DNA from: Spirobacillus cienkowskii
GTDB lineage: Bacteria > Bdellovibrionota_B > Oligoflexia > Silvanigrellales > Silvanigrellaceae
Reading direction: 5' to 3'
Assembly: GCA_003339605.1 (NCBI GenBank)
Contig: QOVW01000059.1
Location: forward strand, 1-64,000
DNA: 64,000 nucleotides
In this document: piece after piece, positions 1 to 64,000 of the stretch
Position numbering within the stretch: the first letter of the stretch is position 1
How the letters are laid out: each line of letters opens with the position of its first letter
Translations under genes and position numbers: made by a program
The notes under the pieces: model-generated
Database searches by the model: none
What the model saw: the letters and a program-made list of their open reading frames with translations, nothing else
Told to the model about the DNA's origin: nothing

Positions 1-97
1 TCCTGAACCTCTTGTCCCAAGCGAAGTAGTGCCTATTCCCGAACCTCTTGTCCCAAGCGAAGTAGTGCCTGCTCGTGAAGATACTGCTGTAGAATAA
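1..97 (+). CDS. C-terminal end of a protein with a Pro/Glu/Val-rich tandem-repeat tail (partial)
   Basis: Only the last 31 codons are in the window, in frame from base 2 to the TAA at 95-97. The tail reads as two copies of a 12-residue unit (PEPLVPSEVVPI, then PEPLVPSEVVPA) followed by REDTAVE. The 36-bp DNA unit is nearly identical between copies, so it was duplicated recently. The function cannot be told from this fragment. Proline/glutamate-rich tails of this type often act as flexible linkers or surface-exposed spacers, but that is inference. Confidence 0.6.
   Translation, partial: PEPLVPSEVVPIPEPLVPSEVVPAREDTAVE
2..73 (+). repeat. 36-bp direct tandem repeat, two copies, coding
   Basis: Bases 2-37 and 38-73 differ only at the third base of the first codon (cct/ccc) and at the last codon (att/gct). 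The period is a multiple of three, so it adds whole 12-residue units to the encoded protein. More copies may lie to the left of the window edge. Confidence 0.85.
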
Positions 98-331
98 TAA
101 AATAATAAATTTTAAATATATTGTAATAATTAAAGACATTTTAATGATAAAAAACAATATATTTATAGCATCTAAATTTAATAACCTTCAAGATTTTATT
201 TAATTGTTAAAAATTAAATTGCTTTTATTAAAATAAATAAAAAAAATTTTAAGATATATTTTATTTTACTCTAAATGATATGGGTTGTTTTTATTATATC
301 TAAAAAAAAATATTTTAGCAGAGGAAACAGT

Positions 332-1816
332 ATGTTTCAGTACCAATGCATGTTTATAGGCTCTATACTTGCTCTTTTATTAACAAACATAAGTTGTAAT
401 ATTAAAGATGACAAAAATTCAAAATATTCTGGCTTTGACCCCAATCTTAAAAGAAATAAAAGAGAAATTATTGATTTAAATAATACTAAAATTTCCTTTC
501 AATATGAGCACATTCCTTCTGGTACCTGTAGCACATACCAAATCATTTCTCCTTTAGATAATATAAATCAACATTTAGAATTGATTGATAAAGGAAATAA
601 TTTTACTCTCGATAGAAACTTGCAAAAGCTGTGCGCATATAAAACAAACAACGATGTTCATAGAAAACCAGCACCCATTCACTCTAAAGCTCAGCTTGTT
701 CTTGATGTTCTTGATCAAGGGTCAGGCAAAATTTTTGCCGAAATTGAGGTCACATCAAAAGCTCCAAGCATTACAGAAATTATGGATGAATTCCCACCAA
801 AAAATCTATATTCGCAAGATCAAATTTTAAAAAAATCAAATTCTTTTTACGTGCCTGCAGGGGGCAACCCAGATAATTTTAAAATTGTAGTGTATGACAA
901 TAGCATAAATCATAATAGGTATTTAATCTCTTCCGATAAAATTTATATTGTTGGCAAGCATATCGAAAGTGAGTATTTTGTAAGATTTTCAATAAAAATA
1001 ACAAATGAGTCAGTAGACCCTTCGGATGGTGCTTTTTTTTCCTTTGAAGTACCCAGCGATTATCCTCATGGTCGTTATGACTTGAGCTTGCGTGTGAATG
1101 AAGATGCTCTCAATGTGGAGCGACCTTTTACTATTTATGTTGTAGAAAAAGACAAAAATTTAAACTCTCCAGAAATTAAATCTATTAATGTAGTTTATAA
1201 CAATACAACTACCACTGATATTTCAATTCCAATTGGAACATGTGTTGATTACAAAGTTATTGCCACAGATCTTAACGATAAAAAGTATGATATCACTGGA
1301 AAAAATTGGTATACTGTAAGTCTCGCCCCAGCAAAGAATTTTACCTTGTTTCCTGAAAAAAGAAAAATTTGTGCATACAATAATAACTACTACTCAACTC
1401 CACGAGTGGGTGAAACAACTATGTTTATTATTAAATATCAAAAATTAATTCATGATATTACTTTGAATGCAGTAGCAAGCCCAGAATTTATATTGAAGCC
1501 AAAAAATCCTATTTCAGAAGAAATCTTAAATGTAAAAGCTGGCTCTAAAACGACAAATTTTAAAATTAATTTAGTAAAATTTTTGGATAGAAACCAAAAT
1601 AGTTTTGCAAATAATGCTGAAGATTTTGAAATTTTAGATGAAGACAAAAAGATTATTAAACTAAACTCAAATCAAGATCGTGAGGGTTCGACTTCATTTA
1701 ATTTTAAATTACCATACATATATGATAGTTATGATAAAACTACTTACTCTTTTACTTTGCGTATGAAGCATTATCCAAGCATCAAGGAAACGTTTAGTGT
1801 AAATGTAACGCAATAG
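332..1816 (+). CDS. Candidate secreted lipoprotein with two homologous modules, function unknown
   Basis: The ATG at 332 is chosen because GAGGAA lies just before it. An in-frame ATG at 275 has no ribosome site and would bury the signal sequence. The 494-residue protein starts with a hydrophobic stretch ending in T-N-I-S-C (Cys22), a weak lipobox. The rest looks like a duplicated pair of beta-rich modules. The motif IPxGTC recurs at about residues 61-66 and 299-304, each followed 35-45 residues later by a (L/I)CAY motif, and each half ends in an Ig-like stretch. I do not recognise a named family. It stands alone, with AT-rich gaps on both sides. Confidence 0.6.
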   Translation: MFQYQCMFIGSILALLLTNISCNIKDDKNSKYSGFDPNLKRNKREIIDLNNTKISFQYEHIPSGTCSTYQIISPLDNINQHLELIDKGNNFTLDRNLQKLCAYKTNNDVHRKPAPIHSKAQLVLDVLDQGSGKIFAEIEVTSKAPSITEIMDEFPPKNLYSQDQILKKSNSFYVPAGGNPDNFKIVVYDNSINHNRYLISSDKIYIVGKHIESEYFVRFSIKITNESVDPSDGAFFSFEVPSDYPHGRYDLSLRVNEDALNVERPFTIYVVEKDKNLNSPEIKSINVVYNNTTTTDISIPIGTCVDYKVIATDLNDKKYDITGKNWYTVSLAPAKNFTLFPEKRKICAYNNNYYSTPRVGETTMFIIKYQKLIHDITLNAVASPEFILKPKNPISEEILNVKAGSKTTNFKINLVKFLDRNQNSFANNAEDFEILDEDKKIIKLNSNQDREGSTSFNFKLPYIYDSYDKTTYSFTLRMKHYPSIKETFSVNVTQ

Positions 1817-2065
1817 ATATTTTTTAAATGCTTTTGAACAGCTTTTTAGCTACTAATTTAAACCAAAAATGGTGCACAGTGTTATTTTAATAAAAAAATC
1901 AAAATTTGAGAACACATCTTAATTATTAAAAAAAAATTATTTATTATTTAAAAACTCTTAAAATTAAATATAATTCCTTTTTGCAACATATGCAATTTGA
2001 CAAATATTACCATACTAGTATATCTTATAATACTCTGTTTTTTGAACTGTTAAGGATAAATTTTA

Positions 2066-3646
2066 ATGCAACCAAGAAGAACTATTGGATTAGTTGGTAT
2101 CACTGCCGCTTCTGTTGGCAGTATGATTGGCTCAAGCTGGCTTTTTGCACCATTGTACGCAGCACAAATGGCCGGCCCTGCAGCAATAATTTCTTGGCTG
2201 CTTGCAGGTTTTTTTTTCATATTTATTGTTTTGGTCTTTGCAGAACTTTCTTCAATGTTTTCTGTTAACACAGGATTAACGAGTTATTCTTTTTTAACTC
2301 ATGGTAGATTTACGGGAGTTATTACGGGTTGGATTTATTTTTTATGCTTTGTTACAATTCCTCCAATAGAGTCATTGGCTGTGATTCAGTATGCAAGTTA
2401 TTATTTTCCAATTTTAGTTACTAAAAATAGTTTAAATAGCAATGAATTATCAATTTATGGCTATTTCGCAACTGGCTGTATTTTATTTTTAATCATACAT
2501 TTAAATAAATTTGGCACAAAATTACTTAGTAAAGCAAATATTTCAACCACTGCTTGGAAAGTATTAATTCCTCTCATTATTTCTTTAGCTTTACTGTTTA
2601 ATTCAAAAATTAATTTAACAGAAACTCTTCAAATTAACACATTTGCTCCGTATGGTTGGCAAGGGATCATGACAAGCTTATCTGTAGGTGGAATTATTTT
2701 TGCATTTGGCGGCTTTCAATCAGGAATTTTACTCGCTGGCGAAACTTTAAATCCTAAAAGAAATATTCCAATTGCTACAATAGGGGCCGTTATTTTTGTA
2801 ACTTTTTTTTACACAATCATTCAAACTGCATTTATTTTTGCAATTCCACAATCTGAGCTTTCCCAAGGTTGGAAAAATTTAAGTTTTTATGGCGACTTAG
2901 GACCATTTTTGAGTCTTACTCTTGCAGCAGGTCTTGTTTTTTTAAGTTTTATGCTTTACTTAGACGCAATTATTTCTCCCTTTGGATCAGCCCTCATTAT
3001 GGCGACGGCATCATCAAGAGTGATGTATTCACTTGGAAAAACTCAAGCAGCACCTCCCTTTGTTTCGCATCTCAACAAATATGGAAGCCCAGAACGATCT
3101 GTATGGATCTGTTTTTTTGTAGGGCTTATATTAATTTTTCCTTTTCCAGGGTGGAAAGAAATGGTAAAATTTTTAACCTCTTCGTATTTGGTAGCTCTGT
3201 CTATTGCCCCTATTTCTCTGGTTGTGCTTCGCGAAAAATTTCCTGAAGCAAAACGAAAATTTTTGCTACCTTTTTATAAAGTTATTTCAATCATTGCATT
3301 TTGTGTTTGCGGTTTGATGATGCATTGGATTGGATTTAAAGTTTTATTACAGTTAAGTATTATTTTAACTTTTGTTGCCTTTATTTATGCCTTAGTTTCT
3401 TACAAAAAAAGTAAAAAAATATTTAAAAAACAACAATTCAAAAATGCTTCTTGGATAGGAATATTTATTTTTGGATTTACAATGATCAATTATTTTTCTA
3501 AATTTCATAACGAATTAAATACGCTTAGCATTTTGCAAAGTAACTCAATCGCAGTTGTCTTTAGTATTTGCGTATTTTTCTTAGGATGTAAACTCTCACT
3601 CGATAAAAATACTGTGATTAAAAATGCCAAAAGTATTATTAATTAA
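2066..3646 (+). CDS. APC-superfamily amino acid permease
   Basis: The 526-residue protein has about 12-14 hydrophobic segments. It starts with the APC-type first helix and glycine-rich loop (TAASVGSMIGSSWLF, near residues 13-27) and carries a conserved-looking FGGFQSGILLAGE loop with the downstream LNPKRNIP near residue 220. These are typical of amino acid/polyamine/organocation carriers that take up or exchange amino acids across the inner membrane. The substrate cannot be assigned. The AAGGAT ribosome site precedes the ATG. The 3' end overlaps the convergent holA stop by 4 bp. Confidence 0.8.
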   Translation: MQPRRTIGLVGITAASVGSMIGSSWLFAPLYAAQMAGPAAIISWLLAGFFFIFIVLVFAELSSMFSVNTGLTSYSFLTHGRFTGVITGWIYFLCFVTIPPIESLAVIQYASYYFPILVTKNSLNSNELSIYGYFATGCILFLIIHLNKFGTKLLSKANISTTAWKVLIPLIISLALLFNSKINLTETLQINTFAPYGWQGIMTSLSVGGIIFAFGGFQSGILLAGETLNPKRNIPIATIGAVIFVTFFYTIIQTAFIFAIPQSELSQGWKNLSFYGDLGPFLSLTLAAGLVFLSFMLYLDAIISPFGSALIMATASSRVMYSLGKTQAAPPFVSHLNKYGSPERSVWICFFVGLILIFPFPGWKEMVKFLTSSYLVALSIAPISLVVLREKFPEAKRKFLLPFYKVISIIAFCVCGLMMHWIGFKVLLQLSIILTFVAFIYALVSYKKSKKIFKKQQFKNASWIGIFIFGFTMINYFSKFHNELNTLSILQSNSIAVVFSICVFFLGCKLSLDKNTVIKNAKSIIN

Positions 3647-4626
3647 AAATTCTTTAACCATTTTATCAGCTCTGCGGCCAACCATTTGTGCGCATTTTTT
3701 TGTGTTCTAAGCATAAGTTCAGTTTTTGCAGAACTCGAAAAAAATTCTACCAATTTTTCTTTTTGTAATTGTTTTAATGCTTTTTGAATACGAGCTTGCG
3801 CTGGAAATGGAATTTTCGCTTGCTCAAATGCCAATTTATGATTTTTTGTATCTTCTAAACTCGAAGCCACTGCACACACTTGTTTTAAAAAATACACCAA
3901 CGCCATAAAAACACTTGTTGCATCTTCACCACATGCTTCACATTGTTGCAAACGCAATTCAATCAAATAAGGATCACCATTCACAATTGCATCCACGACA
4001 TGAAACCCATTGATATTTGGACTACCAATAAAAACATCGGCAAAATTAAGACTAGACCTCGCCATTTGCGAAAAATGCATATCACATGCTACTAAGTCTC
4101 CAGAATATGCTTCTATCGCACTATGCACAATAGTAGATAAGTCGTGAGAGCCTTTAGAAGCAATAAAAGAATAACGAGAGGCTAATTGTTCTACAGCTTT
4201 GAATAATTCTGCATCACTTGGCTCATAACATAAAAAAACAGAACCACAATTTTTAAAATCTGTTTCTTTAATGATATTGCGATAACTTGTTGCTGCAAAA
4301 AAATATGCCGAAGATTCTAAAGGCAAAATTAAGCGGCTTAAATGTATTTTTTCTTCTTCCCACTGTTTTGCAGTCAACTTTTCGGGCAAACAAACAATGC
4401 TACTTTGTTGTGCAAAAAATAAAGTTCCTGTTGCTGCATATTCAACATATTCCACAACAGCACTTTTGCCATAAAATAGATTAGGCATTTTTTTTGAATG
4501 CTGAAATATTTTTTCTTCAACAATTTTTTTATAAATCGGATTATCGCTCAGAATAACTTTTATTGTGAAATTTACTTCTGGAGACAAAAGTGCACATATG
4601 AGCTTTGACGCATCTATTCGTTGCAT
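3643..4626 (-). CDS. holA: DNA polymerase III delta subunit (clamp loader), HolA-like
   Basis: The 327-residue length is usual for HolA. The order of regions fits: an N-terminal nucleotide-binding-fold region with the SAYFFAATSYR segment near 105-115, and a helical C-terminal part in which EQAKIPFPAQARIQKALKQL (about 269-288) resembles the collar domain of delta. HolA opens the beta clamp in the gamma/tau complex. Sequence conservation is low in this family, so this rests on overall pattern. AAGGAT precedes the ATG. It is a single-gene unit convergent with the permease. Confidence 0.65.
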   Translation of the reverse strand: MQRIDASKLICALLSPEVNFTIKVILSDNPIYKKIVEEKIFQHSKKMPNLFYGKSAVVEYVEYAATGTLFFAQQSSIVCLPEKLTAKQWEEEKIHLSRLILPLESSAYFFAATSYRNIIKETDFKNCGSVFLCYEPSDAELFKAVEQLASRYSFIASKGSHDLSTIVHSAIEAYSGDLVACDMHFSQMARSSLNFADVFIGSPNINGFHVVDAIVNGDPYLIELRLQQCEACGEDATSVFMALVYFLKQVCAVASSLEDTKNHKLAFEQAKIPFPAQARIQKALKQLQKEKLVEFFSSSAKTELMLRTQKNAHKWLAAELIKWLKNF

Positions 4627-4818
4627 AGAATCCTTAACTTAAATTAACGAAAAACAAAAAATATTAATGTTCTTCTACGCAAATGACAATAAATTGTTGA
4701 AAAGCCTATGTGAAGTGTTTTTTTGATAAATTTTCAAGTATGCTTGATCCCATAGTGCAAATTCGTTAAACCTCACTTGGTTTTTTTATTTCTGACCTAT
4801 ATTTAATACAGGTGAACC

Positions 4819-6219
4819 ATGGAACATTCGATTGAACATCAGAGCAATGACTCCGCTCACAAAAGACCTGCTCTCGTCACAGGAAAAGATCCTTCTTTTC
4901 ATATGGTAACACAAACTGTAGCGTCACTTGCTGGTCGCAAAGTTGGACCAGGTTGGTATATCACTTTTTTTATTTCTGGCTTAGGTGTTGCTCTGCTTCT
5001 CATCTCTTTAGGATATTTATTTTGGGAAGGAATTGGAGTTTGGGGTAACAACAACAGAGTTGATTGGGCTTGGGATATTACCAATTTTGTTTTTTGGATT
5101 GAAATTGCACATGCCGGAACTCTGATTTCTGCAATCCTTCTTTTGTTTAGACAAAAATGGCGCACTTCGATAAACCGCCTTGCAGAAGGGATGACAATTT
5201 TTGCGGTGATGGCAGCAGCCATCTTTCCTGCTGTTCATATTGGACGCCCTTGGTTTGCGTATTGGTTATTTCCACTTCCTAACCAAATGGAAATGTGGCC
5301 AAATTTTAAAAGCCCTCTCGAATGGGACGTATTTGCTGTGAATACGTATTTAAGCATAGGTCTTATTTTTTGGTATGTTGGCATGATCCCTGACTTTGCA
5401 ACACTCCGTGACAATGCCAAATCAAAAATTGGTGAGTTTGCTTACGGACTTCTCGCATTGGGATGGATTGGTTCTGCAAGACAATGGGTAAACTACGAAA
5501 GGGCATGTATTTTACTTGCAGGTATTGCAACTCCAGCCGTGTTTTCTACCGCAGGAATTGTGTCTTTAGACTTTGCAACCTCGATTATACCAGGTTGGCA
5601 TGCAACAATATTTCCACCTTACTTTATTGCTGGTGCAATTTTCTCTGGGTTTTGTTTATGCTTAAATCTTTTGATTATGGTTCGATCCATTTTTAATTTT
5701 AAAGATTTGGTGACAGACAGACACATTGATATCTGCGCAAAATTTATACTTTTTACTAGTATCATTATGGCATACGTCTATATTATCGAATTTTTTACCA
5801 TATTTTATAGTGGTAACCCTTACGAGAGATTTTGGAACTGGAACCGGATTAATGGTCCTTATGGCTGGGCATATTGGGCAATGGTTATTTTAAATATCGC
5901 AATTCCACAAACGTTTTGGTTTAAAAAAGTACGCCAAAATGTGGCGTGGTTATTTATCGCGGCCATACTCATTAACATTGGAATGTGGTTAGAGCGTTTT
6001 GTGCTCATTGTCACTACACTCAGTCGCACTTTTATACCATCTTCTTGGGGTTTCTTTACAGCAAGCTTTTGGGATATTGCATTATTTTTAGGTTCAATTG
6101 GATTATTTTTTCACCTATTCTGTTTATTTGTAAGATTTTTACCAATGGTCAATATGTCTGAAGTCAAATCAGTAATGCCACAAGCAGACCCGCATTTAAA
6201 ACCTGAAATTAAAAAATAA
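4819..6219 (+). CDS. actC: NrfD/PsrC-family quinol-oxidising membrane subunit, ActC-like (alternative complex III)
   Basis: The 466-residue protein has about 10 membrane helices after a hydrophilic N-terminus. Motifs typical of ActC are visible: the HAGTLISAILLLFRQKWRTS loop near residues 95-114, then HIGRPWFAYWLFPLPNQMEMW near 135-155. In alternative complex III this subunit binds quinol in the inner membrane and passes electrons to the ActB iron-sulfur and ActA/E haem subunits. Here neither neighbour is an act gene: holA is divergent and an MFS gene is convergent. AGGTGA precedes the ATG. It could also be an NrfD subunit of another complex. Confidence 0.75.
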   Translation: MEHSIEHQSNDSAHKRPALVTGKDPSFHMVTQTVASLAGRKVGPGWYITFFISGLGVALLLISLGYLFWEGIGVWGNNNRVDWAWDITNFVFWIEIAHAGTLISAILLLFRQKWRTSINRLAEGMTIFAVMAAAIFPAVHIGRPWFAYWLFPLPNQMEMWPNFKSPLEWDVFAVNTYLSIGLIFWYVGMIPDFATLRDNAKSKIGEFAYGLLALGWIGSARQWVNYERACILLAGIATPAVFSTAGIVSLDFATSIIPGWHATIFPPYFIAGAIFSGFCLCLNLLIMVRSIFNFKDLVTDRHIDICAKFILFTSIIMAYVYIIEFFTIFYSGNPYERFWNWNRINGPYGWAYWAMVILNIAIPQTFWFKKVRQNVAWLFIAAILINIGMWLERFVLIVTTLSRTFIPSSWGFFTASFWDIALFLGSIGLFFHLFCLFVRFLPMVNMSEVKSVMPQADPHLKPEIKK

Positions 6220-6249
6220 TCTTCGAAAAAAATAAAAGTAGCTTTCTGT

Positions 6250-7449
6250 TTAAGAATTTTTTTCAAGCAATTCTTGTTCAGAAAGTTTTTTTAGTTTTAT
6301 AAAAAGCACAATGAGAAGACACATCGCAACAAAAACAGAAAAAGACAATAACCATAAAGTTTGATCTGTTGATAAATTTAGTTTTTCAAATAGCTTTTTT
6401 GCAACTAATGATGAACCACTAAAAATAAAAAATGCGCTTGCCTGAAAAGTCGCTAAATAATTTTTGTTTGAATACCTAAATAAAAAAGAAAGAAACAGAG
6501 GAAATATTAAAAAATTAAAGAGCGTATCAATTGAAGAAAATACGGCTGGAATATAAGAAGAAATAATGCCAAAATTTTTAACAAAAATGTTTATTAAAAA
6601 AAAGAAAATAAAAAACCAGCCAACAATGTAAAAGTACCGTATTGTCTTTCTTTGATTTTCAAGATTTTTCCATAATATTAGTAAAGTTGCGCTTATTAAA
6701 AAGATGACACCCCAGTATGTCAAAGAAGTTGAAAACGAAATGACTCTATTAAACATTGCGCCATTAAGTCCCATTAATAAACACAATACATAAATTAAAG
6801 TTACTAAAAATATTGAAAGTGATTTTTGATAATTTTTATCTTTTAAAAAAAGATCTTTATTTTTTTTGTTTAAAAAATAAACAACTCCTGTATAACAACA
6901 CATTAAAATACTAGAAAACAAAAACATGTATTTATAATAAAATGTTGAATATAAAAATTTAGACGCTAAAAAAGCAGATATAAAAGAAGCAGAACTGCCA
7001 ATAAGCAAAAATACAATGTAACTAATATCTTGATTTAAGTGATGATTCGGATATAATTTTCCTACTAAAACAAACAAAGCAGGTTTTATTAAAGAACAAC
7101 CAACCACACAAAAAATAAGAGCGAGCAAAATAAAATTAGGAAATAAAAACATCGATAGAGCTGTAAAAAAATAACTAATTACTAAACATATTCCGCCATA
7201 CAAACTCGCTTTATATAAGCCAAGAAATTTATCAATCACGGGCGCTAAAACAATTGGACCACATAAAATTCCAATCGAAAAAATACTGGCAATTTTTAAT
7301 GCCTTATCTTGCGGAAATGCAATCCCCCCAAGCTCATGCGTTGTAATCATAAAGTACAGCAACACAAATGAAACAAAATAATAAGCAAAACGCTCTAAAG
7401 CTATTGAAAATAATAGTAAAAGTAACGAGCGGTACTTTAAAAAAATCAC
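6250..7449 (-). CDS. Major facilitator superfamily transporter
   Basis: The 399-residue protein has about 12 hydrophobic helices and few long loops. The first helix (LERFAYYFVSFVLLYFM) resembles the ERF-Y start of proton-dependent oligopeptide (POT) carriers, but I do not see the full POT signatures, so the substrate is left open. It starts at a GTG that overlaps the TGA stop of the upstream (p)ppGpp synthetase gene (GTGA), so translation of the two is probably coupled. The protein is rich in Phe and Lys, as are its AT-rich neighbours. Confidence 0.7.
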   Translation of the reverse strand: MIFLKYRSLLLLLFSIALERFAYYFVSFVLLYFMITTHELGGIAFPQDKALKIASIFSIGILCGPIVLAPVIDKFLGLYKASLYGGICLVISYFFTALSMFLFPNFILLALIFCVVGCSLIKPALFVLVGKLYPNHHLNQDISYIVFLLIGSSASFISAFLASKFLYSTFYYKYMFLFSSILMCCYTGVVYFLNKKNKDLFLKDKNYQKSLSIFLVTLIYVLCLLMGLNGAMFNRVISFSTSLTYWGVIFLISATLLILWKNLENQRKTIRYFYIVGWFFIFFFLINIFVKNFGIISSYIPAVFSSIDTLFNFLIFPLFLSFLFRYSNKNYLATFQASAFFIFSGSSLVAKKLFEKLNLSTDQTLWLLSFSVFVAMCLLIVLFIKLKKLSEQELLEKNS

Positions 7450-9773
7450 CCTATTGTTCTTTCTACATGAATAACGCCGTCAACGGCTTCTATTTTTTGC
7501 AGCACATCTTTTAATTGATGGATATCATTTAATTCTAACTTTAGCAAAATAACGGCTCTTCTTTGCGGATTGGTAAAACACTCCATTGATGCTATATTAA
7601 TATATGCCGAAGAAACAGTTTTTGTAATAGCCGCCAGAATTCCTGGTTTATCGTGCGCAGTAATACGCACCCGAACATTATGCGACGAAGCAGACACAAT
7701 ATTCCACGAGCAATCAACACGCCGCGCAGGATCATTTGACAAAGCCCATTGACAACTTGCGGCATGCACCGTCACCCCACGACTTCTTGAAACAAACCCA
7801 ACAATTTGTTGCCCCGGAAGTGGTTCGCAACATCGTGCCATACGAACAATAATTCCTGACATACCCTGTACAAAAATCGCATCTTCACCACTTGATTGAA
7901 ACTTACTATGCTTTTGTTTAAAAACCTCTTGAACAGAACGGACTTCTTGCAGCTCTTGCTGCATTGTTTTCTGACTTTCTACCAACAATAAAGGTTCTGG
8001 GCTTTTTGTTACATATGGGCTTGAGTGCAATAATTTTTGGACAGCTGTTTTAACATCAAGTTTTCCATATCCAATTTGCAAAATAAAATCTTCGTAACTG
8101 CCAACACTAAAAATTTTATTGATTTCTTGAAACACACCGCTTTTTTGGAGTTTTTCAAAACTAGCACCATTTTTAGACAGTTCAGTTTCAAACATTTCTT
8201 GCCCTAATTGTTTAGACTGACTCCTCTCTTCTGTTCTCAGCCAAGCTCTAATTTTGTTTCGCGCTTTTGTTGTTGTTATAAAATTTAACCAATCTTTTGT
8301 TGCACGAACTTTATTGCCGACAAGCAACTCAATCACATCACCACTATGCAGTCGGGTACGCAACGTCGCAATACGACCATTAATTTTTGCCCCAGTGGTG
8401 CGTAAACCCAAATCTGTATGAATTGCAAATGCAAAATCAAGGCATGTTGAACCCTTACGCAATTCAAACACATCACCTTTAGGAGAAAATACGTATACCT
8501 CTTCATCAAACAGATCGACTTTTACAGCTTCTAAAAATTCGTTGGGGTCTGAAAGTTCTTTTTGATGCCGGACAATTTGTTTTAACCATTTAAATTTTTC
8601 AAAATCTGCATGATCAAACTGCATGCCATTGGGATCTTTTCTTCTTTCTTTATAAGTCCAATGTGCTGCGATCCCATTTTCTGCAATTTGATGCATCTCA
8701 GTAGTTCGAATTTGAACTTCTAATAATTCTCCCTTTGCAGCAACAATCGTGGTGTGCAAACTTTGATACAAATTTGCCTTTGGCATCGCGATAAAATCTT
8801 TAAAACGCCCAGGCACAGGTCGATAAATATTATGAATAATTCCTAAAGTTTCGTAACATTCGTTAGGAGTTTCCACAATTACACGCAGTGCAAACAGATC
8901 ATAGATGTCTTCAAACTCCATTTGTTTGTCAGACATTTTTCGATAAATAGAATAAAAATGTTTAGCTCTTCCATAAACTTTTGCTTTAATATTTGCTTCT
9001 TGCAACCTGGCAGCCAAATGATCTCGAGCTTGTTCAATAATTTTATCTCTTTCGGTTTTTTTTTGTGCAACACGAGCTATTAAGCTATAATAAACAGAAG
9101 GTTTAAGTTCTCTCAAACACAAATCTTCGAGTTCAGCTTTTATCTTGTACATCCCAAGTCTGCCCGCTAAAGGAGCATAAATTTCTAAGGTTTCTTCTGC
9201 GATTCGTTGTCTTTTCTCAAGATTTAGTGCCCGTAAAGTCCGCATATTGTGCATACGATCTGCAAGCTTTACAATAATCACTCGAATATCACGAGACATT
9301 GCTACAATCATCTTGCGAAAGTTTTCTGCCATTTTTTCTTGAGAGGAGCGAAACTGAACCTTTGCAAGTTTTGTGACTCCTTCAACCAAAGCAGCCACAT
9401 GTTCACCAAATTCTTTAGAGACTTCTTCAACAGAAACATGGGTGTCTTCAACCACGTCATGCAAGATAGCGGCTATTAATGATGTTTCATCCATTTTAAA
9501 TTCTGCAAGAATTTCGGCCACAGCTAAAGGATGAACAATATAAGGTTCGCCACTTTTTCTTCTTTGTCCTGCATGAAGATTGTGCGCAAACTGAAACGCT
9601 TTTGCTAATATAGGCTCAGTTGCAGGCTCCAAATATTGAAGGCATTTTTCTATTAATGATTTATAAGCATTTTGTGCTATTTTCTCTATGTCCTCGGAGG
9701 AAGGAGTTTCAGAAGACTCAGGTAGAGGATAATCTTCATGAGAAGGTTGTTTTTTATGGTTTTCAGAACCCAT
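7446..9773 (-). CDS. Bifunctional (p)ppGpp synthetase/hydrolase (Rel/SpoT family)
   Basis: All 775 residues follow the long RSH layout. The HD hydrolase domain has the GQRRKSGEPYIVHPL segment (His81) and HDVVEDT (105-111). The synthetase domain has YGRAKHFYSIYRKM and GRFKDFIAMPKANLYQSLHTT (near 330). TGS, helical, zinc-finger-like (RCCEPLPG) and C-terminal ACT domains follow. The synthetase loop reads RFKD, the RXKD form of bifunctional Rel/SpoT enzymes rather than the EXDD form of E. coli RelA, and the HD motif is intact, so both activities are expected. It makes and degrades the stringent alarmone in the cytoplasm. AGGGAG lies upstream of the ATG. Confidence 0.95.
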   Translation of the reverse strand: MGSENHKKQPSHEDYPLPESSETPSSEDIEKIAQNAYKSLIEKCLQYLEPATEPILAKAFQFAHNLHAGQRRKSGEPYIVHPLAVAEILAEFKMDETSLIAAILHDVVEDTHVSVEEVSKEFGEHVAALVEGVTKLAKVQFRSSQEKMAENFRKMIVAMSRDIRVIIVKLADRMHNMRTLRALNLEKRQRIAEETLEIYAPLAGRLGMYKIKAELEDLCLRELKPSVYYSLIARVAQKKTERDKIIEQARDHLAARLQEANIKAKVYGRAKHFYSIYRKMSDKQMEFEDIYDLFALRVIVETPNECYETLGIIHNIYRPVPGRFKDFIAMPKANLYQSLHTTIVAAKGELLEVQIRTTEMHQIAENGIAAHWTYKERRKDPNGMQFDHADFEKFKWLKQIVRHQKELSDPNEFLEAVKVDLFDEEVYVFSPKGDVFELRKGSTCLDFAFAIHTDLGLRTTGAKINGRIATLRTRLHSGDVIELLVGNKVRATKDWLNFITTTKARNKIRAWLRTEERSQSKQLGQEMFETELSKNGASFEKLQKSGVFQEINKIFSVGSYEDFILQIGYGKLDVKTAVQKLLHSSPYVTKSPEPLLLVESQKTMQQELQEVRSVQEVFKQKHSKFQSSGEDAIFVQGMSGIIVRMARCCEPLPGQQIVGFVSRSRGVTVHAASCQWALSNDPARRVDCSWNIVSASSHNVRVRITAHDKPGILAAITKTVSSAYINIASMECFTNPQRRAVILLKLELNDIHQLKDVLQKIEAVDGVIHVERTIG

Positions 9774-9877
9774 TTAGGAAATACTCCCTATTTGCTAAGC
9801 TTGGTGCAGCTTATGCAATAATTTGCAAAATTGATTTTGCACATATACGGCTATTTTGTAAAGTTAAGGAGAGTTTT

Positions 9878-10336
9878 TTGCTTGCTAATTTTGTTTTTCA
9901 TTTTGTTTTTGCAATCTTTACAATTTGGCTTGGAGTCTCTTGGTTTCTTGCACAACAGCGCTTTTTAGCATTAAAAAAGAGCTTAATCCCTTTATTATGT
10001 TTAGAAAAAATTACATTTCCAACTCACAGGAGTCTTGTGGTACAAAGTATTAAAGCCTTAGAAATTGAACTGCAAGATACATTTCAAAAAAAAGTGTGTA
10101 TTTGCTTTCCAATCGAAAACGCTAAAGAATACAATTACAACCCATTTAAAACTTTTGCTTTATTTTTTACTAAAGGTAATTTTAATCAAAGTAAAAATTT
10201 AGAACATCATAATCAAATGTATGCCGCTTCTGAGTTTGCTGTTAAAATGAAAGAAGACAATAAAGCAAAAAAAATTATATTTACTTTTAAAAACAATTCA
10301 AACCAAACTACTATCTGGAACGTGGAGATTTTATGA
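9878..10336 (+). CDS. Small N-terminally anchored membrane protein, unknown function
   Basis: The open frame extends back into the Rel gene on the other strand, but AAGGAG at 9866-9871 sits about 6 bases before a TTG at 9878, which I take as the start, giving 152 residues. The N-terminus (NFVFHFVFAIFTIWLGVSWFL) is a single membrane helix, followed by a hydrophilic domain of about 115 residues with no motif I recognise. Its TGA overlaps the ATG of the next gene (ATGA), so the two proteins are probably made together. The rel gene is divergent. Confidence 0.55.
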   Translation: MLANFVFHFVFAIFTIWLGVSWFLAQQRFLALKKSLIPLLCLEKITFPTHRSLVVQSIKALEIELQDTFQKKVCICFPIENAKEYNYNPFKTFALFFTKGNFNQSKNLEHHNQMYAASEFAVKMKEDNKAKKIIFTFKNNSNQTTIWNVEIL

Positions 10337-11295
10337 TGAAAAGATATTTTTTTTATATTTTAATGCTCACCACTCCTTCTTTAGGATTTGCAACACACGA
10401 AACCGAAACAACCGCACTTTCCGAAGAAAAGACTGCCGTTAAAAATCCTAAGGAATTTATTGCAAATTTTTGTTCTAATTATAGTGAACAAAACGATTTT
10501 TTAAAAAAAATGGCGCAAGATATCATTCCAATCGATCAAACACGAGAACATCTGGTTGCTGGATTAAAGGATCATAAACTCCCTGGTTGCAAAAAAGCTC
10601 TGCAAGATTTTATGAAAAAAATCTTGGCCGAAAAAGATTTTATCCCCAAAGCAGGAGAACAAGGCTTTCTTTCTCTCGCTCTGTTGGCTGAAATACCAGA
10701 GGCAACAATGGTGATCGAACGCGAAATTGATAAAGGTTTGTTAAGTAGTTGGATAGATAAATTAAAAGCCGCAAATGAAGCCGGTTATCTCCAAGCATTA
10801 AACAGCTGGATTAAACGTGTCGCACATGAAATTCGTGAAAAAAATAATTCTCAGCTACAAGGCCCAAATGATTATGGATTACTTGCCAAAAGCGGCGAAA
10901 CCGTTCGTTATCCAGATATGGTCAGAATTTGGACGCCAATTTTAATGAATCGCTATTTAAACGAAACGATAAAAAGAAAAACCAAATTATCAGAAACAGA
11001 ATTTAACCATTTAAATATTATTTTTGCCGCCACAACAACTTCATATCGCGAAACCTTTTCTGATCAAATCGCTCAAATTGTTGCTAACAACCCACAAACC
11101 TGGCTTCTCAGCTTTCGCCGCGAGCCAACATGGGTTGAGTTTCGCTTATTTCCAATTATGCAAAAGGTTGCAGGAGGTGACATCAAACGTGAAATCATAT
11201 GGCTTTCAAAGTATCACCAAGATGTTAAAATCAGAACCCTAGCTTTAAATGCGCTAGAAAAGTTAGAAATTAAAAAAAATAATATAAAACATTAG
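10333..11295 (+). CDS. Periplasmic helical protein with signal peptide, unknown function
   Basis: The 320-residue protein has a clear signal peptide (YFFYILMLTTPSLGFA, cut near residue 20) and then a mostly alpha-helical, charged mature part. The last 30 residues (IIWLSKYHQDVKIRTLALNA) look like one HEAT-type repeat. Two ATGs stand in tandem at 10333 and 10336. The first overlaps the stop of the upstream membrane-protein gene, suggesting a translationally coupled pair working at the periplasmic face of the inner membrane. No enzyme motif is visible. The end overlaps the convergent kdsD stop. Confidence 0.6.
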   Translation: MMKRYFFYILMLTTPSLGFATHETETTALSEEKTAVKNPKEFIANFCSNYSEQNDFLKKMAQDIIPIDQTREHLVAGLKDHKLPGCKKALQDFMKKILAEKDFIPKAGEQGFLSLALLAEIPEATMVIEREIDKGLLSSWIDKLKAANEAGYLQALNSWIKRVAHEIREKNNSQLQGPNDYGLLAKSGETVRYPDMVRIWTPILMNRYLNETIKRKTKLSETEFNHLNIIFAATTTSYRETFSDQIAQIVANNPQTWLLSFRREPTWVEFRLFPIMQKVAGGDIKREIIWLSKYHQDVKIRTLALNALEKLEIKKNNIKH

Positions 11296-12302
11296 CAAAC
11301 ACCTGCCGCAATAAAATCAAGCATTCTTAACAAGCCTACGGCATAACCGTTTTTGTCTACAACTGGCAAAATATTAAATGACGGTGTTTTTGAATTCATA
11401 ATTTGCAACGCTTCTATTGCCAATAAACCTGGAGGAACAATTGTAGGATGAGGATTCATAATTGCAGCAGCATTCAATTCAAAAACACGAGGACCATATT
11501 TTTCCATTGCCTTGCGCAAATCTTTTTCGGCAATTAAGCCTAAAAATCTTTCACCATCGACAACCAACACCGCTGCTTTAGAAAACTTTGTAAAAACAGA
11601 AACAACATGCTGAAAGAGAGAGTTGTGTTCTACCAAAGGCAAATCTTTTCCTCGAATCATAAGAGAATCTGCTTTAAGAAAAATTCTTTTACCAATTGCG
11701 CCACCAGGATGATTTTTTGCATATTGTTCAATGGAGTAGTTACGAAATTCAACAGTTGCAGCAACGAGCAGCTGACATAACGCAAGAGATGTGACGGTAC
11801 TGGTAATTGGCGCTTGCGTCAAAGGACACATTTCATCTACAGGTGGTATTAAAAGAATATGTTGTGCCGCCTTTGCAAGCGGAGAGTCTTGTTTTGATGT
11901 GATTGCAAAAAGAACCACCTGACGCTCTTGCAAGCCTTCTAGCAATTGCAATAACTCAGCACTTTTTCCATTATTTGAAATAATAATAACGGTATCGCCT
12001 TTACCCACAACACCAAGATCACCGTGATAGGCTTCTGTAGGATGAACAAAACGCGCAAGAATTCCAACACTCACCAGCATCGACACAGCAAGCTGCGCAA
12101 CTTGCGCTGACTTGCCAACAGCAATAAAAAATACGTGCTTAGAAGAATGATTTTCCCGAGCACATGCAACAAGCTCATTCTTGAGAAGTAAAAAATTTTT
12201 TTTAAATTCATCATTTTGATATAAAGATTCTTTATACCAAAATAATGCTTGCGAAAGATGTTCAGCTCGTTCTGCGGCACTTTTTAAAATTGCATTTTCC
12301 AT
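11292..12302 (-). CDS. kdsD: D-arabinose 5-phosphate isomerase (KdsD/KpsF/GutQ family)
   Basis: The 336-residue protein has an N-terminal SIS sugar-phosphate isomerase domain (about 40-185), with AVGKSAQVAQLAVSML, PTEAYHGDLGVV and ISNNGKSAELLQLL typical of KdsD. Two CBS repeats follow (about 210-330, with ENPGG-like NHPGGAIGKR between). It converts ribulose 5-phosphate to arabinose 5-phosphate, the first step of Kdo synthesis for LPS. The AAGGAC site is well spaced from the ATG. It lies 27 bp after the sseB-like gene and probably shares its transcript. Confidence 0.9.
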   Translation of the reverse strand: MENAILKSAAERAEHLSQALFWYKESLYQNDEFKKNFLLLKNELVACARENHSSKHVFFIAVGKSAQVAQLAVSMLVSVGILARFVHPTEAYHGDLGVVGKGDTVIIISNNGKSAELLQLLEGLQERQVVLFAITSKQDSPLAKAAQHILLIPPVDEMCPLTQAPITSTVTSLALCQLLVAATVEFRNYSIEQYAKNHPGGAIGKRIFLKADSLMIRGKDLPLVEHNSLFQHVVSVFTKFSKAAVLVVDGERFLGLIAEKDLRKAMEKYGPRVFELNAAAIMNPHPTIVPPGLLAIEALQIMNSKTPSFNILPVVDKNGYAVGLLRMLDFIAAGVC

Positions 12303-12329
12303 GTTGAAAAGTCCTTCGCAATGTAATTT

Positions 12330-13325
12330 TTAGGATTCCATTGTATTATTTTCAGGAGCAGTAATATTAGGCGGATTTTTATCGAGCAAAATAAACTTAT
12401 TTTGATGCATTGCCATCCAAAAATTAGGGTCAGGCATGACACCAACTTCAAACTGGGTTTCAACAAAAAAGTCGTTATCTTGTTTCATTTTGTCAAGAAT
12501 ATCCATGCAAAAAATCTGTATTTTTTCTTGATTTGTTTCAACATTATTGACTCTTAAAAAAACAGTACGCAACCATCCTGAGTCTTGAGGAGCTTGAGGC
12601 GGCAATATGGCACCAAGAGCTGCTGCTTCAACATTTTCAATATTGCTCAAAATTTTTAACGCATGCTCCTTTTGTAGTTCGTTAAAAACGTCTGGAGGAA
12701 ATGCAATTTGCATCCCTTCAGAAGATGCCTCTGGTGATTGCTCATTGGAAACCGCAACTTGAACAGGGCTACGTTGGGTTTGTGGCACAATCCCCATAGC
12801 AAGTTGCTTGTATTCCAGTTTGTTAAGTACAATAAATGGAGCGCTTCCAGGATTTATCACAATCACTTCAGCTGGGCTGGGCTCTAATAACTTAAAAATA
12901 TCTTGCCCACGAATTGAAACATATTGGCCACCTTCTGAGCGCCATCTCCGAGCAGCAGCAGCACTGGTAAATGCAGCAGCAAATTGAACACCTTGGGCAT
13001 TAGACAAAATTGCAACATTCACACTTGAGTTTTCTTGAGCCACTTGATTTTGTTCAGACTCTTCTGATGAATTGGTATCGGGTAATGCAAGAAGCAGATC
13101 GGAAAACAACAATTCTTGATACACTTTTGCTCTATTTTCTGGCGCGTCTAAGCGCGCATTTTCAATCATTGCTGCCTCTAAATGGACAGATGGAACAGGC
13201 TCGCTTGGTTGCTGTGATCCTTCTGCTTCGCTCGGTTCTTCAGATGAGTTTGCATCTGCACTATGCTGTGCATTATCAAATTTTTTTGATTGCTGTTTTT
13301 TTCCAAATAAATTTTTTAAGACCAT
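12330..13325 (-). CDS. SseB-family protein
   Basis: The 331-residue protein begins with a low-complexity Ser/Glu/Gln-rich stretch (about 10-50). A segment at about 105-190 matches the SseB N-terminal pattern: a value compared in AAFTSAAAARRW, then IRGQDIFKLL, then EVIVINPGSAPFIVLNKLEY. A C-terminal SseB-like region with FCMDILDKM follows. SseB proteins have no firmly established biochemical role, and E. coli SseB is linked to serine sensitivity. It sits between gpmI-mazG and kdsD on the same strand. The name rests on motif resemblance only. Confidence 0.65.
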   Translation of the reverse strand: MVLKNLFGKKQQSKKFDNAQHSADANSSEEPSEAEGSQQPSEPVPSVHLEAAMIENARLDAPENRAKVYQELLFSDLLLALPDTNSSEESEQNQVAQENSSVNVAILSNAQGVQFAAAFTSAAAARRWRSEGGQYVSIRGQDIFKLLEPSPAEVIVINPGSAPFIVLNKLEYKQLAMGIVPQTQRSPVQVAVSNEQSPEASSEGMQIAFPPDVFNELQKEHALKILSNIENVEAAALGAILPPQAPQDSGWLRTVFLRVNNVETNQEKIQIFCMDILDKMKQDNDFFVETQFEVGVMPDPNFWMAMHQNKFILLDKNPPNITAPENNTMES

Positions 13326-13405
13326 AATACTTTATCCTTTATCAATTCTGACTACAACGGTTACTAACCTTGCTACGCAATTCAATCTTTGGCAAGGTTT
13401 TACTC

Positions 13406-16111
13406 TTAACAATAACGTCTTTTTTTAGCATTGCTCCACAACTCATTCCAAGTATCCAAACTGAGTTGTTTTGCAGTTTCATCAGTAAGTTGCATATTTT
13501 TTTCTTGCATAATTTTTTCCATTTCAAAAAATCTATTGATAAATTTTTCTATTGCTGCACGAACAATGAAATCAAAATCAAAATGGCTACATCCGTCTGC
13601 TGTTTCTTTAAGAAACTGCACGAGATTAGACATCGCAAAAATCACATCACCAATTTCATCGGCCACACGCACAGGGTCGATACGCTCAACTTCAAGCTCT
13701 ATCTGCAACTCTTTAACTTCTGAAAGCACATCAGAAAAAACTTGAGAGCATTGTGGCCAGCTAAAGCCAACTGCTTTTGCCCTTTTAGAAATTTCTGATG
13801 CAAAATTTAAAGTAGGAAGAGATCGTTTTTTTAATGCTTTTTTTAATAATGAATTTACTTTGCTCATGTTTTGAGGCTGTGCTTGTTCTTTTATTTGCTC
13901 CCATTGCGTTGCCACATCATCTGCAGTTTTAACATCTTGTTGTGTTTTATTAAAAACATGCGGATGTCTATCAATCATTTTTTTATTAATTGCGTTAAAA
14001 ACATGATTGATTGAAAAAACCTGGGCTTCTGAAGCAATTTGCGCATGCAAATAAACTTGTAGTAACACGTCACCAAGCTCATCACAAAAATTCTGACTCA
14101 AATCTTGTGAAGGTTTTTGTTCGTATTTTGTTATCGCATCAACCACTTCATAAGCTTCTTCTATTAAATAAGAACGCAAGCTCCCAAAAGTTTGTTCTCT
14201 ATCCCAAGGACACCCATCTGGAGCACGCAATTTTGCAATGGTTTCAGCAAATTCAATTACAATTTTTGCATAATAATAATTATTTTGCGAAGACAATTTT
14301 AAAGAATTTCCAATTTTAGGAGTTGCATTATTTTGTGCCTGAACGTTTTGATGATTTATTTTTTTTTTTGGATCATCAAACTGAATAAGAGAAGGCTCAT
14401 AAAAATTTGGTTGTTCAAACCCTGCCAAATCTAAAACGGTCGCCGCCACATTGGCTAAACCCGCATTTTCTAAATTTTCTTTTAACGTTATCGATTGCTC
14501 CAATGCTTCGGCATTAAATATTGCAAAAGGCACAGGAGCTAGAGTATGGCTTGTTTTTAATTTGGGTTGGCCATTTTTATCGAACACAACTTTTTTTGTT
14601 TTTTTATCCAATTCAAACATTTCATCAGCATTGCCATGATCGGCGAGTACAAGCAAAATTGTGTGTGTTTCTTTAGCCGCTTGCATAATACGACCCAAAG
14701 CAAGATCTACCGCAGCAACAGCCAGCACAGCGGCATTAAAGTTACCAGTGTGGCCAACCATGTCACCATTTGCAAAATTAATGCGACCTATTTCAAACGA
14801 ATTAGCATGCATTTGTTTTATAGTTTCGTCTGCAATTTCTGCTGACTTCATCCATGGACGCTGATCAAAGGCACACAAATCTGAAGGTATTTCTACATAA
14901 TTCTCAAAATTAGAAACAAATTTTCCTGTTCTATTGCCATTCCAAAAATAAGTCACATGTCCATATTTTTGAGTTTCACTGCAAGCAAATTGCTTAACCG
15001 ATGCGGCGCTCAAGAGTTCTGTCAGTGTTTTATCGATTGCTGGGGGACTCACTAAAAAATGTTCAGGAAGCTTGAGATCGCCATCATATTGCATCATTCC
15101 TGCATAATAAATTTTTGGAAATCTTTTTCTTTGAAATGCTGGAAAATTTTGTTCTGTAAGCGCGCGACTTATTTGTATAGCGCGATCTCCCCGAAAATTA
15201 AAAAATACAAAACTATCTTCGTCATTAACAGTCCCTATTGGAATTTCATTTTCTGTAATGACAAAAGGGGGCAAGTCTTGATCAAAATAATTTTTTTCTG
15301 AACGCAAACTGGTAATTGCATCACTTAACGAAACAAACTTTCTTCCTTCACCCAATATATGAGCGTTGTAACCTCTTTCTACAATAGACCAATCACTTTC
15401 GTAACGATCCATAGTGACAAAGGTTCTTCCACCCCCTGACGCCACACGACAATCAAAATTTGCAGAATTGATTTCAGATAAAAATTGATTCAATGTATCA
15501 ACGTAGTCTAATGCACTCAGAGGACCAACATCTCTTCCATCCAGCAAAACATGAAGTCTAACTTTTTTTACACCTTCTTTTTTAGCGCCACGAATTAACT
15601 CAAACAGATGCTCAATATGGCTATGCACATTGCCATCAGACAATAGACCACAAAAATGTAAAGTATTTTGCGTATTTTTTAAACCAGTGCGATTGGACAC
15701 AACGTGCTGCCAAGCTTCACCTCGAAATAGGTCGCCAGACTGCAATGCGCTGTTAACAAGTTTTGCACCTTGCGCAAAAATACGCCCTGAACCCAAGGCA
15801 TTATGGCCCACTTCACTGTTGCCCATATCCTCATCGCTTGGTAAACCGACTGCAGTACCGTGAGCTTTTAAAGTTCTAAACAAAGAACCCGAAAACAATT
15901 GCGCTAAATGGGGAGTGTACGCGGCATTCACCGCATTACCCCCAAAAAATGCTTCTGATGGCAAAATGCCGTTCTGGCTTTTGGACAGCTCTTGTGAAAT
16001 GTTTGACTCTGGATTTGCAACCCCCACTCCATCCATGACAATCGTTAATATTTTTAACTTCTCTTGGGCGGGGCGGGTGCGTTTTAATTGAAATGTATTT
16101 GATAAGACCAT
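13406..16111 (-). CDS. gpmI-mazG: Fused phosphoglycerate mutase (cofactor-independent) and MazG nucleotide pyrophosphohydrolase
   Basis: This is one uninterrupted 901-codon frame. Residues about 18-560 are a full cofactor-independent phosphoglycerate mutase, with VMDGVGV metal-binding Asp, catalytic Ser99 in DMGNSEVGHN, LLDGRDVGP, the GGGRTFVTMDRYESDW segment and a late DHGNADEM metal site. A polar linker follows (about 565-615). Residues about 616-901 are a complete tandem MazG, with CPWDREQTF, a first EEAYE/DELGD pair and a second EVKELQIELE/DEIGD pair. The first half interconverts 3- and 2-phosphoglycerate. MazG hydrolyses NTPs to NMP and pyrophosphate and in E. coli influences ppGpp. Normally these are separate genes. 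Confidence 0.9.
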   Translation of the reverse strand: MVLSNTFQLKRTRPAQEKLKILTIVMDGVGVANPESNISQELSKSQNGILPSEAFFGGNAVNAAYTPHLAQLFSGSLFRTLKAHGTAVGLPSDEDMGNSEVGHNALGSGRIFAQGAKLVNSALQSGDLFRGEAWQHVVSNRTGLKNTQNTLHFCGLLSDGNVHSHIEHLFELIRGAKKEGVKKVRLHVLLDGRDVGPLSALDYVDTLNQFLSEINSANFDCRVASGGGRTFVTMDRYESDWSIVERGYNAHILGEGRKFVSLSDAITSLRSEKNYFDQDLPPFVITENEIPIGTVNDEDSFVFFNFRGDRAIQISRALTEQNFPAFQRKRFPKIYYAGMMQYDGDLKLPEHFLVSPPAIDKTLTELLSAASVKQFACSETQKYGHVTYFWNGNRTGKFVSNFENYVEIPSDLCAFDQRPWMKSAEIADETIKQMHANSFEIGRINFANGDMVGHTGNFNAAVLAVAAVDLALGRIMQAAKETHTILLVLADHGNADEMFELDKKTKKVVFDKNGQPKLKTSHTLAPVPFAIFNAEALEQSITLKENLENAGLANVAATVLDLAGFEQPNFYEPSLIQFDDPKKKINHQNVQAQNNATPKIGNSLKLSSQNNYYYAKIVIEFAETIAKLRAPDGCPWDREQTFGSLRSYLIEEAYEVVDAITKYEQKPSQDLSQNFCDELGDVLLQVYLHAQIASEAQVFSINHVFNAINKKMIDRHPHVFNKTQQDVKTADDVATQWEQIKEQAQPQNMSKVNSLLKKALKKRSLPTLNFASEISKRAKAVGFSWPQCSQVFSDVLSEVKELQIELEVERIDPVRVADEIGDVIFAMSNLVQFLKETADGCSHFDFDFIVRAAIEKFINRFFEMEKIMQEKNMQLTDETAKQLSLDTWNELWSNAKKRRYC

Positions 16112-16221
16112 TGTATTTTTTGCTCCAAACTAAGCCTCGTTATATAACATGACACGAAGCGTAAATAATTTACTTATGCTAGAACAAATGGTCAATTTTA
16201 GAAAGACGATTGAGGAATAAC

Positions 16222-18165
16222 GTGAGAACTCTTAAATTTTATCTAATAAAAATTATGTATTTTTTAACAATCATAATGGTATTTAAATACACCCAACAGA
16301 GTTATGCGCAAAAAAATGAACCTTTTAAAACAAATTTCAACACATTTGAAAACAATAATATTAAATTACACGATGTTGTTCAATTTAAAATTATGTCAAT
16401 TAACGACAAAAATATTCAATTACAACTTATCACTAAAGAAAACTTTAAAATTTATGAAGAAAAGTTAAAATTTCACCTTGTCCAACCTAATATTTTTCCA
16501 CTTCCTTTAAAATATATCCCAAATCATCCTGCAGAAATATATTTTGACCCATTTTATAAAAAAGAAAAAAAAATCTTTAAAAACAATGCCAAGTTTTCTA
16601 TTTTAATTTCTAAAAAACAACAAAATAATGCCATGCTTGAAATTGATGTGCAATCTTGTTCTCATTCTGTTTGTCTCACACCCAGCAAATTAGTGCTTCC
16701 TCTTAAAATTGGACAACATTCAAGCCCATTGCAAAAATCAGAAACGATGCAGCTATCGTTACTTAATAATAGTTTTGAAAACTTTATTAATCCAGAAATA
16801 AAAGAACCAACATCTTTAGACGTCAATCAAAATAAACAGAATGAAGCCAATCCAAACAATTCTTTTATTGTATTAAATGACTCTCTTGCCGTTGCAGTGC
16901 AAGATGCTATCGTTGCTAGAAGTTGGATCCTATTTCCAATTTTACTTTTAGCAGGATTGCTAACAAATTTAACTCCCTGTGTTTATCCGATGATACCCAT
17001 TACTTTAAACGTCATGCTGCAATATGGAAAAATTATTCATAAAAGAACATTATCATTTTTTTATGTACTAGGAATGATTATTACGTATTCAATACTTGGT
17101 GTTTTTGCAGGTATGAGCGGCAGTGTATTTGGAGCCCATTTAGCAAGTCCAATTGTCAATATAACCATTGCAATCTTGATGTTTATTCTTGGTATTTCGA
17201 TGCTTGGTTTTTTTCAAATGAGTACAATTCAAACACTTGCAAGTAAAGTTCCTATTTCTAAAAAGTATCCAAGAACAGCTATTTTTACGATGGGAACAGT
17301 GTCTGGTTTAATTTCTGCGCCTTGTACAGGGCCAGTATTAAGTACAATTTTGTTACTCATTGCACAAAATAAAAATCCAATTACCGGATTTACTTTTATG
17401 TTTTTTTATGCTTTAGGTTTTGGTTTACCATACATTGCATTAACCTTATTTAGTAAAAAACTAACAAAAGTACCAAAATTACCAAGACTCCTAATTTTTA
17501 TTAAATATTTATTTGCATCAATGATGTTTGCTTTAACTTTTTATTATCTTAAAAGTTTATTACAAGAATTTGAAGTCACAAAAATTATATATACAAAACC
17601 TGATTTTTTAGTACTAATTGTTTGTTTATTATTTATTGCTTTAGCTATTTATTTTTCTACTAAAAAAACTCAGATAGGAAAAATATCTCGAACAATTTTA
17701 ATTCTTCCTTTAACTTTAGTTACTCTTTTTATTACTTTATTTACAACAAATGGTTTTATAGAAAAACCTATAACAACAAAAAATTTAAAAAGCCAAACTA
17801 TTTTATGGGAAAAAGATCTTAATTCTGCTATTAAGCAAGCACAGCAACAACAAAAACCTCTACTTATAGATATCTGGGCAGATTGGTGTGCTGCCTGTTT
17901 GGAAATGAAAAACACCACGTGGAAAAACCAAGAACTTATTAATTTATTAAATCAAAACTATATTCCTGTCCAATTAGACTATTCCGATTTATCATCAGAC
18001 ATTGAAAGTCTACTCAGTACATGGAAAATTAATGGATTACCTGCTGTTGTTATTTTTAAAAAACCCAGCAACACTTACAATAATCCAGAAATTTTGCTAC
18101 TTGGTTATTCTTCTGCAGAAAAAGTACTCAATGCAGTTGCGAGCAAAAAAAAAGAAAGACAATAA
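16222..18165 (+). CDS. dsbD: Thiol:disulfide interchange protein DsbD
   Basis: The GTG at 16222 follows GAGGAA and is preferred to the TTG at 16210, giving 647 residues. A signal peptide ends near SYAQ. The periplasmic alpha domain has the paired cysteines QSCSHSVCLTP. The membrane beta domain has NLTPCVYPMIP and SAPCTGPVLS with the two redox cysteines. The C-terminal thioredoxin-like gamma domain has WADWCAACLEMK (Cys556, Cys559). DsbD carries electrons from cytoplasmic thioredoxin to periplasmic thiol pathways, including cytochrome c maturation, whose genes lie about 3 kb downstream. It is divergent from gpmI-mazG. Confidence 0.93.
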   Translation: MRTLKFYLIKIMYFLTIIMVFKYTQQSYAQKNEPFKTNFNTFENNNIKLHDVVQFKIMSINDKNIQLQLITKENFKIYEEKLKFHLVQPNIFPLPLKYIPNHPAEIYFDPFYKKEKKIFKNNAKFSILISKKQQNNAMLEIDVQSCSHSVCLTPSKLVLPLKIGQHSSPLQKSETMQLSLLNNSFENFINPEIKEPTSLDVNQNKQNEANPNNSFIVLNDSLAVAVQDAIVARSWILFPILLLAGLLTNLTPCVYPMIPITLNVMLQYGKIIHKRTLSFFYVLGMIITYSILGVFAGMSGSVFGAHLASPIVNITIAILMFILGISMLGFFQMSTIQTLASKVPISKKYPRTAIFTMGTVSGLISAPCTGPVLSTILLLIAQNKNPITGFTFMFFYALGFGLPYIALTLFSKKLTKVPKLPRLLIFIKYLFASMMFALTFYYLKSLLQEFEVTKIIYTKPDFLVLIVCLLFIALAIYFSTKKTQIGKISRTILILPLTLVTLFITLFTTNGFIEKPITTKNLKSQTILWEKDLNSAIKQAQQQQKPLLIDIWADWCAACLEMKNTTWKNQELINLLNQNYIPVQLDYSDLSSDIESLLSTWKINGLPAVVIFKKPSNTYNNPEILLLGYSSAEKVLNAVASKKKERQ

Positions 18166-18180
18166 GGGAGTTTTAAATTC

Positions 18181-19233
18181 ATGAATAGTTCATTGTTTTC
18201 ATGGTTTCAATTGACGTTGGGGTTATTAGGGGTTGTTGGATTATTTCTTGTTTTTATTGGAATTATTGCTTTAATTGCCATAAAAAAGAAAAAAACTGCT
18301 CAAGGTATTAAAATTGAAGTTAAAAAAATTAACGATTCATTTAAAGAAAATAAAATAAAATTATTAACAGCAATTTTAAATGAAACTGAGCTTAAAAGCT
18401 TGGCAAAAAAAGAAAAAGATAATGCTAAAGCAAAAAAGAAAGCCGAAAAAGATAATGCAAATACAGAAAAACCCAAGCGCATTTTTTTGCTCGATTTCAA
18501 TGGTGACTTAGCCGCTTCTGCTGTAACCGCATTGAGAGAACAAATTTCTACAATTATTCAAGCAGCACGTCCCTGTGATGAAGTGATTGTGCGTCTAGAA
18601 AGTCCTGGCGGCATGGTACACTCTTATGGTTTGGCATCTTCTCAATTGGCGCGTTTAAAAGAACATCGATTAACATTGACAATTTGCGTCGATAAAATTG
18701 CAGCAAGCGGTGGTTATATGATGGCATGTCTTGCCGATAAAATAATTGCTGCACCATTTGCTATCATTGGTTCAATTGGCGTGATTGCAAGTATGCCAAA
18801 CTTAAATAAATTGTTACATAAAAATGATATTGAATATCTTGAAATCACGGCTGGAGAATACAAAAGAACACTCACTCCACTTGGAGAAATTACTGAAAAG
18901 AAAAAAGCAAAGTTTCAAGAACAAATTGATGAAGTTCACATGCTTTTTAAAAATCATGTACAGAGATACAGACCCACTCTCGATATTGATACGGTTGCAA
19001 CTGGAGAATACTGGTATGGTATTCAAGCACTCGACTTGCAACTGATCGACGAATTAAAAACAAGTGATGATTATTTATTAAATTTAAGTCAAGATTTTGA
19101 AATTTATCATATATTCACACCAAAAAAAGAAACTTTACGTGACAAACTTGCAAATTCTTGCAATGCAATTTTTTCCGCAACAATAAAAAATAAAATTTTT
19201 AAAGAAGAAGAAAAATATCCTCTTTTTATATAA
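18181..19233 (+). CDS. sohB: Inner-membrane S49 serine protease SohB
   Basis: The 350-residue protein has an N-terminal membrane helix (about 11-34), a Lys/Ala-rich coiled stretch (about 70-98) and an S49 peptidase domain. Nucleophile Ser176 lies in KIAASGGYMMA, and the general-base Lys is expected in GEYKRTLTP near 231. SohB resembles signal peptide peptidase SppA and is thought to degrade membrane or periplasmic peptides. AAGGGAG precedes the ATG, 15 bp after the dsbD stop, so co-transcription with dsbD is likely. Confidence 0.88.
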   Translation: MNSSLFSWFQLTLGLLGVVGLFLVFIGIIALIAIKKKKTAQGIKIEVKKINDSFKENKIKLLTAILNETELKSLAKKEKDNAKAKKKAEKDNANTEKPKRIFLLDFNGDLAASAVTALREQISTIIQAARPCDEVIVRLESPGGMVHSYGLASSQLARLKEHRLTLTICVDKIAASGGYMMACLADKIIAAPFAIIGSIGVIASMPNLNKLLHKNDIEYLEITAGEYKRTLTPLGEITEKKKAKFQEQIDEVHMLFKNHVQRYRPTLDIDTVATGEYWYGIQALDLQLIDELKTSDDYLLNLSQDFEIYHIFTPKKETLRDKLANSCNAIFSATIKNKIFKEEEKYPLFI

Positions 19234-19300
19234 AAAAAACCGATTAAGGGGATGTTAATTTGTATATCCTCTTTTATAATAATTGGTGACAAGGTTTACT

Positions 19301-20365
19301 ATGCAAGTCACATCATTCATGGAAAATGAAGTTGCAGAATCTCCTAAGATTATTAAACGACAGCTACAAAACTCTGTAACAATTTTAAAAGAAATCTCAA
19401 AAAGATTACAATTAAATCCACCTTCATTTGTTGCAACGATTGCACGCGGTAGCTCCGATCATGCCGCTTTGTTTGCTAAATATGCTATTGAATCGCAGTT
19501 AGGTATTGTGACAACAACAATTGCTCCCTCAATTCATACAATTTACAAAACCAAAATCAATTATAAAAATAGTTTAGTCATTGGCATTTCCCAGTCTGGA
19601 AAAAGTCCTGATTTGGTTGAAAGCATGGCATACGCTAAAAAAAGTGGAGCACTCACTGTCGCATTGATTAACGAAAACAATTCACCATTAGAAAAAGAAT
19701 GTGAATACTGTATCCCACTCCTTGCGCAAAAAGAACGCTCTATTGCTGCGACAAAAAGCTTTATCGCCTCAATCACAAGAATTATTCAATTTATTGCTTA
19801 TTGGAACTGTGATAATAAACTTAAAGAAGATTTAATTGCTTTACCAGACATACTTGCCAATCAAACTTTAAATTATAATAAATCAAATTTAAATCATTTG
19901 TATACAGCAAGTCATATTTTAGTGGTAGGACGCGGGTTTACATTTCCTCTTGCTTTAGAAAGCGCCTTAAAACTTAAAGAAACATGCGGACTTCATGCCG
20001 AAGCATTTAGTAGCGCAGAAATTTTACATGGACCTATAGAACTTATAAAAGAAAATTTTCCAACCCTAATTTATGTTAATAATGATGCAACTTTTACAAG
20101 TATCGCAAAACTGATTGAATTATTAATTCAAAAAAAATCTATTATTACTATCATCGGCTCAAAAAAGATTATTCAAGATTTCAAACTTACTAAAAACAAA
20201 AATATCATAAAAATTGCAACTAATAATTCAAATAAATTAGGACCAATATGCAACTCTGTTCCTTTAATATATTGCTTTTATCCATTGGTTGCACAATTAG
20301 CAAAACTTAAAGGAAAAAATCCTGATAAGCCAACAAATCTCAATAAAACAACAATCACTTTCTAA
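19301..20365 (+). CDS. Double-SIS-domain sugar phosphate isomerase/deaminase (GlmS C-terminal-like, AgaS/NagB-II type)
   Basis: The ATG at 19301 with AAGG upstream gives 354 residues. Two SIS domains are visible. The first has ARGSSDHAALFAKYAIE and GISQSGKSPDLVE, the second has VVGRGFTFPLALESALKLKE and AEAFSSAEILHGP. This is the isomerase half of GlmS without the N-terminal glutaminase domain, as in AgaS or NagB-II enzymes that deaminate glucosamine 6-phosphate. It probably works in amino-sugar catabolism or recycling, but the exact substrate is open. It follows sohB after a short gap. Confidence 0.8.
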   Translation: MQVTSFMENEVAESPKIIKRQLQNSVTILKEISKRLQLNPPSFVATIARGSSDHAALFAKYAIESQLGIVTTTIAPSIHTIYKTKINYKNSLVIGISQSGKSPDLVESMAYAKKSGALTVALINENNSPLEKECEYCIPLLAQKERSIAATKSFIASITRIIQFIAYWNCDNKLKEDLIALPDILANQTLNYNKSNLNHLYTASHILVVGRGFTFPLALESALKLKETCGLHAEAFSSAEILHGPIELIKENFPTLIYVNNDATFTSIAKLIELLIQKKSIITIIGSKKIIQDFKLTKNKNIIKIATNNSNKLGPICNSVPLIYCFYPLVAQLAKLKGKNPDKPTNLNKTTITF

Positions 20366-20549
20366 ATAATCTTGGCACAAATGTTGGTTTTTTTATTTTA
20401 AAAAAAAATTTTAATAATGATAAAATATATAAATGGGATAAATCAATGAATAGTATGACAAAAGATGGTACAATATATAAATTACTAAGCAAATACTATA
20501 CTAAGAATGAAATAATAAAATACCATACTTTTATCAACTCGTTTTTTCA

Positions 20550-20879
20550 TTAATTATTTGTACTTGCACCAAAATCACGAGAACCTTGGTGTGAAAAACC
20601 AGATTCACGCGCTAAGTTAATTTGACGATTAACAACATTAAGGGTGTATACAAGCAAAATTGCCTTAAAACTTTGCCAATTTTGTACATCGAGCTGAATG
20701 AGCAAATCATCATCAAAATACATTTCTGTATTTGTTAATATTGTTTCGATTGCAGCAAAAACCTGCTCAAAAGAGCTGGCAGTCGCAAGATCAACGAGAT
20801 CATCTTTAGAACGGATTGCGCTTGCAAGACGAACCGCATTAACTCTAATTAAATCAACTGAATTACTATTTAAAATCAT
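20550..20879 (-). CDS. Small hypothetical protein
   Basis: The ATG at 20879 is chosen because CGGAGG (20889-20894) sits 9 bases before it. The longer frame starting with TTG at 20900 would contain this ribosome site. The 109-residue protein is acidic and mostly helical, with a C-terminal Gly/Ser/Asn tail. I recognise no family. It is an isolated gene between the SIS-domain gene and the ccm operon, and the strong ribosome site supports that it is real. Confidence 0.5.
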   Translation of the reverse strand: MILNSNSVDLIRVNAVRLASAIRSKDDLVDLATASSFEQVFAAIETILTNTEMYFDDDLLIQLDVQNWQSFKAILLVYTLNVVNRQINLARESGFSHQGSRDFGASTNN

Positions 20880-20976
20880 AATAAGAAACCTCCGTGTCAA
20901 ACAGATCCTATTGTAGCGATGAGATTTCAGTCGAGCAAGTTAACTATTCCATTTTTTTTTCTAAATCGGAAATAAA

Positions 20977-22161
20977 TTATTTTGCCGACTTAAATTTAAA
21001 AAATAATGATGTCCCAAGTAAAAAAAATGCGAAAAAAATAACAAGAATATAAATACCTATGCGAGAAGGAACAATTCCTTGCACCTCAAAAACCGGAAAA
21101 GGAGATGACACATCACCAACTCTTACCAGCTGCCTTGAAAGCTGTTGAAAAGAAGTCTGTTGATTTAAAGAAGTTTGATTGTCTAACGGATCAACACCCA
21201 AAATAGAACGAAATCCGCTTGGATACTGTGTAATTCTTGGAGGCCAAACATTTGGATTCTCAAGAAATTTTGTAAAAAAATTACGCAGACCGCCCTCATA
21301 TTCGGGCATCATAATAATTGTGACACCAGGAAGTTGTTGCAAATCTGCTGGCAGCCACTTTGCAATTCCATAGGGTGCCTCTAAACTGAAGGTTGCACTG
21401 ATCTGATTTAATCCGTGAGCTAAATTCATTGCAACAACCAAAGATTGAGAGTGTAAAGATTTTTCTATCTGTAAGTTTTGATTTCCAATTATTTTTAAAT
21501 CTTGAAAGTTTTTCGGCAATGGGATTTGCACCATTGAGTTTGTTAAAACGCTATTATTTTGAAACATACCAACATAATAAACAGAAAGTTTTCCTTGTTC
21601 TGGAATTAAAATATATTGATTTACCGAAGGTAGCCAAACACCTGAATGTGGTAAAACTGTAGGCGGTGGAATAACAACATCTGCAGGGGCTTTTGCAGAT
21701 GCAGCATTTTCATTCTGAGAAAAACTTTGAAAAGAAAAAACATTTAATGGTTTTAACGCAATCAACCCAATAAAAAAAACAATGGCACTCACAAACAACA
21801 ATTGGACAGAAACAAAGCCCTCTTGTTGGGTTAAATTGGGCATTGCCTCTCTTTTTATAAGTTCATTTCTTGGTTTCCATGACAGCCCCATAGAATCAAG
21901 CCGCTTACATAGTGAAACCAATAGTGTTAGTGCTTCATCGTCACTAAGACGGGCTAAATTTTCTGACTCTGTAGAATTAAAAATTAGCTTTTGCAGCAAC
22001 GCATCGCGCATCAAAATCACTTGCCTCAATTCATGTTCATCAAAAATTTCTTGAGAACTCTCATGTAAAACTTGTCGCCCTTGTAGCGAAAAAAGCGGTT
22101 TTACGACAAAAAAGATGAGCGGAATAGAGACTATCAAACATAAAATCAAAACGATTATCAT
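20977..22161 (-). CDS. Three-helix membrane protein coupled to ccmF-ccmH, CcmI-like position
   Basis: The ATG at 22161 overlaps the stop of ccmF-ccmH (ATGA), with CGGGAG upstream. A longer in-frame start at 22182 is less likely. The 394-residue protein has an N-terminal helix (IIVLILCLIVSIPLIFFVV), a middle helix (VSAIVFFIGLIALKPL), a beta-rich presumably periplasmic region (about 160-355) and a C-terminal helix. In many genomes CcmI, an apocytochrome-binding chaperone with two N-terminal helices, sits at this spot. I see no TPRs, so this may be an unrelated partner in cytochrome c assembly. Confidence 0.5.
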   Translation of the reverse strand: MIIVLILCLIVSIPLIFFVVKPLFSLQGRQVLHESSQEIFDEHELRQVILMRDALLQKLIFNSTESENLARLSDDEALTLLVSLCKRLDSMGLSWKPRNELIKREAMPNLTQQEGFVSVQLLFVSAIVFFIGLIALKPLNVFSFQSFSQNENAASAKAPADVVIPPPTVLPHSGVWLPSVNQYILIPEQGKLSVYYVGMFQNNSVLTNSMVQIPLPKNFQDLKIIGNQNLQIEKSLHSQSLVVAMNLAHGLNQISATFSLEAPYGIAKWLPADLQQLPGVTIIMMPEYEGGLRNFFTKFLENPNVWPPRITQYPSGFRSILGVDPLDNQTSLNQQTSFQQLSRQLVRVGDVSSPFPVFEVQGIVPSRIGIYILVIFFAFFLLGTSLFFKFKSAK

Positions 22162-24686
22162 GTCATTTTCTCCCGCTTGCATTCCTCAATAAATTTTTTA
22201 ATTTCAGACATCAATTTTTTATCTTTTTCTTTTTGCCGAATTTGTGAACGACGTAGAATAATCATTAACAACACAGGACCTAATATAAGCCCAAAAATTG
22301 GGATAGCCCAAATTGTTAGCCCAATTGCTGATTGAGCATCTGGCTCTCTTAAAATCCAAGGACCATAAGCCTTTTTAAAATAATTTAAAATTTCAGTTTT
22401 TGCTTTACCTTCTGCGAGTTGCTTTTCGATTTCTGTGCGCATTGCAATACTTTGCAAAGTTTCACTCTCTAATACGCTTACCCCAACACAGGTCGGACAA
22501 CGCAGATCTTTTGCAATATCTTCAATACGCGGATCAATAACCTGAGGTTTCACAACTCCAGGTAAAGAAACAGAATTTTTTTGCTCTGATTGCGCAGACG
22601 CCACTCCAAAAATAGCAAAACTGATCATCACAAAGACAAAGCCTAAAATTACTCCAGAAACAATTTCTGAACCAGAATTCTTTTTTTGATGTGATTTGTG
22701 TTCAGTCATTTTTTGTATTTCTGATGCAATATTAAAATCCTCTTCATGATCTATTTTGTTAATACTTTTTCTTCGACTCTTTTGAGACATAGCAATAACA
22801 GCACCAAGTACCATTATAACCAAACTCGTCCACACAAATTTTACTGTAGGGTTCCAATTAATTTTTAACGTAACACTTTGATTATTAACATCAAATGAAG
22901 CAAGAACGATATAAAGATCATGCCAAAATGTTGAGTAAATTCCAATTTCATTAAACCATTGCTCATTATTTGTAAATTTGCTCCTCATTGGATGGACATA
23001 AACTGTCTCCTGACTTTGCAAATTTGTCGCTTTTAAATTAGCAGCAATAAACTGCGCATTGTAATCGCGCTTAAAAGACAAACCTTCATTGGTAATTTGA
23101 TAACCATAAAATATTGTAGACTCTTTTAAATTTAAATTTGTTTCTGCCGACACACCGCGATAGTTTCCTGCAAATCCTGCGATCGCAAATAAAAACCCTA
23201 TATGGATAATAAATGCCCCTAAATAAGAACGGTTGTATTTTAAAAACACCAATCCATTCCATCTTATAGAACGCAATTTATACACCAAATCCATAATTAA
23301 GACGCCGCACGTCCAAAGCACTATTAAAAAAGTTAATATTCCAAAATAATCTAACTGACTTCTTAAATTAATAAAATAAGTTAAAACTATTGACCATATA
23401 AATGGAAACAATAAACAGGAAACAGGGTCTTCAATTTTTCCATTTTTCCATTTCATTAAATTACCAAGACCAAGCAAGGACACTAAGCCCAAACCTATCC
23501 ATGGCGCAAAAGCATTAAAAAATGGTTGTTGAATAGAAATTTTAATTCCACGAATTGCTTCAACAACAAGCGGTAAAATGGTTCCAATAAATACTAAGGC
23601 AAGCATAAACAATAGAAAAAATATCGTAAATAACAAAGCGCTTTCTTTAGAAACTCTCCATACATTGGTTTTTGCTGCACCATATAGTTGATATCCCTTG
23701 GTAAATAATAAACCCAAAGAGACCACAAATATGAAAATAACCCAAAGAAGATATGAAGGACCTATTTCGCTTTCAGCAAATGAGTGAACACTGCTAATCA
23801 CTCCGGATCGAGTGATAAATGTTCCCAAAAATGTTAATGCAAAGGCAAGCATATTTAAAAAAACCAACAACCTTGGCAGACGACCGGTTTTATCTGTAAT
23901 GAGTAATGTATGTAACGCCGCTGTTGCGGCAAGCCAAGGCATAAAAGAGCTATTTTCAACAGGATCCCATCCCCAGTAACCACCCCAACCTAGCTCAACG
24001 TACGCCCATTTGCCGCCTAAAAATATTGCTACAGTTAATGTGACCCACGCTAAAAGAGACCATGTACGCACAACTGATAGCCAATTGGTTGTAAACCCCC
24101 CTCTTGCTAATGCGGCAAAAGAATATGCAAACGGAACAATCAGCAAACAGTACCCTGTAAAAAGCATAGGAGGATGAATTGCCATATACGGATTTTGCAA
24201 CAGCGCATTCATACCCTCACCAAACTTCCCAACAGGAAAAAGTCGCGATAACGGTGCAGAATAAGTAACGTTCAAAAAGAGCATAAATGTGAGAGAAGAT
24301 GCAAAGGCGACACACAATCCTGGATACAAAGAAAAATCTGATTTTTTGACTGTAACACAGGCAATGGCGACCACAGCGCTCATCGTGAGAGTCCACAATA
24401 AGTGACTGCCCTCAAGAGAGCTCCAAAAAGAGGTAAATAAATACAAAGGTGGCATGTCAATTGCAGAATTTCTATAAACATAAAGTATAGAAAAATCATG
24501 AAAAAAAATAGCATTCCACATGACTAACGATGAAATAGCAACACATATAAAAACAGCCAGCAAAGCATTTCGCGCGCTGGCAACCAAACCAGATATAGGA
24601 TAGCGTAAGGAATAAATTCCTAAAACTAAGCTATAGATAGCAAAACACAATCCTAGACAGAGTGTAAAAAAACCAACTTCTACCAT
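22158..24686 (-). CDS. ccmF-ccmH: Fused cytochrome c haem lyase CcmF and CcmH/CcmL thiol-reducing subunit
   Basis: The single frame is 842 residues. About 1-640 is CcmF: many membrane helices, the tryptophan-rich WGGYWGWDPVENSSFMPWL haem-handling loop and NPYMAIHPPMLFTGY. After a polar linker a hydrophobic helix ends in ASAQ (about 696-699), like a signal peptide, then comes a CcmH domain with LRCPTC (Cys730, Cys733), GWGP-like AYGPWILREP and a C-terminal helix. CcmF ligates haem to apocytochrome, and CcmH reduces the CXXCH cysteines. They are usually separate proteins of one complex. It starts 3 bp after the hemF stop. Confidence 0.9.
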   Translation of the reverse strand: MVEVGFFTLCLGLCFAIYSLVLGIYSLRYPISGLVASARNALLAVFICVAISSLVMWNAIFFHDFSILYVYRNSAIDMPPLYLFTSFWSSLEGSHLLWTLTMSAVVAIACVTVKKSDFSLYPGLCVAFASSLTFMLFLNVTYSAPLSRLFPVGKFGEGMNALLQNPYMAIHPPMLFTGYCLLIVPFAYSFAALARGGFTTNWLSVVRTWSLLAWVTLTVAIFLGGKWAYVELGWGGYWGWDPVENSSFMPWLAATAALHTLLITDKTGRLPRLLVFLNMLAFALTFLGTFITRSGVISSVHSFAESEIGPSYLLWVIFIFVVSLGLLFTKGYQLYGAAKTNVWRVSKESALLFTIFFLLFMLALVFIGTILPLVVEAIRGIKISIQQPFFNAFAPWIGLGLVSLLGLGNLMKWKNGKIEDPVSCLLFPFIWSIVLTYFINLRSQLDYFGILTFLIVLWTCGVLIMDLVYKLRSIRWNGLVFLKYNRSYLGAFIIHIGFLFAIAGFAGNYRGVSAETNLNLKESTIFYGYQITNEGLSFKRDYNAQFIAANLKATNLQSQETVYVHPMRSKFTNNEQWFNEIGIYSTFWHDLYIVLASFDVNNQSVTLKINWNPTVKFVWTSLVIMVLGAVIAMSQKSRRKSINKIDHEEDFNIASEIQKMTEHKSHQKKNSGSEIVSGVILGFVFVMISFAIFGVASAQSEQKNSVSLPGVVKPQVIDPRIEDIAKDLRCPTCVGVSVLESETLQSIAMRTEIEKQLAEGKAKTEILNYFKKAYGPWILREPDAQSAIGLTIWAIPIFGLILGPVLLMIILRRSQIRQKEKDKKLMSEIKKFIEECKREKMT

Positions 24687-24689
24687 TTA

Positions 24690-25661
24690 TCACCATCTTA
24701 CTTGAGGAGGTAAAGAACAAAATATTGCCTCATGATTTCCCCCTGTCATCAAACCAAATTTTGTTCCTCTATCGTATACCAAATTAAACTCTGCATAACG
24801 CCCTCGCCAGTAATGATGTTTTTCTATAAGCACTTGATCATAAGGCATCTCAATGCGACGTGACAAAATTTCAGTATAAGCCTTTGCTGCATACTGGCCA
24901 ACATCAAGCAATAAAGATAGCTGCGACTCGTCTTCAATCTTAACAAAATCAAAGAAGATACCGCCCACACCTCGTGTCTCTTTGCGGTGTGGAATATAAA
25001 AATAATCATCCGCCCATTTTTTATATTTTTCGTAGTTGGCAATACTTGGGGTTCTATCACAAACTTCATGCATTGCATCATGAAAAAGAGCTGTGTCTTC
25101 TTCAAAAGGGATCATAGGCGTTAAATCGGCTCCGCCACCAATCCATGTGGTAACCGAATTTTTTTCAAATACTTTAATGCAGCGAATATTTAAATGCATA
25201 ATAGGCGCAAAGGGATTGCGAGGATGCGATATTAAAGAAACTCCGGCGGCTGCAAACGGCTTATTTGCATATTCACCCTCTAATGCTGGGTAATGCGGCC
25301 CCCAAACACAACTCAAGTTTACAGCAGACTTTTCTAGGTGATTGCCTCGAATCACTGTCATCACGCCACCGCCATTGAGCTTGCGGTCAGGATTGTGTTC
25401 TTTTGCTAACCATTGCTTAGCTTGACATAAGGTCTCTCCTTCTATTGTATTGAAAGAGAGCTTATGAAGATTTCTCACATATAATAAAAGCTGAATAAAA
25501 TCATGGTCAAAAGGAGAATCTTCGACGTTATTTTTAACAATAGGCCAAATTGGATCGCAACGGGATAAATCACTGAGTTCATTTTTTTTTAATGTTTCTA
25601 AATTCAGAATTGGATTTTTGTCTAAAAATGTTAACCCTCTATGCAAAGCTTGCTGACTCAT
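24690..25661 (-). CDS. hemF: Oxygen-dependent coproporphyrinogen III oxidase
   Basis: The 323-residue length is usual. The HemF signature is clear: GGGVMTVIRGNHLEKSAVN near the N-terminal third, then WIGGGADLTPM, HDAMHEVCDR, YFYIPHRKETRGVGGIFFD and the C-terminal NLVYDRGTKFGLMTGGNHEA. It decarboxylates coproporphyrinogen III to protoporphyrinogen IX in haem synthesis using O2, which implies aerobic or microaerobic life. GGGGAG precedes the ATG. It leads the hemF/ccmF-ccmH/CcmI-like operon, linking haem supply to cytochrome c assembly. Confidence 0.95.
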   Translation of the reverse strand: MSQQALHRGLTFLDKNPILNLETLKKNELSDLSRCDPIWPIVKNNVEDSPFDHDFIQLLLYVRNLHKLSFNTIEGETLCQAKQWLAKEHNPDRKLNGGGVMTVIRGNHLEKSAVNLSCVWGPHYPALEGEYANKPFAAAGVSLISHPRNPFAPIMHLNIRCIKVFEKNSVTTWIGGGADLTPMIPFEEDTALFHDAMHEVCDRTPSIANYEKYKKWADDYFYIPHRKETRGVGGIFFDFVKIEDESQLSLLLDVGQYAAKAYTEILSRRIEMPYDQVLIEKHHYWRGRYAEFNLVYDRGTKFGLMTGGNHEAIFCSLPPQVRW

Positions 25662-25784
25662 AAATAACTCCCCCTCGCCTTTTGAAATGAGTTACACATT
25701 AATAAAAATACATATACCCCTTCGAAACGGTTTTGCAAGTGAAGTGATTATTTCTAAAATTGCAATAATTTAAATTAGTTAAGA

Positions 25785-27263
25785 TTAAATATGATATTTC
25801 TTTCGTTTTGCATCAATGGCATTACGGCTAATTTGCAAAGCGGCATGCGCTTTAGCAATGCTATCATGGCGAGAAATAGCTTTAATTAAAACAAATTTTT
25901 CTATTTTGTCCAAAAGATCATTAAGAGGACAATCTTCAGAAAATGCTTTTTTAAGTAACTCTAAAATTTGATATTCAGCATCTGTTACATTATTTACTTT
26001 ATTATCAAACTTATCTGCAGCATAAGTAACTTCTTCGATCTGCTTGTTATTTAAAATTTCTTTTTGAGGTAACAATAAGTGCTTTAACTGCAAGTCTTCT
26101 TCTTCGAGCTGAGCATAAATAATCATTTTTTGTAAGGTTCTAAATAACTGTCTAATATTCCCTTTCCAATAGACATTTTGACATTTTTTAGCGATTTCTA
26201 GGATCAAATTTTCATTAATTTCAATATTTTCACGTCTAAAAAAAAGTTTTACAAAACTTGGAATATCCTGAAGCCTCTCCCTCAAAGGTTCTAAGTGAAT
26301 TTCGGCTCCTGAAATCCGGTATTTAAAGTCCGCTAACATTCTTCCAGACTCAACTTCTTCGTCCAAATCTTTGGTTGTCGCAGCAACAAGTTGAAAATGA
26401 GAGTAACAAACTTTAGTTTCTCCAACGCGAGCATAACTCCCGTCATTTAAAACTCGCAATAATTTTCTTTGAGTCGCTTGATCAAGTGTATGAACTTCAT
26501 CTAAAAATAAAATTCCTCCGTTCGCGGCTGCAATATATCCATTTGTTGTTTCGTTAGCACCGGTAAACGAACCCTTCTTATGACCAAAAAGTAACGAAGA
26601 CGTTAAGTCATCACCCAGTAGTGGGCAATTTACTGTAACAAAAGGAATTTCTCCCTCATTTTTGACTCGTTTTTGGTAAAGTACTTTAACGAGTTCCTCT
26701 TTCCCAGTCCCAGTTTCACCGTACATTATTAATGGAATTTTTTTATTTTTTGCTAAACTTGTTAAAACCTTATCTTGCCCATTTAAAACAAGCACATTAT
26801 TATTATAAAATTTAAATGTTTCATTAGTATTAACAATGCTTTGATTAGATTCTGTCAGACAATTTTTAAAGTTTTTAATTTTAGATCTAATAATATTTAA
26901 ACTATTCAAAATATCTTTACTTTTCAATGAATTACATTGTATAATATCAAATACATAACAATTATTTAAACAAAAACCGTTATGATTAGTAACAAAAATA
27001 AAACCACAATATGGAAATTCAATGACAACTTCATTAACAAATTGCTGCAAATCGCTTGTATAATTGATATTATTGTCTTTATCAAAAGGTATATCAAATA
27101 AAATGACATCAAATTTTTTTTCTAAAAGCACTTGTCTTGCTTCAAATATCGAGGCCGAAATACTAACCTGCTGTAATCCAAGTTCTTTTGTTATATTATA
27201 ATAACGAGATAACTTCTCTTTATTTTGACAGACTATCAGCAATTCAACACTCAAAGAAAACAT
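25785..27263 (-). CDS. Sigma-54-dependent activator next to the T6SS genes
   Basis: The 492-residue protein (ATG at 27263; a TTG four codons upstream is possible) has a receiver-like N-terminal domain with Asp in DVILFDI at the usual phosphorylation position. A sigma-54 AAA+ domain follows: Walker A GETGTGKE, the sigma-54-contacting loop GSFTGA, Walker B GGILFLDEVH and a late R-finger region PLRERLQDIP. A C-terminal Fis-type helix-turn-helix follows (HAALQISRNAIDAKRKKY). It activates sigma-54 promoters. It is divergent from the forward T6SS block and most likely a VasH-like regulator of the island, with a candidate target before tssB. Confidence 0.85.
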   Translation of the reverse strand: MFSLSVELLIVCQNKEKLSRYYNITKELGLQQVSISASIFEARQVLLEKKFDVILFDIPFDKDNNINYTSDLQQFVNEVVIEFPYCGFIFVTNHNGFCLNNCYVFDIIQCNSLKSKDILNSLNIIRSKIKNFKNCLTESNQSIVNTNETFKFYNNNVLVLNGQDKVLTSLAKNKKIPLIMYGETGTGKEELVKVLYQKRVKNEGEIPFVTVNCPLLGDDLTSSLLFGHKKGSFTGANETTNGYIAAANGGILFLDEVHTLDQATQRKLLRVLNDGSYARVGETKVCYSHFQLVAATTKDLDEEVESGRMLADFKYRISGAEIHLEPLRERLQDIPSFVKLFFRRENIEINENLILEIAKKCQNVYWKGNIRQLFRTLQKMIIYAQLEEEDLQLKHLLLPQKEILNNKQIEEVTYAADKFDNKVNNVTDAEYQILELLKKAFSEDCPLNDLLDKIEKFVLIKAISRHDSIAKAHAALQISRNAIDAKRKKYHI

Positions 27264-27633
27264 AATTACAACCAAATTAGAGAAAAAAATTAAAAAATAT
27301 TGATTTTAAATAAAACACATATAAAACCATTATTTTAGTTATAAAATCATATTATTAAAGCAAATAAAAACATTAAAATCCTAACAAAATAAAATCCAAA
27401 TTTATAAATAGTTTGTTCATAAACATTTCTCAAGAACTTTTTTATTTATTATTTATATGTAAATTATACTAATAATTTCAATATATTAAAAATTAATTTT
27501 AAATTTTTAATATATGTAAATTATATATTTTCCTTGAAATTATAAAAAATAAAAGTTATTTAAAATAAATAAGTCTTTATTTGGCTTATTTTTATAGAAA
27601 AACTTTAATATATTAGTCTTTTAGGTAACAGAT
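27264..27633. other. AT-rich divergent intergenic region before the T6SS forward block
   Basis: About 370 bp lie between the sigma-54 activator and the TssJ-like gene. It is almost entirely A and T, with several poly-A/T runs. The inverted pair ATTAAAAATT/AATTTTTAAT occurs near 27485-27515. No open frame of note and no RNA gene were found. A sequence TTTGGC at 27579-27584 has a -24-like GG but no GC at the right distance, so I do not call a sigma-54 promoter here. Promoters for both divergent units should lie within it. Confidence 0.5.
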
Positions 27634-28254
27634 ATGAAAATGTTAAGTTATAATATTACTCAATTATTAGTTAAATTTTTTAATTATTTTTATTTATCAG
27701 CATTTTTATTAAATATTACTGCAAACAATTATATATATGCCCAAGAAAATTTAATACAACAATATGATAATATAAAAAAAATTTCCGAGAACTTAGAATC
27801 AAATGAATCCGATAAAACCTCTGAATCAAAGAGCAAACCCGTTAATAAACCAGGAAACATGTTTGATAGATTATTTGGAAGAGTTTGCTCAGTGCAGTTT
27901 TTGGTTCAACAAAATGCAAATCACAATTCGGCAATTATTTCTGAAATAGCTGTTGTTTATAACCAAAAAACTCTTGAAAAATTTAGCTCTCTCACAAATC
28001 AAGACTGGTTTTCAGCGGATTCTGTTATTGCCAAACAACTTAAAAACTCCTCTGATGTTCAAATTTTACATTTTGAACTGACCCCTGATTACGAAAACAA
28101 TTCATACTTAATAGATATAAATTCTGGTGCTGCAGGCGCATTTTTATTTAATAGACTTTATAATAATTTAAATTTACCTCCTATTACAATAAATCCTTAT
28201 AAAAATCTTATTATAAGTTTTTATGAATCTGGGATTAACTATAAACAGGATTGA
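27634..28254 (+). CDS. tssJ: TssJ-like T6SS envelope protein (candidate)
   Basis: The 206-residue protein has a signal peptide ending near NYIYAQ. After a polar linker, the segment from about residue 88 (QFLVQQNANHNSAIISEIAV, then TNQDWFSADS) resembles the beta-sandwich of TssJ, with its conserved-looking aromatic loop and a later acidic PDY stretch. TssJ anchors the TssLM membrane complex to the outer membrane. Two facts count for it: it opens the tssK-L-M-I operon, and the fold pattern fits. One counts against: TssJ is normally a lipoprotein, and no lipobox cysteine is seen here. Confidence 0.4.
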   Translation: MKMLSYNITQLLVKFFNYFYLSAFLLNITANNYIYAQENLIQQYDNIKKISENLESNESDKTSESKSKPVNKPGNMFDRLFGRVCSVQFLVQQNANHNSAIISEIAVVYNQKTLEKFSSLTNQDWFSADSVIAKQLKNSSDVQILHFELTPDYENNSYLIDINSGAAGAFLFNRLYNNLNLPPITINPYKNLIISFYESGINYKQD

Positions 28255-28259
28255 AAATA

Positions 28260-28841
28260 ATGAACGCAGATATGTATAAAATTCCAGAAAGTAACAGTAT
28301 ATATATTCAACAAAATTTAATCTCTGAAATTTCTAAAAAACAGGAAAACCAAAGCTATCATGTTTATTTTAATCAAAACTTAGGTTATTCAAGAATTTTA
28401 AACCAAAATATACTTACTCTAACACCTGAGTTTGGCATTGAACTAAATCATTACTTTCAAGCCTCAATTTTTTGTAAAACGATCCCACAAAAGTTTTTTA
28501 TTAACAAAAATAAAACCATTCAAATCAAAGATTTTTGGAATTGCGGCAACGCTTTTGCAGTTATTCCTTTTGCCGCTTCAGTTGTTCACCCAAAAATTAA
28601 GGTTTATGGTAGCATGGGAAAAGCCTCTGGTAACAAAGAAAGTAATTTAACAATATCTCCTATTTCAATATTTTTTTGGTCTGTCAAACCAGAATTAAGC
28701 CTAGAAACAAATATCTCTGAAAATTTTAAGTTTAATATAGGTGGTGGTTACAATTTTGTTTTTTCCAATGATTCTAAAGACTTGTCAGAACAAGCCTCTG
28801 GTTTAGAAGGTATTCTATCAATTTCTTATAATTTTTTATAA
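28260..28841 (+). CDS. Unknown beta-rich protein inside the T6SS operon
   Basis: The ATG at 28260 with AGGA 9 bases upstream is preferred over a TTG at 28251 that touches the ribosome site. The 193-residue protein has no signal peptide. Its second half alternates polar and hydrophobic residues, and it ends in NFKFNIGGGYNFVFS then ISYNFL, like outer-membrane barrel strands with a terminal aromatic. I do not recognise a Tss family. It lies between the TssJ-like gene and tssK in a tight operon, so a T6SS-related role is likely by position only. Confidence 0.5.
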   Translation: MNADMYKIPESNSIYIQQNLISEISKKQENQSYHVYFNQNLGYSRILNQNILTLTPEFGIELNHYFQASIFCKTIPQKFFINKNKTIQIKDFWNCGNAFAVIPFAASVVHPKIKVYGSMGKASGNKESNLTISPISIFFWSVKPELSLETNISENFKFNIGGGYNFVFSNDSKDLSEQASGLEGILSISYNFL

Positions 28842-28855
28842 GTTAAGGAACACGC

Positions 28856-30211
28856 ATGAAAAATTTAAAAAACATACCTGAACAAATTATGTGGCACGAT
28901 GGAATGCTTCTTTCGCCTCAACATTTTCAACAAGCCTTTAAGCGCTCTGAAAATATTCCTTTTTATCATGTTTTTCAAAATTGCCCATATCCATATGGGA
29001 TAAAAACTTTCAAATATGATAAAAATTTTTTTGCAAATGGAATTCTAAAAATTGAAGCACTAGAATGCATTTTTCAAGATGGCCTAACCTATTATTATAA
29101 TTGTTCTATTGATAATTTCTCTTTAGAGTATAATCTGACTCAATACAAAGAGCTACTTGATTCAAAAAAATATTTAACCATTTATCTTTGTAATCCAAAA
29201 TCAGATATTAAGAATTTTAATGCGAATAAAAAGTATACTAAATTTAATTCAACACAACTTGAATCACATTGTTATGACGAAAACACAGGTGATGACGAAA
29301 TTTATATACCACGTATTAAACCTCAAGTATTCTTTTTTATTGAGCAAGAATTAACACCACAATTCAATGCACTACCAATTGCAAAGATTTATATTGAAAA
29401 CAGTTTTTATAAATCTTTTCCTTTTGCACTTCCTACTACTTTTATTCAAAAAAACTCTTTAGTATGGGAAATATGCAATACCATTTGCCAAATTATAAGA
29501 TATAAAATTCAAGATATTTTAGAAGATATTGCTAAATACAATTCAGAAGTTTATGAAAATTCGTACATAAAAAAATTATTATTACTTAAAAGTTTAAAAT
29601 CTTCTATTCCTCTATTAGAAGCAACTATCAACTCAAAAAAAGTTCATCCTTTTTTTGTTTATTTGCAGTTATACAATACTTGTGGTCAAATTACATCTAA
29701 TGATTTTGATGAAAAACCTCAATTATTAATTGAGTATGATCATTTTAATATGCTTATTTGTTTTGAAAAGATCAAAAAAAATATTATTGAATTTTTAGAA
29801 AAAGAAGTCCCAAGTGGCTTTTCAATTTCAAAATTAATTAAAATTGATAACAAATTCAAATTAACTCTTAATGTGCAAAATGATACTTTAGACAATCACA
29901 CTCATATATTGCTTGGTTTCAAGAAAAATTATTCTACATCTAGCGAACAATTTGAACAATGGATTAAATCTGCAATTATTTGCGAAGAGGAAGATCTCGA
30001 CCTATCTCTGGAGAGAAGATCGCTTGGTTATAGTCGTTCCATAATAAAAAATTATGAAGGCCTTGTATCTAAAAGAAATATTTATCTAACTTATGTTAAA
30101 ATCGAAAATTTTATAAAAGAAAAGGGATCAATAATTATTTCACCAAGTACACACGACAGTAAAGCAAATCCACCTGATGAAATATATCTTTACTCTAGGA
30201 AAATAAAATGA
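28856..30211 (+). CDS. tssK: T6SS baseplate subunit TssK
   Basis: The 451-residue protein opens with the TssK signature: WHDGMLLSPQHFQQAF at residues 14-29, corresponding to the usual WxEGMFLxPQHFQQ. Lengths around 440-450 are normal. TssK trimers link the baseplate wedges to the TssL/TssM membrane complex in the cytoplasm. AAGGA precedes the ATG, and the stop overlaps the tssL start (ATGA). The body has a high Ile/Lys/Asn content, in line with the AT-rich island. Confidence 0.88.
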   Translation: MKNLKNIPEQIMWHDGMLLSPQHFQQAFKRSENIPFYHVFQNCPYPYGIKTFKYDKNFFANGILKIEALECIFQDGLTYYYNCSIDNFSLEYNLTQYKELLDSKKYLTIYLCNPKSDIKNFNANKKYTKFNSTQLESHCYDENTGDDEIYIPRIKPQVFFFIEQELTPQFNALPIAKIYIENSFYKSFPFALPTTFIQKNSLVWEICNTICQIIRYKIQDILEDIAKYNSEVYENSYIKKLLLLKSLKSSIPLLEATINSKKVHPFFVYLQLYNTCGQITSNDFDEKPQLLIEYDHFNMLICFEKIKKNIIEFLEKEVPSGFSISKLIKIDNKFKLTLNVQNDTLDNHTHILLGFKKNYSTSSEQFEQWIKSAIICEEEDLDLSLERRSLGYSRSIIKNYEGLVSKRNIYLTYVKIENFIKEKGSIIISPSTHDSKANPPDEIYLYSRKIK

Positions 30212-30960
30212 TCCAAAATAAACAAATAATTTCATCACATAATGAAAATATTATATTTATAACCCAGGATATTATTTATTATTTTAATAATATTGTAAGC
30301 AATTTGAAGCATAACATAAATTATAACTCGGAAGAAGTTTCAAATTTTACTCAAGATAACTGTCAAGAAATTTCTAGAGATATTGAAGAGTATATCAGTA
30401 AAAGAATTGATTTTTTAAAAACTAGTAAAAAATACTCAGGAACAAAAATCATTGAGCTTTTACACTATGCGCTTGTTTCGTTAATTGATGAAATATTAAT
30501 AACGACCAACTGGGAAGGAAGAAAAATATGGTCAAACATGACTCTTGAAAATCATATTTTTTCTTCAAGATCTAGTGGCGATTTATTTTTTGAACATTGT
30601 CAAAAAATTATGATTGATAGAGACTACAAATTTAGAAGTCTTGCTATTTGTTATTACTTGTGTTTATGCTCTGGTTTTAGAGGTAAATATCACCTTCAAG
30701 AATATCAAGAAAGAATTGAGCAAATTAAATCTGATCTTTTGCAATTTTATGATGAAGGCAATTACGAAAAAATTGTTGACTGTAATGTTATTCTTCCAGA
30801 AAATAACTTTATCATTAACGAAAATAATTTTGATGAGAAAAATAAAAAAATTAACTATACAATTTTTACCATAAATTTAATTATATTAGTTTCTTTTTTA
30901 TTATTATCTGCTTTTATCTGGAGTAATAATAAAAATATTATTTTTAATAATATTTTTTAA
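30208..30960 (+). CDS. tssL: T6SS membrane-complex subunit TssL (DotU family)
   Basis: The 250-residue protein has the DotU-type helical cytoplasmic domain, with LHYALVSLIDEILITTNW (near 91-108), then LFFEHCQKI and the conserved-looking YYLCLCSGFRGKY. It ends in one membrane helix (about 222-245). There is no C-terminal peptidoglycan-binding OmpA domain, so it is the short form. TssL binds TssM and docks the baseplate. It is coupled to tssK by a 4-bp overlap. Confidence 0.85.
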   Translation: MIQNKQIISSHNENIIFITQDIIYYFNNIVSNLKHNINYNSEEVSNFTQDNCQEISRDIEEYISKRIDFLKTSKKYSGTKIIELLHYALVSLIDEILITTNWEGRKIWSNMTLENHIFSSRSSGDLFFEHCQKIMIDRDYKFRSLAICYYLCLCSGFRGKYHLQEYQERIEQIKSDLLQFYDEGNYEKIVDCNVILPENNFIINENNFDEKNKKINYTIFTINLIILVSFLLLSAFIWSNNKNIIFNNIF

Positions 30961-30985
30961 TAATTTATATTAATTGGAACTTAAC

Positions 30986-33900
30986 ATGTCTTTAGTTATA
31001 ATTTATATTTTAACAATCGTAGCTTTAGCTGCAATAACTTACTTTTTATATATCCAGATAAATCCTGATATATCAAAATTTATTAAAAACGAAAAAATTA
31101 AAACCTTCTTATATGACTGTTATCATATAAGAAAAAATAAAAATAAATTGCATTCAAAAAATTTATTTTTTCTTATCGGAAAAAATACAAATGAAATTTA
31201 TCATGAAATACTCAAAGTTCAAAATGGAGAATTTGCAAATAATCTTTTAACGGATGAAAAAATTCCATTTGAAATGATAACAGTCAACTCAGTTAACTAT
31301 TTATTTTTTAATGAAAATATTTTAATTAATAATGACTACAGGTTAAAATATAATATTAATAAAATTGTTAGCAGCAGAACAAGTATTATGCTCGATGGAA
31401 TTATATTTTTTCCAAGCGAATCGGCATTTAGTAACAACAATATTAATTTAAAAGAAATTTCAGAAGAAGCTCAAATTTTTTCAAAATTATACAGACGTAT
31501 TAGTTTAAAACTAAAGTCTAAAATACCTCTATTTTTTATTGACCGCTCAAAAATCAATGAAATACCTCAGTTTTGTTCTTCATCCCACACCATGGAACAA
31601 GATAAAAGTCCGTACTTTTGTTTTATACATGAAACTATCCAAAATTCAGAATCTTTAAATAGCGAACTCATTAAATCGATAGATTTATCTGTCAATGCTC
31701 TTGAGGTACAAAATTTATTGTATTTAAAAACTTTAAATCAGCAATACTTGTCAAGTACAATTTGCTTCTTTTATAAACTTAAGCATAGCATTCTTTGTTT
31801 TTCTAAAAACTACATAGACTACTTTTATAAAAGCTTTGATAAAAAAAATAAGGAACACACCAATTATCACTATGTCATAAATATGAGTTGCTTTCAAAAA
31901 AATCCTATTAATTTTGATGATCAAGATTCAAATATTTTTAACATGATTAAATATTTTTCTAAAAATTTAATTAATTTTTCAAATGTTACTAAAGAATACG
32001 TATCAAATAAATTAAGAACAAGAAGCTTAGTGGTTTTCATAACAGCCTTGCATTTATTTTTTGCAACATATGCAGTTATTGCATCTAACGACTTTTTACA
32101 AACAAATCGAGATTTTTACATTAGTAAATTTCATAAAATAAGCACATACATTAAAGAATACAAAAAAACGTCCGATATTAGCTCTGTTAAGATAGAAGAA
32201 CTCTTAGACGATTCTGACTCCATCACAAAAAACTCTCTCTACCATGCTTTGCTCTTTCCTTCCTGGTCATCGCAATCAAACCAGGAAATATCAAAAAAAT
32301 ATAACCAAATTCTTGCTAATTTTTTAAATGAAATTATTACTGATAAATTTAAATCATTAGTTACTAATCTTTTTTCAGAGAGCAATATTGATAATAAAAG
32401 CGCAGATGAAATTCTAGATTACTGCATAAATTTCATAAAACTAAATAAAAGCATTTATAATGTTTACTTTTCATTTCAAAATCCTGATAGCAAAAACTAT
32501 TCTACTGCTTTAAGCGAAATGACTAATTTTATATTTAAAATTAATAGTTCAAAAATTTCTATTGAAAAAAATATATTTTCTTCTTTAAACATTAAGGAAA
32601 TGCCACATTTTATAAATATTGACTTAAAAGATTTTAATGAACTATCTAATAAAAATTTAAATTTTTTAATTCAATCCTATTTTAATAAATTTAACGAAAC
32701 AAATAAAGCTTACTTAAATTCTAAATTAATTGAAGACACATTAATTTCAATAAAAACACAAAGTGAAATCGAAAAAAATAAAAACATTATTATTCTTGCA
32801 AAAAATCTTTCAACTAATTTATCTCAATTAAAAAATTCACTTTTAACTATTCCAAAAAATCAAAAAGATATAGATTTATTTTACGGAATCAAAATTGTTG
32901 AGCTAATTAAAGAAACCGAACAAAATCCAATTTTTAACAAAACGATTGCAACTAAAATCTCAGAAATCGCCGAAGAAAATTTAGTTCAATTCAAATATAA
33001 GCTTTCAGGAATAACTCCTCTGGGTTTATTTTTTCCAATTATTGTTAACGAATCAGATTCTTTAACAATCAATCCAGCACTTGAGCAAATTATGATATCG
33101 CTAGGCAAGCTAGAGGAACTTCCAAAATTTTATGATAACGAAAACACTCCACGTGGCTTTCTAAAACAATCTAGTTTTGAGTATACACCGACTTCTCTTT
33201 GGGATACAGAACGACTAAAATCTAACTTGCAAATTACAGAACGTTTTTATCAAACTCTACAGTCAATCAAAACACCAGAGATACCAGACTCTTTAACAAT
33301 CTTTTTAAACAAATTTTCTTCTGCTTTAAATTATGAGTTTTGGAAAGAAAATCTTCCTCTTGCTTTAAAAAGCGAAGGTATAAATAAAAATCTAGGCGAC
33401 AACACAACACCAGATAATGATGAGAAGCTTTTGGCTAATATTCAGGTAGCAGCTCCAATTTTAAAACAAATTTCTAACCAGCTTTTAGCATCAAGTCCAT
33501 CCAGTGAGCTTTACAGTAAGTTAAATTTTATTGTTACCCAGCAAATCGATTTTCTTATCAATAATTATTATCAGAATTTAAATAACACATCTTTTTTTAT
33601 TCCAAAATCAATTGATTTTCATAAATGGAAAGGAAATTCATCCCCTATTTTTGATTTATTTGGCTTTACGTCTGAAGATGATCTTAAGACATTTTTAAAC
33701 AATCAAAAAAGTTCCTTAGAATTATATTATAACAAAAATATAGCTCCACTGCTTAATGCTTACGATTGCTATTTTAAATCTAGCGGTAAAATGATAAATA
33801 ATAAGGCATTATTAATTCTTTTAAATTTAAGAAATAACTTAGCAACTACGCCTGAAGCCAATACATATTCCTTTTTTCTCAACTACATATCGAGTAACAT

Positions 33901-34867
33901 GACACAACTGCGTCTTGATTCTTGCGAAAATTTTGCTTTAAACCCACCATCTATTATTAAAATGAATTCGGATGATTTTTTTGCAATTAAGCTTAACAAA
34001 TTATATAGCCCACTCAGTAATCAATGCAAAGCTCTTTTACTGCATCAAGCTCTCTTAAATTATGATAATTTTGCGCTAAAGTTTAACAACTTACTCTCAG
34101 GAAAGTTTCCATTTGCCAATGAATCAAAAAATTTATTACAAAACTCTATCGACGATTTAAGTTTAGTAATATCAGAATTTAAAAAACTAGAAAAACAAGA
34201 TTTACCTATACTGACAACTACAAATAATCCACTTCAGGATAGAAAAGATATACAAAATTTTATCAAAGATATGAAATTGATTGTTGACTTCTTAGAAATT
34301 AACTCAGACAAAGACGGAAATACAAATTCTCCAACTTTTAAAGTTGATTTTAATTTTAGAACAAATACTGAACACGAGAATCTTGCAAATCAGATAATAA
34401 ATTGGTCAATTCAATCTGCTGATAGAATTTATGGCTCTGAATATGGTAATAAAAATATTGCAAATTTTATTTGGAAATACTCTGAACCAATAAAATTTGC
34501 GGTCACACTGGCAAATTCTTCAAAATATCAAATTAATAAGAATATTAGCGATAAAAACGTGTTAATTGATAACAATACTGTAATTTTTAATGTAAAAGAT
34601 TCGTGGAGTTTAATAAAATTAATTTTTGATTACTCGGAATGTAAAGCAAATGTATCAAAATGCTTTAACAACACGTTACAATTTAAAATTCCCTTAAGTA
34701 ATAAACAAAATATTATTTTATATACAACTATTACTTTAAAAAACTTAAAAAATCAAAAAATTATGATTCCTAATTTTCCAACTATAGCACCTTATTTTGA
34801 TAAAAAATCTGTTTCTAGCAATTTTAACGATTCCATAAACATTTCTAATTCAAGAGATTCAATATGA
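30986..34867 (+). CDS. tssM: T6SS inner-membrane protein TssM (IcmF family)
   Basis: The ATG at 30986 gives 1293 residues, within the usual range. A membrane helix lies at about 3-25 and another at about 348-370, bracketing a cytoplasmic domain. A long periplasmic part with many short helices and a beta-rich C-terminus follow, as in IcmF/TssM. Where a P-loop is found in many TssM proteins (NLFFLIGKNTNE, about 59-70) there is no GxxxxGK(S/T), so ATP binding is doubtful. TssM spans the envelope and contacts TssJ. Its stop overlaps the vgrG start. Confidence 0.8.
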   Translation: MSLVIIYILTIVALAAITYFLYIQINPDISKFIKNEKIKTFLYDCYHIRKNKNKLHSKNLFFLIGKNTNEIYHEILKVQNGEFANNLLTDEKIPFEMITVNSVNYLFFNENILINNDYRLKYNINKIVSSRTSIMLDGIIFFPSESAFSNNNINLKEISEEAQIFSKLYRRISLKLKSKIPLFFIDRSKINEIPQFCSSSHTMEQDKSPYFCFIHETIQNSESLNSELIKSIDLSVNALEVQNLLYLKTLNQQYLSSTICFFYKLKHSILCFSKNYIDYFYKSFDKKNKEHTNYHYVINMSCFQKNPINFDDQDSNIFNMIKYFSKNLINFSNVTKEYVSNKLRTRSLVVFITALHLFFATYAVIASNDFLQTNRDFYISKFHKISTYIKEYKKTSDISSVKIEELLDDSDSITKNSLYHALLFPSWSSQSNQEISKKYNQILANFLNEIITDKFKSLVTNLFSESNIDNKSADEILDYCINFIKLNKSIYNVYFSFQNPDSKNYSTALSEMTNFIFKINSSKISIEKNIFSSLNIKEMPHFINIDLKDFNELSNKNLNFLIQSYFNKFNETNKAYLNSKLIEDTLISIKTQSEIEKNKNIIILAKNLSTNLSQLKNSLLTIPKNQKDIDLFYGIKIVELIKETEQNPIFNKTIATKISEIAEENLVQFKYKLSGITPLGLFFPIIVNESDSLTINPALEQIMISLGKLEELPKFYDNENTPRGFLKQSSFEYTPTSLWDTERLKSNLQITERFYQTLQSIKTPEIPDSLTIFLNKFSSALNYEFWKENLPLALKSEGINKNLGDNTTPDNDEKLLANIQVAAPILKQISNQLLASSPSSELYSKLNFIVTQQIDFLINNYYQNLNNTSFFIPKSIDFHKWKGNSSPIFDLFGFTSEDDLKTFLNNQKSSLELYYNKNIAPLLNAYDCYFKSSGKMINNKALLILLNLRNNLATTPEANTYSFFLNYISSNMTQLRLDSCENFALNPPSIIKMNSDDFFAIKLNKLYSPLSNQCKALLLHQALLNYDNFALKFNNLLSGKFPFANESKNLLQNSIDDLSLVISEFKKLEKQDLPILTTTNNPLQDRKDIQNFIKDMKLIVDFLEINSDKDGNTNSPTFKVDFNFRTNTEHENLANQIINWSIQSADRIYGSEYGNKNIANFIWKYSEPIKFAVTLANSSKYQINKNISDKNVLIDNNTVIFNVKDSWSLIKLIFDYSECKANVSKCFNNTLQFKIPLSNKQNIILYTTITLKNLKNQKIMIPNFPTIAPYFDKKSVSSNFNDSINISNSRDSI

Positions 34868-36528
34868 CTGATCCTCAAAATTTTGCGAAAATTACTTTTT
34901 TTGAAAATGACAATTTTTTAAATCATAAGATTGAAAAAATATTAATCAACTCTCTAGAAATAATAAATGAAGGAATTTCTGATTTATTTGAGTTAAAATT
35001 TAGCATAATTACACCATACAATAAATTAAACACTGAGTTATTAAACATAAATTTGCTTTCAGAGCTACTATTTAAACAAATTAAAATTCATCTACAATAT
35101 CAAAATAGTTGCAAATTCTATTCTGGTATTATTACAGAAATTTTAAATACCAATAGTTTTCAAGAAATTATTGTAACAGTAAGACCTTATTTTTGGTTGC
35201 TCACACAATCAAATGGTTATAGATGCTGGACTGATAGCTCACTCAAACAAATTATAGATTTTTTTAATAAAAAATACCCAAAACTTAATCTAAAACTTGA
35301 ATGCTCAACGCAAGAAGCTCAATTAGCAAGAACTAATATTATTCAATATGGTGAATCTGATTTTGAATTTTTAACAAAATTACTTCACGAAGAGGGGCTA
35401 AACTTCTTTTTGTACATCAATAAGGATACTGAAAATATTTTTATTAGTGATATTATAGAAAATGTATTTGAAAAATATGTCCCATATACGCCTCCACAAG
35501 AAACAAGCTACCAAGATATTAATATTTATAAAAAAAACATGCAGCATCATTTAAAGGCTGTAAATACGATAACAACATCATTTGGATTTGACCAAAGAAA
35601 TTTTGGATTTTTATATAAATCTAATAGTGATTTTAAAGGACAAGAGTCTAATTTTTACAAAGAAAACAAAGAAAAATTAAAATTAAATTGGCAGCATTTT
35701 AATCATATTAATAAATATAAAGACTGTATTTCTAGCCTAAATTCAAGTTATCCTAACATAATTTCTAAAAGAAACGCTTCTAACAGCAATACAGTCTCAT
35801 TTGTAGAATCACAAAAATTTTTATCTATTGGTGAAACTTTTAGATTTTATTCAGATAAATCAAAGTTCTCAGTTTTTTTAGTTTGTAAGCTGCATAGTAA
35901 AATTATTTTTAATTATAACAAAGAGATGATTCCAACTCAAAAGGATAAAAACTCCTTTACCCAAATTACGCAAGATGCAATTGCGTATCCAAAACATGAT
36001 GATTACACCTTTTTAGTGAATTTTTCTACTCAAATTAGCAAACCTACTCAAACGATTTTGGCTAAAGTTTTTGGGAAAAGTGATGACGACTTAAAAATTG
36101 AAAAAGATAAAAATGGTTTACGTATTGGAATCTGTTTTTTATGGCAAGAGGAGCTTCAAGAAAAAGAATGCAGCCCCTTTCTTTGGGCAAGGCTTTCACA
36201 ATTTTTAGCAAGCCAAAATTCGGGTTCGGTTTTTATCCCTAAGCCTGGTGATGAAATAATTGTAACTTTTGCAAATGATGATATTGAACAACCCATTGTC
36301 ATTGGTTGTTTGTATAACTCAAAAAATACCATTCCTCAAAATTTAAACGAAAAAAATAGTGGTATCGCAATTAATCTTGAAAATGATTCTAGCTTTTTAA
36401 TTGAGGCAAAAGATAGTAATATTAAATTTATAATAAAAGAAAACCAACTTGATGTAGAAACTGGTGAAGGGAAGATAAGTATGAATGCAAAAAATATTGC
36501 ACTAAATAAACTAGAAGTTACAGAATAA
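34864..36528 (+). CDS. vgrG: T6SS spike protein VgrG (TssI)
   Basis: The 554-residue protein has the gp27-like N-terminal part (VTVRPYFWLLTQSNGYR, near 108-124, then IIQYGESDFEFLTKLLHEEG). A gp5 OB-fold follows (FLWARLSQF, SGSVFIPKPGDEIIVTFANDD, then QPIVIGCLYN), with a short beta-helix tail. There is no extra C-terminal effector domain, so it is a plain spike that would carry cargo non-covalently. It is the last intact gene of the forward block. Frameshifted and deleted genes follow at once downstream. Confidence 0.88.
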   Translation: MTDPQNFAKITFFENDNFLNHKIEKILINSLEIINEGISDLFELKFSIITPYNKLNTELLNINLLSELLFKQIKIHLQYQNSCKFYSGIITEILNTNSFQEIIVTVRPYFWLLTQSNGYRCWTDSSLKQIIDFFNKKYPKLNLKLECSTQEAQLARTNIIQYGESDFEFLTKLLHEEGLNFFLYINKDTENIFISDIIENVFEKYVPYTPPQETSYQDINIYKKNMQHHLKAVNTITTSFGFDQRNFGFLYKSNSDFKGQESNFYKENKEKLKLNWQHFNHINKYKDCISSLNSSYPNIISKRNASNSNTVSFVESQKFLSIGETFRFYSDKSKFSVFLVCKLHSKIIFNYNKEMIPTQKDKNSFTQITQDAIAYPKHDDYTFLVNFSTQISKPTQTILAKVFGKSDDDLKIEKDKNGLRIGICFLWQEELQEKECSPFLWARLSQFLASQNSGSVFIPKPGDEIIVTFANDDIEQPIVIGCLYNSKNTIPQNLNEKNSGIAINLENDSSFLIEAKDSNIKFIIKENQLDVETGEGKISMNAKNIALNKLEVTE

Positions 36529-36789
36529 CCTACTCCCTTTATAAATGAAGTGAATATGTTAAAAAATTCTTTTTACTAAACAAATAAATAAACAAAATTA
36601 TTCTAAAATCAATTATTATTTTGGGGTTTCAACCTGCTAAAACACTTTTTATAGATAATATTAATTAAAAAATATTTTTTTAGCTTCTTGATCATTAATT
36701 TATTTATAGTAATTAATAATTACCAATTAATATAAAATATATTAATTGGTAATCTATTTTTTATATTCAAAATCTTGAATGGAGTTAAT

Positions 36790-37218
36790 ATGTTTCAAAT
36801 TAAGACAAATCAACAAGAATATCATTATGATTCTGTTACTGTCATAGATAATTTACTGCAAGCTACTTTCTATGCAGAATTAAAATTAAGAGTTAATCAT
36901 ATTATTAATTCAAATTCAGTACCTCTTGTAAATCATTCTGGCTTAGGTAATGATCTTGTAAAAGATAAAGTTGGTAAATATTGTCATCATATATTTAAAG
37001 GCTCAGATATTAAAAAATACTTACCTGAATTGAATTCTTTTTGTCATGGCATAGTACCATTAATCAGTTCGATTACTCTTAAAGATGCGATTGTTTCATT
37101 AATGAACAAAAAATTTCGGTTGTACTTAACTATTACGAAAGAAATGATACTTGGCGACCAGCACAATTCGATGATTTTGTTTATAATGGTGTCAAACCTG
37201 TTTAGAACAAAAATATAA
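36790..37218 (+). CDS. Small unknown protein, probably frameshifted near its end
   Basis: The ATG at 36790 follows TGGAG. The frame gives about 142 residues, but from residue 107 on the text looks unlike protein. One extra A in the six-A run at 37108-37113 would switch to a frame reading ISVVLNYYERNDTW and on to a TAG at 37203-37205, giving a 138-residue protein that looks natural to the end. So either the gene has lost one A or the assembly has. I do not recognise the family. It follows vgrG directly, a place often used by effector/immunity genes, but nothing in the sequence proves that. Confidence 0.4.
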   Translation: MFQIKTNQQEYHYDSVTVIDNLLQATFYAELKLRVNHIINSNSVPLVNHSGLGNDLVKDKVGKYCHHIFKGSDIKKYLPELNSFCHGIVPLISSITLKDAIVSLMNKKFRLYLTITKEMILGDQHNSMILFIMVSNLFRTKI

Positions 37219-37278
37219 ATTAAATAATAATTTAATTTAAAAAATAACATATAGTAAATCTATATTAAAAGGTTACGA

Positions 37279-38087
37279 ATGCAAAAAAAAGATTTTTTAT
37301 TAGCTCTTATGGTTGCAATAATATGGGGAACCAATTACTCTGTAATTGGTATAGGATTAAAACATATATTATTGCTATATATGGAATAATATTTGGAATT
37401 GGATTGTGGGGTATTGCAAATTTAGCAATATTTGTTGGATTAACACCTGGGACAGCTTCATTATTATTACAGTTCAGTGCTTTTTTCAGTATTATTTTAT
37501 CTTCATTTTTATTTAAAGAAAGAATAAAATTTATACAGTATATTGGAATGTTCATAGCAATATTAGGATTAATTGTTGCGCTTTATTTTAGAAATGAGAA
37601 ATCTTCATTATTTGGTGGAATATTAATTATAATTGCAGCATTTAGTTGGAGTTTATGCAATATCATAGTGAAAAAATACAAACCAGTAGAAATGATGTCA
37701 TTTATAATTTGGTCTAGTATATTTTCTGCTCTACCCCTTTTTATTATTACATATTTAACAAAAGGTAATGCTCCCTTTTTAAATTTAATTCATTCTTTAA
37801 ATTTTCAAGCTATATTTTCAATATGTTTTCAAGCTTATATTACGACACTTCTTGGATATTGGATTTGGAATATGTTGATGAAAAAATATGAAGCAACATT
37901 GATAGCACCAATTTCATTACTCATACCAATATTTGGGATTTTATCTGCAAATATGATATTTAATGAAGATGTGGGATTTTATAAAATAATTGCTACTATA
38001 TTTATATTATTAGGTATTTACATACTTGTTTTTGGTATAAAAACAAAAGAAAAATTATTAAAATTATTAAAACTTGAAAAAATTTAA
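37279..38087 (+). pseudogene. EamA/DMT-family transporter, broken by an internal deletion and frameshift
   Basis: The ATG at 37279 (AAAGG upstream) starts a typical EamA first helix (LLALMVAIIWGTNYSVIGIG) but stops at 37387-37389. From about 37362 a different frame carries the rest of the protein (YGIIFGIGLWGIANLAIF, then GLTPGTASLLLQFSAFFS, to 38087). Compared with the family plan, the second membrane helix and its loops, roughly 30-40 residues, are missing at the join, and the frame changes there. Intact relatives export metabolites such as cysteine-related compounds. This copy should be inactive. Confidence 0.8.
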
Positions 38088-38196
38088 ATTTATAATATAG
38101 GGTTGTAAACACTAACCGCAGAAATTTCCGAGTCACTCGAATTTAGATAAAAAAATCAGAGGATATTTCAAGGCTAATCTAAACATAATCCCAAAT

Positions 38197-38283
38197 TCAT
38201 TTTAATTGGACGTATAGCGTCCAAATTAAACCTAAAAATATGAACAAGTACAGCCCAGTGAAAACGAACGTTTTATGAGACAT
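38197..38283 (-). CDS. Possible 28-residue single-helix membrane peptide
   Basis: The ATG at 38281-38283 opens a 28-codon frame, MSHKTFVFTGLYLFIFLGLI followed by WTLYVQLK, stopping with TGA at 38197-38199. The composition (a short basic start, then one hydrophobic helix) is like known small membrane proteins. There is no convincing ribosome site and no comparative evidence, and chance frames of this size are common, so this is only a candidate. Its 3' end lies inside the 38201-38230 hairpin. Confidence 0.2.
   Translation of the reverse strand: MSHKTFVFTGLYLFIFLGLIWTLYVQLK
38201..38230. repeat. Inverted repeat / hairpin between the convergent T6SS blocks
   Basis: TTTAATTGGACG (38201-38212) pairs with CGTCCAAATTAAA (38218-38230), 12 pairs with a single bulged A and a 5-base loop TATAG. 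No T-run follows on either strand beyond a few bases, so it is not a classical terminator. It could still reduce read-through between the convergent blocks, or be the end of a lost mobile element. Confidence 0.5.
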
Positions 38284-38477
38284 AAAGAGTATTGTTTTCC
38301 AATCTTTTGGTGACTTAAGCTTGTTTTTAATTCTTTATTGCACTTTCAAAAACAGCCGTCACTTGTGATGGTAAGTGTTGAAATGTGACGTCATTTTCTT
38401 TTTTTTATTGTTGTTAACATAAGTTTTAAAAATAGAGAGCACTATTAATAATGTATTTATTTACAAAATAAAAGAAA

Positions 38478-38882
38478 CTACCATTTTTCATTAAAATTTA
38501 CGTCTTCTTGATCGTTGGAAAAAGCAAAATCAGGTTTTTGAATATTTTCCATTTCCTCATAATTTGAACGCATTAAATTTTGATCAAATGGTAATTTTTC
38601 TTCTTGGTCAAAACTACTCATTGAGTTTGGATGATTTTTTTCAATAACTGCAGCCTGTTCTGAATTAAATATACTTTCATCAACTTCAAAGAGATGGCAA
38701 ATTTTTGCTATTTGTTGTGAATTTAACAAACGTTTTCCTTGCACTATTTCATTAAAAATAGATCTGGGTCCAACTATTGAAAAAATGTCCGAATAACTCT
38801 TGTTCTTTAATTTTGCTAGTTCATAAATTAGCATACCATGGGTTATATAAAAATTAAAATTAGCATCTGTTTTCATCATCAT
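38478..38882 (-). CDS. Helix-turn-helix protein (HigA/Xre-like) at the end of the T6SS reverse block
   Basis: The 134-residue protein has a helix-turn-helix pattern at about 15-70 (LIYELAKLKNKSYSDIFSIV, then RSIFNEIVQGKRLLNSQQIA and KICHLFEVDESIF), like the Xre fold of HigA-type antitoxins. An acidic, probably disordered tail of about 60 residues follows. It starts 30 bp after tssA on the same strand, so it is probably co-transcribed. It could be a regulator of the island or the antitoxin half of a lost toxin pair. No toxin gene is adjacent. Confidence 0.55.
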   Translation of the reverse strand: MMMKTDANFNFYITHGMLIYELAKLKNKSYSDIFSIVGPRSIFNEIVQGKRLLNSQQIAKICHLFEVDESIFNSEQAAVIEKNHPNSMSSFDQEEKLPFDQNLMRSNYEEMENIQKPDFAFSNDQEDVNFNEKW

Positions 38883-38912
38883 AAATATCTCTTTTTAAAT
38901 TTTAAATATTGG

Positions 38913-39995
38913 TTAATCAAACTCTTTTTCATCAAGGTGCGTTAAGCCTAAAAGCGTAAATATTTCTTGCGGATTAGAGGTTGTTGAAAACAAATCAACA
39001 AAAACTTCGTATAAGGATTTTTTTCTCCATTCTAGCGCTCTTCTCATCAAATAAGGGGATGGTGAATGAAAGTCATGCTTTAACAAATATGTATTAGCCT
39101 GAGAAATCAAATTGTATGCATCTTCTACAGATGAAAATTCACCAGAACTAATAGGTTTAGTTATTTGTTTAACACTAAAAGTTTCATTTATGGATTCTTG
39201 TATAGTTTCATCGGAAAATTCATGTTTATTAGCATATTGCTGTAAATAATCAAAAATTTGGTTACACAAATCAATAGACTCTGTAAAACTTATGCTTAAT
39301 CCTTTATCTAAAAACCTAGAAAGATACACTGCATCGATTTCGGCTAGATTAGAAACAACCGAAAGCAAGGCTTGAGACAATGCTCCTATATAATTAGGAT
39401 CTTGTTTTTTTATTGCAGTTGCAAATTCCATTTTCAGCGAAGTGTTACTAGCTTTTATGGCATGCAAATAAGTTCCCCAAGAGTTGCTAAAGGCTGTAGA
39501 ATTCATATTTGAATTTATTTTATTTGAATCAATTGAAATATTTTTAATTAACTCTAATAAATGAGTTTCTATCCATTTAAAAGGTACCAATCCTTGTTCT
39601 ATATTATCAATATCCCATTTTGGATAAACAGAATCTCCAAATTGATCACAAATAAGCTTAAATAAGTACAAGGATTCTGCTAAGCCAAAAAAACCTTCAA
39701 CATTAATTTTTGCCTCTATATAATAGCAGATAACTTGTAAATCTTTTGAATAATCAGTGAGTATTGTTTCGCAAAGAGAAATAACATCAAACCATGTGTT
39801 TGTCGCATTATTTTTTTTAACCCAAATATCATCCAAATTATTATTATTCAAAACTTTATTACGAATATCCTTTAAACGTATAAAAATTTCTTGTCTTCTA
39901 ATATCTTGCCCACAAGGATTCTCTTGTGAAATTTGCTCTATCAAGCTTTCAAATTTTGCGGTATTGAAATCTAAGTTAAATTGATGTTCTTGCAT
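38913..39995 (-). CDS. tssA: T6SS protein TssA (ImpA N-terminal type)
   Basis: The ATG at 39995 with AAGG upstream is preferred over an ATG at 40040 that would lie in tssG, giving 360 residues. The ImpA N-terminal region is recognisable: QISQENPCGQDIRRQEIFIR near the start, then WFDVISLCETILTDYSKDLQ and GFFGLAESLYLFKLICDQFG with YPKWDID. TssA primes sheath polymerisation and sits at the baseplate or the distal cap. The C-terminal part is of the short type. It follows tssG by about 10 bp. Confidence 0.82.
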   Translation of the reverse strand: MQEHQFNLDFNTAKFESLIEQISQENPCGQDIRRQEIFIRLKDIRNKVLNNNNLDDIWVKKNNATNTWFDVISLCETILTDYSKDLQVICYYIEAKINVEGFFGLAESLYLFKLICDQFGDSVYPKWDIDNIEQGLVPFKWIETHLLELIKNISIDSNKINSNMNSTAFSNSWGTYLHAIKASNTSLKMEFATAIKKQDPNYIGALSQALLSVVSNLAEIDAVYLSRFLDKGLSISFTESIDLCNQIFDYLQQYANKHEFSDETIQESINETFSVKQITKPISSGEFSSVEDAYNLISQANTYLLKHDFHSPSPYLMRRALEWRKKSLYEVFVDLFSTTSNPQEIFTLLGLTHLDEKEFD

Positions 39996-40005
39996 AATCT
40001 TCGCC

Positions 40006-40779
40006 TTACTTTGATAATGCCCTAGTACTTGGATAAACAACTGCAGAAATGCATTTATTTTTTTCTAAAACAAACTTTATCTTATACTTTTTGTTAGAAT
40101 TTTTTTTCATTGATGAAAAAATAATAAAATTATTACTAAAATTAATATAATTTAAAAATGCTGATAAATTATTTATTTCATCACAATCAATAATAACAGT
40201 CACAGAAATTCTAGATAAAAAAACTTTAACTGACTGACCTAATGAAAATTTATTTTTATAATTTTTTGAAAATATATTAGAATAACCTAACGAAAATTGA
40301 AAAGAATTATTAACATTTTTTGGAATAAATTCTTCAATTATTATTTCATTTTTAAAAAATCTCTTAAAAACATGAATCACACTCATTTTACTTTTAAAAA
40401 TATTTTTCGTTAAACTAAAATTATTTTTAGATATAGAGTATAAATATCTTTTATTTTGAATTTCTGTTTTAAAATTTAAGAATAATATTTCGTTTAAAAA
40501 AATCTTTAAAAATGAAATTACCATATTTTTATTATTTTTTTCATACAAGTTAAAATTATTAACTATAAAATCTGGCAAGTGAGTATTTAAAGGCATTCTT
40601 TGCTTAAAGCAAAAACCATTTTTATTTTTTATAAAAAAATAGGGTGTAGAAGATGAAAAACACTTCTCGTCAAAAAAAATATTTTCATAAGACAAAAAAT
40701 CTCTTAAATTTTTATCAAACATATTATCTTCAATTTTAGAAGATAAATTATTAACTAAATACAATTTATTTATATTCAT
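40006..40779 (-). CDS. tssG: T6SS baseplate subunit TssG (divergent)
   Basis: The ATG at 40779 overlaps the tssF stop (ATGA), giving 257 residues, which is short for TssG (usually 300 or more). Sequence motifs are weak. LPDFIVNNFNLY and a beta-rich end (SVTVIIDCDEINNLSAFLNY) are compatible. The main argument is position: directly after tssF and before tssA, as in many T6SS operons, with the TssF2-TssG wedge otherwise lacking a partner. The protein is unusually rich in Asn, Lys, Phe and Ile. Confidence 0.6.
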   Translation of the reverse strand: MNINKLYLVNNLSSKIEDNMFDKNLRDFLSYENIFFDEKCFSSSTPYFFIKNKNGFCFKQRMPLNTHLPDFIVNNFNLYEKNNKNMVISFLKIFLNEILFLNFKTEIQNKRYLYSISKNNFSLTKNIFKSKMSVIHVFKRFFKNEIIIEEFIPKNVNNSFQFSLGYSNIFSKNYKNKFSLGQSVKVFLSRISVTVIIDCDEINNLSAFLNYINFSNNFIIFSSMKKNSNKKYKIKFVLEKNKCISAVVYPSTRALSK

Positions 40780-42521
40780 ACCCAATCTACTTCAAATTTA
40801 ACAAAATTATTAAAATCCTTGATTTGATCAAAATAGTAATTTAAAAAATTAATAAAAAAGTGCACGCCTGAAATATTTATATTTTTGTTAAATATTTTTA
40901 ATTTATACAAAATTCCTGGTACATAAAATGATTGATTACCAATAACTTTTTGTTTAATAATTTCTTCTGAGCTAAATCCATTTGAATTAAATAATATATT
41001 TTTAATCAATGATTTAATGGGATTTTCGTCATTACAAATAAAATCAATTATTTTTACTAATTCTAATGGGTTTAAGATTTTTTGAGATAACAATTCGTAA
41101 TTTAGCTTCAATAAAATATGAAGCGCCTCAATACTATTACTACCAACCAACGGCCGCTTTCCACACTTGGGCCAAAATAGCGATTGAATTTTTTTGTATG
41201 AGATAACACCATAGTGGCATTGAAACTGGGTATTGGGAGCAATATTATTAACTTCATCTGCATTTGTACAATCTGCTGTGGGAAAAAAATAATCAACCAA
41301 CGAGTTTGAATTTTTATCTTCTTCTTTTAAAGAAAATATTTTTAAAAATATAGAATAATTATTTTCTGTATGATCTAAAAAAGTTTTTCTTGTTGACCAA
41401 TACAAATTTGAATGCCATACTTTTAGGGAACTATTTTCTTCTAAATCATAGAAAGAAGGAATAGCAATACTTTCTCCAGAATTTGAATCATATGTCACAA
41501 CAGAATTAAGCTTTAAAATTTCGGTATTTTCTTCTAAATAATCCGCGATATTAAGTTCATACTCATTTTTTTCATTATTACATTTAATAGGCTTTAGTTT
41601 TTTTTCAAAAATATTGACAACAGGAATACAATGAGATTGAATAAATTGATTCTCGATTCTTTGAAAATTTGTTAGCTCCTTATTTTTAATAGGAATTAAA
41701 ATTTTAAATTTTTTGTTTAGAGTACATGGTATATTTAAATTTAATTTAAAAAAGAAATATTTTTGATAATAATTAATAAAATCATAAAAAAAATACAAAT
41801 AATTTTTTTGCATACCGTGAGATAAATTATTAAAATTATGAGACAAACTGTCTCTTGAAATTTTATAATATTTTTTTTCATCCTCTAAAAAAACTTGAAT
41901 AGGCTCTTCACTCGAAAATAAGGCTTCAAAAATTTCGAGTGAAGTATTAAAATCTGAGTCTATGTATAGTGGTATAGAATAAGCTTGCTCTTGAGTAACC
42001 GCAACAGGACACAGCACTTCAAAATTTAATTCTATTGCATTACTGGTTATGCTATTTATTTGTTTAAAGCTAGAGCTCATTAACGTAGTAACTGGTAAAA
42101 TTTCTGAATCAAACGAAGTAAAAAAGCAATTGATTCCGTTACTATTTTTACAAGAAAACAAAGTATCTTTTGGTATATTTACAATAGACTTTTCATTTGT
42201 AAAAAAACTTTTATCTGGATCAACTTTTAATATCGAAAGTGCAGGAATTTTATTATTTAGCTCAGGGAAAATTCCCTCAATAAAGTTTGTAAAATACTCA
42301 GATCGATAAAGTGAAGATTTGTTTTCAACATTTGCAAACATATAAGCAAAAGATTCAATGAGTCGCTCTGTTTCTGGATCATTGCTTTGTCTAAATGCTA
42401 AATTTAAATGACTTGCTATCTCAGGATTTTCTTGTGAAAAAATTTTACCATTATTTCTTAAATCATTGAGAGTATTAAGGTAAGTATTCAAAAAATTTGA
42501 GCTATCATTCTTTTTTGACAT
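40776..42521 (-). CDS. tssF: T6SS baseplate subunit TssF (VasA/ImpG)
   Basis: The ATG at 42521 (GGGAG upstream) starts inside the last codons of tssE, giving 581 residues. A longer frame to 42575 reads through tssE and is not preferred. The TssF N-terminus is clear: NPEIASHLNLAFRQSNDPET then RLIESFAYMFANVENK, followed by the later FPELNNKIPALSILKVDP. TssF and TssG form the wedge of the baseplate around the VgrG hub. Length and layout match the family. Confidence 0.85.
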   Translation of the reverse strand: MSKKNDSSNFLNTYLNTLNDLRNNGKIFSQENPEIASHLNLAFRQSNDPETERLIESFAYMFANVENKSSLYRSEYFTNFIEGIFPELNNKIPALSILKVDPDKSFFTNEKSIVNIPKDTLFSCKNSNGINCFFTSFDSEILPVTTLMSSSFKQINSITSNAIELNFEVLCPVAVTQEQAYSIPLYIDSDFNTSLEIFEALFSSEEPIQVFLEDEKKYYKISRDSLSHNFNNLSHGMQKNYLYFFYDFINYYQKYFFFKLNLNIPCTLNKKFKILIPIKNKELTNFQRIENQFIQSHCIPVVNIFEKKLKPIKCNNEKNEYELNIADYLEENTEILKLNSVVTYDSNSGESIAIPSFYDLEENSSLKVWHSNLYWSTRKTFLDHTENNYSIFLKIFSLKEEDKNSNSLVDYFFPTADCTNADEVNNIAPNTQFQCHYGVISYKKIQSLFWPKCGKRPLVGSNSIEALHILLKLNYELLSQKILNPLELVKIIDFICNDENPIKSLIKNILFNSNGFSSEEIIKQKVIGNQSFYVPGILYKLKIFNKNINISGVHFFINFLNYYFDQIKDFNNFVKFEVDWV

Positions 42522-42912
42522 TAACAAGAAACTCCCAAAACACCACTTTAAGAACAAGGTTAACCACCACCTCATTCTTTAAAAATTCGCCAAAAACAAC
42601 AATTTTTGCTTCTTTTTTTAAATTATCATAATTACAAAACTCAACCATAACATTTTGCAATCTATTTTCAAAATTAACTATTGCTTTTTCAATAGAGATA
42701 CATAGTATTTCTTTATCTTTTTTAGAATTCATAGAAAGATGCGTAAAACTAGGAACTCCAAAATAAATACTCGATAAAAATTCACTTGATATAAAATCTG
42801 AACAGGATAAAGAACTTCTTGTATTTAAAATATTATCAAGATTACGAGAAAGAGACTCATATAAGTTTTTGTTACTTTGCAAACCGTAAAAAATATTATC
42901 AAGTCTCTTCAT
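42505..42912 (-). CDS. tssE: T6SS baseplate protein TssE (gp25-like)
   Basis: The 135-residue protein has the gp25 pattern: a Ser-rich start with SEFLSSIYFGVPSF (about 47-60), then AIVNFENRLQNVMVEF, which corresponds to the conserved I..FEPRL..V stretch. The Glu of the family motif is present as FEN. TssE joins the baseplate wedge to the first sheath ring. The ribosome site is weak, and the ATG follows a 35-bp gap after the Hcp-like gene. Confidence 0.75.
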   Translation of the reverse strand: MKRLDNIFYGLQSNKNLYESLSRNLDNILNTRSSLSCSDFISSEFLSSIYFGVPSFTHLSMNSKKDKEILCISIEKAIVNFENRLQNVMVEFCNYDNLKKEAKIVVFGEFLKNEVVVNLVLKVVFWEFLVNVKKE

Positions 42913-42947
42913 CGTTAACCATTTATTTGAGAAATTTTTAAATTATT

Positions 42948-43502
42948 TTATTTTATAATATCTGGAAACTTTTCTCTCTCGCCATCCCAGGCGTTTATAA
43001 GCTTATTATTTGTTAAGTTTATTAGTATTTCATCAGTAAGAGTTCCATTACTATAAGTTAAATCAGCACATTTAGAATATTTTGCATCACTACCTTTATG
43101 GGTACCATAAAACTGAAGCGATGCCATATTTGTAGATGTGTCACTACAAGTATCAGCAACTTTTACAATAACATTATGTACCTCTAATATTCGAACATAT
43201 TTAGGTGTTACTTTATTTGTTTTAGTATCACTATTAACCGCAATCTCAGCAACTTTAAATAAAGGTATTACTGGACAATTTCTTCTCCAATTATCTATGG
43301 TAGGTTGAAAATTGTCATGATAATACACTTCAAATTGTAGGGATATTGACTCTATCTCCGATCTATCATAAGGGTTAACATTAATATCAGGTAATTTTGA
43401 CCTACATAATAACACATCATTTATACCATTCTCATTATATGAACTGGCAAACTTATCTTTTATATCTTTAATTTGCATCAAAACAACATGATTTTGAGTC
43501 AT
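42948..43502 (-). CDS. tssD: Hcp-like T6SS tube protein (TssD), divergent
   Basis: The 184-residue protein begins VVLMQIKDIKDKFASSYNEN (residues 6-25), compatible with the first strand and loop of Hcp (hydrophobic, then IKxIKG-like), followed by beta-rich text with several cysteines. Its place between tssC and tssE is the usual site of hcp, and AAAGGAG gives a strong ribosome site, as expected for an abundant tube protein. No clear family signature is seen, so the call is largely by position. An alternative is an unrelated T6SS accessory or effector. Confidence 0.5.
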   Translation of the reverse strand: MTQNHVVLMQIKDIKDKFASSYNENGINDVLLCRSKLPDINVNPYDRSEIESISLQFEVYYHDNFQPTIDNWRRNCPVIPLFKVAEIAVNSDTKTNKVTPKYVRILEVHNVIVKVADTCSDTSTNMASLQFYGTHKGSDAKYSKCADLTYSNGTLTDEILINLTNNKLINAWDGEREKFPDIIK

Positions 43503-43517
43503 TTCTTCTCCTTTAAA

Positions 43518-45005
43518 TTATTGCGGAAGCTCTGTAACTAACCGCAGCGAAACTGTAAGTTCATTTAAATAAAAGTGTGGTCGTAAATACATCACTGCTT
43601 TATAAGCACCTACCTTTCCTGGAACAGTAATTACATCAATCTTTGCTTCTCTTAAGGGGTAGCGACTTTTTGTATAATTACTTGCATCGTCATTTAAAAT
43701 TACGTAACGAGAAATCCACTTGTTTAAATAAGCATCGATTTCCGATAAATTTGTAAAAGAACCAATTTTATCGCGCATTATAACTTTTAAATAATGCGCA
43801 AATCGAGAAAGCGCCATCACGTAAGGTAACTGAATAGAAAGTTGCGCATTGGCATTTGCTAAATCATTATCGTATTCTTCAAGTTTATGAATTGTTTTAG
43901 AACCAAAAAATGTGGCGGTATCTGTCCCTCTTTTATAAACCAAAGGTAAAAATCCTAAATCATCCAGCTCTTTTTCTCTCCGATCTGTAATCACTGTTTC
44001 TACCGGAATTTTAAAATTAGCTTTGCCTTCGTTATCGATAAAAGTATGAATTGGCAATTGCGAAACTGTACCACCATTTTCTGAACCACGAATATTAGAA
44101 AACCAACCAAACTCTCTATAAGAATCAACCATGCGCTCTGCCAAAGAAAACGCAGGATTTCCCCATAAATATTTTTCGTGTTCGGTTCCGTTTAAATCTT
44201 CTTCAAAATAAAACTCTTTAACAGGAATTCCATTTTTACCACCATATGGTTCGCGCATAATGACGCGCGGAAGAGTTAAAGTTAAATATTTAGAATCTTC
44301 TTGCGATCTAAAGTGATTCCAAGAACCATATTCAGCTGTTTGAAATAATTTTGCAAGATGTTTAGGTTTATCAAGCTCTTCAAAGCCATTAATATTAAAT
44401 AATTCATGCTCTGCTGCGGCAATAAATGGCGCGTGCGCCGCTGCAGCCACTGCAGAAATTGCTTTCATGCAGGCAATATCTTCTAAGCCTTTTCCAAAAG
44501 TATAATCACCAACCAATAAACCAAAAGGTGTACCACCAAATGTGCCATACTCGTTTTCATAAACAAGTTTAAATAATCCTGTTTCATCAAACTCTGGCGC
44601 AGAATCAGCATCACTCATAATATCTTCTTTTGTAGCGTCTAATATCGCAACTTTTAAAGCTTCATCGGGCTCAGAATATTTCACTAAATTATGCAAGCCA
44701 CGCCAGGAAGCCTCCAGCTTTTGAAACTCGGAGTTATGAATAATTTCATTTACCTGACTCGTTAAAATTTCGTCAATATCTGCAATCCGTTGACTTATCA
44801 TATTTGAAATATTTTTTTTAAAAAACATACGCTCAGAAATGACTTCATCTGCAAATAACACAAGCATATCTTTTGCATTGCCAATTTGTTCAGAGCTTTT
44901 ATTTAAATTTGCTGATACCAAAGCTTGATCAAGAATATTTTCTTGTAGATTTTCTAAATTGATATTTTTTTCTGTGTCGACTTGAATTTCGCTAATAGTT
45001 TTCAT
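43518..45005 (-). CDS. tssC: T6SS contractile sheath large subunit TssC (VipB)
   Basis: The 495-residue protein carries the TssC hallmarks: ISQRIADIDEILTSQVNEII, then FQKLEASWRGLHNLV (near 95-110), TFGGTPFGLLVGDY (154-167), the SWNHFRSQEDSKYLTLTLPR segment, RPYGGK-like REPYGGK and WGNPAFSLAERM. With TssB it builds the sheath that drives the Hcp/VgrG tube. AAAGGAGG gives a strong ribosome site 13 bp after tssB. Confidence 0.95.
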   Translation of the reverse strand: MKTISEIQVDTEKNINLENLQENILDQALVSANLNKSSEQIGNAKDMLVLFADEVISERMFFKKNISNMISQRIADIDEILTSQVNEIIHNSEFQKLEASWRGLHNLVKYSEPDEALKVAILDATKEDIMSDADSAPEFDETGLFKLVYENEYGTFGGTPFGLLVGDYTFGKGLEDIACMKAISAVAAAAHAPFIAAAEHELFNINGFEELDKPKHLAKLFQTAEYGSWNHFRSQEDSKYLTLTLPRVIMREPYGGKNGIPVKEFYFEEDLNGTEHEKYLWGNPAFSLAERMVDSYREFGWFSNIRGSENGGTVSQLPIHTFIDNEGKANFKIPVETVITDRREKELDDLGFLPLVYKRGTDTATFFGSKTIHKLEEYDNDLANANAQLSIQLPYVMALSRFAHYLKVIMRDKIGSFTNLSEIDAYLNKWISRYVILNDDASNYTKSRYPLREAKIDVITVPGKVGAYKAVMYLRPHFYLNELTVSLRLVTELPQ

Positions 45006-45020
45006 GTTAAAGCCTCCTTT

Positions 45021-45551
45021 TTAATTATTCAATTGTTCTGCAGAAGCTTCAGACAGATCACTTTTTTTTGCGTGTGCTAGCTGTTTTAATGCTGCTGGAT
45101 CTTTTAAAAACCGGATTAATGTTTCTTCTAGTTTTTCATTACATTCTACATGAGCTTGAAGTTCTAATAATTTTTTTCTTGTATCCATTAATTTGTTAAG
45201 AAAATCAACATTATTAACAATTTTTCCTGGATTAAAATCATCAATAGAAGAAAAGTTTAATTCTATTTTGGTTTTTCCGTCTCTGTTATTTACCTTATCT
45301 GCAACAGCAATATTTAATTTTGGTGCAATAGAACTGACAACATTATTAAAATTTTCTTTATTGACTTCGATAAATTTTTGATTTTTTAATTTTTTTACTT
45401 TTTGATGTTGATGCCCAGAAAAATTTGCCATAACACCAATTACAAAAGGAAGCTCTTGAGTTTTGCTTTCTCCGTTAACTTCTAAATCATAAGTAATTTG
45501 CACGCGTGGAGGCTTGTAAGTTGAAAGTTTTTGTTGTGTTCCTCTTGCCAT
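45021..45551 (-). CDS. tssB: T6SS contractile sheath small subunit TssB (VipA)
   Basis: The 176-residue protein shows the TssB pattern: RVQITYDLEVNGESKTQELP (about 16-35) then FVIGVMANFSGH, FIEVNKENFNNVVSSIAPKL, ELNFSSIDDFNPGKI and a C-terminal helix pair. It pairs with TssC in the sheath. It is the first gene of the reverse block. A -24/-12 sigma-54 promoter lies about 80 bp upstream (45630-45646), pointing to control by a sigma-54 activator. Confidence 0.93.
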   Translation of the reverse strand: MARGTQQKLSTYKPPRVQITYDLEVNGESKTQELPFVIGVMANFSGHQHQKVKKLKNQKFIEVNKENFNNVVSSIAPKLNIAVADKVNNRDGKTKIELNFSSIDDFNPGKIVNNVDFLNKLMDTRKKLLELQAHVECNEKLEETLIRFLKDPAALKQLAHAKKSDLSEASAEQLNN

Positions 45552-45877
45552 TTCACTATTCCTTTCTTATTAAACATAGGTTCAATTCTCTTTAATAACT
45601 AACAGGAACCAACCCATAGAAATACTACAAGCAATTTCTAGGCCAAACTTTAACAAGTAAACAGATTTATTTATTATTTATTGTTATTATAACATTATTT
45701 ATTTAATTTTATCTTATTTTACTAATTACCATTAAAGAATAAATACAAAAAAATTATCTAAAATTTATTCTTTAAAAAGAGGAAACTATTTTTTGTTTGC
45801 ATTTTTTAAATAATTTACAGCTAAAATTCTCTGTGTTATAAGGCTTTTCCTTTAATTTTTTTAAAGAAAGGGATAAG
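45552..45877. other. Divergent T6SS control region between tssB and the PAAR-like gene
   Basis: About 326 bp, AT-rich. Facing tssB it holds a good sigma-54 promoter match at 45630-45646. The stretch 45650-45780 is almost only A and T, with the inverted pair AAAGAATAAAT/ATTTATTCTTT around 45733-45776, which could form a long hairpin or bind a dimeric regulator. No coding frame of interest. Confidence 0.55.
45630..45646 (-). promoter_or_regulatory. Sigma-54 (-24/-12) promoter for the tssBC... operon
   Basis: Read on the minus strand this is TTGGCCTAGAAATTGCT. The consensus is TTGGCAC-N5-TTGCT. The invariant GG and GC are present with exactly 10 bases between them, and TTGC of the -12 part is complete. 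The predicted start is about 65-70 bases before the tssB ATG. A sigma-54 activator with a GSFTGA loop is encoded at the other end of the island. Confidence 0.7.
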
Positions 45878-46312
45878 GTGACAGCAAAATCAGTTCTAAC
45901 CACTGGAGATTTGGTAAAATTTGATAGCATCGATGGTGCCGTTTTACTAGGAACTCCGCAATTTTCTTTAAAAGGCTCTTCGCGTGCAAGCATAAATTCA
46001 AAAGAAATTTGTGTTAAAGGAGATGGTCAACAAAGTTCAGATTTCACCCTTTGTCCCTACAATGCCCCCCCATTTGTTACCCCTGGAACATTAAAATGCA
46101 CAATTAAAGCATTAGATTCCAGTAACTTATCCAAAATAGCCCACTGTGATAAAAAACAAGTTTTGTATGTTGGTTCTCAACAATTTATAGCAAATTATGA
46201 AGTTATATTCAAAGCCATCGATCCCACGACAGGAAATCAAGATATGAAATCATCATATTCTGGAAAGGGATCTTTTAATAAAATTCAATTAGACATTGTT
46301 AAAGAAAATTAA
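45878..46312 (+). CDS. PAAR-like T6SS spike-tip protein (candidate)
   Basis: The GTG at 45878 has AAAGGGATAAG before it. The 144-residue protein is beta-rich and reads like PAAR-type tip proteins: GDLVKFDSIDGAVLLGTPQF, a Cys in KEICVKGDG, then a second Cys with CPYNAPPFVTPG, and later KAL. PAAR proteins sharpen the VgrG spike and carry effectors. Divergence from tssB and the lack of another PAAR nearby support the role. The exact family is not certain. Its end overlaps the convergent fliF stop by 4 bp. Confidence 0.5.
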   Translation: MTAKSVLTTGDLVKFDSIDGAVLLGTPQFSLKGSSRASINSKEICVKGDGQQSSDFTLCPYNAPPFVTPGTLKCTIKALDSSNLSKIAHCDKKQVLYVGSQQFIANYEVIFKAIDPTTGNQDMKSSYSGKGSFNKIQLDIVKEN

Positions 46313-47916
46313 TGATTAGGGCTAAGTAACTGACGAATTGCCTCTGTTGTTTTTTGCGGATCATTTTTAGCCAAGTAAAAAATTTGCTCTTTAGGTGAAA
46401 GCTTGTCAAATGGCACTTCTTCCTTAAGTTTCACCCTTCTAGCCCCAGCGCCAGTGCGTTCTAGCTCATAATCCACCAATGCCAACTGCTCCTTGGAACG
46501 CTTTTCGGGATCGTATGTTAACCATCTAAAGTATGGTCTCACCAACGAGTAATAAATAAAGAACATCGCAGCAATGGCTACCAATCCTAAAATCGCAGTT
46601 TGAATAAGAGCTGTCTGCCGCGCAGACAACGATGCTTTTTCAGCCAATGCAAACTCATCCAGCTCAAACTGCGTGCTTTCCACAGTGATGTTATCGCGCC
46701 CTTCTTGAAAACCAATCGCGTTTTTGACCAGCTTTGTAATCATTGCCATTTCTTCAGGTGTGCGAGGGACATATTTGTCATCGATGGTTTTGCCATCAAC
46801 CAAAATAGAAGCGCTTAACTTTGTGATATTACCAATTGGTTCGACAATTTTACTTAGGGTTTTTTTAACTTCAAAGTTTAAGTTTTCTGTACTGGATTTG
46901 GTGCTATTGGTGAGTCCCCCAGCCACTCCCATATCTTCTCGTTCACCAGGAAGGTTACTTTTTGCTCCTGGAACACCTGTGGGGTTTAAACCGTTACCTT
47001 GAGAAGATTGCTCATTGCGTTGCGACGCAATCACAGCCGTTCTTTCGGGATCAACATCAGATATTGTTGTTTCAACTTTTTTAAACTCGATAAAAGCATC
47101 AACTTTTGATACAACCTTGTCATGGCCAACCGCACGGGCAAGAATATCACGAATTTTTTGCTCTAATTCTCGTTCTACTTTTCTCTGAAATTCGCGTTGG
47201 GCAGAGGTAATTCTATCAATACCACCATCCATTTCATCTGGCTGAGTCAGCATATTGCCGTCTTGGTCAATAATTGTGACACCTTTGGGATCGAGCCCTT
47301 CAACCGCTCTCGCAGTTAAATGAATAATACCTTGAATCTGTCTTTGCGATAAGCTTTTGCCTGCTTTAATTTTAAGATAAATACTTGCTGTAGGAGACTT
47401 TTTATCTTCTGCAAAAATAGCATTATCTGGAATAACAATATGCACTCTGCTATTTGCTACAGAATCAAGTTTTCCAATTGTCCGGGATAACTCTCCTTGC
47501 AGCGCTCTAAGTTTATTAATTCTTTGCTCAAAGTCAGACAAACCAAATGATCTATCATCAAATTTTTCCCAACCCAAACCAATACCAGTACTCGGTAACC
47601 CCTCTTGCGCAAGAGACATTTTGATTTCCATAATTTTATCTTCAGGAAATGCGATAGTGTCTCCTTCTAATTTATAGTCTTTATAACCTGATTTTTTTAA
47701 GTGAGCGAGAATTCCTGTTTTGTCTTCTGCAGATAAATTTATGTAGGCTGTATCGTAACGAACCGTTGGTTTCCAAAAAATAAAAGCTCCTATAACAAAA
47801 AAAATTGCAAATAAACTAATTCCTATCGCAATTTTTCTTCCTTTAGTAAGTCCAGCATAAAATGCTTTACTCTGTATGATAAATTGCGATACAAATTGAT
47901 TTATTTTTTCAAACAT
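46309..47916 (-). CDS. fliF: Flagellar MS-ring protein FliF
   Basis: The 535-residue protein has membrane helices at about 27-49 and 440-465. Between them is the ring-building motif region: YINLSAEDKTGILAHLKKSG, MSLAQEGLPSTGIGLGWEKFDD, then RVHIVIPDNAIFAEDK, SPTASIYLKIKAG and ARAVEGLDPKGVTIID. FliF forms the inner-membrane base ring of the flagellum and binds FliG by its C-terminal tail. Here no fliG follows. The next gene downstream is a T6SS tip gene on the other strand. Confidence 0.95.
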   Translation of the reverse strand: MFEKINQFVSQFIIQSKAFYAGLTKGRKIAIGISLFAIFFVIGAFIFWKPTVRYDTAYINLSAEDKTGILAHLKKSGYKDYKLEGDTIAFPEDKIMEIKMSLAQEGLPSTGIGLGWEKFDDRSFGLSDFEQRINKLRALQGELSRTIGKLDSVANSRVHIVIPDNAIFAEDKKSPTASIYLKIKAGKSLSQRQIQGIIHLTARAVEGLDPKGVTIIDQDGNMLTQPDEMDGGIDRITSAQREFQRKVERELEQKIRDILARAVGHDKVVSKVDAFIEFKKVETTISDVDPERTAVIASQRNEQSSQGNGLNPTGVPGAKSNLPGEREDMGVAGGLTNSTKSSTENLNFEVKKTLSKIVEPIGNITKLSASILVDGKTIDDKYVPRTPEEMAMITKLVKNAIGFQEGRDNITVESTQFELDEFALAEKASLSARQTALIQTAILGLVAIAAMFFIYYSLVRPYFRWLTYDPEKRSKEQLALVDYELERTGAGARRVKLKEEVPFDKLSPKEQIFYLAKNDPQKTTEAIRQLLSPNH

Positions 47917-47967
47917 AATAAAAAAACCTTTCTTAACGCAACTGAATCATATTGCATTTTAAAAAGT

Positions 47968-48303
47968 TTATACCTGCATTCTCATAACTTCTTGATAAGC
48001 TTCAATCACTTTATTTCGCATTTGAACTAACATATTAAATCCGAGTTCTGCTTTAGTAACAGCAAGCATTGTTTCATGAATATTACTTGAACGACCAGAC
48101 GCCAAATCCATACTCGCTTTTTCAGCCTCACGGGCACCAATGTTGACTTCTTTAACTCCTTTTTCTACCAAATCTTGAAATTCTGTTTTCTCCATTGGAT
48201 TTATAGGAGGCGTACCTCCTCCACTTTGTTGTGGAACAGAGTTTATTAATTTTTGTTTTAATCTTATATATTCTAGCTGAGATTGCGAAATTGGATTAAT
48301 CAT
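47968..48303 (-). CDS. fliE: Flagellar hook-basal body protein FliE
   Basis: The 111-residue length is usual. The second half has the FliE pattern, with FQDLVEKGVKEVNIGAREAE, then NIHETMLAVTKAELGFNMLV and QMRNKVIEAYQEVMRMQV. FliE joins the MS ring to the rod. It lies between flgC and fliF in the order typical of flgB-flgC-fliE-fliF operons. Confidence 0.92.
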   Translation of the reverse strand: MINPISQSQLEYIRLKQKLINSVPQQSGGGTPPINPMEKTEFQDLVEKGVKEVNIGAREAEKASMDLASGRSSNIHETMLAVTKAELGFNMLVQMRNKVIEAYQEVMRMQV

Positions 48304-48320
48304 TTGTTTGTCCTAAATTA

Positions 48321-48758
48321 TTAACGACCAATACCAATGGCTGTTTGTGCCATTGATTTCGTAGCATTAATAGCTTGAGTGTTACTTTCAAAAGAACGAT
48401 TGCTTGTAATCATATTCACCATTTCTTCCATGATTGAAATATTCGGCATTGCAACATACCCATTTTCATTGGCATCAGGGTGATTCGGATTATAAAGAAG
48501 CCTAGGGGCTCTGCGATCTTCTGTAATACCATCAACTTTTACTTCTTTTAAATGCGGATCAAATGCTAAACGCATTAAATTATCAAAACTTAATCCAGAA
48601 TTTCTTGCGGTAAAAAGAACGTCTTTTCTTTTATAAGGTCCACCTTCTTCTGTTCTTGATGTATTCACATTCGCAATATTTGAAGAAATAACGTTCATTC
48701 TAATTCTTTCGGCAGAAAGTCCTGAAGCGCTTATTTTTAATCCTTCTATAAAACTCAT
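48321..48758 (-). CDS. flgC: Flagellar basal-body rod protein FlgC
   Basis: The 145-residue protein begins with the rod motif LKISASGLSAERIRMNVISS and NIANVNTSRT, has the YKRKDVLF segment, and ends with the MITSNRSFESNTQAINATKS helix that forms the coiled coil of the rod. Length is as expected for FlgC. It is 17 bp before fliE. Confidence 0.95.
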   Translation of the reverse strand: MSFIEGLKISASGLSAERIRMNVISSNIANVNTSRTEEGGPYKRKDVLFTARNSGLSFDNLMRLAFDPHLKEVKVDGITEDRRAPRLLYNPNHPDANENGYVAMPNISIMEEMVNMITSNRSFESNTQAINATKSMAQTAIGIGR

Positions 48759-48788
48759 ACAAAGATCTCCGATAGAAAATTTTTAAAA

Positions 48789-49220
48789 TTATCTGCCACC
48801 GTTTATTGCATAACGTAACATACCAAGTTTTCTATTTAACGACTCAATTGTTGCTTTATATAAAATTTGATTTCCTGCCATTTCTGTCATTTCTTGATCA
48901 ACATCCACTGTATTTCCATCATTACCTATGCTTTCGGTAGGTTTTACATACATATCAGGCTTTAAAATCCCATCGGCACCCATTCCGGGTGCTTTAATGT
49001 GCCTTGAATCACTCACTTTCATAATTAAGTCTTTATCAGATCCAATAGCTGCTTGAAGTTGTTTTTCAAAATCAAAACCTAAAGATCGGTAACCAGGAGT
49101 TAACGAGTTTGTTATGTTTGCAATATTTACAGTTTGTCTTTTTAAACGCTGGTTTAAACTTTCTTCGAGAACCGCATCTGGTTTACCAAAAATTTGGTTC
49201 CCAATGACTGTGCTCTTCAT
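48789..49220 (-). CDS. flgB: Flagellar basal-body rod protein FlgB
   Basis: The 143-residue protein has the FlgB N-terminus (LNQRLKRQTVNIANITNSLT-like), the middle VDVDQEMTEMAGNQILYKAT segment and the C-terminal LNRKLGMLRYAINGGR. Its ATG overlaps the TGA of the upstream activator gene (ATGA), so the flagellar rod genes are coupled in translation to their likely regulator. Confidence 0.93.
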   Translation of the reverse strand: MKSTVIGNQIFGKPDAVLEESLNQRLKRQTVNIANITNSLTPGYRSLGFDFEKQLQAAIGSDKDLIMKVSDSRHIKAPGMGADGILKPDMYVKPTESIGNDGNTVDVDQEMTEMAGNQILYKATIESLNRKLGMLRYAINGGR

Positions 49221-50311
49221 ACATTTTTTCCTTCAACTTCGTATCCACATTCAACCAACTCATTGAGCTTGTAACGTAACGCTCTTAAAGAAATACCTAA
49301 TGCTTTAGCAGTATGAGTTCGATTGCCATTCATGCGTCTTAGTGTTTGTAAAATGAGACGTTGTTCAAGTTCCATTAATGTCACTTGCGGTAATGGTTCG
49401 CCCATTGCAACTTCTGTTCTGCTATTTGCTTTCATTAGATGCAATTCTTCGACACCAATATAATCGCGTGTTGAAAGCAAAACAGAGCGTTGAATCACAT
49501 TTCTTAATTCGCGCGTATTACCTGGCCATGTGTATGTTCTTAGCGCTTGCTTTGCAGTTGGAGAGAGTTGCACATTTTTTGAAAATTGAATATTGAATTC
49601 ACGAAGTAGTATTTCAGAATAAAAGTCGATATCAACTAGCCTTTGACGAAGTGGTGGTATATCAATTTGAATGACATGTAATTTAAAAAATAAATCATTT
49701 CTAAATCTTTGTGCGTTAACTTCATCTTGAATATTTTTATGACTGCAGGCAATAATTCTTGCGTCAGCCGCTGTTCCTCTGCGAATTGATCCTTTGTTTA
49801 AATCTTGTTCTTTTAATATTCTAAGCAATTTTAATTGCATCGAAGCATCAAGCTCTGTGACTTCGTCTAACATTAAAGAACATGTTTCAATAGGACGATT
49901 GTTGTTGAGTTGATTATAATCATGACCGTTACGTTGATTACTAAATAATTCCATTTCAAAAAAATTAGCTGGAATGTTAGAACTATTTGCAACTATAAAT
50001 CTGCCACGTTCACGACCGCCTGCAATGTGAATCGCTTTTGCAAAAGTTTCTTTACCTACTCCGCTTTCACCTGTAATTAAAACAGGAACTTTAGTTGGCG
50101 CAATAGTACGAGCAACTTCAAGAAGTTTATATACTTTTTCATCCCTTGTTGGATAATGACGTAGCATTTCTTCTTCAGAAATTCGATTATCAACTTCTGA
50201 AGCAACATTATTGGCGAGTACATTACGCCCATCTAACGAATTGTTACCTTGTTGTGTTCCGTAATTTGTTGTATCAATGTCGAACAGTCCCAGTGGACGC
50301 ACATCACTCAT
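49217..50311 (-). CDS. Flagellar AAA+ activator, FlrC/FleQ-like, without a GAFTGA loop
   Basis: The 364-residue protein has a short N-terminal part (about 1-55) without a receiver or GAF domain. A sigma-54-type AAA+ domain follows, with Walker A GESGVGKE (81-88) and Walker B LMLDE (146-150). A C-terminal Fis-type helix-turn-helix is present (HTAKALGISLRALRYKLNEL). Where GAFTGA should follow ELFGHEK, the text reads ELFSNQRNGHDYNQ (121-134), so the sigma-54-contacting loop is absent. It sits inside the flagellar operon and overlaps flgB. It may be a regulator that works without sigma-54, or with a partner. Confidence 0.85.
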   Translation of the reverse strand: MSDVRPLGLFDIDTTNYGTQQGNNSLDGRNVLANNVASEVDNRISEEEMLRHYPTRDEKVYKLLEVARTIAPTKVPVLITGESGVGKETFAKAIHIAGGRERGRFIVANSSNIPANFFEMELFSNQRNGHDYNQLNNNRPIETCSLMLDEVTELDASMQLKLLRILKEQDLNKGSIRRGTAADARIIACSHKNIQDEVNAQRFRNDLFFKLHVIQIDIPPLRQRLVDIDFYSEILLREFNIQFSKNVQLSPTAKQALRTYTWPGNTRELRNVIQRSVLLSTRDYIGVEELHLMKANSRTEVAMGEPLPQVTLMELEQRLILQTLRRMNGNRTHTAKALGISLRALRYKLNELVECGYEVEGKNV

Positions 50312-50347
50312 AAATCATCCTCCAATCAAGAAACATAGAACTCACGT

Positions 50348-52597
50348 TTATTTACTAAGCCTGTCGAGTCTTTCACTCGCCAGCGATGAAAAACGTTTGT
50401 CGTTGGTGTCATTTGCAGCGATAAGCCAAGCGTTTTTTGCTTTATCAAACAGCCCCGCTCTCGCATAAACAACTCCGGCTTTGTATGCGCTTTCTGCTCG
50501 ATGGTTTCCTTGCGGCAAATTTGCCACCGCAAGGTACATATCCCCAGAATTTGCAAACCGACCTGAGTCCCGTAAATCTTCTGCAAATTGCAAGATTGAC
50601 GATTCAACTATCTGAATTTCATCCGCAGACTTCGCGGGATAAGCAAGAATCTTGGTATATAAAGATTCTGCATCAACCGTTTTGCGAAGCCGTTGCACCC
50701 ATTCAGACAGGGTATTAAGATCTCGTTCGACATAACGACCCAGTTTCATTTCATCCATCAGTAAACGTAAGGCTATACTGTTGCGATATGGCGCAACTGA
50801 GAGTTCTCGAAAGGCGCTAATAGACAGGTCTGTTAGGCCTTCACTCTTTCTTGTTGAATCGCGCTCCACTCTTTTTAAAAATTCCTCTGCTTCTTTAGGC
50901 TTATTACTTCGATAATAGAGCCTTGCAGCGAGAGCGCCTGCTTCATTTTTCTTTTTTTGGTCTTGTGATGCTTGCCAAAAAGCGCTGAATAATTGCGCCG
51001 ACTTTTGGTTTTCACCAACTGCTTCATAAGCTTCTGCCCTTGTAAAAAGAGCATCTGCATTTGCAAAGGTGAATTCTAATAAAGAAGGTCTCGCTTTCTT
51101 TTCAAATGAGATCCATTCTTCCCACTGCTTGGTCCTTGCAGTTTTCTTTAAGAGATCGATCACACGTTGCACAATGATTTTTTCTAGACCAACCGTGCGT
51201 TTATCATCGGGTGCCAGTTTTTTGAATTGCTGTACCGCAGCGTCGGAAGCATTGATGCTCTCATTGTCAACTTGTGCTCTTGTTTTATTGTATGCACAAT
51301 TTTTCAGCAAATCAAACGGAACACTGCGAGATCCAACACATGCGTCGAGATTTTGCTGGTATGTTTTTGCAGCTGAAGGATTTTCATCAATAATTCCATT
51401 TAAAGCCCTTAATGTTGCTGCAATTTTTACAATTTGCGGAGACTTATCTGACAACGCCATTTGCGAATAAATTTGTGAATTTTTTGTTCCTGTTTTTCCA
51501 TAACCTTTTTCTTTTGAATGACTTAGCTCATCAATATCAACAATTCTCAATTTGGCTAATTCTGAATAAGATGTTCCTGGAAAATTAAGTAACAACGAAC
51601 GCAAATAATCCTTTGCTAACGTAAAATTTTTTGTAAGATAAGCGGATTCTCCCGCATACCATAAATACTTCGGATTTGATTTGAATGTTTTATCTGACAG
51701 AGCAGCAAGTCTTCTAAAAATAGTTAATGATTGTAATTCATTACCACCAAGATAAAATTCTTCAGCAATTTTTTTTCCAATTTCAACTTCATCTTTTCCA
51801 CCAAACCCAGCACCCATTTCCATTTGAAGATGTGCTGATTTTGCATCAGAAAGCGCTATTGCTTTTTCGAGTCTTCCATAAATTTCTGGTAATCCATAAT
51901 TTTTTTCAAGCTTAACTGTAGAAACTTCGCTCTTGTCACTTTTATTTACCTTATCCTCATTATGTGAGTGAGTATTTTGTTCTTTTTTGTCGGAATTGTG
52001 CTCTACAACTGGTGAAGGGGCAATATTTTCTTTTAAAGACGCAACAGCACTACCCGCCGTAGGAGTACTAGAATTGACCATAGCAGCAGGGAGTGCTTCT
52101 TGTTCAAAATAATCACTCATGCCATCAATGTAATCGGGCTGCCAATTCCAATCTGCTTGAAGATTTTTTTCTTCGGGTTCTGTTCGCCAAAAGTCTAATA
52201 TAATTCTCCATGGTTTACTTTGTGTTGCAACAACCCAACCAACCGGAATATTTTTAAGTTGAATATTTAAAGTAACTTCTGATTTATCTTCTTGAATTAT
52301 AACTCTTTTTACGTAACGGGTATCATAATATGACGAGGCATCAAATTCTTTTGCACGCGCAGGAATTATTTTTAATTGTAACGTTCTTGTTTCTTTAATA
52401 AATCGAGTTGCATAGCGTCTTGGTTCATTAAGCTCAAAAACCATTCTGTAACTATCTTCACCCACTTGAATTGTTTTTGAGTTTTTTTCTTTTTTTGAAT
52501 TTAAATTTTGCGCATAGCTATTGATAGAGTAAAATTTTCCTCCAGCTATACTTATTAACCCTACAAAACTGTATGTGAAGAAATTTTTCTTCAACAA
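50348..52597 (-). CDS. Large secreted/periplasmic TPR protein with AMIN-like N-terminus, flagellar operon
   Basis: TTG at 52597 is the start because GGAGG (52604-52608) lies 6 bases away. The 749-residue protein has a signal peptide (ending near SYAQ). A beta-rich region at about 45-140 follows (SYRMVFELNEPRRYATRFIK, and VGWVVATQSKPWRIILDFW), resembling an AMIN localisation domain. A Ser/Asn linker follows, then a long helical part with TPR-like repeats (about 235-749, e.g. YAGESAYLTKNFTLAKDYL). It probably acts in the periplasm as a scaffold. Being first in the operon with the activator and rod genes, a motility role is likely. Confidence 0.7.
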   Translation of the reverse strand: MLKKNFFTYSFVGLISIAGGKFYSINSYAQNLNSKKEKNSKTIQVGEDSYRMVFELNEPRRYATRFIKETRTLQLKIIPARAKEFDASSYYDTRYVKRVIIQEDKSEVTLNIQLKNIPVGWVVATQSKPWRIILDFWRTEPEEKNLQADWNWQPDYIDGMSDYFEQEALPAAMVNSSTPTAGSAVASLKENIAPSPVVEHNSDKKEQNTHSHNEDKVNKSDKSEVSTVKLEKNYGLPEIYGRLEKAIALSDAKSAHLQMEMGAGFGGKDEVEIGKKIAEEFYLGGNELQSLTIFRRLAALSDKTFKSNPKYLWYAGESAYLTKNFTLAKDYLRSLLLNFPGTSYSELAKLRIVDIDELSHSKEKGYGKTGTKNSQIYSQMALSDKSPQIVKIAATLRALNGIIDENPSAAKTYQQNLDACVGSRSVPFDLLKNCAYNKTRAQVDNESINASDAAVQQFKKLAPDDKRTVGLEKIIVQRVIDLLKKTARTKQWEEWISFEKKARPSLLEFTFANADALFTRAEAYEAVGENQKSAQLFSAFWQASQDQKKKNEAGALAARLYYRSNKPKEAEEFLKRVERDSTRKSEGLTDLSISAFRELSVAPYRNSIALRLLMDEMKLGRYVERDLNTLSEWVQRLRKTVDAESLYTKILAYPAKSADEIQIVESSILQFAEDLRDSGRFANSGDMYLAVANLPQGNHRAESAYKAGVVYARAGLFDKAKNAWLIAANDTNDKRFSSLASERLDRLSK

Positions 52598-52769
52598 ACT
52601 TTTCCTCCAAAAATTTTTACAAAAATAACCGCCTTTTCTTGTAGCTTACATGAACACTATTTATTATTAGCAGTCTAATTTTTGTCAGAATGTGAATTTT
52701 TGACGTGTCAAATTGTTTATTAGTGTAATTATTAGAGATTTTTTTTGAAAAAAATTCCTTACGTCAGAT

Positions 52770-53879
52770 TTATTGATACTCACTTTGATCTTTAGTGCGC
52801 ACAATAATTTGCGTTAGGTTATTGTTACGAAGTAAGAGTAAATTTACAAATTTTTTAAAAATATCAGAATTATTCTCAAGCTCTTCGGGGTTAAAATTTA
52901 TTTCTGGCCAACGTATTTGCACAGTTTTATATGGAACGATCTCCAATTCATCCCTAGAAATCTCAAAATTACCTAAAATAATTAACATTAACACTTTATT
53001 CCAATTCATCGACGTAATTCTGGCAATCGGAAAAATTTGCGGTGTCATGTCGTATTCTGTTAACATACTGGTGAAATTAAGAATCGTGCCATTTTTAACG
53101 GGCTGCATAGCAACAACCGAAATATCAACAATATCTTTTACATTTTGATATAAAAACGATGCTGCAAGACTTGCAACCATGCCCCCAGTTCCATCCATAA
53201 ACACAACACGGTATTTTCGCTTTTGAATTTTACGACGCACCATTCCATTTTCTGCAAAATCAATTTGTGCCGCCCAATTACAACAAAGATCGGCAATTTT
53301 TTCTAATTTTGTACTCATACTAATAATTCTAAGCGCCTTATCAATATGACTTTTATCTCTTTTTTTTAAAATTTCTTTAGCAATATGGTATAGCTCTCGC
53401 TGTTTAAAATCGACTTTGTCGTCTAAACTATGAATTTCATGAATTAATGACAAATCACTTTCAAACATCGCCGAATACGAGCGTTCAAAAAGATCTTTTG
53501 TATCATTTAACATTTCTAAAAATATTTCTTTTTGTTCTGGAATATCGCCATTAACAAGCTGTCTCGCCAAGCTTTCTACCGCATCACCAATGCGTTCAAT
53601 ATGATGGGCAATTTTTGCACACGCGTATGCAAATCGTAAATCATAACCTAAAGGTTGTTGTGTCGCTAATATTTGCAATATCGCTGTATCAATTGCCCTT
53701 TCTAAATTATCAATTTCTGAATCAAGAACTACAACCTTAATCAAACGGCTTTGATTGGGATGCTCAAAATGATGGATTAAAGTCAAAAGTCCGGTTTTCA
53801 CAGCGTCACACATTGTTCTTAATAATGATTTGACATTACTCAGTTGCACTTCCAAGCTAGAAATACGTGACATGTTCAT
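52770..53879 (-). CDS. PhoU-family protein with a C-terminal low-molecular-weight-phosphatase-like domain
   Basis: The 369-residue protein begins with the two PhoU helical repeats (about 5-215), with AIDTAILQILATQQPLGYDL, then AYACAKIAHHIERIGDAVES and STKLEKIADLCCNWA. After a basic linker comes a Rossmann-like segment (about 230-365), VVFMDGTGGMVASLAASFLY. That is the position of the CX5R loop of low-molecular-weight phosphatase/ArsC, but the catalytic Cys and Arg are not there. PhoU represses the phosphate regulon together with PstSCAB and PhoR. The tail may be a non-catalytic binding domain. No pst genes are adjacent. Confidence 0.75.
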   Translation of the reverse strand: MNMSRISSLEVQLSNVKSLLRTMCDAVKTGLLTLIHHFEHPNQSRLIKVVVLDSEIDNLERAIDTAILQILATQQPLGYDLRFAYACAKIAHHIERIGDAVESLARQLVNGDIPEQKEIFLEMLNDTKDLFERSYSAMFESDLSLIHEIHSLDDKVDFKQRELYHIAKEILKKRDKSHIDKALRIISMSTKLEKIADLCCNWAAQIDFAENGMVRRKIQKRKYRVVFMDGTGGMVASLAASFLYQNVKDIVDISVVAMQPVKNGTILNFTSMLTEYDMTPQIFPIARITSMNWNKVLMLIILGNFEISRDELEIVPYKTVQIRWPEINFNPEELENNSDIFKKFVNLLLLRNNNLTQIIVRTKDQSEYQ

Positions 53880-53979
53880 GTTTTCCTTTAATTTGCATAA
53901 TTGAATTCACCCTGATAGGGATTAATCTATGTGGCGCCCAATATGTTCAATGTGCCATAAGTATTAGGGAGCGCAAAAT

Positions 53980-54975
53980 ATGCTTGACGAGAATACTTTA
54001 AACTCAAATTATGAGCCAATTTTTACTTCTAATTCAGAAGAAAACGAAAAAACGTATGCAAAATTAGCATCGTTAGCTGTTGAGCCGCAATATAATCCTA
54101 AAAATGGAAGACTATTAAAGCCAAGCTGGCTTAAAGTTGGACTTACTGGAGGAGAAGTTCTTTACAGTATAAAAAAAGATTTGCGAGAAAAAAAACTTTA
54201 TACGGTTTGCGAAGAAGCAAAATGTCCTAATATTTCGGGCTGCTGGAATACAGGTACTGCCACATTTATGATCATGGGCGATACATGCACTCGAGGTTGC
54301 CGCTTTTGTCATATTAAAACAGGCAACCCCAATGGTTTGCTTGATCCCGATGAGCCTTCTAAAGTTTCGCTTAGTATCAAAACAATGAATTTACAATATG
54401 CTGTGATCACAATGGTAGACCGTGACGACTTGCCCGATGGTGGTGCTGCACACATTGCAAAAACAATTGAAGCCATCCATGCTGATAATCCCAAAACCCG
54501 ACTCGAAATTTTAGCCGGTGACTTTAGTGGCCAGCAACCCTGCATTGAGCACGTGGTGCATGCAGGACGCGGTCTTGATGTGTTTGCCCACAACATTGAA
54601 ACCGTCCGTAGGTTGTCCCCACGCGTTCGTGATGCCCGAGCAAAATATGAGCAAAGCTTGCGTGTTCTACAACACGCAAAAAAAATTGGTCCTTCCGCAA
54701 TGTTTACCAAAAGTGCAATTATGCTTGGACTTGGTGAAAACTTTTCTGAAATTGAGCAATCATTATCTGACTTACGCGAAGTGGGCACCGAAATTGTAAC
54801 TATTGGGCAATACCTACAACCAACTCCAAAGCACCTCACTGTAAAACGCTTTGTGCATCCGGATGAGTTTGCATTTTGGAGCGACATTGCAAAAAAAATG
54901 GGCTTCAAAGCTGTTGCTTCGGGCCCACTTGTGCGCAGTTCGTTTAAAGCGTCTGAGCTTTTTCCTAGCTCTTAG
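53980..54975 (+). CDS. lipA: Lipoyl synthase
   Basis: The 331-residue protein has both iron-sulfur motifs of Lip[13 protein letters not shown] (Cys77, 82 and 88; auxiliary cluster) and the radical-SAM CTRGCRFC (Cys103, 107 and 110). The [23 protein letters not shown] and RSSFKA segments are also typical. It inserts sulfur into octanoyl groups of lipoyl domains. AGGGAG precedes the ATG. The end shares a 4-bp TTAG with the stop of the convergent cyclophilin gene. Confidence 0.97.
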
Positions 54976-55463
54976 TTAACAACAACCACAGATTCAATCA
55001 ACACAGTTTCTTTAGGCACATCTTGATGAAAGCCTTTTGAACCTGTTTTTACTTTGGCAATAGCGTCAACTGTTTCCATACCTTGTGTTACTTTACCGAA
55101 CACAGCGTAGCCCCATTGCGCGCCCTGATTATTTAAAAAATCGTTGTTTGTTAAGTTAATAAAAAATTGTGCTGTGGCAGAGTGCGGGTCGTTGGTACGC
55201 GCCATAGCAATTGTGCCGCGCTCATTACCCAAACCATTTTTTGCTTCATTTTCGATAGGACGATTGGTTGACTTTTCTTTCATATTGGCATCAAAGCCGC
55301 CGCCTTGAATCATAAAGCCAGGAATCACCCGGTGAAAAATTGATCCATCAAAATGTTTCGCGGTTACGTATTCTACAAAATTCGCAACAGTCATTGGTGC
55401 TTTTTCATTGTCGAGTTCTATAAAAATATCACCATGATTGGTTTTCATCTGTAAATTAATCAT
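54972..55463 (-). CDS. ppiB: Cyclophilin-type peptidyl-prolyl cis-trans isomerase
   Basis: The ATG at 55463 has AGGAGA immediately upstream. The longer ATG at 55478 includes the ribosome site. The 163-residue cyclophilin has [15 protein letters not shown] (near 45-60), then [20 protein letters not shown] and a C-terminal IESVVV. No signal peptide is present, so it works in the cytoplasm, catalysing proline isomerisation in protein folding. The gene ends against lipA. Confidence 0.93.
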
Positions 55464-55496
55464 TTTATTTCTCCTCATAAATATATAAATAAAGTT

Positions 55497-57443
55497 TTAT
55501 TTTTGATTGGTATCTAAGCCCCAAAATACACCACTTTCAGCCTTAACATACGCAAGAAATTCTTCTGGCGACATGGGAGCTAAATTTTTGCCATCACGAT
55601 AACGGGCTGTTAGGGTGCTTGTTTGCACTTCTTTATCGCCAATTACAAGCATGTAAGGAATTTTTAACAACTGCGCATCGCGAATTTTTGCGCCAAGTTT
55701 ATCGTTGCTAAAATCAGATTCAATGCGCACACCATGTTCTTTTAAGAAGTTTTTAACTTTACGCGCATAGTCTTCGTGAGATTCAGTGACTGTTACAATA
55801 CGACATTGAACTGGCGCAAGACCAATAGGAAAATGTCCTGCAAAATGCTCAATAAAAATTCCCATGAATCTTTCTACAGAACCAAGTACAGCTCTATGAA
55901 TCATGACAGGAGTTTCTTGGGAGTTATTTGATGTTTGATAGCTGATTCCAAATCGCGTTGGCATTTGGAAATCTAGTTGAATTGTTGCACACTGGTGCAT
56001 ACGCCCAATTGCATCTTTAACTTTAAAGTCTATTTTAGGACCATAAAAAGCACCATCACCAGGATTGATTTGAAATTGCACACCACTCGCTTTCAACGCC
56101 TGTTCCAACGCTGTTTCTGCGACATCCCAAACGTCTTCTGCGCCCATCCGATTTTCGGGGCGGGTAGAAAGCATGTAAATCACTTCATGAAAACCAAGCT
56201 CCGCATACGCTTCCTTCACAAACTGCAATGCAGCCATGATTTCGGTTTGAACTTGATTTAACATACAAAAAATATGTCCATCATCTTGTGTAATACGGCG
56301 AACACGAGTGAGACCGTGCAATGTACCGCTCAGCTCGTTGCGATGCACAACACCAAATTCACCATAACGTAACGGCAAATCACGGTAAGATTTTTGCCCA
56401 ACCATAAACATTCTCACATGGCCAGGGCAGCTCATTGGTTTGATACCAAATTCTTCGTTGTGATCGTCTTTAAATATATACATATCATCACGATATTTTT
56501 CGTAATGGCCACTGACTTTCCATAAATTCACATTCATCACTTGAGGGCTTTGAATTTCTTCAAAGCCAAATTTTGCCCATTTAACGCGAATGTAATTTTG
56601 CAACAGCGTAAAAAGTTTAGCGCCATTTGGAAAAAAGAATGCGGCACCTGGAGCAATATCGCTCATTAATGTAAACAGATTAAGCTGGCGGCCAAGCAAA
56701 ACATGATCACGTTTTTTTGCTTCTTCAAGCATATGCAAGTAAGCATCGAGATCTTTTTTATTTGCCCACGCGGTTCCATAAATTCTCACAAGTTGCGCAT
56801 TGTCTTTGTTGGCGCGCCAGTATGCACCTGCAACACTCATGAGCTTAAATGCCCCCAATTTTCCTGTTGCAGAAACATGGGGACCACGACACAAATCGTC
56901 CCAGTGGGCAATGGCATAAATTTTTATTTCACTATCTTCTGGAAGATCTTTAACAATTTCAACTTTAAATGTTTCGCCTAAACCATTAAAGTGGGCAATT
57001 GCCTCTTCTCTGCTTACAATTCTTTTTATAAAAGAAATATTTTGTGCAATAATTTCTTGCATCTTTTTTTCAATGATTGGAAAATCATTGGTCCCAATTT
57101 TTACACCTTCTTTTGGATATATGTCGTAGTAAAATTGGTTTTCCACAACTGGGCCAATTGTAATTTGCGTACCAGGAAAAAGATCTTGAATTGCCATTGC
57201 CATCACATGCACTGTTGAATGGCGAATGACCTCTAGCCCCTCGGACGTTCTATCGGTGAGTATTTCTACTTTAACTCCATTTTTTAATGGAAAATCCAAA
57301 TCAACAAGAACACCATCAACCCTACCCACAATAGCTGCTTTTGCTAAGCCAGAACTAATGCTCTTGGCAACATCAAAAACGGTTGCCGATGCAGGCATTA
57401 CCCGGGATGAACCATCAGGCAAATAAATATTTATTTCACTCAC
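55497..57443 (-). CDS. thrS: Threonyl-tRNA synthetase
   Basis: The GTG at 57443 lies 6 bases after AGGAG. The 648-residue protein has the TGS domain (1-65), the editing domain with HSTVHVMAMA and HWDDLCRGPHV, a class II catalytic core (FGIKPMSCPGHVRMF, PLRYGEFGVVHRNELSGTLH, GDGAFYGPKIDF), and the anticodon domain at the C-terminus (about 540-640). It charges tRNA-Thr. It lies 18 bp after the cyclophilin gene's start region, on the same strand. Confidence 0.97.
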   Translation of the reverse strand: MSEINIYLPDGSSRVMPASATVFDVAKSISSGLAKAAIVGRVDGVLVDLDFPLKNGVKVEILTDRTSEGLEVIRHSTVHVMAMAIQDLFPGTQITIGPVVENQFYYDIYPKEGVKIGTNDFPIIEKKMQEIIAQNISFIKRIVSREEAIAHFNGLGETFKVEIVKDLPEDSEIKIYAIAHWDDLCRGPHVSATGKLGAFKLMSVAGAYWRANKDNAQLVRIYGTAWANKKDLDAYLHMLEEAKKRDHVLLGRQLNLFTLMSDIAPGAAFFFPNGAKLFTLLQNYIRVKWAKFGFEEIQSPQVMNVNLWKVSGHYEKYRDDMYIFKDDHNEEFGIKPMSCPGHVRMFMVGQKSYRDLPLRYGEFGVVHRNELSGTLHGLTRVRRITQDDGHIFCMLNQVQTEIMAALQFVKEAYAELGFHEVIYMLSTRPENRMGAEDVWDVAETALEQALKASGVQFQINPGDGAFYGPKIDFKVKDAIGRMHQCATIQLDFQMPTRFGISYQTSNNSQETPVMIHRAVLGSVERFMGIFIEHFAGHFPIGLAPVQCRIVTVTESHEDYARKVKNFLKEHGVRIESDFSNDKLGAKIRDAQLLKIPYMLVIGDKEVQTSTLTARYRDGKNLAPMSPEEFLAYVKAESGVFWGLDTNQK

Positions 57444-57574
57444 ACAAAACTCCTCTTTTCATACGCGCTCCCCAAGTACACAATGGGTATGCGAAATAAT
57501 TTGAGAAGCCTATACAAATTTTATTTATTGGTAAATCATCATCTTATAAAACAGAGCAAAAAATGCATTTAACC

Positions 57575-57603
57575 TTGACTTCATTAGCAAAAAATTGTTT
57601 AAG
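57575..57603 (+). promoter_or_regulatory. Candidate sigma-70 promoter of rpsB-tsf
   Basis: TTGACT (57575-57580) and TTTAAG (57598-57603) are 17 bases apart. The -35 matches 5 of 6 and the -10 matches 4 of 6 positions of the consensus. It would start a leader of about 100 bases that includes the hairpin region 57631-57697. This is a sequence match only. Confidence 0.4.
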
Positions 57604-57630
57604 TGCAGTGCCTGATTTAGAGCATTCTCT

Positions 57631-57702
57631 GTAATACCAAAAGCTTGGTGGGGTTTAACCCCTTGGTATTACAAGGGGTTAAACCAACAAACCAAGCAGG
57701 AG
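57631..57702 (+). promoter_or_regulatory. Structured rpsB leader with mutually exclusive hairpins
   Basis: Arm GGTTTAACCCCTTG (57652-57665) pairs perfectly with CAAGGGGTTAAACC (57672-57685), with a 6-base loop. GCTTGGT (57643-57649) also pairs with ACCAAGC (57691-57697), which ends right at the ribosome site AGGAG (57698-57702). A competing pairing exists between GTAATACCAA (57631-57640) and TTGGTATTAC (57663-57672), which uses bases of the first hairpin. No T-run follows, so it probably acts on translation. Ribosomal S2 controls rpsB-tsf in E. coli through its leader. The same may hold here, by a different structure. Confidence 0.65.
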
Positions 57703-57710
57703 ACTTTTTT

Positions 57711-58502
57711 ATGTCTATTGAAGTACAAATGCGCGATCTTCTCGACGCTGGCGTTCATTTTGGTCACCAAGTACGCCGCTGGAATCCTAAAATGCGCCCT
57801 TTTATTTACGGTGAGCGCAATGGTATCCACATTATCGACCTCCAAAAAACACAAAAACTCTTTAAAGATGCACTAGCGTTTGTTGAGCAAACTGTTGCTG
57901 AAGGCGGCCACATTCTTTTTGTCGCAACCAAAAAACAAGCTCAAGAAATTATTGTTGAAGAAGCAGAAAGATCAGGAATGTTTCACATTCACCACCGCTG
58001 GCTCGGTGGCATGATGACAAACTGGCAAACAGTTCGCTCTAGTATTACTAAATTAAAACGCATTGAAAAAATGGCAAACGACGGCACTTACGAGAGCATC
58101 ACCAAACGTGAAGTGGCTCTAAAAGAACGTCTCCGCTTAAAACTAGAACGTTCTTTAGGCGGTATCAAAAATATGCCTGGCTTGCCTTCTGCAATTTTTG
58201 TTATTGACGCTAAAAAAGAATTCACCGCAATCGCTGAAGCAAATCGCTTAGGAATTCCTGTTATTGCTGTTACCGATACAAACAGTGATCCAAATGGCGT
58301 TAACTACATTATCCCTGGTAATGACGACAGCCTTAAAGCAATTAAACTTTATGCAAGCCTCATTTCTGATGCAGCAATGGCTGGCAAGCAACGTCGTAAA
58401 GCTGAAGCAACAAAAGAAGACTCTTCTTTTTCTTCAGATAGCGGCCGCTCACAAATTAAGGTTAAGCGTTTAAAATCACGCGATGAAGACGAAAATAACT
58501 AA
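57711..58502 (+). CDS. rpsB: 30S ribosomal protein S2
   Basis: The ATG at 57711 lies 8 bases after AGGAG. Upstream in-frame sequence is leader. The 263-residue protein has the S2 features: MRDLLDAGVHFGHQVRRWNP (7-26), then FIYGERNGIHIIDLQKT, HHRWLGGMMTNWQT, IKNMPGLPSAIFVIDAKKE and VTDTNSDPNGVNYIIPGNDD. A polar Ser/Lys/Asp tail of about 30 residues follows. S2 is a late-binding small-subunit protein. Its gene is followed by tsf after 64 bp. Confidence 0.98.
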   Translation: MSIEVQMRDLLDAGVHFGHQVRRWNPKMRPFIYGERNGIHIIDLQKTQKLFKDALAFVEQTVAEGGHILFVATKKQAQEIIVEEAERSGMFHIHHRWLGGMMTNWQTVRSSITKLKRIEKMANDGTYESITKREVALKERLRLKLERSLGGIKNMPGLPSAIFVIDAKKEFTAIAEANRLGIPVIAVTDTNSDPNGVNYIIPGNDDSLKAIKLYASLISDAAMAGKQRRKAEATKEDSSFSSDSGRSQIKVKRLKSRDEDENN

Positions 58503-58566
58503 AATCTAAAAGGTATTCCGCACCTGGAATACCTATAATTCAAAAATACAAACGAGGAACACTACA

Positions 58567-59511
58567 ATGGCTGTTGTAACTGCCCAAATGGTAAAAGAAC
58601 TTCGTGAAATGACTCTTGCTGGAATGTCTGACTGCAAAAAAGCTCTTGATGCAGCAGAAGGAGACATGGACAAAGCAGTTGTTATTTTACGTGAAAAAGG
58701 TCTTGCTAGCGCTGCAAAAAAAGCGGCTCGCGCTGCTAGCGAAGGCGTTGTGTCCACTGTTGTTGATAACAACAGTTTAGGCTTTATTTATGAAGTGAAT
58801 TGCGAAACTGACTTTGTCACTAAAAATGACGGTTTTCAAGCATTTGTCAACAATTTGCAAACTTTAATCAATAACGCAAAACCAGCTGATCTAGAAAACC
58901 TACTCAGTACCAAATATGACAATTCTAGCAATGTCCGCGATGCCGCAACGGCTCTTGTAGCACAAATTGGTGAAAATATTACTGTTCGCCGTTTTGCTCG
59001 TATTGGCAATGGCAAAAACTTTGTCACCTCTTATGTTCATGGTGGCGGTAAAATTGGTGTTCTTGTAGAGCTTTCTGGATCTGGTATTGAAAATCATTTT
59101 TCAAACTCTACATTAAATGATTTAGGAAAAGACGTTGCATTACAAGCTGCAGCGATGAAGCCTCAATATCTTAATGAACAAGAAATTCCTGCTGAAACAA
59201 TTAAAGCAGAAGAAGAAATCATCCGTAATAAATTTCTTCAACAAGGTAAGCCAGAAGCGGCGCTTGCAAAAATTGTTCCAAGCAGCATGAAAACTTGGTT
59301 CAAAGAAATTTGTTTAGTTGATCAACTTTTTGTTAAAGACGATAGCAAAACTGTTGCTGCCTATGTTGCTGAAGCTGGTAAAAAGCTAGGCATCAACGAC
59401 CTTAAAGTCAGCTCTTTTATTAGACTTGAACTCGGTCAAGGAGTAGAAAAAAAAGCTGAAGATTTTGCTGCCGAAGTTGCAGCAACTGTTGCAGCTGCTT
59501 CTAAAGCTTAA
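58567..59511 (+). CDS. tsf: Translation elongation factor Ts
   Basis: The 314-residue protein starts with the UBA-like helix motif (MVKELREMTLAGMSDCKKAL) and contains EVNCETDFV and the C-terminal FIRLELGQG. EF-Ts exchanges GDP for GTP on EF-Tu. GAGGAA precedes the ATG. It is the second gene of the rpsB-tsf operon and ends at a strong terminator 21 bp later. Confidence 0.98.
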   Translation: MAVVTAQMVKELREMTLAGMSDCKKALDAAEGDMDKAVVILREKGLASAAKKAARAASEGVVSTVVDNNSLGFIYEVNCETDFVTKNDGFQAFVNNLQTLINNAKPADLENLLSTKYDNSSNVRDAATALVAQIGENITVRRFARIGNGKNFVTSYVHGGGKIGVLVELSGSGIENHFSNSTLNDLGKDVALQAAAMKPQYLNEQEIPAETIKAEEEIIRNKFLQQGKPEAALAKIVPSSMKTWFKEICLVDQLFVKDDSKTVAAYVAEAGKKLGINDLKVSSFIRLELGQGVEKKAEDFAAEVAATVAAASKA

Positions 59512-59532
59512 TTTGCTAAGCTTTGCTTTAAA

Positions 59533-59576
59533 CAACAAAAAAAGGGATGCAAAATTAAGCATCCCTTTTTTTGTTG
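59533..59576. terminator. Bidirectional intrinsic terminator between tsf and the small charged protein gene
   Basis: CAAC, seven A, GGGATGC (59533-59550) pairs perfectly over 18 bases with GCATCCC, seven T, GTTG (59559-59576), with an 8-base loop. With poly-A on the left and poly-T on the right it works in both directions: for tsf on the plus strand and for the 59592-59978 gene on the minus strand. Confidence 0.93.
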
Positions 59577-59591
59577 CTTGAAATCTTGCAC

Positions 59592-59978
59592 TCACTTTTT
59601 ATCGTCATCTGTATGTTTAGGTTCATCGCTTTTTCTCAAACGCACCGAAAGATCAACACGGTGTTGCCGTGCTACAGCAAAAAATTTTTCAATTCCAAAT
59701 GAAATCATATTCTTAGCCACATCTTGGCTTATTCCTTTTAACAACTCATCTTTACCTTTAGAAAGAAGTTGCGTTGCTTCTTTTGGAAAATTATCTTTCA
59801 CTTCTTTAATCACATCCATACCGGTTGCAACCGTCTTTTTTAAAATATCACCACCAAATTTTGCAAGATCTTGCAAATCATCACGATCAAACCACTTTTG
59901 AGTTTCATCATCAAATGAAGATTTTTGTTTTTCAAATTTTTCTTTTTTATTTTTTTCGGAAGATTTTGAAGAATTCAT
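59592..59978 (-). CDS. Small charged helical protein, unknown function
   Basis: The 128-residue cytoplasmic protein has a Lys/Ser-rich start and a mostly helical middle (about 25-100, WFDRDDLQDLAKFGGDILKK then GMDVIKEVKDNF). The tail is highly polar (KHTDDDKK). I do not recognise a family. AAAGGC lies before the ATG, and the gene ends at the shared terminator with tsf. It is 70 bp after the start-distal end of the REC-TPR gene and may be in the same unit. Confidence 0.55.
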   Translation of the reverse strand: MNSSKSSEKNKKEKFEKQKSSFDDETQKWFDRDDLQDLAKFGGDILKKTVATGMDVIKEVKDNFPKEATQLLSKGKDELLKGISQDVAKNMISFGIEKFFAVARQHRVDLSVRLRKSDEPKHTDDDKK

Positions 59979-60048
59979 AATTTTTGCCTTTCAATTAATG
60001 AGGCGAGCACAGAATTTTAATATAATTTAGTATTAAAAAAATATCAAT

Positions 60049-61620
60049 TTAACTCGCCTTAGGAGGCTCTTGGTTTGCATCAGAGAGCGGATCTTGGTTT
60101 TTAGATTTGGTATTAACTTTACTATTTTTAAATGCCGGAAGCGGTAAACCTTTCATTCGCGCTAACGCTATTTGTGTTTCTTTAGCATTGGAATCAATGT
60201 GGATTGATTTTTCGTAACACTCCAATGCCTTTTTTTTATCTCGAAGAGCTTCATAACAACATCCTAAATTATAAATAAACTTTGAATTATTTGGCTCCAT
60301 ATCCGTCGCCTGTTCATACCATCCTAATGCACTGCGATAATTCTTCATTTTAATATACAATAACCCAACACGCGCTAAATTGTCTGCAATCGGTTCAATA
60401 TCGACAACCTCTTCGTATGCAGCAATAGCCTCAGAATATTTTTCCATTTTTGAGTAAATACGTCCATGAAGCTTAAAAACATCGAGTCGTAACGCAACCA
60501 ATGTCTTAGGAATTTTACGTAAATCTTCGAGTGCCTTCTCGTTTTTGCCTAATCTTTCAAACACTCTGGCTTTACATAAATACACATCATACTGATTGGG
60601 GTTTTTATTTAAAATATCAGACAGCGCATTGATTGCTCTATTGGGTTTGCCATCATCAATATAAAAATTTGCCATCTGCATCAATGCTTTTGTACTTTGG
60701 GGATTTTGCCTACGGGCTTTCATACAATAATGAATTGCTTTCTCTTTATTGCCAAGAGTCCATGAAATTTGCGCAAATTTTAAAAGTAAAAATTCGTCTG
60801 TTGGATCATCATGCAGAGCAAGTTTCATTTGCTCTAATGCTTTTTCTTTAAATCCCGCTATTTTTTGATTTTCTAAATAAATATCTGCGAGTAAAGCTCT
60901 ACGCTGCGCCTGTTTGCCATTAATGCTCAGTTCTTTTTCTAAAAAGGGAATAGCTTCAACTTTTTTATTATTTGCAATCAAAATGTCAGCACCTGCTGAA
61001 TATGCTGGATAATACATACTGTTACTTTCTATAGCTTTATTTACCAAATCTAACGCTATTGGAATATTTCCCAATTCTGCTTCGGTTTGCGCCAAACCAA
61101 TTAGAGAGCGCGCAGTAGGTTTTGAACTCGCATGAATTGCTTCAAATTCTTTTTTTGCATCGTCGTATTTTCCATTAAAAAATAACGATTCTGCGTGCCG
61201 TAATTTTTTAATGTTCTCGGGAGGATTTTTATATTTATCAATGACTGCTGCAACTTTATTTAGAATATCCTGAGTTTCAAAAGGTTTTAAAATGTAATCA
61301 CTGACACCCAAATCGACGCTGCGCACAATGTCTTCTTTTGTTGCCTCTCCAGAAAAAAATAACACAGGAATATCATTTTGCATGGCTCTCCCACGAATAT
61401 AGGCAAGAACCTCAAAACCATCGCCATTTGGCATATAGATGTCGGTGATCACAAGATCAACCCGATGACTTTTTAACCAAGCAATAGCTTCTTGACCATT
61501 TGGAAAATCATCAACATGGTATTGCCCCGTTTTGTCGAAAATACGGTAAAGAGCTTTTCTCATGTTTAACTGGTCGTCGATAAGAACAACCCGCAGATGT
61601 GCTGATTTACCATCCGCCAT
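60049..61620 (-). CDS. Response regulator with receiver domain and TPR array
   Basis: The 523-residue protein has an N-terminal receiver (acidic pair at 15-16, phospho-acceptor Asp60 in VDLVITDIYMP, then FSGEATKEDIVRSVDLGVSD and YILKPF with the conserved Lys). About nine TPR-like units run from 135 to 500, e.g. IGLAQTEAELGNIPIALDLV and YNLGCCYEALRDKKKALECY. There is no DNA-binding domain, so output is likely protein-protein interaction controlled by phosphorylation. No kinase gene is adjacent. It is a known general architecture, partner unknown. Confidence 0.85.
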   Translation of the reverse strand: MADGKSAHLRVVLIDDQLNMRKALYRIFDKTGQYHVDDFPNGQEAIAWLKSHRVDLVITDIYMPNGDGFEVLAYIRGRAMQNDIPVLFFSGEATKEDIVRSVDLGVSDYILKPFETQDILNKVAAVIDKYKNPPENIKKLRHAESLFFNGKYDDAKKEFEAIHASSKPTARSLIGLAQTEAELGNIPIALDLVNKAIESNSMYYPAYSAGADILIANNKKVEAIPFLEKELSINGKQAQRRALLADIYLENQKIAGFKEKALEQMKLALHDDPTDEFLLLKFAQISWTLGNKEKAIHYCMKARRQNPQSTKALMQMANFYIDDGKPNRAINALSDILNKNPNQYDVYLCKARVFERLGKNEKALEDLRKIPKTLVALRLDVFKLHGRIYSKMEKYSEAIAAYEEVVDIEPIADNLARVGLLYIKMKNYRSALGWYEQATDMEPNNSKFIYNLGCCYEALRDKKKALECYEKSIHIDSNAKETQIALARMKGLPLPAFKNSKVNTKSKNQDPLSDANQEPPKAS

Positions 61621-62017
61621 CCAATGCCCCTGTGTTGCAAAATGCAGAAAGAAAAAACATTAAAATTAAAAATCTCAATGCTAATCGGCAAATTGCTAAA
61701 AAAGATAACTGGGTAAAAATTAAGGGGTAGTTAGAAATTGGTAAAACACTGTTGGAGAGATTGATAAAGTTACTTTTAAGCTCTTAAGAGTACACTCTAT
61801 TTCTACCAAATTATCAATTAAATATATAAAAGTTTAGCATTTAATATATAACACTTTTAATCTTATTTTTAAAAAATATCTTGCATATTTGATTATTTTT
61901 TTGATATATAGTTGATTGGTATTATTGCTTAATATTAATGAACTATATGTTATAAATATTAAGAAAATTTAATATTTTTTCTATAAAAAACAAAGAACAT
62001 AAATACATACAAAAGGA
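61621..62017. other. Intergenic region between the REC-TPR gene and the amidotransferase-like gene
   Basis: About 400 bp, divergent and AT-rich, especially after 61800. It has a 10-bp perfect palindrome CTCTTAAGAG at 61781-61790. No tRNA, CRISPR or coding frame is visible. Promoters for both neighbours should lie here. Confidence 0.45.
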
Positions 62018-62023
62018 ATGATT

Positions 62024-62590
62024 ATGCCTTCATTAAGAAAGTCTTATAATCATATTTTAAGTGGAAGAAAAATAGAAAATAAAAAAACAAAGGAAATTAT
62101 TTTACAAGAATGTATAGATGAAATGAATGAACTTATTTTAAAATCACTAATAAATATTCAAAATTTAAAAAGAATCATTCTTATTTGTCTTTGTATGAAA
62201 GAAGATGAAGAAAATTTATTTAGCAAAAATTTTTTAAATAACATAGCAGAATTGAACAAAAATGAAAATTATTTATTTAGAAAAATTTTACCAAATAGTA
62301 TTCAAAAACTTCTTACATTTATTTTTATTTCTTTTGAAACCAATAAAAATATATTTATTACACTAGAAAATCATGATAAAGAAATAAAAAAATTAAATAC
62401 CATTTTATTTAAAAAATGGTTAACAGACATTTTAAAAATACCAACAAATATTTATAATTCAATAATTGATGAAAAATATATTAAAGAAGTATTTATTGAT
62501 ATCAAAAATAAAGTTACTTTTGGAAATGACGCCTTTAAAAATGGGAAAACTGGGAAAATGTTACATTTTATATTCAAAAACCAAAATTAA
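62024..62590 (+). CDS. N-terminal part of a probably frameshifted protein, unknown domain
   Basis: The ATG at 62024 is 7 bases from AAAGGA, while an ATG at 62018 touches it. The 188-residue product is helical, rich in Lys/Asn/Ile and without recognisable motif. Near the stop the text (LHFIFKNQN) looks random, while a shifted frame continues as protein: with one extra A at 62555-62558 it would read NVTFYIQKPKLNIGLLLISE and enter the amidotransferase-like frame. So this is probably the first part of one about 491-residue gene with 62605-63498. Confidence 0.5.
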   Translation: MPSLRKSYNHILSGRKIENKKTKEIILQECIDEMNELILKSLINIQNLKRIILICLCMKEDEENLFSKNFLNNIAELNKNENYLFRKILPNSIQKLLTFIFISFETNKNIFITLENHDKEIKKLNTILFKKWLTDILKIPTNIYNSIIDEKYIKEVFIDIKNKVTFGNDAFKNGKTGKMLHFIFKNQN

Positions 62591-62604
62591 ATATTGGATT
62601 ATTA

Positions 62605-63498
62605 TTGATTTCAGAAAAACATGGATACACAATACCAAGAGTAAAAAATTTAATTGAAGAAAAATTTCATAACAAAACAATACCAATACAACAGCATTTA
62701 CCCGTTAATTTAAAAAAGCTTAGATATGAATTAATAAGTATAATTTTGAAAACAAAATCTACTTCAAAAACCAATAGTTTTATTGACTGCTTATTTAAAA
62801 AATTAGAAACAAGCGATACTAATATTTATAGTGAGATTAATAAAATAAAAGAACACTGCTATAGTAAAATTGATAATTGTGATGGGGTCGTTATTCCAGG
62901 AGGAGAAAATATTGAACCTTTTTTCTATAATGCTATAGTTAAAAATGAAATAAAGATTATAACTTCTATAAATCCCTCCTCAATAAGAAGAACAATTAAT
63001 GAAATATTTACTATTCATAGATGCGTGACAAAAGGAATCCCCTTGATTGGGATATGTAGAGGACTTCAAATAATTAATGTTTATTTTTATGGCACTCTTA
63101 ACAACGTTGCAGAGCAAAATAATGATGATTTGAAACGTATTAGTGTTATTCAACAAGATTTAGCTCGCTTTAAAATTTTTGGTAATTGTTTAAATATCAA
63201 TGGATTATCATTGCATGAGCAAAAAATCCATAAACTAGGCCATAATCTCACAGTCACATCAGTTGATTTTTTTAATGACTCCGTAGCTAAGTCTATTGAA
63301 ACAAAAACTGGTGCCCCAATAATAGGATTACAATTTCATCCTGAAATGCTCGAACCCATGTATGATGGGCATGATGATATTTATAGGAATCATTTAATAT
63401 TTGAATATTTTTTTAAATGTTGTAAAATTTACAATCAAAAAAAGAACCTGCACATTCACTTGGCTAGATTCTTAAAAGAAGTTTGCCTCAATCAGTGA
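62605..63498 (+). CDS. Class I glutamine amidotransferase-like domain (peptidase C26, PuuD-like), probably the C-terminal part of a frameshifted gene
   Basis: The residues show the PuuD-type class I amidotransferase: DGVVIPGGENIEPFFYN, then RRTINEIFTIHRCV, catalytic Cys in PLIGICRGLQIINV, and the His/Glu pair in GLQFHPEM. PuuD hydrolyses gamma-glutamyl-GABA. The substrate here is unknown. The only start in this frame is a TTG at 62605 without ribosome site, and the first beta strand (LNIGLLLIS) lies partly upstream of it, so the real start must be earlier, in the previous frame. Confidence 0.6.
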   Translation: MISEKHGYTIPRVKNLIEEKFHNKTIPIQQHLPVNLKKLRYELISIILKTKSTSKTNSFIDCLFKKLETSDTNIYSEINKIKEHCYSKIDNCDGVVIPGGENIEPFFYNAIVKNEIKIITSINPSSIRRTINEIFTIHRCVTKGIPLIGICRGLQIINVYFYGTLNNVAEQNNDDLKRISVIQQDLARFKIFGNCLNINGLSLHEQKIHKLGHNLTVTSVDFFNDSVAKSIETKTGAPIIGLQFHPEMLEPMYDGHDDIYRNHLIFEYFFKCCKIYNQKKNLHIHLARFLKEVCLNQ

Positions 63499-63579
63499 CC
63501 TATCGAATAGGAGGGGGAATAATTAACTCTCATCTCCTCATAAGAACTTTTGATATTTATTGTATTAAATTTCTTATCA

Positions 63580-64000
63580 TTAATAAATTATTTGCTTTAA
63601 ACGCTTTAATGCAAGCCTGCTATCAATTTCTGGTTCTGCATTGTTTTTGTCCCATAATGAACCCTCTTTAAATTCTAACTTGCCCTCTGGCAACGGCACA
63701 AAACCGCTTTGCCAAAACCAATTCAAGCGGCTTCTGGGATTTCCAAGTAACTCCGCAGAGGGACGCCACTCTATGTGTTTTTCCACAAATTGATCCGGAG
63801 GATAGCGAAGCTGCAACGTTTTATAACGCTTTTTGACAACAGATTGGGGCGCCCACACCTCAATTCCAAGACACAACGCCGCTTTTGAGGGTGAAAGATT
63901 TTCTGCTGGTTGCGCAGAAGACCATTCACTGCCAATTTCTTCGCATGGCGTTTTTCCTTTTGGAATAAGCTCTAGCCTTAATAATTTAATTTCACTGGCA
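63580..64000 (-). CDS. C-terminal part of a protein with a degenerate J-domain (partial)
   Basis: The frame is open from the right window edge to the TAA at 63580-63582, about 139 residues visible. The segment CLGIEVWAPQSVVKKRYKTL then QLRYPPDQF resembles a DnaJ J-domain with LGI, a K-rich helix and then RYxPD. The His of the HPD motif, needed to stimulate DnaK, is Pro. WRPSAELLGNPRSRLNWFW follows, as a third and fourth helix could. No Gly/Phe or zinc-finger region is seen. It could also be an unrelated protein. The N-terminus is outside the window. Confidence 0.45.
   Translation of the reverse strand, partial: ASEIKLLRLELIPKGKTPCEEIGSEWSSAQPAENLSPSKAALCLGIEVWAPQSVVKKRYKTLQLRYPPDQFVEKHIEWRPSAELLGNPRSRLNWFWQSGFVPLPEGKLEFKEGSLWDKNNAEPEIDSRLALKRLKQIIY

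Follow-up and report, generated by a model that had tools for sequence, protein, structure and literature searches.

A conserved slippage site, most likely a transcriptional one, probably yields two proteins, GpmI alone and GpmI–MazG, from a single gene in the Fluviispira clade of the family Silvanigrellaceae, as judged from genome sequences. The gene lies in a window of Spirobacillus cienkowskii DNA (the whole stretch analyzed, 64,000 nucleotides of contig QOVW01000059.1) in the assembly referred to here as G000, and a one-contig complete genome of the same species, G056, was available for comparison. The domain fusion is genuine, and the A-run, its conservation, the relations among the reading frames, the missing start codons, and the protein-type conservation of the MazG leader are all observed. 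In the mechanism that we propose, an ancestral adjacent gpmI-mazG pair would have been fused into one gene in Silvanigrellaceae, and RNA polymerase would be expected to slip at a conserved run of 10 or 11 A (A10 or A11) that marks the junction in the Fluviispira clade. Each genome would then use the one gene to make both GpmI on its own and the long GpmI–MazG. The long form would be the slipped product in A10 genomes; in genomes with A11, the assembled window among them, it would be the unslipped product, and GpmI alone would be the slipped one. The length of the run in the genome would set which product forms the majority, and a set share of an abundant glycolytic enzyme would thereby carry MazG, which lacks its own start codon in several of these genomes.

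Domain structure and distribution of the fused gene

The first-pass annotation of this DNA had described a single frame encoding both a complete GpmI (iPGM) with the catalytic Ser99 and a complete tandem MazG with two metal-site pairs, and all of these features were confirmed (Table 1). The iPGM equivalog model TIGR01307 matched residues 58–569 with 397 bits (cut-off, 330.65), covering model positions 19–496 of 504, i.e., its full length, and PF06415 and PF01676 both scored above their cut-offs in the GpmI part. In the alignment with the nearest solved iPGM structure, PDB 3nvl, which reaches residue 577, Ser99 sits in NSEVGH (within DMGNSEVGH), and the motifs GDMVGH, ADHGN, and SHT are also present. 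The GpmI part scored 550 and 531 bits against the trypanosomatid iPGM structures 3nvl and 3igy, respectively, and about 300 bits against the Bacillus type. Residues 621–897 matched the MazG models TIGR00444 (212.7 vs. a cut-off of 148.3) and NF007113 (219.1 vs. 208), PF03819 matched twice, indicating that both tandem MazG domains are present, and both metal-site pairs of the EExYE/ExGD type align with those of E. coli MazG (3CRA), the nearest solved structure for this part. By these curated models, the C-terminal part is a MazG nucleoside triphosphate pyrophosphohydrolase. The AlphaFold model of the fused ORF (mean pLDDT, 75) places the final strand of GpmI at residues 576–581 and a helix at residues 608–629, followed by MazG. 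Directly downstream of the gene is a protein with an SseB N-terminal domain (12330–13325, − strand), and the gene order gpmI-mazG, SseB-like, KdsD-like was also found in Fluviispira multicolorata (Silvanigrellaceae, Oligoflexia), the named genome closest to the window.

Table 1. Features of the gpmI-mazG gene, in window coordinates
Feature	Position	Strand	Basis or remark
gpmI-mazG fused ORF	13406..16111	−	ATG start, 901 aa, A11 state as assembled
GpmI (iPGM) part, residues 1–584	14360..16111	−	TIGR01307 and Pfam matches; 3nvl alignment
A11 homopolymer, candidate slippage site at junction	14359..14369	−	A10 in same-species G056
Linker, low model confidence, residues about 583–607	14291..14365	−	AlphaFold pLDDT <50 at residues 583–609
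MazG part and leader helix, residues about 608–901	13406..14290	−	TIGR00444/NF007113, 3CRA alignment, leader conservation

We searched for the same pair of domains in relatives. Uninterrupted gpmI-mazG frames were present in G000, G004, G001, G007, and G009, and in G011 for the part of its sequence available; in G012, contig ends inside the linker interrupt the pair. Elsewhere in the class, the two genes are as a rule separate neighbors, and mazG has an ATG ahead of its CPWD motif in all 15 of the pairs examined. Because the wider class has adjacent but separate genes, the fusion is confined to Silvanigrellaceae among the genomes compared. Two further fusions suggested by frame lengths, in G039 and G054, were rejected: each has a stop, after which mazG begins at an ATG of its own. 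An assembly chimera was rejected because several independent genomes, spread over several genera, carry fused frames. Since relatives share the fusion, in some cases with no homopolymer at all, an assembly error alone does not account for it. In a tree of concatenated GpmI and MazG sequences, the hard-fused G001 is the first branch of the family; the family node has a support of 77 and the rest 100, including the clade of G000/G056, G004/G005, G006, and G002/G003. G001 is labelled as belonging to the genus of the window, yet this tree makes it the basal branch of the family (support 77). In G010 (C755), the MazG domain belongs to an open frame of 732 aa, the upstream portion of which is something other than GpmI, and no GpmI match was found in this 83%-complete genome. 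A full MazG was present as one copy per genome in seven genomes, and a search for gpmA-type enzymes, which left out ApgM (archaeal type), gave no matches above the cut-off in 11 genomes.

The A-run at the junction

The linker of the window reads GATGATCC-A11-TAAATCATC, and the run, which is absent from the earlier description of the fused ORF, coincides precisely with the point where GpmI naturally ends. With 11 A the frame stays open; with 10 A it continues as PKKK and then meets TAA, just past GpmI. This is the state in G056, in which GpmI terminates in DPKKK: the two genes are identical at 2,687 of 2,704 positions, and the sole gap is the A-run (A10 vs. A11). A10 is also found in G002, G003, G005, and G006, and A11 in G004, so that A10 or A11 occupies the same position in all seven Fluviispira-clade genomes (six species). 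G008, from the sister clade, has A9 with an unchanged frame relation. In the stop state, GpmI is closed within 3–6 codons, and one extra A opens the MazG frame. A run of at least nine A on the coding strand, with a distinct product in the changed frame, is therefore present here as A10/A11, and the third frame class is absent from all seven genomes of the clade. A stop between the two parts in relatives, which the first-pass annotation had named as the sign of an assembly error, was thus borne out only by half: the pair is fused in several genomes, some of which have no homopolymer, and a junction stop separates it in G056 and four other Fluviispira-clade genomes. The picture of one uninterrupted, always-fused frame is contradicted by a stop that hinges on a single A, and a switchable join is the right picture.

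It is possible, although rather unlikely, that the eleventh A of the window is a sequencing or assembly error, that the true state is A10, and that the uninterrupted frame does not exist in the DNA. The one-contig genome of the same species carries A10, and when runs of ≥8 were compared between G000 and G056, the three that differed were all ≥10 and were each one base longer in G000. However, 52 of the 55 runs were equal in length, the loci had been selected for long runs in G000, and an in-frame A11 was found independently in G004. Even if the window were truly A10, our conclusion of slippage would be unchanged, because A10 is the commoner state of the clade.

The two lengths, A10 and A11, are scattered among each other in the tree, so the run has changed in length at least twice. 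Such flips between close relatives would be tolerated under our proposal because slippage would give both products either way. Replication slippage may be the source of the flips as a form of phase variation, and in a stronger version of this idea it would toggle the gene between A10 (GpmI only) and A11 (GpmI–MazG), with GpmI constant and RNA slippage incidental. The occurrence of both lengths in two genomes of one species (G056 and the window), and in the sister pair G004 (A11) and G005 (A10), is consistent with such toggling. Nevertheless, we consider the stronger version improbable: five of the seven genomes would be nominally MazG-off, free drift in length should also produce the third frame class (none in the clade), and A10–A11 transcripts in other bacteria slip regardless of the genomic state (PMC4256274; PMC3711429).

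To judge how unusual the run is, we used an evenly spaced 400-kb sample of G056 (31.7% GC; 301 ORFs; 342 kb coding) together with pattern counts in the whole genome, and obtained expected run counts by synonymous shuffling. No coding run of ≥10 was found in the sample, compared with about 14.6 expected for A and about 6.2 for T, whereas coding runs of 6–8 A exceeded the shuffling expectation. Coding A/T runs in the sample had a sharp upper limit at nine. The whole genome contained 17 A/T runs of ≥10, and the junction run was the only one at which a long ORF ends and another frame goes on for 320 aa. Two other in-gene A10 runs of G056 occur in this species only, with A8 or shorter in five other species. 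Many bacteria are known to select against runs of about nine, and when homologues share a run of the same length, this has been read as an indication that the slippage serves a purpose (PMC1088944); the avoidance of long runs would also follow from replication slippage. A search for a two-run pattern found nothing. The dnaX gene, intended as an internal slippage control, was one open frame in nine of nine genomes, and its check for A-runs covered four.

Biotin ligase (BirA), type III pantothenate kinase (CoaX), and an RluA-type pseudouridine synthase are fused in one 1044-aa ORF (L221:99-3230, + strand, in G056; G000:C69:13815-16946, − strand), and the fusion is found repeatedly within the family. 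The gene of this species has an A10 between the CoaX and RluA parts, and a shift into either of the other frames meets a stop within eight codons. We rejected this gene as a second slippage fusion, since most genomes of the family have it as a single open frame and no run of 10 occurs outside the species.

Expression of the MazG frame

In the five A10 genomes, a full MazG is encoded only in the −1 frame, which is open back to the run. No stop-state genome has an ATG in the MazG leader, and G005, G006, and G008 have no ATG, GTG, or TTG ahead of CPWD. The leader is conserved as protein. Across its 48 codons, G002 and G003 differ at 9, 7, and 20 first, second, and third positions, with a dN/dS of 0.19, and the dN/dS for G004/G005 is 0.14, both values coming from short stretches in which dS is near saturation. 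The other two frames of the leader contain 1–6 stops each. The leader is therefore translated, or was until recently, as a continuation of GpmI; its conservation could partly stem from an earlier in-frame period.

MazG in A10 genomes might instead be translated separately, with a TTG, an ATT, or an internal ATG serving as a rare or weak start, and the fused and split states would then be neutral alternatives. Candidate codons exist, namely TTG codons in the leaders of G056, G002, and G003 and an ATT just ahead of the MazG domain in G005 and G006, and E. coli MazG starts only a few residues before the same motif in the 3CRA alignment. This plain split is nonetheless highly doubtful, given the leaders without ATG, the three genomes without ATG, GTG, or TTG, and the conservation of protein sequence upstream of the candidate starts; moreover, no Shine-Dalgarno sequence suitably placed for a MazG start was found in the leaders.

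The fusion could also arise in A10 genomes by −1 programmed ribosomal frameshifting at an in-frame heptamer, as in dnaX. In-phase A_AAA_AAG occurs in G002, G003, and G006, A_AAA_AAC in G005, and a variant in G008, and A_AAA_AAG is the E. coli dnaX site (PMC5009743). Ribosomal frameshifting at the in-phase heptamer could contribute, but we think it very unlikely to be the mechanism: five genomes showed no consistent downstream RNA structure (z-scores, −1.6 to +1.2), no Shine-Dalgarno-like stretch was seen by eye just upstream of the run, 10 A is more than a heptamer needs and such a run is strongly avoided elsewhere, and the A11 genomes would be left unexplained.

Transcriptional slippage has precedents at runs of this length. 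In E. coli, cassettes with 9–11 A gave 40–63% frameshift product (PMC3711429), and in Citrobacter rodentium, transcriptional slippage at the A11 of tssM1 yields 20–25%, and the two products are both required (PMC4256274). We infer that slippage occurs at the RNA level and that two products are beneficial, the likely benefit being that MazG is held at a fixed fraction of GpmI. The hard-fused G001, G007, G009, and G011 have no run, and two products are therefore not needed throughout the family. We lean, by a modest degree, toward the wider view that a glycolytic gene uses homopolymer slippage and appends a pyrophosphohydrolase to a set fraction of its product, with a ground state that can flip between A10 and A11.

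Known systems and biological meaning

A search of the available literature found no paper describing a GpmI–MazG fusion, and neither enzyme is mentioned in the available portions of two surveys of recoding (PMC3711429; PMC5009743). A close likeness is seen in tssM1 of C. rodentium and tssM3 of Yersinia pseudotuberculosis, in which a poly-A run stands just before a stop, one additional A restores the long frame, and one species needs slippage for the long form and the other for the short form (PMC4256274). In that system, slippage was measured, at 15–25%, and both forms of tssM1 are needed (PMC4256274), whereas slippage in gpmI-mazG is our interpretation; furthermore, the tssM run lies within one protein, and the gpmI-mazG run joins two unrelated enzymes. 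Like gpmI-mazG in our proposal, dnaX (tau/gamma) is a cellular gene with short and long products that have a common N-terminal part, and the identity of the unslipped form varies by lineage; E. coli uses −1 frameshifting and Thermus transcriptional slippage (PMC5009743). The dnaX gene of E. coli has stimulators, whereas none were found at gpmI-mazG, whose long form, unlike that of dnaX, adds a whole independent enzyme. The OrfA-OrfB transframe proteins of insertion sequences are adjacent frames joined by slippage at an A-run, as proposed here for gpmI-mazG, but they belong to mobile elements and serve the regulation of transposition (PMC1088944), whereas gpmI-mazG is a single-copy housekeeping locus. 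Finally, the YabN-type methyltransferase–MazG fusion (NF052436) also has MazG at the C-terminal end of a fusion enzyme, but its N-terminal partner differs, and the fused ORF scored only 237.9 against its cut-off of 525, through the MazG part alone.

For annotation, these results are a warning that genes of this kind labelled as “split” or “frameshifted” can be functional, and that the calling of a fusion should not hinge on a single homopolymer base. The connection that the first-pass annotation drew from the fusion, by way of ppGpp, between energy metabolism and the response to starvation is speculation. If the slippage is real, gpmI-mazG would be an instance in which bacteria recode a core metabolic gene, and do so at a cellular locus outside mobile elements, and the A10, A11, and run-free hard fusions would constitute a natural experiment within one family. 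The pairing of GpmI with MazG makes it testable whether the level of MazG must track that of a glycolytic enzyme.
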